From a virus: DNA of 30,069 nucleotides. Location of the stretch: IMG/VR virus record IMGVR_UViG_3300008217_000047, positions 1 through 30,069 of that record; one strand, given 5' to 3'. Made by a program: the position numbers and the translations under genes. Shown one piece after another: positions 1-30,069 of the stretch. How positions within the stretch are numbered: the first letter of the stretch is position 1; the number at the start of each line of letters is the position of its first letter. A model generated the notes under the pieces. The model was not told where the DNA came from. It did no database searches and saw nothing but the letters and a program-made list of their open reading frames with translations.

Positions 1-1
1 C

Positions 2-649
2 CCCACCCCACCCCCTATGTGGGCCTGTGAGAAGTGCGAGAGGAAAATACACCGGGACTTTCATGAGCATGTGAGCTATCAGAACTTCACCACTAAAGAC
101 CTGGATCAGGGCCTTGTAGACGTTGACGGTGGAGGCACACACGCCATGCTTATCAAGACAGAGTGTCTTTCTACTGCCAGGGGGTTTCCACCTCCCAACG
201 CTAAGAGGAAGCTTGTACCTGAAAACAGATCATACCCCGACAGGGCTTATGAGGTGTACCTAAAGCTCCAGGGCCTTACTGAGGATACGCCAGAGCGTGA
301 GCTTATAGACCACTATATAGGCGACCTTCCGGACCAGAGTATGACGATGCAGGAAGAGGACGGGCTGGACAAGCCTTACTTCACTATGCCCAAGGCAGGG
401 ACAGAGGATATGCTGTGGTGCTACCGTATGAAGTGCAAGGGCGTGCAGATGTGGTGTGACACTGACGTCTTTGCCAAGCATGTAGGCTTTGCCCCTGTTG
501 TTGACAGGAGCTTTGTAGAGACTATGGAGAACATTAGGGAGGGCAAGGCTACGCCATTAGATGGCTTTAAGACTGCTTTTGCGCCTCCTTCTGACGGGGC
601 CAGGGACCACGGAATGATGGACGGCAAGAAGTCCACGGCTTTGATATGA
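2..649 (+). CDS. glycosyltransferase-like protein, C-terminal part
   Basis: The reading frame is open to the left edge, so the gene probably starts outside the window; the first ATG inside is at 17. The protein resembles the C-terminal half of a GT-A fold (family 2-like) glycosyltransferase. A GGGTHAMLI strand, where such enzymes have an acceptor-site strand, is followed by PYFTMP, an acidic TEDMLWCYRMK helix and a CDTDVFAKHVG segment, like the ED...D...H order at the end of these enzymes. The nucleotide-binding N-terminal DxD half is not visible. Phages use such enzymes to glycosylate DNA, capsid or host surface; which applies here cannot be told. The stop overlaps the next start (ATGA). The family call is by motif order only. 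Confidence 0.55.
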   Translation, partial: PTPPPMWACEKCERKIHRDFHEHVSYQNFTTKDLDQGLVDVDGGGTHAMLIKTECLSTARGFPPPNAKRKLVPENRSYPDRAYEVYLKLQGLTEDTPERELIDHYIGDLPDQSMTMQEEDGLDKPYFTMPKAGTEDMLWCYRMKCKGVQMWCDTDVFAKHVGFAPVVDRSFVETMENIREGKATPLDGFKTAFAPPSDGARDHGMMDGKKSTALI

Positions 650-894
650 AAGTATTCAGGTGTGACAGGTGCGGGAAAGACTTGTCTACGGAGCTTAATG
701 ACCCACAGCCATGCAGGTATTGTGGCAGCAGACGATGGGCGAAGGCCAACCTTTTACGATGGAGCGACACGCTTAGAATATTCTGGATGACTCGAGGGGA
801 GCTTTTAGCACCACCGGAAGGATCTATCTTAGAGACGCTTTTAAAAAAGGTTATGACGGACACTAAAGAGGCAGGCAGGCTAGGAACAGGCTAA
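646..894 (+). CDS. small zinc-ribbon protein
   Basis: An 82-aa protein with an N-terminal zinc ribbon: CDRC (residues 6-9) and CRYC (24-27) form a CxxC...CxxC knuckle pair. The rest is a basic, then amphipathic helical tail (LETLLKKVMTD) with no recognisable domain. It starts inside the stop of the glycosyltransferase-like gene (ATGA overlap), so the two are translationally coupled. It could bind nucleic acid or act as a structural zinc protein. Function is unknown. Confidence 0.7.
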   Translation: MKVFRCDRCGKDLSTELNDPQPCRYCGSRRWAKANLLRWSDTLRIFWMTRGELLAPPEGSILETLLKKVMTDTKEAGRLGTG

Positions 895-910
895 CAAAGA
901 GGAGGCTCAC

Positions 911-1705
911 ATGGCAGACGTATGGCCACCAAGGATAATTACAAGCACCAAGATGCCTATACAGTTCCATGTTGACGAAGTAAAAAACGAAGAGTATCCA
1001 GAGGCGCAGCTAGATAGACCCCCCTGGGGAGTGATGAATGGCGACCATGCAAAGGGCAGGCTCTTATATTCGGCAGGAGGCATCAACGGGCGTGGCCCTT
1101 ACGTGGTCGATGTGGGGTGGCCACAGAGCTTTACCGTTAAGCCCGATATGTCGAGCCTGGATGAGGGGGCCTGCGACCTTCTGTACGGCCTTGTGAGGGC
1201 TATACGCCCTAGCGTGTCCCTAGAGACAGGGACACACAAAGGGCGCTCTACACACGCCATAGCTTCAGCCCTGGCGCTTAACGAGTTCGGACACGTAACG
1301 ACGCTGGATGTCTTTAGGTTTGTGAAGTTTGAAGAGATACTACCGGAACAGGAATGGGAGAGGATAACCCAGGTGATAGGAGAAAGCCCCAACGCCCTTT
1401 ATACAGCGCCTTTAGCTGACCTTACGGGTATAGACTTTGCGTATCTGGATGGGGCGCATGACGGGGCTACTCTCAAGAAAGAGATAGAATATGTGGATGC
1501 TCATAGAGGCCCTTCGTGTACAGTAGTCATTGACAACGCTATGGACGCAGGGTGGCCAGAGATAAGAGAGCTTCTTGATGCCTATACGGGCCATAAGTCA
1601 GCATCTATAGAGACCATGAGTGGCATGGAGATAATATATATGGCTGACGAGAAGCCTACAGCCAGAGAAGGTGCTACGCATACAATAGTTGTGGAGGACG
1701 TATGA
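911..1705 (+). CDS. class I SAM-dependent methyltransferase-like protein (copy 1)
   Basis: A 264-aa protein whose C-terminal two thirds look like a Methyltransf_24-type class I methyltransferase. Motif I is LETGTHKGRST (about residues 104-114), where the glycine-rich turn binds AdoMet. A TTLDV acidic strand end follows (~131-134), then FAYLDGAH (~176-183), then a VVIDNAMDAGWPEI segment. The first ~80 residues are an unrecognised extension. A strong GAGGAGG ribosome site precedes the ATG. The last bases overlap the start of a related gene at 1702 (ATGA). In phages such genes often modify glycans or small molecules, and the neighbouring glycosyltransferase fits that; the substrate is inference. 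Confidence 0.7.
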   Translation: MADVWPPRIITSTKMPIQFHVDEVKNEEYPEAQLDRPPWGVMNGDHAKGRLLYSAGGINGRGPYVVDVGWPQSFTVKPDMSSLDEGACDLLYGLVRAIRPSVSLETGTHKGRSTHAIASALALNEFGHVTTLDVFRFVKFEEILPEQEWERITQVIGESPNALYTAPLADLTGIDFAYLDGAHDGATLKKEIEYVDAHRGPSCTVVIDNAMDAGWPEIRELLDAYTGHKSASIETMSGMEIIYMADEKPTAREGATHTIVVEDV

Positions 1706-2379
1706 ATGAGCACCCTGAGGTGATGGAAGCATATGCCCAGATGGGCAAAGAAGAGGCGGTAGACTTTACCTTTCACCTGTCAGGACCTAACGGCCATAAG
1801 GTAGCTCATGGAGATGTTGTGGACATAAGTTGTATGGCTACAGACTCTGACGGTGCTGTGGTAGATGTCTTCTACCCTGAGAAGCCCAAGGCTACTGTCA
1901 ATTTATGGGTGACCAACGAGCAGACAGCGTCTTTCCTTACGTGGATAGTAAGGACGTGGCAACCGCTACAGTGCCTTGAGACAGGAACCAATAGGGGCAG
2001 GTCTACCAAAGCTATCAGCGAAGCCCTTACAGCCAACGGAGCAGGGCATCTATGGACCATTGATATGGCAGACCACGGGGTAGGCGATAGGTACGACAAT
2101 GTAAACTTTATTGTTGGCGCTACGCCAGGTGCTTTGTCAAAGATGCCCCAACCGCTTGCTCTTGAGTTTGCATACCTGGACGGGGCGCATACGTTGGAAG
2201 TGTTGGAAGAAGAGATTATGTGGGTTAAGTGTAATGTATCGCCCAGAGGGTGCTACATATGTGTTGATGACGCAGCTAATGAAGGCTGGCCAGAAGTAGG
2301 AGAGGTGGTGAGAGAGTATGGAGGTTTTACGCTTCCGACACCTCACGGCCTTGGGATCATTTTTATGGAAGGCAACTAA
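1702..2379 (+). CDS. class I SAM-dependent methyltransferase-like protein (copy 2)
   Basis: A 225-aa paralogue of the preceding gene. It shares CLETGTNRGRSTKAI (about 91-105) as motif I, FAYLDGAH (~156-163), and a cysteine-containing version of the DNAMDAGWPEI block (DDAANEGWPEV). The C-terminus ends with GLGIIFME where copy 1 has GMEIIYMA. The N-terminal 70 residues do not obviously match copy 1. The ATGA overlap with copy 1 suggests tandem duplication followed by divergence, and possibly a heteromeric or successive-step enzyme pair. Substrate unknown. Confidence 0.7.
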   Translation: MNEHPEVMEAYAQMGKEEAVDFTFHLSGPNGHKVAHGDVVDISCMATDSDGAVVDVFYPEKPKATVNLWVTNEQTASFLTWIVRTWQPLQCLETGTNRGRSTKAISEALTANGAGHLWTIDMADHGVGDRYDNVNFIVGATPGALSKMPQPLALEFAYLDGAHTLEVLEEEIMWVKCNVSPRGCYICVDDAANEGWPEVGEVVREYGGFTLPTPHGLGIIFMEGN

Positions 2380-2380
2380 G

Positions 2381-2563
2381 ATGGCAAAGGCAAAGAAAGC
2401 AAAGGCAAAGAAAAAAGCCCCTAGCGCAAAGGCAGCGCGTGAGTTTGCTGTAGAGCTAGCACAGAGATCGGGCTATGTCATTGAAAATGACGGGGATACA
2501 CTGACCGTCAAGGATGTTCCTCACAACGTAGGGGGCAAGCACCCCAGCGATATGGTTTTGTAG
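2381..2563 (+). CDS. small Lys/Ala-rich basic protein
   Basis: A 60-aa protein. The ATG at 2381, one base after the previous stop, is preferred over an upstream in-frame ATG inside the methyltransferase gene. The first 13 residues are almost all Lys and Ala (MAKAKKAKAKKKA), a histone-tail-like patch that would bind nucleic acid. The rest (from ~residue 20) is a short mixed segment with a glycine-rich end. It is the last gene of the block; a long hairpin follows. Function unknown. Confidence 0.6.
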   Translation: MAKAKKAKAKKKAPSAKAAREFAVELAQRSGYVIENDGDTLTVKDVPHNVGGKHPSDMVL

Positions 2564-2581
2564 CTTAAGCGGTGGCCACCA

Positions 2582-2624
2582 GGGGGTAGGCCCTTTTCAA
2601 CCTCCCGAAAGGTGGCCTACCCCC
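2582..2624 (+). terminator. long intergenic RNA hairpin (possible terminator or mRNA processing site)
   Basis: GGGGGTAGGCC (2582-2592) pairs perfectly with GGCCTACCCCC (2614-2624), 11 bp, and the 21-nt loop holds a further CTTTTC/GAAAGG pairing. The right arm is followed by AAAAAGGAGAGAGG, the ribosome site of the next gene, and not by a T-run. Rho-independent termination on the + strand is therefore doubtful. Processing or 5'-end stabilisation of the downstream message is an equal possibility. Confidence 0.5.
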
Positions 2625-2645
2625 AAAAAGGAGAGAGGTAAAGTT

Positions 2646-2969
2646 ATGGGACACGGTTTTCCGTCTGGCAAGAAGAGTGCAACGGCAGCAGGGACCAACT
2701 CAGGCGCTACGGCTACGATAGCTGCTGACGCCTCACAGACTTACATTATCACCAACATATCAGGGCATGGAGATGCTGACGCAGTAATAACAGGAGAAGG
2801 CCCAGCAGCAACAGTAGTGTGGGAGGGCAAGAAAGACGTATCTGTTGAGGGCCTGCCTTTTGACTCTGGCCCTATCTCTATACCGCTAGCAAGGAACACG
2901 GCAGCAGTAGGTAAAATAAGTGCATCAACGGCAGATTGCCAGGTAACTATTTCAGTAGACATAGTCTAG
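2646..2969 (+). CDS. putative small structural (decoration-like) protein
   Basis: A 107-aa protein rich in Ala, Thr, Ser, Gly and Ile with alternating hydrophobics, suggesting an all-beta fold. An example is TATIAADASQTYIITNISG, and it ends QVTISVDIV. It has one of the best ribosome sites of the window (AAAAAGGAGAGAGGT) behind a stable hairpin, so high expression is likely. Position (just before the adaptor gene) and composition suggest a head decoration or minor virion protein. That is inference from context; I recognise no family. Confidence 0.6.
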   Translation: MGHGFPSGKKSATAAGTNSGATATIAADASQTYIITNISGHGDADAVITGEGPAATVVWEGKKDVSVEGLPFDSGPISIPLARNTAAVGKISASTADCQVTISVDIV

Positions 2970-2981
2970 GAGGCTCACAAG

Positions 2982-3635
2982 ATGGCTGTAGATATTATGG
3001 AAGTACCGCAGACAACCGGAGTGACCAGAGCTTTAGAGCTTATGGAGTCAGGCGAAATATTGTACCAGAAGTATATCATTGAATGGTCTTTGCTCAACTA
3101 CGACCCGGGGCCTGTCTTCCAGCGCCAGACATTGGAGCTGGCTTCTGCAGGGCTTGACGAGTCTGACGGTGTTATTATCACCCTGGAAGGCACGAGAAGG
3201 ACAGGGACGTTTCACATGGACAGGGGTAATGTGGTAAGCCCTGAGGCAGCAGCACAGATATGGGAGTATGAGCGCAGGAGAGTCAATAAATACGGGGTGT
3301 GGGACATAAGGGTCAAAGACATAGATGTCACCAACGGCCCTGCTGAGCGTGAGGAGCTGCTGGAGTCTGTAGAGCAGAAGAAAAAGAGAATACGTGCCGA
3401 AGAGTCCGAGCGCAACCAGGCAGAGAGTGGGCTGGGCAGTGCAGTCAAAGAGCTTACCTCATTCCTTAAGGGCAACGTAAACACCCAGGAGAAAGAGCTG
3501 GACCCCCAGGTAGTATTTGACTACCTACAAAAGAACTTCAACACTTCGCAGGTAGAAGACATCTTTGCACAGCTCACAGAGACGGACACAGAGCCACCCA
3601 AGGCCCCTGCGAAGCCTTCTAAGGCCAAAAAATGA
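2982..3635 (+). CDS. hypothetical virion-region protein with acidic coiled segment
   Basis: A 217-aa protein with no recognised domain. Residues 1-110 are a mixed alpha/beta region. About 120-150 is a highly charged helix (EREELLESVEQKKKRIRAEE) likely to form a coiled coil. The C-terminus ends in a Pro/Lys/Ala tail (PPKAPAKPSKAKK). The ATG is preceded by GGAGG at a good distance. The stop overlaps the start of the adaptor gene (AATGA), so they are coupled. Position argues for a head-completion or scaffolding-like role, but nothing in the sequence proves it. Confidence 0.55.
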   Translation: MAVDIMEVPQTTGVTRALELMESGEILYQKYIIEWSLLNYDPGPVFQRQTLELASAGLDESDGVIITLEGTRRTGTFHMDRGNVVSPEAAAQIWEYERRRVNKYGVWDIRVKDIDVTNGPAEREELLESVEQKKKRIRAEESERNQAESGLGSAVKELTSFLKGNVNTQEKELDPQVVFDYLQKNFNTSQVEDIFAQLTETDTEPPKAPAKPSKAKK

Positions 3636-4606
3636 CCTATGGTGAGATAACTACACATCTGCTGGATCTATGCTCACAGGACGCAGGAGGCTCTTTTGAG
3701 ACGTGGGTAGGCAGGACGGTAAACAACGTATACAGGAGGGTACAGGCAGAGGTGCAGGACGATAATGCCACTGACGAGATAACCTTTGCTACAGTAGCCA
3801 GCACCAGCCAGTATGGTATGCCTATCAACGTCTTACGAATACTCAACATTGATGATGGCACAGCCAACAGGTCTTTAAAGGCTATATCGTCAAGAGAGTA
3901 TGATAACGCATACCCTGGCCATACGACTACCGGGACGCCCAGAAGGTACTACGAGCTATTTAAGCGAGGGGTACAGTTCCAGCGTCCGTCAGCAGGGACA
4001 ATGGTGGTAGTGTCTAGCTCTACTGCCGACTCTGGTGGTGACTACAAGGCCAGGATACAGGGGCTGGACAGTAACAGTATTTTCCAGGATGAGCAGGTAG
4101 ACCTGAACGGGACTACCAACGTCACTACTACCCAGTCTTTTCTGGAGGTAAGGGCGGTCACTATTACGGCTACGTCAGGGAATACTGTTACAGGGACCGT
4201 GACGGTCTCAGATGACGGGTCTACTACCACTATGGCGCGTATACCTCCATCGGTAAAATATGCAGAGCACCAGTGGATAGAAATTTATCCTATACCTACC
4301 GATGCTAGAAACCTGACGGTACGTTGCCTTGAGCGCAAGCCCGACCTTATCAACAGCGATGACTGGCCACAAACAGACGATAGATTCCACGAGCTACTTA
4401 TCTTGGGAAGCAATGAATTACTAGTGGCTACGGGAAAGCCCGACCAAGCTGGCCGAATGCGCGCAGATTTTGAGGACAAGTTAAAACTCTACAAAGGAAC
4501 AACACAAAAACGACCTAACAGAGTGCATACCTTTGCGAATGTGCAAAACTCGCCAATGGTTCCATTCGATCGTCCATTGATTCCTGGAATTGATGTATTG
4601 CGTTAA
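3632..4606 (+). CDS. putative head-to-tail adaptor protein
   Basis: A 324-aa protein. The N-terminal helical pair (residues 1-45, including WVGRTVNNVYRRVQAE), beta-rich middle (~50-215, many Thr/Ser/Val) and C-terminal helical region (FHELLILGSNELL..., ~247-285) resemble the adaptor / tail tubular protein A type of podoviruses. It sits directly before the stabilisation-protein gene, the usual place. The last ~65 codons use CAA, CCA, CGA, CGT and TCG much more than the rest of the gene. The stop codon TAA overlaps the stop of the minus-strand HNH gene (shared TTAA). The codon change abuts that insertion. The call rests on position and architecture. Confidence 0.55.
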   Translation: MTYGEITTHLLDLCSQDAGGSFETWVGRTVNNVYRRVQAEVQDDNATDEITFATVASTSQYGMPINVLRILNIDDGTANRSLKAISSREYDNAYPGHTTTGTPRRYYELFKRGVQFQRPSAGTMVVVSSSTADSGGDYKARIQGLDSNSIFQDEQVDLNGTTNVTTTQSFLEVRAVTITATSGNTVTGTVTVSDDGSTTTMARIPPSVKYAEHQWIEIYPIPTDARNLTVRCLERKPDLINSDDWPQTDDRFHELLILGSNELLVATGKPDQAGRMRADFEDKLKLYKGTTQKRPNRVHTFANVQNSPMVPFDRPLIPGIDVLR

Positions 4607-5082
4607 ATGTGAGTCCAAGACTTCAGGTTAATTATTTTGCCTATTTGCATAGGGGATACTTTGAACATTTTTGCCATATACGCCTTAGAGAGAATACGGG
4701 AAGAGGCAAGATGACGGATAAGCAATACTTCTGGGGCTTTGAGTTTTGCTAAGGTGTTCTTTTCGCCTTGAGAATCTCTGGAACGACCTTTTGCCATCAT
4801 ATCTTTCATATTGTCTTGGTGGGTGCCTAAGAATAGATGTTTAGGGTTTACACACTTGGTATTGTCGCAGCGATGACAGACATGCATACTTTGTGGGATA
4901 TTACCGTAATGAATAAAGTAAGACATGCGATGGGCTTTCTCTCTACCGTCTACTTTGTCAGTAGAGCCTATCCGCATACGCCCATATCTGCTGTTGCCAA
5001 TGTGACCTTTCCAATGCCAGCAAGTATCGGTTTTTTCAATCAGGCTAAGAAAGCGTGTAATGTGATGTTGGGAAAGTTTCAT
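4603..5082 (-). CDS. free-standing HNH homing endonuclease 1
   Basis: A 159-aa protein encoded against the surrounding operon. The ATG at 5082 is chosen over one eight codons upstream because GGAGG lies five bases before it. The N-terminus has the CWHWKG...YG pattern common in phage HNH enzymes. The nuclease core is AHRMSYFIHYG, VCHRCDNTKCVNPKHLFLGT, then DNMKDMMAKGR. The C-terminal ~40 residues (ILSKAYMAKMFKVSPMQIG) look like a helix-turn-helix for target binding. It lies exactly between two structural genes, sharing the TTAA stop overlap on one side. A pseudoknot leader and a TATATT promoter element precede it. Role: a mobile gene that cuts a cognate site and copies itself by repair. Confidence 0.9.
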   Translation of the reverse strand: MKLSQHHITRFLSLIEKTDTCWHWKGHIGNSRYGRMRIGSTDKVDGREKAHRMSYFIHYGNIPQSMHVCHRCDNTKCVNPKHLFLGTHQDNMKDMMAKGRSRDSQGEKNTLAKLKAPEVLLIRHLASSRILSKAYMAKMFKVSPMQIGKIINLKSWTHI

Positions 5083-5100
5083 AGAACCTCCAATAAAATA

Positions 5101-5182
5101 GCCCACAAGTGGCTACCAGAGTACATCATTAAGATGTAAACTGCACCTGTGGGCCAATAAGAAAATAATATACTCTGGTAGC
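5101..5182 (-). ncRNA. pseudoknot leader RNA of HNH gene 1
   Basis: Read on the minus strand, stem A GCTACCAGAGTA (5182-5171) pairs perfectly with TACTCTGGTAGC (5123-5112). Stem B GCCCACAGGTG (5154-5144) pairs with CACTTGTGGGC (5111-5101) over 11 bp with one G-U. The order is A, 16-nt U-rich loop, B, CAGTT, a small CATC/GATG hairpin, A', B'. A' directly abuts B', so the stems can stack coaxially as an H-type pseudoknot. The U-rich TATTTTATT and then the ribosome site of the HNH gene follow. The same plan recurs at 7311-7400. I cannot match it to a named RNA family. Confidence 0.65.
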
Positions 5183-5188
5183 ACTGAA

Positions 5189-5218
5189 AATATACTACAA
5201 AAGGTGATGCAATGCCAG
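5189..5218 (-). promoter_or_regulatory. promoter-like element for HNH gene 1 leader
   Basis: The -10 box is TATATT (minus strand, 5194-5189). A weaker -35 candidate, CTGGCA (5218-5213), lies 18 bp upstream and overlaps the start codon of the divergent structural gene at 5212. The first base of the leader's stem A (5182) lies seven bases after the -10 box, at the expected transcription start, exactly as in the second leader. Confidence 0.5.
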
Positions 5219-6765
5219 ATGTTGAACCCAGTTTGCAGAAAAGTCCAATATTCAGGGTGCGGGGTCAGACGAATATGCTTTACCCCAACGTAGACCTTAA
5301 CCCTGAAAACACAGAGACGCTTTCCAATATAAACCTTACCGAGCGTGGCACAGCCAAGGTGCGCGATGGGTATGCCAAGTACAATACTACCCAGATCACA
5401 GAGTCTAGCGTTGCCAAAGATGTTACGGGCATAGCTCAGCTACCGTTCAAGGCAGGGACAGAGCTTGTCTTGTTTGCCGGTACCGTCTTCAACGAAGAGA
5501 CGGGAGGGACCAGGACAGCACGTACCGGGTCTTTGAGCCTTACGGACAATGCAGAGCTGCGGTGGCGCATTGTCTTCTTCCAGGACTCTATGATAGCTAC
5601 CAACGGCACTGATGAGACGGTGCGCTGGACGGGTTCTGGCAACGCTACGGATCTTACCTCTTCTGCCAACATACCTTTTACTGTTGTCAAAGACATTGTA
5701 CCGCACAGAAACTTGCTGGTTTTCTTACGTCCTACGGTAAGTGGGACGGATCATACTACCAGGGTTATGTGGTGCGACCTGAACTTAAGGCAGTACACGG
5801 CAGACATTACCAATGTGCCTACAGACTCTTTTGCAGAGGTATATGACCAGGGCGCACCTATTGTAGGGGGCGTAGACTTCAACGATACGCTATATATTTT
5901 TAAAGAGGACGGTTTCTACCCTTGCAGGATAAGCTACGATACGGGCTTTTTTGAACTCGACATCTTAGGAGCTATCAGGGGCTTTGAGCCTATAGCGGTT
6001 AACTCTTTGGTTACCAGGGTGGGTAGTCCCAGCTTCCTGTGGGTAGTAGCTAGAGACGGGGCGTATGTAGTCAACCCTGCCGACAACTCTTTTACCCTTA
6101 TCACCAGGGAACTGCAAAACGACTGGCTGAACCTGGCGCAGGACAGGCTTCAATATGCTGTAAGCTGGATACGCCAGAAAGACCACCAGGTACGTACGCT
6201 GTTAAGTTCTGCCTCTAACTCTACAGGGCATGACAGGGTGCTTGTATGGGACTGGGAGACGGGAGATGCGTGGTTTGATACCCCCAAAGACCAGATCAAC
6301 TATGCTGCAAGTGCTATCATATCGAATAAAGAGTATGACTTCCTGGGGTCTTCTGATGGTTTTATACACCAGGGCAATGACGAAGACCAGGCGCAGGACA
6401 ATGATGTAAGCTTTGACTGGGACATACAACACGTCCCTACAGACCTTGGCTTTCCCGGCATAGAGAAAAATATCATCAACGCTGTTACGTATTACAGGGC
6501 GCAGACGGGCCAGCAGACCATACAATTTGCTGTGAACAGGGACCAGGGGCGCTCTACCAAGGTTTCCACCAACCTGACGCTGGGGACATCACAGAAATGG
6601 GATACCGGCCTTAAGTGGGACTCTGGGCTAACATGGCCTGGAGGCACTAATGCCAAGCAGAGCGTCTTTGTTAACAGGATGGCAGAGACGGTAGCTGCTC
6701 AGTGGTCTGGGGACCAGGGCGCAGAAATACAGGCTGTTCAATATGAATTTGTTGTCGCTGAATGA
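5212..6765 (+). CDS. putative tail stabilisation / nozzle-like protein
   Basis: A 517-aa beta-rich protein. The N-terminus (FRVRGQTNMLYPNVDLNP... then NINLTERGTAKVRDGY, residues ~15-55) is the typical opening of podovirus tail nozzle / P22 gp10-like packaged-DNA stabilisation proteins. The centre (~70-400) has repeated blade-like strands with Trp/Asp-Gly turns, including VARDGAYVV and VLVWDWETGDAW, suggesting a beta-propeller-like fold. The C-terminal part ends in a compact beta region. It follows the adaptor gene, from which it is separated only by the HNH insertion. Its first ~15 and last ~10 codons use bases unlike the body of the gene, matching HNH insertions on both sides. Probable role: closing the tail tube after packaging. 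Confidence 0.6.
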   Translation: MPDVEPSLQKSPIFRVRGQTNMLYPNVDLNPENTETLSNINLTERGTAKVRDGYAKYNTTQITESSVAKDVTGIAQLPFKAGTELVLFAGTVFNEETGGTRTARTGSLSLTDNAELRWRIVFFQDSMIATNGTDETVRWTGSGNATDLTSSANIPFTVVKDIVPHRNLLVFLRPTVSGTDHTTRVMWCDLNLRQYTADITNVPTDSFAEVYDQGAPIVGGVDFNDTLYIFKEDGFYPCRISYDTGFFELDILGAIRGFEPIAVNSLVTRVGSPSFLWVVARDGAYVVNPADNSFTLITRELQNDWLNLAQDRLQYAVSWIRQKDHQVRTLLSSASNSTGHDRVLVWDWETGDAWFDTPKDQINYAASAIISNKEYDFLGSSDGFIHQGNDEDQAQDNDVSFDWDIQHVPTDLGFPGIEKNIINAVTYYRAQTGQQTIQFAVNRDQGRSTKVSTNLTLGTSQKWDTGLKWDSGLTWPGGTNAKQSVFVNRMAETVAAQWSGDQGAEIQAVQYEFVVAE

Positions 6766-6767
6766 AA

Positions 6768-7292
6768 CTATTTATTTATATTGGACTTGGGAGCAAAATT
6801 ATCAATGACATGCTTCCAATGAACCCTTTTAATTCTTTTATTAGCCGTAGCTTGAGAAATACGAAACATAAGGCCAAGTTTTCTATGGGAAAGATTAGTT
6901 CTTCTGGCAAGGAATAGTAACAGTCTAGCTTCTTCTTCTTTTAGTTTTGACATATGATGACGGGAACCTTTTGCTTTGACGGTATTGTTAGCACGGTTTT
7001 TTTGCATCATATCTCTCATATTGTCTGTTTGTGTTCCTTGGAATAGGTGCGATGGGCGAATACATTTTTTATTATCGCAATGATGGCAGATAAACAACCC
7101 GTCTTTTATGGGACCAACGAAAACTTCATAGGCTACGCGATGGGCATATTTCTTACTAAGCACCCCATTTCTGCAAATATTAAACTGGCCATACCCATGC
7201 CAGTAACAAGAGGCTTGCCATTCCCAGCAACCTATTTTTGTGATCTTGGTATGTCCCAAAAGTCTTTCGATATCCCTAACAAGATATTTCAT
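6768..7292 (-). CDS. free-standing HNH homing endonuclease 2
   Basis: A 174-aa protein on the minus strand. The ATG at 7292 follows a GGGGGT ribosome site; upstream in-frame codons run back through the structured leader and are not used. It has the same layout as HNH 1: CWEWQA...YG, AHRVAYEVFVG, ICHHCDNKKCIRPSHLFQGT, DNMRDMMQKNR, then a C-terminal helix-turn-helix (LSHRKLGLMFRISQATANKR). The two proteins are clearly related but well diverged, so they are not a recent local copy. The stop lies two bases beyond the stop of the stabilisation-protein gene (convergent). Likely a homing enzyme targeting this intergenic site. Confidence 0.9.
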   Translation of the reverse strand: MKYLVRDIERLLGHTKITKIGCWEWQASCYWHGYGQFNICRNGVLSKKYAHRVAYEVFVGPIKDGLFICHHCDNKKCIRPSHLFQGTQTDNMRDMMQKNRANNTVKAKGSRHHMSKLKEEEARLLLFLARRTNLSHRKLGLMFRISQATANKRIKRVHWKHVIDNFAPKSNINK

Positions 7293-7310
7293 ACTACCCC
7301 CATTAAAAAA

Positions 7311-7400
7311 GCCTCTCACCTGAGTGGCGATCAGAACAACCCTTGTAGGGTGGAACTGCACCCAAGCGAGAGGCAATAAAAAAAGGCTTATTCTGATCGC
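7311..7400 (-). ncRNA. pseudoknot leader RNA of HNH gene 2
   Basis: On the minus strand, stem A GCGATCAGAA (7400-7391) pairs perfectly with TTCTGATCGC (7336-7327). Stem B GCCTCTCGCTTGGGTG (7374-7359) pairs with CACTCAGGTGAGAGGC (7326-7311) over 16 bp including three G-U pairs. Between A and B lie 16 nt, U-rich. After B come CAGTT and a hairpin AGGGT/ACCCT (7351-7347 with 7343-7339). A' abuts B' with no gap. Six T's follow B', so stem B alone also looks like an intrinsic terminator placed just before the HNH ribosome site. Stem sequences differ from the leader at 5101 while pairing and loop sizes are kept. Confidence 0.7.
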
Positions 7401-7406
7401 ATTGAT

Positions 7407-7435
7407 AATATAGGTAAATACCTTATGAGTGGCAA
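7407..7435 (-). promoter_or_regulatory. sigma70-like promoter for HNH gene 2 leader
   Basis: On the minus strand, TTGCCA (7435-7430), a 17-bp spacer and TATATT (7412-7407). The leader's stem A begins seven bases downstream at 7400, which is where transcription should start. It overlaps the beginning of the plus-strand gene at 7425. Confidence 0.6.
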
Positions 7436-7793
7436 CGGGCTAGAAGTCATAAAAAATGTAGACCTCGAAGAGGTGGTAGCAGCTATGACGCCACAGGAGA
7501 TTGATGAGGTCTTAAAGATGCGCAGGGCGATCATAGAGTCTTTTTGTTCTATGGAGACGCACAGGAGCAACGCAGCCCTTATGAGGGCCAGCAGCAATAG
7601 GCATGGCTTCCAGGCTATAGAGGCAGCGAAAAAGAACAGGGAGGACGGGGTAGAGGACCCCGGTATAGAGGCATTGTGTAAGGCCAGGCAGTATGCAGAC
7701 ACGATCCAGGCCAAAAACTGCGAGCTACGGGCAGAGCAGTCGGCCCTTGAAAACCAACTCTACACCACGTCTTTTCTCTCTTTGACAGGATAA
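7425..7793 (+). CDS. hypothetical alpha-helical protein
   Basis: A 122-aa, almost entirely helical protein (IKNVDLEEVVAAMTPQEID..., ARQYADTIQAKNCELRAEQS) without a recognised domain. The last ~40 residues could form a coiled coil. It lies between HNH gene 2 and the tail-fibre gene and is the first plus-strand gene after that insertion. A weak ribosome site precedes the ATG. A chaperone-like or tail-assembly role is possible from position only. Confidence 0.55.
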   Translation: MSGNGLEVIKNVDLEEVVAAMTPQEIDEVLKMRRAIIESFCSMETHRSNAALMRASSNRHGFQAIEAAKKNREDGVEDPGIEALCKARQYADTIQAKNCELRAEQSALENQLYTTSFLSLTG

Positions 7794-7798
7794 TACTT

Positions 7799-9517
7799 AT
7801 GGCAACGATGGCAGCACAAGGCACACAGCCAGCAGCAGGGGCAGAGATGGCAGCAGCCCCTATTACAGATACAGATAACAACGTTATAAATACTTATAAC
7901 GGCAACAATGCTGACGAGAACAACGTAGACTACACCTCTACGGATGGTATTGACGCTTTGGGGCAGGCTACGGTAGCTACTGCCCTGAAGACGATAGAGA
8001 ATACGGGCGCTGGGGCAGGGGGTATTCGGGAGGTCTTGCAGCTGGGCTTAGACCCTGCTTCGGGCGTAGGCACTGCTAATGACGGTGGGCGCCTGGTGAT
8101 GTATGTGGACGATGATGGTAATGGAGAGTCTGATATAGCTTATATTGACTGGGTGCTTACTACTGCTACGGCAGGGTCAGAGGTAGGCAGGCTGGACTTT
8201 TATGTTGCTGCTTCGGGTGCGCCAGCAAGCCAGATGCAGATACTTGACGGGTCTGTGATACCCACTACGGACTCTGACGTCTCCCTAGGCGTCACAGGGA
8301 CGCGCTGGAGCGACTTTTATACCGACGCTGCTACTGTAGGAGGTGCGCTCACCTTAGGGGGCGCTGTGGCCCTTACAAACACCCTGACGGTAGGTGTCAA
8401 CGATACGGGCCACGATGTGCAGTTCTTTGGCGCTACGGCAGGTAACCATCTATTATGGGATGAGAGCACTGATGACCTGGTATTGGTGGGGTCTTCTGAG
8501 TTGTACCTGTTTGACGCAGGAGGTGGTGAGCATATATCTTCCGATGGCACTGACATGACTATCAATGCCGGGAATGACTTAAACCTTACGGCTGTTACTG
8601 ATGTAAATATCCCTGCTAATGTAGGGTTAACATTCGGTGATGATGGAGAAAAGATCGAAGGAAATGGAACTGATTTAACAATTTCCGGTAACAATATTAA
8701 CTTAACTGCTGTGGCAGACATTGTAGTGCCAGCAGACGTAGGCATAACCTTCGGTGCAGGGGAGAAAATAGAAGGAGACTCGACTGACCTTACCGTCACG
8801 TCTGGAGGAGCTATTAATCTCACAGCGACTACCGATGTGGTGATACCTGCTAATGTAGGCATCACCTTTGGTAGTGGCGAAAAGATAGAAGGAGACTCGA
8901 CAGACTTAACGCTTACTTCAGGTGCTGATATAGCCCTTACTGCAACAGGTGACGTAAACATACCGTCAGGCGTAGGTGTTACCTTTGGTGATGATGGAGA
9001 GAAGATAGAGGGTGACGGGACGGACTTGACGATTACCAGTAGCAACATCCTCAATCTTACCGCTGCTGCTGTGCTGGCTTCTACGCAGCCAGCCCTTCTT
9101 GCATATCAAAGCACTTCTCAGTCAAATGTTGGAGGGAATACAGGGACTCCCGTAAAGATAGACTTTGGCACAGAAATTTTCGATCAGGGAGCAGACTTCT
9201 CTGGTGGAATTTTTACCGCTCCCGTGACAGGTAGGTATCAGATAAATTTCAATGTCTTTATATCGGGCATAACCGCAGCCTGTACTCAGGTTCAGATAAG
9301 TGCCGTAGCATCTAACAGGACTTGGTTTTTGCATCGGACAGCAGACCCTACCCTAGACCATACACAGATGATTGTGTCAGGGGCAGCACTTATTGATATG
9401 GATGCGGCTGACACGGTACAAATACAGTATCTAGGTTCCGGTGAAGCGTCAGACGTTCACGACATTATAGGCGGGGCGTCTCCTAACACATCATTTAGCT
9501 GTTTCTTGGCCTGTTAA
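7799..9517 (+). CDS. tail fibre/spike protein with tandem beta repeats and C1q-like tip
   Basis: A 572-aa protein. Residues 1-60 are Ala/Asn/Asp-rich. Residues ~100-240 contain strands and a GVTGTRWSDFYTDAATVGG segment typical of phage tail-fibre shafts. Five tandem repeats of ~38 residues follow (about 244-423), each with a EKIEGDxTDLT...NLTA...DVxIPANVGxTFG pattern, likely stacked as a trimeric beta structure. The C-terminal ~130 residues (PVKIDFGTEIFDQG, GGIFTAPVTGRYQINF, LIDMDAADTVQIQYLG, SFSCFLAC) follow the C1q/TNF-like jelly-roll pattern, a trimeric receptor-binding tip. Likely the host-recognition protein. Repeat 2 has AT-richer codons than its neighbours. Confidence 0.75.
   Translation: MATMAAQGTQPAAGAEMAAAPITDTDNNVINTYNGNNADENNVDYTSTDGIDALGQATVATALKTIENTGAGAGGIREVLQLGLDPASGVGTANDGGRLVMYVDDDGNGESDIAYIDWVLTTATAGSEVGRLDFYVAASGAPASQMQILDGSVIPTTDSDVSLGVTGTRWSDFYTDAATVGGALTLGGAVALTNTLTVGVNDTGHDVQFFGATAGNHLLWDESTDDLVLVGSSELYLFDAGGGEHISSDGTDMTINAGNDLNLTAVTDVNIPANVGLTFGDDGEKIEGNGTDLTISGNNINLTAVADIVVPADVGITFGAGEKIEGDSTDLTVTSGGAINLTATTDVVIPANVGITFGSGEKIEGDSTDLTLTSGADIALTATGDVNIPSGVGVTFGDDGEKIEGDGTDLTITSSNILNLTAAAVLASTQPALLAYQSTSQSNVGGNTGTPVKIDFGTEIFDQGADFSGGIFTAPVTGRYQINFNVFISGITAACTQVQISAVASNRTWFLHRTADPTLDHTQMIVSGAALIDMDAADTVQIQYLGSGEASDVHDIIGGASPNTSFSCFLAC
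8528..9066 (+). repeat. five in-frame tandem ~38-residue repeats inside the tail fibre gene
   Basis: Units of about 114-120 bp encode EHISSDGTDMT, EKIEGNGTDLT, EKIEGDSTDLT, EKIEGDSTDLT and EKIEGDGTDLT starts, most closing with a VGxTFG strand. The fifth unit is incomplete and runs into the C-terminal domain. DNA identity between units is moderate, so they are old copies, except that units 3 and 4 share GAAGGAGACTCGAC exactly. Confidence 0.8.
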
Positions 9518-9526
9518 GGAGAAGTT

Positions 9527-9799
9527 ATGGCAGAAGAAGAAGTGGTAGTATCGCATGTAACGCAGGCAGGCAACCCCACAGCATATGCCAAGAAGGTGCT
9601 GGCGCACATGGTCGTAGACCCCGACGCGTGGTGGGCGCATGCCAAGTCCGTAGAGAAGATCGACGAGGTAAAGGCCCTCAACGACAAGGTAGAGCGATGG
9701 AAGGCCACCTACGATGCTGCTGTGGTGGCAGAGGGCAAAGACTACAAAGACAGGGTAGCGCAAGACAAGGCAGCAGACGAGGAGCTTAAGAAGCTATGA
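9527..9799 (+). CDS. small hypothetical charged protein
   Basis: A 90-aa protein following the tail fibre gene by nine bases with an AAGGAG ribosome site. It has a QAGNPTAYAKKVLAHMVVDPDAWWAHAK segment (given here in two parts: residues ~13-20 and ~21-40) and a charged helical C-terminus ending ADEELKKL. No domain is recognised. It overlaps the next gene by four bases. Possibly a small tail or host-takeover protein; the sequence does not decide. Confidence 0.6.
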   Translation: MAEEEVVVSHVTQAGNPTAYAKKVLAHMVVDPDAWWAHAKSVEKIDEVKALNDKVERWKATYDAAVVAEGKDYKDRVAQDKAADEELKKL

Positions 9800-10014
9800 T
9801 GATGACACCTGTAGAGCTGGACGCCAAGATCAAAGACCTTACCAAGAAGCTCGAAGAGAGAGGTAACGAGCTCTTGAGGGCCGATCCTGATGCACAGAAC
9901 TTGTTCGGGCAGAGGACGGCATACACGTCTATGAAAGAGAGCCTTAATGGGCACGCTCCTGAAGCTGGGAAAAAGACTTCTGAAGTGGAGAAAGTACCGG
10001 CGAGCAGCAACTAG
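9796..10014 (+). CDS. small hypothetical coiled-coil protein
   Basis: A 72-aa protein opening with three consecutive ATG codons (9796, 9799, 9802), any of which may start it. Residues ~8-30 (LDAKIKDLTKKLEERGNELL) form a clear amphipathic helix. The C-terminal 25 residues are polar and disordered. It overlaps the gene before by four bases and the small gene at 9947 in another frame. Function unknown; it lies at the head of the lysis cassette. Confidence 0.5.
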   Translation: MMMTPVELDAKIKDLTKKLEERGNELLRADPDAQNLFGQRTAYTSMKESLNGHAPEAGKKTSEVEKVPASSN

Positions 10015-10105
10015 CATATTTACGCTCGCCAAAGAGGCGCAGAAAGCTATGGAAGATGGCAGGCTCGACGAGAAGAGGCTATGCGGTTGGCGCAGGGCCT
10101 GGTAA
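9947..10105 (+). CDS. small basic helical protein, possibly frameshifted
   Basis: A 52-aa frame starting inside the previous gene: MGTLLKLGKRLLKWRKYRRA then AATSIFTLAKEAQKAMEDGR. The first half is very basic and amphipathic. The last ten residues (LCGWRRAW) look out of register. In the -1 frame the sequence continues as EEAMRLAQGLVTAAYDVEEL to a stop at 10136-10138, which joins naturally to ...EDGRLDE as one helical protein of about 65 residues. A single-base error, a natural frameshift mutation or programmed slippage could explain this. There is no classical slippery heptamer. Confidence 0.4.
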   Translation: MGTLLKLGKRLLKWRKYRRAATSIFTLAKEAQKAMEDGRLDEKRLCGWRRAW

Positions 10106-10178
10106 CGGCAGCATACGACGTAGAAGAGCTTTTGTAGTACACACCCCTTAAGCCCGGAAGAAAGCAAGGTGACTATGT

Positions 10179-10559
10179 ATGCATATACCCCCAGAGAGGA
10201 TGAATAGAGACGCACTCGTCAGGCTGGTGCAAGAGCTGCAGGACGACAAGAGGCGCATGGAGTTCGACCTCGACGACAACTTACGCAGGATAGGCCACAC
10301 ACGGTCACTCTTGCGGTCAGCGAACAAAGTTGTAGAGACGAAGCGCAAAAAGAAAGGGCAGCTCGATGCAATGTCGAAGAAACATATCGCCAACGAGGCG
10401 TTGCATACTATCGTACAAAATTTACTGTCACAGCCTATCGCTATTATGGGGTCTATGGCTGCTGATGAGTTCACAATGTGGATACCTATAAATGGCGTTG
10501 TCACCGCTATCTTCGGCCCTCTTACGATGATGGTGCAGAAGCTGAAGGAGGAACACTGA
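10179..10559 (+). CDS. hypothetical protein, charged N-half and hydrophobic C-half
   Basis: A 126-aa protein. Residues 10-65 are strongly charged and helical (ALVRLVQELQDDKRRMEFDL). Residues ~85-118 are more hydrophobic (MWIPINGVVTAIFGPLTMMV) and might insert in or associate with membrane. The ATG at 10179 has an AAGGTGA ribosome site; a second in-frame ATG at 10200 follows AGAGG and could also be used. The stop overlaps the start of a membrane protein gene by one base (TGATG). In the lysis cassette, a holin-partner role is possible but unproven. Confidence 0.55.
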   Translation: MHIPPERMNRDALVRLVQELQDDKRRMEFDLDDNLRRIGHTRSLLRSANKVVETKRKKKGQLDAMSKKHIANEALHTIVQNLLSQPIAIMGSMAADEFTMWIPINGVVTAIFGPLTMMVQKLKEEH

Positions 10560-10717
10560 TGACCAAGGTGGGCAAAGAAAACCTGTACATAGGAGTGATA
10601 CTCGTACTGCTCGCCTCTATCCTCGCTTTTGGTGCTAGTTATGGCCCTTCTATCGATAGGAGGCTTGACAGCATAGAGCAGGATGTGGCGGTCATCAAAG
10701 ACAGGCTGTCTATATAA
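10559..10717 (+). CDS. small one-TM membrane protein (holin- or anti-holin-like)
   Basis: A 52-aa protein. The start at 10559 (TGATG overlap with the previous stop) has GGAGG eight bases upstream and is preferred over an in-frame ATG at 10478 inside the previous gene. It has one clear transmembrane helix (~residues 10-28, IGVILVLLASILAFGA) and then a short coiled helix (IDRRLDSIEQDVAVIKDRLS). This resembles the XhlA-like/small phage membrane proteins near endolysins. It directly precedes the endolysin gene. Probable role: membrane permeabilisation or its control. Confidence 0.6.
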   Translation: MTKVGKENLYIGVILVLLASILAFGASYGPSIDRRLDSIEQDVAVIKDRLSI

Positions 10718-10743
10718 CGTAAAGTGACTGTGGGGTTACAGTA

Positions 10744-11160
10744 ATGGGCGACTTGAGTGCTAACTTCTCGAAGAAAGAATTCGCGTGCCAGTGTGGGTGT
10801 GGGCAAGGTACTATCAGCCCCAAGCTTGTAGAGTTGCTACAGGAGATGCGCGATGCCCACGGCAGAGGAATAACGGTGACGTCGGGGATACGGTGTGCCG
10901 ACCATAACGGGTCTATAGGGGGCGTGGCTAACAGTGCCCACGTCCCTGCTGACATAGACGGCGACGGTGAAGGCGAGGTAGGCCATGCCGTAGACATAGC
11001 CACGCGGACGAGTGGTGACAGACATGCCCTCTTGCCACTATGCTACGCCGTAGGCTTCCAGAGGATAGGGATAGGCAAAGACTTTATACACCTCGATACG
11101 GATATGAGGAAGCCCCTCGACTGCTCGTTTGACTATTATGCTCTTGACCATATGGCATGA
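10744..11160 (+). CDS. M15 family peptidase endolysin
   Basis: A 138-aa zinc peptidase of the M15A type (D,D/L,D-carboxypeptidase fold), cutting peptidoglycan cross-links at lysis. Visible: TSGIRCADHN (46-55), SAH (64-66), GHAVDIA (80-86) giving His81 and Asp84, and FIHLD (114-118) giving His116 as zinc ligand. Between SAH and GHAVD lies an insertion DIDGDGEGE (70-78) that looks like a calcium-type loop. The N-terminus carries CQCGCG (15-20), possibly a second metal knuckle. There is no signal peptide, so export needs a holin. It is followed by an overlapping small membrane protein gene (ATGA). Confidence 0.85.
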   Translation: MGDLSANFSKKEFACQCGCGQGTISPKLVELLQEMRDAHGRGITVTSGIRCADHNGSIGGVANSAHVPADIDGDGEGEVGHAVDIATRTSGDRHALLPLCYAVGFQRIGIGKDFIHLDTDMRKPLDCSFDYYALDHMA

Positions 11161-11348
11161 GGGTAAAGTGGACATCGCTCCTGTCGGGAGGGTGGGCCGC
11201 CATACAGATAGGACAGTGGCTGTGGGACACCGAGTGGGAGGTAGCTACAGTAGCACGCTTTATCAATGAGGTAGGGCCGTGGCTGTTGGTACCGGCAATG
11301 CTTGTGGCAGGACACTTATTAATTATCGCAGTGCTTAAAAACTTATAG
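11157..11348 (+). CDS. small two-TM membrane protein, putative holin
   Basis: A 63-aa protein overlapping the endolysin stop (ATGA). It has a first hydrophobic/aromatic segment (~9-24, GGWAAIQIGQWLW) and a second, clear transmembrane helix (~40-60, WLLVPAMLVAGHLLIIAVL). Size, two helices and direct coupling to the endolysin make a holin the best guess. The 52-aa protein at 10559 competes for that role. The last 14 bases overlap the convergent HNH gene 3. Confidence 0.6.
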   Translation: MRVKWTSLLSGGWAAIQIGQWLWDTEWEVATVARFINEVGPWLLVPAMLVAGHLLIIAVLKNL

Positions 11349-11793
11349 ATTTATCGTGATCTTTTTCAGCCTTTTTCCGAGCTTCTATGGCCTCTTCTTT
11401 TGTAGAGAATGAGCCTAACCATTTGGTTCTTATGACTGCATACCAAGGTTTTTTCCTATTACGCCACTTAACGCCTTCTACTCCACTTGTATTGTTTTTT
11501 CTTAAATGGACTCTTCTTATGCGAGCGTGGGTTGATGGGGTAATTAAACAAAGATTTTCTTTTCTATTGTCTAGGCCATTCCCGTTTTTGTGGTGAACAA
11601 CCATCCCTTCTGGGAGTTTCATAATGAGTCTATGCATTGACACTGTTCGTCCATTGAGTTTCTGTCCTCTTCTGGCATATCCGGTTGGACCTGATCTGTT
11701 CTGGACAAAGAACCAAGAGTGGCTAGAAAGCTGTAAATAGTCGTCGTCATCTACTATAGCTATTTTGTTTTGTGTTAGTTTTATACTTTTCAT
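11335..11793 (-). CDS. HNH homing endonuclease 3 with AP2-type DNA-binding domain
   Basis: A 152-aa protein on the minus strand. The ATG at 11793 follows an AAAGGAAG ribosome site; an upstream in-frame ATG lies before its promoter. The N-terminal part is KIAIVDDDDYLQLSSHSWFF, then YARRG...SMHRLIM and the HNH core MVVHHKNGNGLDNRKENLCL (~75-94). The C-terminal AP2-like domain is NNTSGVEGVKWRNRKKPWYA (~112-131) and WLGSFSTKEEAIEARKKA. This HNH-AP2 layout is common in phage homing genes and differs from HNH 1 and 2. It sits between the lysis cassette and ejection genes, convergent with the former. Confidence 0.92.
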   Translation of the reverse strand: MKSIKLTQNKIAIVDDDDYLQLSSHSWFFVQNRSGPTGYARRGQKLNGRTVSMHRLIMKLPEGMVVHHKNGNGLDNRKENLCLITPSTHARIRRVHLRKNNTSGVEGVKWRNRKKPWYAVIRTKWLGSFSTKEEAIEARKKAEKDHDKSISF

Positions 11794-11824
11794 CCAACTT
11801 CCTTTCGTTAATGAGTGTTTTTGT

Positions 11825-11853
11825 AATATACACGCATTAAGGCCAAAGGTCAA
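11825..11853 (-). promoter_or_regulatory. sigma70 promoter for HNH gene 3
   Basis: On the minus strand, TTGACC (11853-11848), a 17-bp spacer and TATATT (11830-11825). A near-perfect inverted repeat, TTAATGAGTGT (11808-11818) against ACACGCATTAA (11830-11840), brackets the -10 region with one mismatch. It could be an operator or a 5' hairpin. The pseudoknot leader seen for HNH 1 and 2 is absent here. Confidence 0.65.
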
Positions 11854-11868
11854 CAAAGGCAGGAAAAG

Positions 11869-13953
11869 ATGGCTTTAACCTCAGACCCTTCGTTACGGTC
11901 TAATGTAAGAGAACGGACCAAGAACCCTTTTGACCCTGAAGAGCGCGACAGGGTGCTTGGTGGCTCCCAGGCTATACAGGGGCAGATAAGCAACCTTGCC
12001 GGGGGCTTGAACTTCGACATTGACGCCCAGAGGCAGTCACGCACCAACCTCATAGAGCGCTCAGCAGAAGAAGAGCGTAACAGGCTGGGGAGGCTGTTTG
12101 CTTTAAGTCCTTCTGGTATCCAGCAGGGCAGGGCAGTAAGAGGCTTCGGGACGGTAGGGGCAGCGAGGCTTAACGCCCTGGACCAACTCGAGTCAGGCTT
12201 ACAGACAGAGGCCCTTACACAGAACAGGGCGAATATAGGAGCCTTGCAGGGTATCCTGGGGCAGCAGCAGCAGGGCAACCTTGCAGCAGGGTCTTTGGGC
12301 CTTCAGGCGCTGGGGCAAGCACAGCAGTTTACCGGGCAGGAGGGCGCACAGGCTTTGGCAGAGAGACAGACGGACATACAGCAGCAGGCACAAGACAGAA
12401 GCTTTGGGCTGCAAGAGCGTGGCTTGGGGCTTCAGGAAGAGATACTGCGTGGGCAGTTGGGCCTTGCTGAGCGCGGGCAGACGTTGGCAGAGACAACGCA
12501 GCGTGAAGACATAGGCTTTAGGCGTGAGGCCACACAGCAGCAGCTGGACATACAGCGCCAGCAGATAGCAGTGCAGGCAGACCAGTTTGCGCAGGGCTTT
12601 GGTCTTTCTACAGACCAGTTCTTGGAAGCCAAGAGGCAGTTTGATGCAGGGCAAACTTTGGGTAATGCTCAACTGGAGGAAGGTATCAGGCAGTTTAACG
12701 AGTCTCTGGGCTTGCAGGAGAGGGCGCAAAGCTTTGCGGAAGAAGTGCAGACGGGGCAACTAGACCTCTCGGAGAGGTCTCTTAATGAGAGCATTGCAGC
12801 CAGGATAGAGGGGCAGAGCATACAGGAGCGAGGGCTGGACCTTCAGTCATCTATAGAGTCTGGAAGGATGGACCTTGCTCACGACCAGCTAACAGAAAAC
12901 CGCCGGCAGTTTAATAAAGAAAAAGAGATACAGATACAACAGATAGCAGCGCAGCTAGGAATACAGAGAGACCAGTTTGAGGAAGTCAAGAGGCAGTTTG
13001 ATGCTGGAGAGATAAACCTTGATGAGCAGACAGCGGAGCAGATACGTCAGTTTGATTCCTTACAGTCGGCAAGAGAGACAGAGTTTAATACTACCATTGG
13101 TGAGCAGCAGAGACAGTTTGATACCAATATGACTAACCGCAGGCAGGAGTTTTCTGCGCAGTTCGGACTGCAAGAGGCTCAGATATTTGGTGGCGGTCCA
13201 GCGGTGACGTACACTCAGGAGGCTATGCAGGACGCTTTCGGGGCCAAGCAGGGTGACCCTAACTACAGAGAAGACCTGGATCTTAATGGTGATGGTGAGT
13301 TTGACTTCTCAGACTTCATAGAACTGTCTGCCAACGGGACTGACCTGGGTAATGGGATGATGCAGTTTATTCCTGACGATGGACGTAGGACGTTGGCGCA
13401 GCAGCAGCTAGACACGCAGCAGGGGCAGTTTGCTCAACAGTTCGGACTGCAAGAAGAACAGGTAGGGGAAGCTATTAGACAGTTTGATACCCAGGTAGCA
13501 CAGCAGGCAGCTCAGTTCCTAAGTAACTTCTCAGGGGTGGCCGTTAATGAGTTTGGTGGACCCAGAAGAATATGGGACCCCGATACTAAAGAGTGGAAGC
13601 AGCCTACGTCTTTACAACGGGAGTCTTTTGAAGAGGCCAAGACACAGTTTGATGAGCAGATGAACCAGAGCGCACAGCAGTTCGCAGAGAAAATGGGCTT
13701 ACAGTGGGACCAGATGAACAACGCAGAAAAGATGAGCATAGCAGGTATGGTCATCCAGGGCGCTAATGTAGCAGGTAACTTGGGGCTATTTGGCGGTAGA
13801 GATGGCAATGCAACAGGTGGAGGAGGTCTTGCAGGCAGTATAGGCTCGGGGGCGAGCATAGGCGCTGCCCTAGGGTCTATTGTCCCTGGCATAGGCACAG
13901 CAGTAGGAGGTATTATAGGCGGTGTAGGTGGTTTCTTTAAAGGGCTGTTTTAA
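11869..13953 (+). CDS. putative ejection/internal virion protein 1, Gln-rich coiled coil
   Basis: A 694-aa protein dominated by long Gln/Arg/Glu-rich helices (~50-620), with repeating units such as LGLQERGLGLQEE, AEQIRQFDS and QFDxx repeats that must form an extended coiled coil. Residues ~465-478 contain DLNGDGEFDFSDF, an EF-hand/dockerin-like calcium loop. The last ~70 residues are Gly/Ala/Ile-rich with a glycine-zipper (GSIVPGIGTAVGGIIGGVGG) that can insert in membrane. Long coiled coil plus hydrophobic tail, next to two further Gly-rich proteins, suggests proteins ejected to build a channel for DNA entry. A tape-measure role is an alternative. It is first in a block of three. Confidence 0.6.
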   Translation: MALTSDPSLRSNVRERTKNPFDPEERDRVLGGSQAIQGQISNLAGGLNFDIDAQRQSRTNLIERSAEEERNRLGRLFALSPSGIQQGRAVRGFGTVGAARLNALDQLESGLQTEALTQNRANIGALQGILGQQQQGNLAAGSLGLQALGQAQQFTGQEGAQALAERQTDIQQQAQDRSFGLQERGLGLQEEILRGQLGLAERGQTLAETTQREDIGFRREATQQQLDIQRQQIAVQADQFAQGFGLSTDQFLEAKRQFDAGQTLGNAQLEEGIRQFNESLGLQERAQSFAEEVQTGQLDLSERSLNESIAARIEGQSIQERGLDLQSSIESGRMDLAHDQLTENRRQFNKEKEIQIQQIAAQLGIQRDQFEEVKRQFDAGEINLDEQTAEQIRQFDSLQSARETEFNTTIGEQQRQFDTNMTNRRQEFSAQFGLQEAQIFGGGPAVTYTQEAMQDAFGAKQGDPNYREDLDLNGDGEFDFSDFIELSANGTDLGNGMMQFIPDDGRRTLAQQQLDTQQGQFAQQFGLQEEQVGEAIRQFDTQVAQQAAQFLSNFSGVAVNEFGGPRRIWDPDTKEWKQPTSLQRESFEEAKTQFDEQMNQSAQQFAEKMGLQWDQMNNAEKMSIAGMVIQGANVAGNLGLFGGRDGNATGGGGLAGSIGSGASIGAALGSIVPGIGTAVGGIIGGVGGFFKGLF

Positions 13954-13969
13954 AGCGAGGACATAGGAT

Positions 13970-15391
13970 ATGCCAGCAAGAGTAGGCCAAGGTGCAATAT
14001 TAAACCAGTTGTTTAATACAAGGCCCATTAACCCGACAGCAGCCTTGCCGGGGGTGCAGATACAGCCGGGACAGTTTGCGCCTACCAGGGTTTCGTCTAC
14101 AGGCGTAGATACGATGGTCCCTGGACAGACACAGTTTGGTGCTAAGTTCCAGGCTTCACTGGCAGGGCAACCTATCAGAGGAGTGCAAGGACAGCCTGCC
14201 AGAAACCAGCTAGCTCCCGGGCAAGGCAATGTTTTAGGTGAAATTATAGGGCAGCAGCCCCAACAGCAGGGAGTTATGCAGGCACAAGCATCGCCCGTAC
14301 AACGACCAGCAGAGCTACCCTTTTTACCGCAGATGCCTATGGAGCAACCCGTAGAAGGCCCAGAGATACAACCTACGCCAGAGGAAGCTCAGCAGCAGAT
14401 GGAAGAGCAAGCGGTGACCGACGATGGTGGGGGCTTCTCTTTCAGTAAGTTTCTACAGGCTTTCGCTCCCACCCTAATAGGGGCAGCGATAGGTGGTAAG
14501 TTCGGTGCTGCTACAGGCTTTGCAGCTACGGGCCAGTTTGCTCTAGGGCAGGAGCAGAGGGAAGAAAGGCAAGAAGCTAAGGCAGAGCAGGACTTCTCAC
14601 AAAGGCTTAACCTGGCGATACAGACAGGAAATGTTGATGCTATTAGAGACTTGGAAGCCGATGCCCCAGACGCTTTTAAGGGGCTATTGGGGGGTCTTGC
14701 TGACAGCGTAACGGCACAGGGCGAAGAAGCTACCTTTAAAAGCACTCTCGATCTTACAGAAAAAGGGTTTACAACAGTGGCATTGGCGCAAGCAATGGAC
14801 TTGGGAGATGCTAACCTTATAAACGATATCATAGGCAGAGCAGAGACAGCGAAAGTCAAGCAGCTGCAAGAGGCAGGTAAAAACAGCGATACGCTGCGTA
14901 AAGAATTTTCATCTTTGTCTGGTGAGTTTATTAAGGTACGTGATGCTTTCCAGAGGGTAGAAGCAGCAGGTAAAAGCCCTTCGGCAGCAGGCGACTTGGC
15001 TTTGATCTTTAACTATATGAAGATGCTGGACCCAGGGTCTACTGTGAGGGAAGGTGAGTTTGCTAACGCCCAAAACTCAGGAGGTATTACCGACAGGGTG
15101 AGGGCTATGTACAACAGCCTGATAAGTGGGCAGAGGTTGTCAGAAGCTCAACGCGCAGACTTCCTTGACAGGTCCAAGTCATTGCTTACCGCAGCACAGG
15201 GAGGCCAAAAGAAATTAGTAAGCGAGTTTTCTAGGCTTGCAGAACGTAGAGGAGTTAACGCAGAGGATGTCATTGTAGACTTTTTGTTTAGAGGGACCGA
15301 GCAGCAAGAGCCTCTTACTACGGCCTTAGATCTTACCGGGTTTACTGACCCTGCTACGGGACAGCCCCTTACCGACATAAGGACACGCTAA
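13970..15391 (+). CDS. putative ejection/internal virion protein 2
   Basis: A 473-aa protein. Residues 1-145 are Pro/Gln-rich and probably disordered. ~155-195 is a hydrophobic Gly/Ala segment (APTLIGAAIGGKFGAATGFA) likely to enter membrane. ~300-420 is a helical domain with a pattern I recognise from many phage internal proteins: EFIKVRDAFQRVEAA, PSAAGDLALIFNYMKMLDPG, VREGEFANAQNSGG, then IRSL-like MYNSLISGQRLSEAQ. Ribosome site AGCGAGGAC lies before the ATG. It directly abuts the next gene (stop then ATG). Likely part of the DNA-ejection apparatus; exact role is inferred. Confidence 0.65.
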   Translation: MPARVGQGAILNQLFNTRPINPTAALPGVQIQPGQFAPTRVSSTGVDTMVPGQTQFGAKFQASLAGQPIRGVQGQPARNQLAPGQGNVLGEIIGQQPQQQGVMQAQASPVQRPAELPFLPQMPMEQPVEGPEIQPTPEEAQQQMEEQAVTDDGGGFSFSKFLQAFAPTLIGAAIGGKFGAATGFAATGQFALGQEQREERQEAKAEQDFSQRLNLAIQTGNVDAIRDLEADAPDAFKGLLGGLADSVTAQGEEATFKSTLDLTEKGFTTVALAQAMDLGDANLINDIIGRAETAKVKQLQEAGKNSDTLRKEFSSLSGEFIKVRDAFQRVEAAGKSPSAAGDLALIFNYMKMLDPGSTVREGEFANAQNSGGITDRVRAMYNSLISGQRLSEAQRADFLDRSKSLLTAAQGGQKKLVSEFSRLAERRGVNAEDVIVDFLFRGTEQQEPLTTALDLTGFTDPATGQPLTDIRTR

Positions 15392-17398
15392 ATGGCTACT
15401 CAACAACAATTGGACCAGTTTCTTACTCAGAACCCTAATGCTGATAACAGCCAGGTACTGTGGTTCTTAAACACCCAGATAGCACAGACAGAGCAGACTA
15501 TTGCCGACAGGAACCCTATAGGCTCTTTTGTTGGTGAGATGGTCAGCAACATTCCCCAGAGTGCGTCCAATGTTGTTTCTGGCTTTGCTTCTTTATTGAC
15601 ACCATCTGGCCTTAAAGACGCTGGAGAGTTTGCAGGCAGGGCAGCACTGGGTGGTGTCAAATCATTGTTCGGACAGCAGGACGAAGACACTAAGCTTGCC
15701 AAGGCAGCATTTCATGAGGCTACTAGGCTTTTTAGAGATCCTGCAGGTACTATCAAGAACGACCCTGTAGGAGCATTACTTGATATAGCTAGTGTTGTGT
15801 CTGGTGGCGCTTCCCTAGCAGGGCGCATCCCCGGGCAGGTAGGAAGGCTAGCACAAAAGGCAGCGTCTATTGAAAGAAAAGTTAACCCCTTGGTGATAGC
15901 AGGGGAGTCGGCAGGGACGGCAGCCAAGAGGGTAGGGCGTAGGGCTAAAGAGGCTTTTATAGGCAGGACGGGTGTTGTGTCGGGAATAGGAGAAGAGGCC
16001 GTAGAAGGCGCCCTACGGGTCGGCAGAGAGGGTGGGCAGGCCAGGACTGCTTTTGATGCTGCACGTAAAGGGGAAGTGGTCCTTGAAGACCTGGCAGGGA
16101 AGGTTACTACTGCCCTTGACGATGCCGAAGACCTGAGAAATTTACAGTTTGCCGAGAGGCTGGTAGAACTGGACCTTAAGCCAGGACAGACCATAGATGT
16201 AGCTAAAACTCGGGCAGCTATCTTTGACCAGATGGAAAAAGACTGGGACATAACGATAACGCCTATAGAGTCTACGGCAAAGAAAGGGCCTGCTGGTGTT
16301 GTCGATGTAGCTTTGAACCCTGACGGTGGACCAGGGCTGAGAATAGACTTTAACAAGAGCAATGCTTTTAAGACGGAGGCCCGGGCAGCACAGAGGGCGA
16401 AGGTAGGCGATGCTGTAGCCCAGGTAGCTAAGTGGCAGGACAACGGAATACAAGCTACCCACGGGACGCAACTGGCGCTAGACACTATTATAGAGAAAGG
16501 CATTGACGCCCGTAACAGTGGGCAAATGAACGCCCTATTGACGAATATGCGTAGGACAATCAGGAAGGAGCTGGGCGACAAGGTAGAAGGTTTTGACGTG
16601 ATGCAGAAAGACTTTGGCGTCTTCAGCGAGTTTCTGGGGCAGGCACGTAAAGACTTGGGAGTAGGCAGGGGCGGTTCCCTTGCCGACCTAGGGCTTTTTG
16701 AAGACTCTGTAATACAGGGGGGCTTCAACCAGACGCTATTGACCAGGCTAGGCAATTTGCTGAATACCAGAACATCACAGAACCTGGGTAGGCAAAGGGC
16801 TTTTATTGGTGAGCTGGAGAAAGTGATGGAGCTGGGCAACCTTAAGAAGTTGGGAGTAAAAAACCTTGAGGGGCTGGACGGTGCTAAAATACGGCAGATT
16901 GCCAGAGATAAGGGCGTCAGTGAAAATATCTTTGCATCATTGGCAGGGCTACGGTTTAAGCCTGTAGCGCAGCAAGGCGCAGCCAGGATGCAAGGCGCAG
17001 GCATAGGAACTGTTGGCGCAGGTCTTGGCGGTTCACTGGGCTTTGCGTTGGGTGGTGGGATAGGGGCAGGCGTAGGCGCAGCAGCAGGGTCGGGGCTACA
17101 GAGGCTGATAGGTAATATGACGATCAAAAACCCAAGGCTTGTAGGGAGGGTCCTTTTAGGTCTGGGCGGTAAGTCGGACCAGATAGTAGCCTTTGTAAAT
17201 ACCCTGCAAAAGGTCCACGATAAGGTTCCCCGGGTAGGTATCGCCAGAGGCATGACGATAGGAGCAGCGGTGCAGGAAGCCCGTAAGAGGGTGGGCAGGG
17301 ACCCAGAGCTACAACCTTTGTTTGACTTCTTTGCCCCCCAGAGGCTGGAGAACTTACAGCAACAACGATCAGCCTTGACACAGGGTCCAACAGTATAG
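15392..17398 (+). CDS. putative ejection/internal virion protein 3
   Basis: A 668-aa protein, mostly helical. Early segments (~55-105) resemble PQSASNVVSGFASLLTPSG and DPAGTIKNDPVGALLDIAS, patterns seen in phage internal virion proteins. A glycine-zipper hydrophobic stretch is at ~540-570 (GLGGSLGFALGGGIGAGVGA). The C-terminus is basic and helical. It begins immediately after the previous stop and ends the late operon, 27 bases before the terminator at 17425. It probably joins the other two large proteins in the virion core or ejection channel. Confidence 0.6.
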   Translation: MATQQQLDQFLTQNPNADNSQVLWFLNTQIAQTEQTIADRNPIGSFVGEMVSNIPQSASNVVSGFASLLTPSGLKDAGEFAGRAALGGVKSLFGQQDEDTKLAKAAFHEATRLFRDPAGTIKNDPVGALLDIASVVSGGASLAGRIPGQVGRLAQKAASIERKVNPLVIAGESAGTAAKRVGRRAKEAFIGRTGVVSGIGEEAVEGALRVGREGGQARTAFDAARKGEVVLEDLAGKVTTALDDAEDLRNLQFAERLVELDLKPGQTIDVAKTRAAIFDQMEKDWDITITPIESTAKKGPAGVVDVALNPDGGPGLRIDFNKSNAFKTEARAAQRAKVGDAVAQVAKWQDNGIQATHGTQLALDTIIEKGIDARNSGQMNALLTNMRRTIRKELGDKVEGFDVMQKDFGVFSEFLGQARKDLGVGRGGSLADLGLFEDSVIQGGFNQTLLTRLGNLLNTRTSQNLGRQRAFIGELEKVMELGNLKKLGVKNLEGLDGAKIRQIARDKGVSENIFASLAGLRFKPVAQQGAARMQGAGIGTVGAGLGGSLGFALGGGIGAGVGAAAGSGLQRLIGNMTIKNPRLVGRVLLGLGGKSDQIVAFVNTLQKVHDKVPRVGIARGMTIGAAVQEARKRVGRDPELQPLFDFFAPQRLENLQQQRSALTQGPTV

Positions 17399-17424
17399 CA
17401 TAATAAGACTACATGAGTTCACCA

Positions 17425-17459
17425 GAGTCACGTCTATCCCTTGGGCGTGGCTCTTTTTT
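17425..17459 (+). terminator. Rho-independent terminator of the late operon
   Basis: GAGTCACG (17425-17432) pairs with CGTGGCTC (17446-17453) with one G-U, loop 13 nt, followed by six T's. It separates the structural block from the promoter at 17472. Confidence 0.88.
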
Positions 17460-17471
17460 ATGAGAAAGGGG

Positions 17472-17500
17472 TTGACAAGTGTTATTGTATTGTGTATACT
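17472..17500 (+). promoter_or_regulatory. strong sigma70 promoter of the regulatory/recombination operon
   Basis: TTGACA (17472-17477, consensus), a 17-bp spacer and TATACT (17495-17500). The ribosome site AAGGGAG and the ATG of the first gene (17530) follow. It lies right behind the late-operon terminator. Confidence 0.85.
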
Positions 17501-17529
17501 AAGGGCACACACAAACAAGGGAGAAGAAA

Positions 17530-17745
17530 ATGAATAGTATTAAACTTCAGCAATATCCGCAACGTGTAATGAAATCACGAACACCTAAACGCCTTGCAAG
17601 TACCGATGGAAGAGTCATCGATGTTTGGTATAGTAAGGACTTTTCAACTACATATTGTTCAGATGTTCTTTGTGATGGCATTGTAGGAAAGGCAAAGACA
17701 CTTGACAAGGCATTGGTAGCATTGTCTTGCAAACTGGAGGGATAG
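17530..17745 (+). CDS. small hypothetical protein, first gene of the operon
   Basis: A 71-aa protein directly behind the strongest promoter of the window, with a good AAGGGAG ribosome site. Basic N-terminus (residues 1-24), then a short mixed region (TDGRVIDVWYSKDF) and a hydrophobic helix near the end (LDKALVALSCKL). Its codons are AT-richer than those of most phage genes here. The stop lies directly before the XRE gene start (TAG ATG). Being first after the promoter suggests an early takeover or control protein; not recognised. Confidence 0.6.
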   Translation: MNSIKLQQYPQRVMKSRTPKRLASTDGRVIDVWYSKDFSTTYCSDVLCDGIVGKAKTLDKALVALSCKLEG

Positions 17746-17919
17746 ATGGAGAAGGAAGAGGTTGTCAAGATACGTACGTCTTTAGGGCTTACTCAGGTAG
17801 AATTTGCCCTAGAGTTAGGGACCACAGTAACCACCATCAGCAGGTGGGAAAACGGTGTTGCAGAGCCTTCAGGAATGGCTCTCAAGGCCATCCAGAGGCT
17901 AACAAGGGAGGAAGTATGA
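17746..17919 (+). CDS. XRE/Cro-type helix-turn-helix regulator
   Basis: A 57-aa protein, short enough to be missed by length cut-offs. It is nearly all one HTH_3 domain: IRTSLGLTQVEFALELGTT (residues ~9-27) holds the first helices and VTTISRWENGVAEPSGMAL (28-46) the recognition helix with the signature SRWENG. It resembles the small HTH proteins of many phages that read a single operator. It is preceded by GGAGG from the end of the previous gene and overlaps the next gene's start (ATGA). It may repress or tune the promoter at 17472, though I see no clear symmetric operator there. Confidence 0.82.
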   Translation: MEKEEVVKIRTSLGLTQVEFALELGTTVTTISRWENGVAEPSGMALKAIQRLTREEV

Positions 17920-18128
17920 CACGTAGGGAACTACGGGACCACTACGCAGGCCTTACCTTACAGGGACTTGTGTCTGTTGATTACAAGGATATACCATTTA
18001 TAGTTGACGCAGCATACAACACCGCAGAGGCTATGCTTGCAGAGCGTGATAAGCGTTATGGGAAGGTGCCCGTTAAGGGCGGCACTGCTTATGGTGATCA
18101 CGGTGAACCAATGGGAGACGGAGAATGA
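17916..18128 (+). CDS. small hypothetical protein upstream of annealing protein
   Basis: A 70-aa protein. The ATG at 17916 overlaps the XRE stop and has GGAGGA upstream, so it is preferred to an earlier in-frame ATG. The pattern TRRELRDHYAGLTLQGLVS, then AAYNTAEAMLAERDKRY is one I recognise from small proteins commonly found before phage recombination genes, without a known function. The C-terminal 20 residues are Gly-rich and polar. The stop overlaps the next start (ATGA). Confidence 0.65.
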   Translation: MTRRELRDHYAGLTLQGLVSVDYKDIPFIVDAAYNTAEAMLAERDKRYGKVPVKGGTAYGDHGEPMGDGE

Positions 18129-18703
18129 CGATCAACGCACTTAGCGCCAAGATACCACCGGAACTTGTTAAACAACGGGAGCAGGGGGGGGCTACACTCA
18201 ACTATATAGAGTGGTCCACGGTAGTCAAGAGGTTCAATGAGATATGCCACAATGACTGGAATTTCAAGGTGGTAGACCATACCGACGATGGTGAGGAAGC
18301 CTGTGTATGGGGCGCACTGACGGTAGAAGGGACCACCAGAGAGAACATGGGCTTTGAGGACAACTGTAAGTTCTGGAAGACACCCGGGTCTAGGTATAAG
18401 TCAGCGGTAAGCGACTGTATTAAAAGGTGCGCTGCTATGTTCGGGATGGGACTCGAGTTGTACCACGACCTTCCAGAGACTACTATGCCTGATGTTATGG
18501 ACCCTGCCCAGAGACTGGTTGTTATGGACTTGTGCAGCAGGCTGGCGAAGATGGGAGAGGATGACAAAGCGTCACAGATGGTAGACTATATAGATAATAC
18601 CCCTGAACTGACGTCCAAGGGCGCAGAGAAGGCCATAGAGCGCCTAGAACAGACGATAGCAGATGTTGAGGGTAAACAGGCAGAGGAAAAAGATAATGCC
18701 TGA
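18125..18703 (+). CDS. Rad52/22-type single-strand annealing protein
   Basis: A 192-aa protein of the Rad52 superfamily (Sak/Rad52-22 type), which anneals complementary single strands in phage recombination. Visible: YIEWSTVVKRFNEICHNDWN (~26-45), VWGALTVEG (~58-66), and the family's C-terminal core SRYKSAVSDCIKRCAAMFGM then GLELYHD (~88-115). After ~125 a helical acidic tail may contact SSB or a partner nuclease. The Ref-like nuclease at 23885 could be a functional partner. It is translationally coupled to genes on both sides. Confidence 0.82.
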   Translation: MTINALSAKIPPELVKQREQGGATLNYIEWSTVVKRFNEICHNDWNFKVVDHTDDGEEACVWGALTVEGTTRENMGFEDNCKFWKTPGSRYKSAVSDCIKRCAAMFGMGLELYHDLPETTMPDVMDPAQRLVVMDLCSRLAKMGEDDKASQMVDYIDNTPELTSKGAEKAIERLEQTIADVEGKQAEEKDNA

Positions 18704-18941
18704 CAAGCACCTTAAAGGGCTTTCTGAGCTACTTACGGGAGGGTATACCTACAGGCAAGAGTCTGCATTGGTCTGGTATTGCGACAAGAGCGATGGCACC
18801 GCTTACAGATTATACCACGATCCTGTCACGTTAGACATTGCCTGCGGTTGCCCGTCCCGTAAGATATGTAAGCATATAAGAGGCTTGTGGACCATTCAAA
18901 GGCTGGTCCCATCACTGAACATCATTGAGGAGCCAGTATGA
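18696..18941 (+). CDS. SWIM-like zinc-finger mini-protein
   Basis: An 81-aa protein; start at 18696 (GAGG upstream, eight-base overlap with the annealing protein). Residues ~48-60 read ACGCPSRKICKHIRG, fitting the SWIM pattern CxC...CxH. Before it, VWYCDKSDGTAYRLYHDP resembles the short beta strands that precede SWIM fingers. SWIM proteins bind DNA or partners in recombination (the Shu complex in eukaryotes, with Rad51 paralogues), and here the gene directly follows a Rad52-type annealer. A plain small zinc finger is the alternative. Confidence 0.6.
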   Translation: MPDKHLKGLSELLTGGYTYRQESALVWYCDKSDGTAYRLYHDPVTLDIACGCPSRKICKHIRGLWTIQRLVPSLNIIEEPV

Positions 18942-19210
18942 GACTTGAAGACTTGGCAGATAAGCTTTTCCGTAGTCCCTGCAAAAAACTGGATGTAATG
19001 AGTAGTAGTTATCATACCCTAATGCAGGTGAGCTTTAGCTACGACTTTGAACCCCACGGCAGGGCGAGTGAAACATGGGAAAAGACTTGGATAATAAAAC
19101 TTAACTGCATAAACCCGTTGAATAGCTTTAAAGGCAAAAACCTTGACGAGGCAGTGAATAAAGCGTTGATGGATCTGGAGCAAAGGGAGGCAGAATGGAC
19201 AGGGCAGTAA
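18938..19210 (+). CDS. small hypothetical protein
   Basis: A 90-aa protein that overlaps the SWIM-like gene (ATGA) and runs 16 bases into the next gene. N-terminal helix (RLEDLADKLFRS), then beta-like strands (MQVSFSYDFEPHG, KTWIIKLNCINP) and a C-terminal charged helix (AVNKALMDLEQREAEW). No family recognised. Its place in a coupled operon supports that it is expressed with the recombination genes. Confidence 0.6.
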   Translation: MRLEDLADKLFRSPCKKLDVMSSSYHTLMQVSFSYDFEPHGRASETWEKTWIIKLNCINPLNSFKGKNLDEAVNKALMDLEQREAEWTGQ

Positions 19211-19689
19211 TAGTGCAGGAGATGAGAGAGGTAGTGAACGCCAAGACAGAACGGGAGCAGTTTCTTAAGTCACGCCTTACCTCAGAGTCTACAGCCATCA
19301 CAGAGGGGCTACAGCTCTTGAAGATGCGAGAGAATAACACCCACAAACACATAGGCTTTGAGACGTGGCGCGAGTTCCTGGCAGCACCCATAGACGTAGG
19401 GGGCTTGTCAGTCAACTACAGGGCAGCATACCGCAAGATGGCTGTAGCTGACGTGTGGGTCCTGGAGATGGGCGCAGATGCAGAAGAGTTGGTATTAGCA
19501 GGGTATAGCAAGTTGTACGCAGTTAGGGAATATGCCGAGCATAACAACTGGCGCAGCGTGTTGGAAGACGCCATAGCCCTGTCAGAGTCGGACCTTATAG
19601 CTAAGTATTCAGATAAAGAGCCAGTAGTTAAGGAAAAGCGCAAAGTCAAATGCGTTCAATGTGGCAATGAATGGGAGCTGGAAGAATGA
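19195..19689 (+). CDS. hypothetical DNA-binding-like protein with terminal CxxC
   Basis: A 164-aa mostly helical protein. Residues ~50-110 (GFETWREFLAAPIDVGGLSV then NYRAAYRKMAVADVW) resemble helix-turn-helix regions of phage replication accessory proteins. The C-terminus ends with KCVQCGNEWELEE, half a zinc ribbon that might dimerise to bind zinc. It overlaps both neighbours. A role in replication initiation or regulation is plausible, not shown. Confidence 0.55.
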   Translation: MDRAVIVQEMREVVNAKTEREQFLKSRLTSESTAITEGLQLLKMRENNTHKHIGFETWREFLAAPIDVGGLSVNYRAAYRKMAVADVWVLEMGADAEELVLAGYSKLYAVREYAEHNNWRSVLEDAIALSESDLIAKYSDKEPVVKEKRKVKCVQCGNEWELEE

Positions 19690-20246
19690 GAGTCTTGGTG
19701 GCCTGTGAGTTTAGCGGTGTTGTCAGAGGTGCTTTTGCAAAGCAGGGGCATGAGGCTTATTCTTGCGATATACTGCCTGCCCGATATAATGCTAATGGAA
19801 AACACTTGCAATGTGACGTAAGGACAGTCTTGGACCACCTGAACAGTACTTGGGATCTTATGATAGCTCACCCTCCATGTACCCATTTGGCGGTATCTGG
19901 GGCTAGATGGTTCAAGGACAAGCAGAAAGAGCAGGCAGAGGCACTCGCTTTTGTTCAGGAACTTATGGACGCACCCATTCCAAAGATATGTATCGAAAAC
20001 CCCGTATCTATCATATCGACCAGAATACGTAAGCCCGACCAGTATATACAACCTTGGCAGTTCGGGCATGGAGAGACTAAAAAGACGGGCCTATGGCTTA
20101 AAGGCTTACCACTGCTTGAGCCTACAAACATAGTCGAGGGCAGGGAAAACAGAATACACCGTATGTCTCCAAGTAAGGACAGGGGCAAGCTCAGATCGAT
20201 CACCTATACAGGCTTAGCGAAAGCGATGGCAGAGCAATGGGGTTAA
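19686..20246 (+). CDS. C5-cytosine methyltransferase-like protein
   Basis: A 186-aa protein; the start at 19686 overlaps the previous stop (ATGA). VLVACEFSGVVRGAF (3-17) resembles motif I of cytosine-5 methylases, SCDILP (26-31) motif II, and AHPPCTHLA (61-69) contains the catalytic Pro-Cys (Cys65). KICIENPVS follows (ENP, motif VI-like). The C-terminus (GHGETKKTGLWLKGLPLLEP) is typical of this short phage family. It is much shorter than true Dcm enzymes and lacks an obvious target-recognition domain, so DNA methylation in fact or another base modification is open. Confidence 0.75.
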   Translation: MRVLVACEFSGVVRGAFAKQGHEAYSCDILPARYNANGKHLQCDVRTVLDHLNSTWDLMIAHPPCTHLAVSGARWFKDKQKEQAEALAFVQELMDAPIPKICIENPVSIISTRIRKPDQYIQPWQFGHGETKKTGLWLKGLPLLEPTNIVEGRENRIHRMSPSKDRGKLRSITYTGLAKAMAEQWG

Positions 20247-20356
20247 TACACTACTACAGAAGCCCACAGAGGCCGCATAACGGACGTACACCCCTGAAGG
20301 TATATATATACATAACAGCCTGGGTTGTCCTTCAGATAGCAGTAGAGAGCTTTTAA
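20237..20356 (+). CDS. small membrane protein (39 aa)
   Basis: A short frame beginning inside the methyltransferase-like gene and ending at 20356, where its stop overlaps the next ATG by one base (TAATG). The first 20 residues are polar and basic (MGLIHYYRSPQRPHNGRTPL). The C-terminal 19 residues form a hydrophobic helix (VYIYITAWVVLQIAVESF). Coupling on both sides supports that it is translated, though its small size leaves doubt. Function unknown. Confidence 0.45.
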   Translation: MGLIHYYRSPQRPHNGRTPLKVYIYITAWVVLQIAVESF

Positions 20357-20505
20357 TGACATCCTGGGTAGAACAAGAGTGGCTGGATGACGAAGAACGG
20401 GAAGAGCGCCAGTGGTGGATACAAAGGCTGGTCAATATTCTTGATACGCATGTGAACAATACCTGGAGGTTTGGGGTATATCCTGGCTACGGTAGACGGT
20501 GGTAG
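20356..20505 (+). CDS. small acidic/aromatic hypothetical protein (49 aa)
   Basis: Starts at the overlapping TAATG and ends at 20505. It is rich in Trp, Glu and Arg (MTSWVEQEWLDDEEREER, then QWWIQRLVNILDTHVNN). The end of the gene runs into the left arm of a 12-bp inverted repeat (20482-20493), so its last codons also form part of a folded RNA. No family recognised. Confidence 0.45.
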   Translation: MTSWVEQEWLDDEEREERQWWIQRLVNILDTHVNNTWRFGVYPGYGRRW

Positions 20506-20586
20506 GCACACCTACGCTGGTCTTACTGCAAAAAAATAAGACAGTTAGTTAGCCGTGACCGAGTTCAAATCTCAACCGTAGCCAGG
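20482..20586 (+). ncRNA. tRNA-like cloverleaf (possible degenerate tRNA-Cys)
   Basis: A perfect 12-bp closing stem CCTGGCTACGGT (20482-20493) / ACCGTAGCCAGG (20575-20586) encloses three arms. These are GTAGG-caca-CCTAC (D-arm position), GTCTTA/TAAGAC around a loop CTGCAAAAAAA (anticodon position, reading GCA after a T as in tRNA-Cys), and GAG-TTCAAAT-CTC, a textbook T-loop. The loop has four extra A's, the D-arm region is too long and two T-stem pairs are A-C mismatches. It is thus not a normal functional tRNA by eye. It could be a decayed tRNA, a tRNA-like RNA or an attachment remnant. Confidence 0.4.
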
Positions 20587-20592
20587 CAATAT

Positions 20593-20613
20593 GACCGCAC
20601 ACCTAATGCGGTC
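20593..20613 (+). other. short perfect hairpin
   Basis: GACCGCA (20593-20599) pairs with TGCGGTC (20607-20613), 7-nt loop. It lies directly behind the tRNA-like structure and could be a processing or termination hairpin, though no T-run follows. Confidence 0.5.
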
Positions 20614-20618
20614 CGTCA

Positions 20619-20653
20619 GGTAGGGTCAGTTTCGGGGTGAGGCTGGCCCTACC
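20619..20653 (+). other. second hairpin before the gene at 20672
   Basis: GGTAGGGTCAG (20619-20629) pairs with CTGGCCCTACC (20643-20653), 11 bp with one G-U, 13-nt loop. It is followed by AAAACAAGGGAGGA, the ribosome site of the next gene, much like the hairpin at 2582-2624. Confidence 0.55.
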
Positions 20654-20671
20654 AAAACAAGGGAGGACAGT

Positions 20672-20854
20672 ATGAGGACAGTGACAGAAACATTTGAGCA
20701 GCGTGACAGCATACAGGTTACGCAAGATGCAAAGGGAGCCTTCAAGTATGATATTAAGGTGTATTTCGAGACAGGCATGGGCCAGGACGCAGTAGAAGTG
20801 ATGAAGAGTATATACGACCATGCCAAGAACACCTTTGAGCCGGAGGCAGAATGA
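20672..20854 (+). CDS. small hypothetical protein
   Basis: A 60-aa protein with a strong AAGGGAGGA ribosome site behind two hairpins. Beta-like first half (TVTETFEQRDSIQVTQDA, then AFKYDIKVYFE) and one helix (AVEVMKSIYDHAKNTFE). It looks like a small alpha/beta domain without a recognised family. The stop overlaps the next start (ATGA). Confidence 0.6.
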   Translation: MRTVTETFEQRDSIQVTQDAKGAFKYDIKVYFETGMGQDAVEVMKSIYDHAKNTFEPEAE

Positions 20855-20940
20855 AAAACATTATCAAGGGCATAAAATGGGTCCCGTTTATTATTGGGGC
20901 CTTGGGAGGGCATTTATTTTTCCAATATATACTCAAGTGA
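20851..20940 (+). CDS. tiny membrane protein (29 aa)
   Basis: Starts within the previous stop (ATGA) and is only 29 residues: a basic start (MKNIIKGIKW) followed by one hydrophobic helix (VPFIIGALGGHLFFQYIL). The coupling and the positive-inside then hydrophobic pattern suggest a real small membrane peptide, but length alone keeps confidence low. Confidence 0.4.
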   Translation: MKNIIKGIKWVPFIIGALGGHLFFQYILK

Positions 20941-21056
20941 GGGAAGCCAGCAGGGGGACCGTATACATCTGAGGGGATATTACGGGGGCAGGCTATGGGC
21001 CTTACAAGTTCTGGGGAGAACCTTGTTTAGGGTAAGCCTTCCCACCCCCTGCTGGC
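20941..21056 (+). ncRNA. folded non-coding element with 12-bp closing stem
   Basis: GCCAGCAGGGGG (20946-20957) pairs perfectly with CCCCCTGCTGGC (21045-21056). Inside is a second hairpin ACAAGTTCT-gggg-AGAA-c-CTTGT (21004-21026), nine pairs with one bulge. GGGAAG (20941-20946) can also pair with CTTCCC (21038-21043), an alternative that interleaves with the main stem. No open reading frame of note uses this stretch. It may be a structured RNA or a complex end-of-transcript structure. I recognise no family. Confidence 0.5.
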
Positions 21057-21076
21057 ACTTAAATTAAACTTTACTC

Positions 21077-21105
21077 TTGACGTATTCAGAAAGTGTTACT
21101 ACAAT
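21077..21105 (+). promoter_or_regulatory. sigma70 promoter of a small RNA
   Basis: TTGACG (21077-21082), a 17-bp spacer and TACAAT (21100-21105). The predicted start (~21112) lies at the beginning of the 18-nt repeat arm CTAACGAGAAGGTTGACA. Confidence 0.75.
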
Positions 21106-21109
21106 GTCA

Positions 21110-21240
21110 CTAACGAGAAGGTTGACACACGAAAAAGAAAAACTTATATTGGCTTCAAGGCGCACCTTCCAGAGAGTGCCCACATTAGCCCCGGCAGACT
21201 TGTCAACCTTCTCGTTAGGTGTCAACTGCCGGGGCTTTTT
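21110..21240 (+). ncRNA. promoter-driven pseudoknotted small RNA with its own terminator
   Basis: Arm A CTAACGAGAAGGTTGACA (21110-21127) pairs perfectly over 18 bp with TGTCAACCTTCTCGTTAG (21201-21218). Arm B AGCCCCGGCAG (21187-21197) pairs perfectly over 11 bp with CTGCCGGGGCT (21226-21236), followed by TTTTTATTT. The arms interleave (A, B, A', B'), so A' sits inside the terminator loop. Between A and B lies a smaller GGcGCAC/GTGCCC hairpin (~21160-21181). A second TGTCAAC copy (21220-21226) gives an alternative partner for A. Promoter, length of ~130 nt and terminator make a separate regulatory RNA likely. It is unnamed. Confidence 0.68.
21187..21240 (+). terminator. intrinsic terminator of the small RNA
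   Basis: The 11-bp perfect stem B/B' (21187-21197 with 21226-21236) is followed directly by a T-run (21236-21240, then ATTT). The 28-nt loop carries the sequence complementary to the RNA's 5' end. Confidence 0.75.
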
Positions 21241-21485
21241 ATTTGTGACTTTACCGTCACACGCAGGGAGAAAAACCTGCCAGCCGGGGATAATGGCCCG
21301 AGCCGACATCTGCAATGCGATGGTGACGGCCCGACGGCATACCGGGATAGAGTACATAAGTACTTTGGGGGGTAGGGGGGCTAATATCCCGGGAGCCAGA
21401 GGTCAGATCCAGAGCATTGTAGAATACTCACCGTAAACAACAGTCTTTAAGGGGTATTACTACCGAAGCCTGGGAGGTACACTAG
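21241..21485 (+). other. non-coding stretch with several small hairpins
   Basis: No convincing gene. Visible structures: TGTGAC/GTCACA (21244-21249 with 21256-21261), GCAGG/CCTGC (21263-21267 with 21276-21280), and GCCG-a-CATC/GATG-gtga-CGGC (21302-21330). The palindrome GTACATAAGTAC (21352-21363) and a G-rich run GGGGGGTAGGGGGG (~21366-21379) follow. The ribosome site GGGAGGT lies before the ATG at 21486. It could be the 5' leader of that gene; no known riboswitch motif is recognised. Confidence 0.45.
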
Positions 21486-22415
21486 ATGAGGCTTACTGAG
21501 TCGCTTATGTATGACGGCTACAAGATGCATGACGAACTACGTGGCAACCCAGCAGGGCAGACTACTTCCAGATTGATTGATGACGCACTACGGAAGAAAC
21601 CGGTAAGTATTGATATATCGCCAGTATGGAAAAGCGTATGCGGTGGCATAGACCTAGACTATGACTGCTGTACGGTTCCCCCCTTTCAGTATTTTGTTAT
21701 CGAGGCCAAGCACCCAACAGGGCAGAATGTGGCCCTGTTGGTGATGGCCCATACCACAGAAGATGCTAACAAGCCTCTTATAGAGAACATGCTTAAGGGA
21801 GCGAGCTTGACGCAGAACATGGACGAAATTGCCGAAGTTACAAGAAGGTCATGGAGGGAGAGTGGGCTGGACCCAGAAACAGTGGGAGTTAAGTTTGTCA
21901 TGCAATGTTGGGTATTTATGAGCCAGGGGCCGGGGCCTCTTTCTCTTACCTCACACTACCAGAGCTATGTAAACGAACTGGGCATACCTATTGCAAACAC
22001 GATGCAGGCGCTTACCGTCCACGGGATGGAGGAACACGTATTAAAGGACGTATTTGAGAGTCTTGTGCTAACAATAAATTATTGCTGGACCTTGATGAAC
22101 TGTAAAAATGTTAAGCTGTTGCTTACCAAACAGTCACGTAAGGAAAGACGGTGGATAAAGCACCATTACGATAAACCGGCCATCACATACAGGACATTGG
22201 TTTTAGATCCGAGCAAGGGGCCAAAGAAGCGACCCGACGACCAGGATATACCTTTATGGGAAAACCGTATGCACCTTGTCAGGGGACATATGAGAGACTT
22301 TAGAAGGAAAGGGCTGTTTGGTAAATATTTTGGAATGTACTATTGCCCTTCGCACCTCAGAGGCAACCCAGACAAGGGGGCTATTAAATCTAACTACGAG
22401 GTTCAGGAGTCATGA
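21486..22415 (+). CDS. hypothetical protein with conserved C-terminal RGH/LFG motif
   Basis: A 309-aa protein. The N-terminal half is mixed (PFQYFVIEAKH, ~73-83). The middle is helical (VLKDVFESLVLTINYCWTLM, ~185-204). The C-terminal ~80 residues carry a pattern I know from many unannotated phage and plasmid proteins: YRTLVLDPSKGPKKRP, then MHLVRGHMRDFRRKGLFGKY and MYYCPSHLRGNPDKG, with conserved His/Arg residues. Function of that family is not known to me. It has an excellent ribosome site behind the long non-coding region, so it starts a new operon. Its stop overlaps the next start (ATGA). Confidence 0.65.
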   Translation: MRLTESLMYDGYKMHDELRGNPAGQTTSRLIDDALRKKPVSIDISPVWKSVCGGIDLDYDCCTVPPFQYFVIEAKHPTGQNVALLVMAHTTEDANKPLIENMLKGASLTQNMDEIAEVTRRSWRESGLDPETVGVKFVMQCWVFMSQGPGPLSLTSHYQSYVNELGIPIANTMQALTVHGMEEHVLKDVFESLVLTINYCWTLMNCKNVKLLLTKQSRKERRWIKHHYDKPAITYRTLVLDPSKGPKKRPDDQDIPLWENRMHLVRGHMRDFRRKGLFGKYFGMYYCPSHLRGNPDKGAIKSNYEVQES

Positions 22416-22663
22416 ACAGAAGAATAGGCATATATAGGGGCTACGAGGTTTATGATGGGGACAATAACGAGATAGATTGCGTCCCCATGAAAAAGGGTGT
22501 TCGGATGGTTTCTGTTGCATTAGAGGGGAAATACAGGACTCCGCTTTCTATTGCTAGGCAGGTTATAGACGCAGAGATAGCAGGGACTTCTGTAGGCAAA
22601 GGCACAAAAATTGAGTTTGAAGTAACGGAACTAGACCAAGAAGAGATGAAGAGGCGTGTGTAG
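22412..22663 (+). CDS. small hypothetical protein
   Basis: An 83-aa protein coupled to its neighbours (ATGA before; the stop shares a base with a GTG after). Residues: RRIGIYRGYEVYDGDNNEID (3-22), a beta region, then a helix (PLSIARQVIDAEIAG) and an acidic end. No family recognised. Confidence 0.6.
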   Translation: MNRRIGIYRGYEVYDGDNNEIDCVPMKKGVRMVSVALEGKYRTPLSIARQVIDAEIAGTSVGKGTKIEFEVTELDQEEMKRRV

Positions 22664-23409
22664 TGAAAAAGTTAGGGAGTAGCAGCGCAGAGATGACAGA
22701 GGTCACCAACACGTTCTTATGGGACTTGGCAGGACGCAGGGCAGCTAATGACAAGCCTTGGAAGAGAGACAAGTCGAAGTTCAACAAGCACTTCTCTCAG
22801 TTTAATAACTGGGTGGGCTTGTGTGGTGAGGGAACTAGCGCTTTTATGCTTAACGGAGAGATAAACAAAGATCCTTCAAAGCCCGGGGGGTCCGATGTGC
22901 TAGGTATACGGTGGTCTGACGGTACGCCTATCAGTATTGATGCCAAGGGCGTTATCAGCAGATACCAGGGTCTTTATGTAGAGTGCAGGGCAGAGGAGCA
23001 TGACGTATATATCCTGGTCCACCAGGGGAGCCATTACCCTAGATACAAATACAGGGAGGACGTGGAGCGTATACGTAAGATACGGACGTGGAACATTTAT
23101 GGATGGTGTACCCGGGCAGAGCTGGTAGAGGCAGAGGTAAGGCAGTGGGGAGGGCGTGACTGCTTTTATATGCCGGTGAGCTACCAGAACAGGAAGAAGA
23201 ATATATTTGACCAGACGAAGTTGCACCTTTTCACGCAGTTATACGATATTACCTGGGGGAGGGAATGGTATGACGGTTACGAAAAGTATCATGGGCGACT
23301 GGAAATGGGGAAGAAAAGACCAGCAGCAGGTGTTTCAGGTACCGCTGGACAGGGGCCTGGTGGTGAGCCTGGTGGCGATGCTGGCGCAGCGGTGGGACGT
23401 GAGGTATGA
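22663..23409 (+). CDS. putative PD-(D/E)XK-like nuclease
   Basis: A 248-aa protein starting at GTG 22663 (an ATG at 22693 is the alternative). Residues ~50-95 fit a PD-(D/E)XK order: NWVGLCGEGTSAFML (helix with Glu), GGSDVLGIRW (Asp) and PISIDAKGV (D-A-K, where the third catalytic pair sits). Then DVYILVHQGSHYPR and RKIRTWNIYGWCTRAELVEA follow, as in nucleases with a DWR-like tail. The last ~33 residues are Gly/Ala low complexity because this part is also coding in another frame (23270-23455). It may be a replication/recombination nuclease. The catalytic assignment is by eye only. Confidence 0.5.
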   Translation: MKKLGSSSAEMTEVTNTFLWDLAGRRAANDKPWKRDKSKFNKHFSQFNNWVGLCGEGTSAFMLNGEINKDPSKPGGSDVLGIRWSDGTPISIDAKGVISRYQGLYVECRAEEHDVYILVHQGSHYPRYKYREDVERIRKIRTWNIYGWCTRAELVEAEVRQWGGRDCFYMPVSYQNRKKNIFDQTKLHLFTQLYDITWGREWYDGYEKYHGRLEMGKKRPAAGVSGTAGQGPGGEPGGDAGAAVGREV

Positions 23410-23455
23410 GGTAGCACACGCACGTATCAGGAGGAATGTAGGGGCAGGACCATGA
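23270..23455 (+). CDS. small overlapping hypothetical protein
   Basis: A 61-aa frame overlapping the tail of the preceding gene by 140 bases. The ATG at 23270 has GGGGGAGGGA just upstream. KDQQQVFQVPLDRGLVVSLV (~18-37) and AMLAQRWDVRYEVAHARIRR look like normal protein sequence, while the other frame there is low complexity. The later start 23291 is possible. Its stop overlaps the next gene's start (ATGA). I believe it is real. Function unknown. Confidence 0.5.
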   Translation: MTVTKSIMGDWKWGRKDQQQVFQVPLDRGLVVSLVAMLAQRWDVRYEVAHARIRRNVGAGP

Positions 23456-23709
23456 AATCAGCACTTGAATATATCAACAAGACGCCTAAGTTGCTGTCAT
23501 TGCTGTATGATTTGGACTTGTTACCAGAGCAAATGAAAGACAAAAACCCATTGTGCCTTATTGCTGTTTTGCACGAAGATAATGAGAAGTTGCGAGATTT
23601 ACTTGAATCAGCTATTGAAGCCTTTGACGCATTTGGAATAACAGGAGGCGGTGTACCTGAAATAAAAAAAGCCCTTAAAACTTCTATTATCATATCAGAA
23701 GGAATGTAG
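23452..23709 (+). CDS. small hypothetical helical protein
   Basis: An 85-aa protein, start overlapping the previous stop. Helical (KSALEYINKTPKLLSLLYDL; EDNEKLRDLLESAIEAFDAF) with a glycine hinge (GITGGGVPE) and a second helix. Its codons are AT-richer than those of most neighbours, suggesting a more recent arrival. Not recognised. Confidence 0.6.
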   Translation: MKSALEYINKTPKLLSLLYDLDLLPEQMKDKNPLCLIAVLHEDNEKLRDLLESAIEAFDAFGITGGGVPEIKKALKTSIIISEGM

Positions 23710-23712
23710 GCA

Positions 23713-23895
23713 GTGGACCGTAAAACTATTGAAAAGGCGGTAATGTGTTGTCGCTATGAAAAGATCGGCAGTAGGGACCAGTTAGCTTTTGGCCTAGAGC
23801 CTACTGATAGTCTAGTTGAAGCCTGGAACAAAGCTATCAAGTACGCAGGTTTACGAGTGGCCCATGAACTTCTTAAGGAAAAGAATGGACCTTGA
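23713..23895 (+). CDS. small hypothetical protein, GTG start
   Basis: A 60-aa protein starting at GTG 23713 three bases after the previous stop. Helical with a KTIEKAVMCCRYEKIGSRDQ segment and LVEAWNKAIKYAGLRVAHEL. It overlaps the Ref-like gene by 11 bases. Unknown function. Confidence 0.5.
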   Translation: MDRKTIEKAVMCCRYEKIGSRDQLAFGLEPTDSLVEAWNKAIKYAGLRVAHELLKEKNGP

Positions 23896-24262
23896 CGTCA
23901 TAGCAGGCTTTGGCTGCTGGATATGCCGTAGAGAGGGGCTAGACAGCCCCGCGGAGGTTCACCACATACGTTCTGATGTGGGTATGGGGCAGAAGTCAGA
24001 GCGAGTGATACCGCTATGCCCTAACCACCACAGGGTGGGCAAGCACTCTTTTCACGGTAGTCCGGTATGGTGGCAGGTAGCTCACGGCAACGAGCCAGAC
24101 ATAGCGTGGGAGGTAGAGCAGGAATACTTTAGCACCGTCTTTCATAAGATGACCGCACAGAATATCAAGGCAGCGATGGCTAACATACTTATGGCTTCAT
24201 ACACCTGTCCAGAGACAGACCTGGCACAGACGGTTATGAGTCAGGTAGAGATGCATAAATGA
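23885..24262 (+). CDS. Ref-like HNH nuclease
   Basis: A 125-aa protein. The ATG at 23885 follows AAGGAAAAG and is preferred to an in-frame ATG at 23816. Residues: CWIC (11-14), EVHHIR (24-29), IPLCPNHHRVGKHSFHG (42-58). CxxC...HH...C...HH is the pattern of phage P1 Ref-type enzymes, RecA-dependent HNH nucleases that cut at displacement loops. It lacks the mobile-gene features of the minus-strand HNH genes and sits co-directionally in an operon. It is therefore probably a house enzyme of the phage's recombination or replication, perhaps with the Rad52-type annealer. Confidence 0.75.
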   Translation: MDLDVIAGFGCWICRREGLDSPAEVHHIRSDVGMGQKSERVIPLCPNHHRVGKHSFHGSPVWWQVAHGNEPDIAWEVEQEYFSTVFHKMTAQNIKAAMANILMASYTCPETDLAQTVMSQVEMHK

Positions 24263-24663
24263 AATATGCATACCCACACCCAGATTTTATGTGTAGTTGG
24301 TATGATTCAGGAATGTACCAGAAAATGGGACTAGAGGAGGCTCGTATGGAAGAAGAACACGGCAACCTGGAAGCAGACGTAATGAACGACAGGCTAGAGG
24401 ACTCTGAAGAGTTTGCGGAATATATACATTCGGAAGGTTCTGTAAATGCATTGGGTGAGATATTTGATGGCAAAGAGTGGGTGATTAGGCAGGCTTACTA
24501 TGCGGACTATTTAAAAGAAAAAAAGCTTTGGCACGAACCAGACCTTAAAGACTGTCTTTGTGATGTATTAGCCATCATCAGCAGCTACCCAGAGCTACCT
24601 ACAGGACTGTATAAAGAGGTCATAGATGCAGTAGCTAAGCACTGGAGGCATGATGACACCTGA
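24259..24663 (+). CDS. hypothetical acidic protein
   Basis: A 134-aa acidic protein coupled to the previous gene (ATGA). The N-terminus has YAYPHPDFMCSWYDSGMYQK, the middle is Glu-rich and helical, then there is a beta region (FDGKEWVIRQAYYADY) and a C-terminal helix. I recognise no domain. Confidence 0.55.
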   Translation: MKYAYPHPDFMCSWYDSGMYQKMGLEEARMEEEHGNLEADVMNDRLEDSEEFAEYIHSEGSVNALGEIFDGKEWVIRQAYYADYLKEKKLWHEPDLKDCLCDVLAIISSYPELPTGLYKEVIDAVAKHWRHDDT

Positions 24664-25321
24664 ACGGCTGGAAGAGATACGCAAGTTGGGACATCTCACA
24701 GATGAGGGCTATTACTTAACACTGGATGAACGGGATGAACTGCTGTCCCACATAGACACGCTTACCAATACGCTTGAAGGCTATATCGAATATGGAGTGG
24801 CTGAATACTGCGAAAAGCTGGAAGCAGACATAGACACGCTTACCGAGAAGAACTATAACCTGACAGCAACGGTCCACTGGCACGAGAAGCAGTTGGCAGA
24901 GGCGCAAGGACTATTGGCTGGCGGTGATGGCTGGAAGCAGTGTGCAGAGAAAGCGATGGACGAGCGTGACAGGCTGAAAGCTAATGAACGTACACTTGTA
25001 TCGAGGCTGAACCGTCAGGGTGTGCTTATCCACAACTGTAAAGAGGACATACAGACGCTTGAGGCTGAAGTTGAGCAATATAAACTGGACGGTGTGAGTA
25101 TTGATCCCAATGATGTAGCGATGGTTCAGAAGAATTTCGATCTGACCGAGAAAGTCCAGAAGCTTGAGGCTGAACTGAAATATGCACAGGGCGAGTATCA
25201 AGAGCTTGCTCCAGTATGCGAACACCTCGCAACCGCTGTGGAGGGGCTGGAAGTGTATGCGGTTGAGTCGTATGGTGAAGTTGCTCGAAACGCCCTCGCT
25301 AAGATCAAGGAGGCTGAGTGA
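24650..25321 (+). CDS. coiled-coil protein
   Basis: A 223-aa protein, nearly all predicted coiled coil: PERLEEIRKLGHL, ERDELLSHIDTLTNTLEGYI, KLEADIDTLTEKNYNLTATV, EKVQKLEAELKYAQGEYQEL. It begins with two ATG codons (24650, 24653); the second has better spacing from GGAGG. Such proteins are frequent in phage early regions; the partner is unknown. The stop overlaps the start of the homing-type endonuclease (TGATG). Confidence 0.6.
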   Translation: MMTPERLEEIRKLGHLTDEGYYLTLDERDELLSHIDTLTNTLEGYIEYGVAEYCEKLEADIDTLTEKNYNLTATVHWHEKQLAEAQGLLAGGDGWKQCAEKAMDERDRLKANERTLVSRLNRQGVLIHNCKEDIQTLEAEVEQYKLDGVSIDPNDVAMVQKNFDLTEKVQKLEAELKYAQGEYQELAPVCEHLATAVEGLEVYAVESYGEVARNALAKIKEAE

Positions 25322-26223
25322 TGCCTTTGCTGACAAGCAGGAAGGTATGGTCTGAAAAGGATATTGCATTCTTGCGAGATAAGTACGCCAGCAAGGGGCT
25401 TGAGTGGTGCGCTGATAGATTGATGAGAAGTCGAGGTAGTATCAGGGCAATGGCATCTCAGCTAAAGCTGAGAGCTGATAAAAATAACGAGGTACACAAA
25501 AATGCTATTAAGAAAAGAATAGCAACGGTCACCGGGACTAAAAGGCCTAAACAGTCAATAGCAATAAAAAAAATGTGGGAAGAGGGGAAGTTTAAAAAGC
25601 ATTCTCTCGAGAGAAGGGCTGAGGCTTCTAGGCAGAGAAAGAAATGGCTTGAAGAGAATGAACATCCTAGAGGTTATTTAGGGCATAGGCATTCAAAAAA
25701 AACTAGAAAGAAACTGTCAGAGGCAGGAAAGAAGTCATGGCAAGATTTGACAACAGGACATCATTCTGAGAGTAGAAAGCAGAAGTTAAGCGACAGGAAC
25801 AGAGGGCGTAGAAGTTTAGGAAAAAATTTAGACTATGTTTATTCCAGGGGCAAGGGAGGTAAAAGAGAAGACTTGGGACAATATTTTAGATCAAGGTGGG
25901 AGGCTAACTATGCACGTTATTTAAACTTTTTAAAGAAGGTAAAGGCTATACATGCTTGGAAGTTTGAAAGCCAGACGTGGTATTTTGAAGAGATAAAGAG
26001 GGGGACACGGTCTTATACTTGTGACTTTGAGGTGTGGGAAAACAAAGGCGAAGACCCTTATTATGTGGAGGTTAAGGGGTGGATGGATGCGAAGAGCAAG
26101 ACACGTCTTAAGAGAATGGCTAAGTATTATCCTGATATAGAGATACGGCTAGTAGGGGAAAAAGAGTACAAGGAAATACAAAAGAAGTTTGCCCCTATGC
26201 TAAAATACTGGGAAACGGAATAG
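25321..26223 (+). CDS. PD-(D/E)XK homing-type endonuclease with HTH and NUMOD3-like motifs
   Basis: A 300-aa protein. An N-terminal helix-turn-helix (WSEKDIAFLRDKYASKGLEW, ~10-29; LMRSRGSIRAMASQLKLRA, ~34-52) is followed by two or three NUMOD3-like DNA-contact motifs in a Lys/Arg-rich linker (~92-165, e.g. HSKKTRKKLSEAGKKSW and HHSESRKQKLSDRNRGR). The nuclease is C-terminal: FRSRWEANYARYL (Glu195), YTCDFEVW (Asp235), YYVEVKGW (Glu250, Lys252) and a helix SKTRLKRMAKYYPDI. AAGGAGG precedes the ATG. Codons are A-rich (AAA, AGA) unlike neighbours. Probably a mobile gene on the same strand as its host operon. Confidence 0.8.
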   Translation: MPLLTSRKVWSEKDIAFLRDKYASKGLEWCADRLMRSRGSIRAMASQLKLRADKNNEVHKNAIKKRIATVTGTKRPKQSIAIKKMWEEGKFKKHSLERRAEASRQRKKWLEENEHPRGYLGHRHSKKTRKKLSEAGKKSWQDLTTGHHSESRKQKLSDRNRGRRSLGKNLDYVYSRGKGGKREDLGQYFRSRWEANYARYLNFLKKVKAIHAWKFESQTWYFEEIKRGTRSYTCDFEVWENKGEDPYYVEVKGWMDAKSKTRLKRMAKYYPDIEIRLVGEKEYKEIQKKFAPMLKYWETE

Positions 26224-26254
26224 AGGTGACGGCCTATGACTACGAGGGGGAGGA

Positions 26255-26626
26255 ATGAACGTATTTAACCGTAAGCCCTTCAAGAAGACAGAGAGCGAGC
26301 AGATAGTATTTGACAGGCGTAAGAAGCTTATGGCATTAGCTAGAAAGGGCGACAGGCAGGGCATTAGAGACCTGAAGAAAGAGTTTGGTATGTATTATCT
26401 TTACCAGGGAAGAACGAGAGGCATACGAACAAGATGGTATTTAAGGGCGACATTAGAGACTTTGAGCCAGAAAAGAAGTATGGTGTTATACTGGCAGACC
26501 CACCGTGGCAATATACACATGGGGTCCCAGGCCATGGGGATGTCAAAGATCACTACTTTACCATGGAAAACAACGACTTATATCAACTGCCCGTTAACGA
26601 ATGGTCCATCGAGAATAGCCTATTGA
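26255..26626 (+). CDS. small basic protein, probably frameshifted
   Basis: The frame runs 123 residues, but only the first ~51 (MNVFNRKPFKKTESEQIVFD; RRKKLMALARKGDRQGIRDL; KKEFGMYYL) look like a real protein. The rest overlaps the MT-A70 gene by 193 bases and reads like its shadow. In the +1 frame the sequence continues as TREEREAYEQDGI and stops at 26447, 14 bases into the MT-A70 gene, a typical overlap here. The switch point is CTT-T-ACC, resembling the CUU-U slip of prfB, though no stop codon follows in the zero frame. Either a programmed +1 shift, a mutation or a base error. Good GGGGGAGGA ribosome site. Confidence 0.45.
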   Translation: MNVFNRKPFKKTESEQIVFDRRKKLMALARKGDRQGIRDLKKEFGMYYLYQGRTRGIRTRWYLRATLETLSQKRSMVLYWQTHRGNIHMGSQAMGMSKITTLPWKTTTYINCPLTNGPSRIAY

Positions 26627-27015
26627 TTTTATGGGCAACATGGCCAAAGTTAAAGGTGGGCATTGAGCTTATAGAAAAATGGGGGTTTGTTTACAAGACG
26701 GGCTTGCCGTGGGTAAAAATGTCAACAGAAAACAAACTTTCTTTTCAATACGGCATAGGTTACTGGGTCAGGGGCTGCTCTGAGCCGATCTTGTTGGCTA
26801 CGAGGGGGAATGTAAGCCCACCCAAAGAAAAGGGTTTCCTGGGCCTCCTGAGCCCTAATCTAGGCCATTCAAGGAAACCTCACAGCATATACGAGATTGC
26901 AGAGGCGTTGCCAGGCCCATACCTAGAACTGTTTGCAAGGCGTAGTCGTGAAGGGTGGGACAGTGTAGGCAACGAATGCATCAAGGACTCTTTACCTTTA
27001 TTTGATAATGGTTGA
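26434..27015 (+). CDS. MT-A70 family adenine-N6 DNA methyltransferase
   Basis: A 193-aa protein. The catalytic motif ADPPWQY is at residues 21-27 (Asp22-Trp25), followed by NSLLILWATWPKL (~62-74), GFVYKTGLPWVK (~86-97), a GIGYWVRGCSEPILLATRGN block (~110-129) and PGPYLELFARRSREGWDSVG near the end. This is the order of MT-A70 methylases that methylate adenine N6 in DNA or RNA. Phages use them to hide DNA from restriction. Its stop region overlaps the start of the Com-like gene. Confident at family level; target sequence unknown. Confidence 0.88.
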   Translation: MVFKGDIRDFEPEKKYGVILADPPWQYTHGVPGHGDVKDHYFTMENNDLYQLPVNEWSIENSLLILWATWPKLKVGIELIEKWGFVYKTGLPWVKMSTENKLSFQYGIGYWVRGCSEPILLATRGNVSPPKEKGFLGLLSPNLGHSRKPHSIYEIAEALPGPYLELFARRSREGWDSVGNECIKDSLPLFDNG

Positions 27016-27169
27016 CAAACCCCGTAATGTTTCCCATATTCTTACTACCAAGGACTTTAGGCGTGTAGTATGCCTACGGTGTAACAAGTTCTTGATGGAG
27101 GCAAAGCGAGGCTCAGAGATACGCATTAGATGTAGGCGCTGCAAAAAAGAAAACACCATACAGGTATAG
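27008..27169 (+). CDS. Com-like zinc-finger protein
   Basis: A 53-aa protein too short for usual cut-offs. CLRCNKFLMEAKRGSEIRIR (22-41) then CRRCKKE (42-48) gives CxxC...CxxC with the spacing and the NKxL...IxxRCxRC wording of phage Mu Com, the zinc-finger protein that activates translation of the DNA-modification gene mom. It overlaps the MT-A70 gene by eight bases and ends nine bases before the next gene. Its placement among DNA-modification genes supports the link. Whether it controls translation of the downstream gene is inference. Confidence 0.65.
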   Translation: MVDKPRNVSHILTTKDFRRVVCLRCNKFLMEAKRGSEIRIRCRRCKKENTIQV

Positions 27170-27177
27170 GGAGGCTC

Positions 27178-27927
27178 ATGAAACATATAGTACTCTTGTC
27201 TGGTGGTAAAGACTCTACGGCTATGGCTTTGCGGTTAAGGGAGGTAGAACCCAGAGAGTATATATACCTATGCACTCCAACGGGCAACGAGCTACCAGCT
27301 ATGCAGGACCATTGGCGCAACCTGGAAGACAGGCTGGGCCAAGACATATTACATTTGACCAAAGGCACGTTGTTTGGGCTTATCATAGATCAGAAGATGA
27401 TACCCAACTGGCGTGCTCGTTTTTGTACCCGATTACTTAAGATAGCACCATTTAAGACATACTTGCTACAGAACATGCCTGCTGTGGGTTATGTGGGCTT
27501 ACGGGCTGATGAGGCTGAGCGTGAAGGCATCTCCTATACAGAGCCAGAGATACAAGAGGGGCTACAACAGCGTTACCCACTGTCTGAGTGGGGTTGGGGC
27601 CTCAAAGACGTTATGGAGTACCTCAACAGCCAGCAGATTACGATACCGGAAAGAACGGACTGTGCGGTATGCTTCTGGCAGAGGCTAGGTGAATGGTGGA
27701 AGCTGTGGAGGGATCACCCAGAAGAGTATGACAAGGGCGTAGTCGTTGAAGAGTCGCTAGGTCATACGTTCAGGTCGGAAGGCAGAGACACCTGGCCAGC
27801 CTCTTTGAAGTGCCTTAGAGAACGTTTTGACAATGGCGAGGTCCCGCCAGGGTCAAAGGTTATGGACGACCTGTTCCAAGAGAAAGACCGTATGGCTGAT
27901 ATGAAATGCAAGATGTGTTCAATGTGA
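27178..27927 (+). CDS. PAPS-reductase/DndC-like PP-loop protein
   Basis: A 249-aa protein of the PAPS reductase family. The PP-loop SGGKDSTA is at residues 8-15, binding ATP or PAPS. WRARFCTRLLKIAPF (~80-94) holds the conserved Cys/Arg region, GLRADEAER (~106-114) the family's LRADES-like motif, then TDCAVCFWQRLGEW (~160-173) and a C-terminal CKMC (244-247), which may bind zinc or an iron-sulfur cluster. Related proteins act in sulfur assimilation, in DndC-type DNA phosphorothioation, and in unassigned phage modification. The setting among methylases favours nucleic-acid modification. AGGGAGG precedes the ATG. Confidence 0.82.
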   Translation: MKHIVLLSGGKDSTAMALRLREVEPREYIYLCTPTGNELPAMQDHWRNLEDRLGQDILHLTKGTLFGLIIDQKMIPNWRARFCTRLLKIAPFKTYLLQNMPAVGYVGLRADEAEREGISYTEPEIQEGLQQRYPLSEWGWGLKDVMEYLNSQQITIPERTDCAVCFWQRLGEWWKLWRDHPEEYDKGVVVEESLGHTFRSEGRDTWPASLKCLRERFDNGEVPPGSKVMDDLFQEKDRMADMKCKMCSM

Positions 27928-28518
27928 GGTTTATATGCCACGCAAGAGAGCAGGCAAGACAGGTTCCACCTTTACCAAGAAGATCACCCAAGGTCCTACA
28001 ACCGTATCGACTGGCAGGAGGCATGGGCCTTGTCGCCAGCAAACATTAGTTATACATGGCATGCCGGTCTGCATGCCAGCACCGTTGAGCAGGGCCTACA
28101 AACAGTAGGCTTTGAAATACGCAACCAGATTATATGGTCCAAGCGCAATCACGTAATAAGCAGGGGCCACTACCACGTAGAGCACGAGCCTTGCTGGTAT
28201 GCAGTAAGAAAAGGGGCAACGGCTGTATGGAACGGAGACAGGTCGCAAACCACTGTATGGAAAATAGACTGGGACAAGAACGTAGACGGAGGACACTCTA
28301 CCCAGAAGCCATTAGAATGTATGGCACGCCCTATTAGAAACCATACCGGAGACGTATACGACCCCTTTGTAGGATCAGGCACCACCATAGTAGCAGCAGA
28401 ACAAGAACAAAGAACCTGCTACGCTATGGAGATAGAACCTAAATACTGTGCGGTGACCCTAGAACGCTTAAAAAACAACGGCTTACAGCCAGAGCGCCTA
28501 ACTAGCCTAACAGGATAA
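27928..28518 (+). pseudogene. N-terminally truncated DNA methyltransferase (N6A/N4C type)
   Basis: The frame is open from the PAPS-like stop (27925-27927) to 28518 but has no early ATG; the first usual start is TTG at 28030. From 28006 on it reads like a known phage methylase: DWQEAWALSPANISYTWHAG, then IRNQIIWSKRNHVISRGHYH, EPCWYAVRKG, TQKPLECMARPIRNHTGDVY and DPFVGSGTTIVAAEQEQRTC (AdoMet motif I), ending AMEIEPKYCAVTLERLK. The N-terminal part with catalytic DPPY is missing, and the 70 bases before do not supply it. An overlapping ATG frame at 27935 is short. Probably a remnant, or a subunit needing a partner. Confidence 0.65.
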
Positions 28519-28521
28519 ACA

Positions 28522-28938
28522 ATGTCAGCTAATAAAGGCCTGCTGGTAAAGGACTTCGATAAAGCTTTACGACAATCTGGGGGCCTACGAACGGTAGCAG
28601 CAAAAGCCCTGGGATGTACCCCCAGCAACGTAGTCCAGGCGGTGCAGCGTCACCCTACGCTGCAGAAGACTATCGAGGAAATACGTGAGCAGACTATAGA
28701 CATAGCAGAGGCCCAGCTATTCCGCAAGATACAAGAGGGCAACATGACGGCCATCATCTTCTACCTCAAGTGTATGGCCAAGTATAGAGGGTATAATGAG
28801 CGTCTTGAAGTCACAGGAGCCAACGGTGGCCCTATCGCAACTGTTAACGGGCATATGGCAATACCAACAACTGTGGAGTTCGTTGAGCAAGCTATCGAGC
28901 AAGGAACGAACGGGACACCTAAGGAACTTAGCGACTAA
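28522..28938 (+). CDS. terminase small subunit
   Basis: A 138-aa protein directly before the large terminase. Helix-turn-helix-like N-terminus (FDKALRQSGGLRTVAAKALG; TPSNVVQAVQRHPTLQKTIE) followed by the pattern IDIAEAQLFRKIQEGNMTAI then IFYLKCMAKYRGYNERLEV (~60-97), common in phage small terminases. It recognises viral DNA and regulates the packaging motor. The C-terminal 40 residues are a loose tail. It overlaps the likely start of the large subunit in another frame. Confidence 0.78.
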   Translation: MSANKGLLVKDFDKALRQSGGLRTVAAKALGCTPSNVVQAVQRHPTLQKTIEEIREQTIDIAEAQLFRKIQEGNMTAIIFYLKCMAKYRGYNERLEVTGANGGPIATVNGHMAIPTTVEFVEQAIEQGTNGTPKELSD

Positions 28939-30069
28939 TGACCTATACTTCCTCCTCAGATACGTCCTGCAGCGAGATGACGCAGAACACGAGTGGATAC
29001 TTGATAGATGCAGAGAGGTACAACAAGACCCAGACGGATATTTGGATCTATGGGCACGTGAGCATTACAAAAGCACAGTCATTACCTTTGCACTCACTAT
29101 ACAAGACATCCTTAAAGACCCAGAGTTAACAGTAGGGATATTCGCTCACACACGTCCCATAGCCAAGTCTTTCTTACGCCAGATAAAGCAGGAGCTTGAG
29201 AGCAATGAACAGCTCAAAGCCTTATTTCCTGACATTCTATGGCAATCTCCACGCAAGGAAGCCCCCAAGTGGTCAGAAGATGAAGGTCTTACCGTCAAGC
29301 GCAAAACCAACCCTGCAGCAGCCACCATCGAGGCGTGGGGCCTCGTTGACGGTATGCCTACCGGGAAGCACTACAGACTAAGAGTATATGACGATGTGGT
29401 GACAGAGAAATCAGTAACCACCCCTGAGATGATCAGCAAGACTACGAACGCTTGGGAACTAAGCTTAAACCTGGGGGTAGACGGTGGAAAAGCCAGATAC
29501 ATTGGAACGAGATACCACGATGCTGACACGTATGGAGCAATGCTTGAACGGGATGCTGCGCGACCACGTTTGCACCCTGCCACAAGCGATGGCACTGCTT
29601 CAGGCGACCCTGTCTTGTTCTCAGCCGAATACATCGAGGATAGACGCAAGCAGTTAAGCCCTTACAACTTCAGTTGCCAACTTTTACTGGACCCTATACC
29701 CAATGACGATGCCTACTTCCCAGAACGAGCCATCAGATACTACGACTGGCACAAACAACCTGACAACCTGGTCAAGTACGGGGCATCGGACTACGCGACT
29801 AGACACGGGGAAGGGGACTACACGGTCCATGCCGTCATGGGGGTGGACCAGGCAGACAACATCTACCTCCTGGACCTTTATAGAGAGCAAGCCTTATCGG
29901 ACGAGTGGGTAGAAGCTGTCATAGGCATGATGAAGGAACACAGCCCTAGACACTGGGCAGAGGAGAGGGGCCAGATACTGAACACCATAGGGCCTTTCCT
30001 CAAGAAGCGTATGCGTGAAGAGAGCACCTGGACACCACGGAGCAGCGAGAATGGCAAGTACACGCCTAG
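28883..30069 (+). CDS. terL: terminase large subunit, cut by the window edge
   Basis: The frame is open across the right edge (at least 395 residues) and has no ATG near its start. TTG at 28883, inside the small-subunit gene, is the best candidate. The motor that pumps DNA into the head: ERTGHLRNLATNDLYFLLRY (~8-27), Walker-A-like AREHYKST (58-65), FAHTRPIAKSFLRQIKQELE, NPAAATIEAWGLVDGMPTGK, Walker B LRVYDDVVT (Asp170, Asp171) and IGTRYHDADTY in the ATPase part. The nuclease part begins ASDYATRHGEGDYTVHAV (Asp303) and continues AEERGQILNTIGPFLKKRMR. The match to podovirus-type large terminases is clear. Confidence 0.9.
   Translation, partial: MSKLSSKERTGHLRNLATNDLYFLLRYVLQRDDAEHEWILDRCREVQQDPDGYLDLWAREHYKSTVITFALTIQDILKDPELTVGIFAHTRPIAKSFLRQIKQELESNEQLKALFPDILWQSPRKEAPKWSEDEGLTVKRKTNPAAATIEAWGLVDGMPTGKHYRLRVYDDVVTEKSVTTPEMISKTTNAWELSLNLGVDGGKARYIGTRYHDADTYGAMLERDAARPRLHPATSDGTASGDPVLFSAEYIEDRRKQLSPYNFSCQLLLDPIPNDDAYFPERAIRYYDWHKQPDNLVKYGASDYATRHGEGDYTVHAVMGVDQADNIYLLDLYREQALSDEWVEAVIGMMKEHSPRHWAEERGQILNTIGPFLKKRMREESTWTPRSSENGKYTP

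Follow-up and report, generated by a model that had tools for sequence, protein, structure and literature searches.

The window that we analysed, the whole of a 30,069-base IMG/VR virus record, comes from an unclassified phage whose + strand carries podovirus-like late genes. Among these late genes sit two genes on the minus strand, HNH1 and HNH2 (Table 1), whose products are, judging by their sequences, homing-endonuclease-like. The two genes share 48.5% codon-by-codon identity (35% at the protein level), and the stop codon of HNH1 overlaps that of a + strand tail-adaptor gene (TTAA). The protein encoded by the + strand gene at 5212-6765 had no relatives in IMG/VR or in cultured phages.

Several other elements of the window drew our attention. 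A third HNH gene (11335-11900, minus strand, PF13392) has a good promoter, TTGACC-17-TATATT, and a short leader without a pseudoknot. The 301-aa protein encoded at 25318-26223 on the + strand begins with an HTH-like part, weakly matches Holliday junction resolvases and endonucleases in PHROG, and is possibly another mobile endonuclease. An intergenic, strongly structured region lies 3' of a DNA methyltransferase gene (20480-20586, + strand; CCTGGCTACGGT...ACCGTAGCCAGG); it has a 12-bp closing stem and a T-loop-like GTTCAAATC, and ARAGORN called no tRNA in it.

Table 1. HNH genes, leader elements and predicted promoters in the window
Feature	Position	Strand	Remarks
HNH1	4603..5082	-	159-aa HNH_3 endonuclease; Pfam PF13392 E 1.3e-11, PHROG 1872/59
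Leader 1 spacer, 18-nt U-rich TATTTTATTGGAGGTTCT, SD GGAGG (5087-5091)	5083..5100	-	sequence
Leader 1 stem B' CACTTGTGGGC	5101..5111	-	
Leader 1 stem A' TACTCTGGTAGC, abuts B'	5112..5123	-	
Leader 1 hairpin C, CATC TTAAT GATG	5124..5136	-	
Leader 1 linker CAGTTTA	5137..5143	-	alignment
Leader 1 stem B GCCCACAGGTG	5144..5154	-	
Leader 1 loop L1, 16 nt, U-rich	5155..5170	-	sequence
Leader 1 stem A GCTACCAGAGTA	5171..5182	-	predicted +1 = 5182
Leader 1 promoter CTGGCA-18-TATATT	5189..5218	-	predicted; -35 in first codons of + gene at 5212
HNH2	6768..7292	-	174-aa HNH_3 endonuclease, C-terminus HTH-like; E 1.4e-14
Leader 2 spacer, 18-nt TTTTTTAATGGGGGTAGT, SD GGGGG (7297-7301)	7293..7310	-	sequence
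Leader 2 stem B' CACTCAGGTGAGAGGC, then TTTTTT	7311..7326	-	
Leader 2 stem A' TGTTCTGATCGC	7327..7338	-	
Leader 2 hairpin C, ACCC TACAA GGGT	7339..7351	-	
Leader 2 linker CAGTTCC	7352..7358	-	alignment
Leader 2 stem B GCCTCTCGCTTGGGTG	7359..7374	-	
Leader 2 loop L1, 14 nt, U-rich	7375..7388	-	sequence
Leader 2 stem A GCGATCAGAATA	7389..7400	-	predicted +1 = 7400
Leader 2 promoter TTGCCA-17-TATATT	7407..7435	-	predicted; -35 in first codons of + gene at 7425

A preliminary description of this DNA had proposed that the same architecture precedes both HNH genes on the minus strand (5101-5182 and 7311-7400), and this placement proved correct. Both leaders form an A-L1-B-hairpin-A'-B' pseudoknot, in the 5' to 3' order TATATT, 6 nt, stem A, loop L1, stem B, linker, hairpin C, A', B', 18 nt and ATG. 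No nucleotide separates C' from A' or, as had been noted, A' from B'. The lengths described for stem B, 11 bp in leader 1 and 16 bp in leader 2 with G-U pairs, were reproduced, and so was the CAGTT followed by a short hairpin, which we resolve into a 7-nt linker (CAGTTTA or CAGTTCC) and the 4-bp hairpin C with its 5-nt loop. The description of stem A as 12 or 10 bp, followed by a loop of exactly 16 nt, holds for leader 1 and needs correction for leader 2: when both leaders are counted alike, each has a stem A of 12 bp (with one G-U in leader 2), and the U-rich L1 of leader 2 is then 14 nt, reaching 16 only with a 10-bp stem A. A 13-bp reading of stem A in leader 2 would share a base with hairpin C. 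The loop of stem B measures 32 nt in both leaders, and 18 nt separate B' from the AUG.

In both leaders a U-tract directly follows a GC-rich stem, with GGGC of B' running into TATTTTATT in leader 1 and GAGAGGC into TTTTTT in leader 2; at least 6 of the 8 bases after the stem base are T in each case, the tract of leader 1 being interrupted. The SD lies outside the knot, and in the calculation for leader 1 the residual hairpin amounts to only -4.2 kcal/mol. When only nested folds are considered, L1 pairs with the SD in both leaders, and an alternative, SD-hiding state may exist according to these models.

The pseudoknot scored far above chance. With a helix-anchored descriptor leaders 1 and 2 reached 71 and 66, the next-best site of the window scored about 50 with a looser junction, and 1,000 dinucleotide shuffles per leader reached no more than 39.5 and 43.5, respectively. 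When the leaders were aligned by hand along their stems, 16 of the 27 shared pairs were unchanged, 10 were changed on both sides, one on one side and none was broken; five extra pairs in stem B of leader 2 were co-inserted on both strands. An unedited MAFFT alignment still contained 8/27 double-changed pairs and 96.3% paired cells, and shifting the partner by 1-3 columns in that alignment reduced the paired cells to 31-47% and left no double changes. All G-U pairs are found in the minus-strand RNA, and since they would read A-C on the other strand, the minus-strand RNA is the one that is folded. The compensatory changes that the preliminary description took as the mark of a functional RNA fold are thus borne out, and a covarying pseudoknot in both leaders is well supported by the alignments. 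With two leaders the covariation is strong for this pair, but it does not constitute a family-level test.

A scan of 4.5 kb for consensus promoters returned three sigma70-like sites, two of which are the leader promoters; as shuffled sequences are expected to contain 6.1 such sites, the promoter scan alone is weak evidence. From both predicted promoters, transcription would start on the base that opens stem A, the seventh after TATATT, so that the transcript would begin with the pseudoknot, in line with what had been proposed earlier.

The leaders resemble each other more than the genes they precede, with an identity of 67% (MAFFT columns) to 73% (pairwise) versus 48.5% for the HNH codons, and their similarity begins at the -10 box and extends as far as the start codon. 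We placed 168 HNH proteins in a tree, few branches of which are well supported; ordered by distance from HNH1, HNH2 comes 141st, and the leader-bearing HNH proteins formed no cluster at this low resolution. Given leaders that are more alike than the HNH codons, and HNH proteins that stand apart in the tree, which is suggestive only, the leader seems to be a cassette of its own, with a similarity that goes beyond paralogy of the HNH genes.

Searches by sequence returned no relatives of the window leaders. Rfam 15 contained no family above the gathering cut-off, motif scans of IMG/VR and GTDB contigs yielded only chance matches that were coding or unpaired, and blastn against cultured phages gave no match. 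A covariance model built from the two leaders, with the window itself as positive control, was run on roughly 80 loci and 100 phage records and matched nothing but the window, leaving two copies in all. The preliminary description had likewise assigned no known family. An HDV-like ribozyme was rejected on the missing P4/J4-2, with its catalytic C, between P1' and P2', and a group I intron core on the abutting A' and B', which leave no P8 between P3' and P7'; Rfam was negative for both. A type III antitoxin RNA was likewise discarded, the pseudoknot being present as a single copy per gene and not as tandem repeats before a toxin gene.

A strict descriptor run upstream of about 95, and then about 175, HNH loci collected through protein searches found no near-zero-gap knot. 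This null result stems from the rule that A' and B' be 0-2 bases apart; without it two leaders, L104 and L072, came up. In this relaxed form, which tolerates bases at the A'/B' junction and requires a T-run, L104 scored 61.5 and L072 58.5 among 173 unique HNH leaders, after which scores dropped to 42. The two are independent leaders of the same topology upstream of phage HNH genes; L104 carries TAAAAT 7 nt before stem A and has TTTTTTATTGCC in common with leader 2 of the window. The preliminary description had expected further homologous, covarying leaders near HNH genes: no homologue by sequence appeared in IMG/VR, GTDB or cultured phages, but leaders of the same topology do occur at L104 and L072, and a covarying family reaches an HNH gene in the Klebsiella phage RothD (see below).

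A wider scan dropped the T-run requirement and covered 3.7 Mb of fetched, largely phage DNA. At least 4 T in the 7 bases after B' were found in 10/21 non-coding versus 5/106 coding matches (Fisher P 3e-6, a value inflated by the AT-richer non-coding DNA). Clear members of the class are L384; L399, which has loops UACUGG and GAAA as in L072, the GAAA hairpin lying between A' and B' in both; L386, a knot leader in front of a NucS-like nuclease, from the phage that also carries L104; the two divergent leaders of L408; and L124, L150 and L394 of bog phages. The order promoter, knot, U-tract, SD and ATG is common to L104, L072 and L408, where it appears twice; L386 follows it too, except that it has no clear promoter. 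A promoter matching 9-10 of 12 positions, with its -10 ending at most 15 nt from stem A, accompanies 9/11 sites versus 4% of AT-rich random positions, an imperfect control for intergenic DNA in which AT-richness inflates promoter counts. In most of these other leaders B' lies about 14-22 nt from the start codon. Leaders of this topology are not specific to HNH genes, as other genes follow them too. The earlier idea that the RNA controls endonuclease expression is supported as probable.

Other structured elements surfaced in the same DNA. At 19330-19578 of L408, divergent promoters flank a palindromic, operator-like TTGACTAGTTTGTCAA and each transcript begins with a different pseudoknot; from its sequence the region looks like an early-region switch. 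Three bog phages carry an unannotated covarying pseudoknot RNA with a terminator (L124 6891-7005, L150 9198-9304 and L394 14222-14336, all on the minus strand), which lies directly upstream of RF02932 (Betaproteobacteria-1 RNA) and not before a gene. Folding z-scores pointed to several other phage HNH genes with very stable leaders. At the HNH genes of L075, L239, L272 and L101 stable hairpins hide the SD or the start codon (L101 has a TATAAT at the hairpin), and these are apparent metagenomic cases of I-TevI/mobE-type control, as judged from sequence.

As a control we scanned lambda, HK022, bIL170 and P22, which yielded one strong knot just 5' of a gene start, at 39529-39629 of P22; 14 nt separate it from what appears to be the start codon of rha. 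The knot considered at lambda tR' was rejected, with a score in the background range and nested stems that pair better. Leaders of the P22 type are present in 59 phage records, preceding rha in P22 and ES18, KilA-N in HK544, Emek and PhiR49, and an HNH_3 + AP2 homing endonuclease in RothD. With RothD placed in register, two stem A pairs are double-changed (A-U to G-C and C-G to U-A), and seven phages together show three further double-changed pairs in stem B, in an alignment where a one-column misalignment of RothD lowers the count for A. The conserved start codon lies about 14-15 nt after B'; annotated starts fall inside the leader RNA for P22 rha (39575, within L428 39529-39646) and the RothD endonuclease (1006, within L429 1006-1042). 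These leaders lack a U-tract and a clear sigma70 promoter, and the P22 element, too, had no match in Rfam. Most of it is overlapped by P22F, an 89-nt stable P22 RNA that was sequenced from infected cells and published in 2026 without a known function (PMC13397905). P22F ends 6 nt before rha and, as sequenced, is missing the 5' A strand.

We propose, at roughly even chances, that a modular 5'-leader pseudoknot with a terminator-like stem keeps endonuclease expression low. The two leaders would be copies of one cis-acting RNA cassette, extending from the -10 box to the start codon and placed before two counter-oriented homing-endonuclease-like genes. RNA polymerase would begin at the first base of stem A, and the emerging RNA would fold hairpin C, next A-A' and next B-B'. 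In the resulting pseudoknot, C', A' and B' would run on as a single unbroken strand and the RNA 5' end would lie at the A/B junction. Stem B and the U-tract would then act as an intrinsic terminator (attenuator), such that most transcripts stop as a knotted RNA of about 90-100 nt and some read into the HNH gene, and this partial read-through would keep a potentially harmful nuclease scarce. The mRNAs that result from read-through would have a 5' end that is blunt and protected, and their ribosome site, 18 nt away from the knot, would be free. Any regulating factor is, like termination itself, something that we infer. The 32-nt loop of stem B exceeds that of a standard terminator (3-8 nt), and a standard scan detects no more than a shortened, 5-bp form of it, in leader 2; moreover, as the P22-type leader has no U-tract, termination would not be common to all members.

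The main rival, which we consider unlikely, is a translational operator or 5' stabiliser that works without termination: the knot would seal the 5' end at the edge of the 30S footprint, with a repressor bound or the mRNA protected, and the U-tract would be a translation enhancer. The 18 nt between B' and AUG in both leaders, the similar distance in most others, the P22-type leader, which has the same topology but no U-tract, and the ribosome site that the leader 1 knot would leave free (the -4.2 kcal/mol hairpin) agree with such an operator, and pseudoknot operators are known for T4 gene 32 and rpsO (S15) (PMC3014915). The enrichment of T-runs after B' and the GC-rich stem base are what it leaves unexplained. 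The short knotted RNA might instead be a trans-acting product whose terminator only happens to precede an HNH gene; the promoter-to-terminator unit of about 90-100 nt, the bog-phage RNAs next to RF02932 that have no close start codon behind them, and the detection of P22F as a free RNA fit this. We regard it as improbable, as most members are followed at a short, constant distance by an SD and start codon, and stems that vary freely offer no obvious conserved sequence for pairing with a target.

Mobile-element ends often carry inverted repeats, and the pairing might thus reflect a repeat at the DNA level, or chance. Both the shuffles and the covariation contradict this, the G-U pairs exist only in the minus-strand RNA and the pairs follow pseudoknot order relative to the start codon, making it very improbable. 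Hardly credible is a self-cleaving ribozyme or other catalytic RNA: the A-B-C-A'-B' order does equal the HDV order P1-P2-P3-P1'-P2' minus P4, and L072 and L399 have their GAAA hairpin between A' and B', but the window leaders, with 0 nt at that junction, have no J4/2 and no catalytic C, Rfam ribozymes gave no match, and the predicted transcription start already provides the 5' end.

Returning to the attenuator, independent leaders before nuclease and regulator genes in other phages suggest an overlooked add-on RNA switch that limits expression. More tentatively, modular pseudoknots in 5' leaders, many of them with a terminator, might form a class that is widespread but has gone unrecognised, and that is shuffled among genes that are harmful in excess or need timing (homing endonucleases, other nucleases, Rha/KilA-N antirepressors), with varying stems and a preserved topology, U-tract and start-codon distance. 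If true, a cassette-like covarying leader in several unrelated phages and P22 relatives would represent a portable expression limiter for selfish nucleases, and would suggest a role for the P22F RNA.

The combination of features in these leaders was not found in the literature searched, mostly outside subscription journals. It is established that RNA structures can limit phage homing endonucleases; those of I-TevI, segB, mobE and seg43(25) are hairpins (PMC2988022). The window leaders resemble them as stable RNAs just 5' of such an endonuclease gene that has a promoter of its own close by, and in seg43(25) the hairpin sits just before the ribosome site, not over it. However, the known cases are simple hairpins, most of which hide the ribosome site, whereas the window leaders have a pseudoknot that would leave the site free and a terminator-like U-tract. 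The reference phage pseudoknot operator, T4 gene 32, similarly places a pseudoknot upstream of a phage ribosome site and has A/U-rich sequence after it (PMC3014915). Its knot is small, has no long stems or U-tract terminator and has a known repressor, in contrast to the long stems and U-tract of the window leaders. The lambdoid leaders of rha, KilA-N and homing endonuclease genes share the A-L1-B-loop-A'-B' topology, with 14-15 nt to the start, and the modular occurrence that includes an HNH gene, but differ in sequence and in lacking a U-tract and a clear sigma70 promoter. In lambda PR'-tR' (6S RNA), a phage promoter, a short leader and an intrinsic terminator precede genes, and Q is needed for read-through; the window leaders would resemble it in this promoter-leader-terminator order. 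By analogy, the window leader may work like an attenuator or like a gene-32-type leader, and would belong to either group only by likeness.
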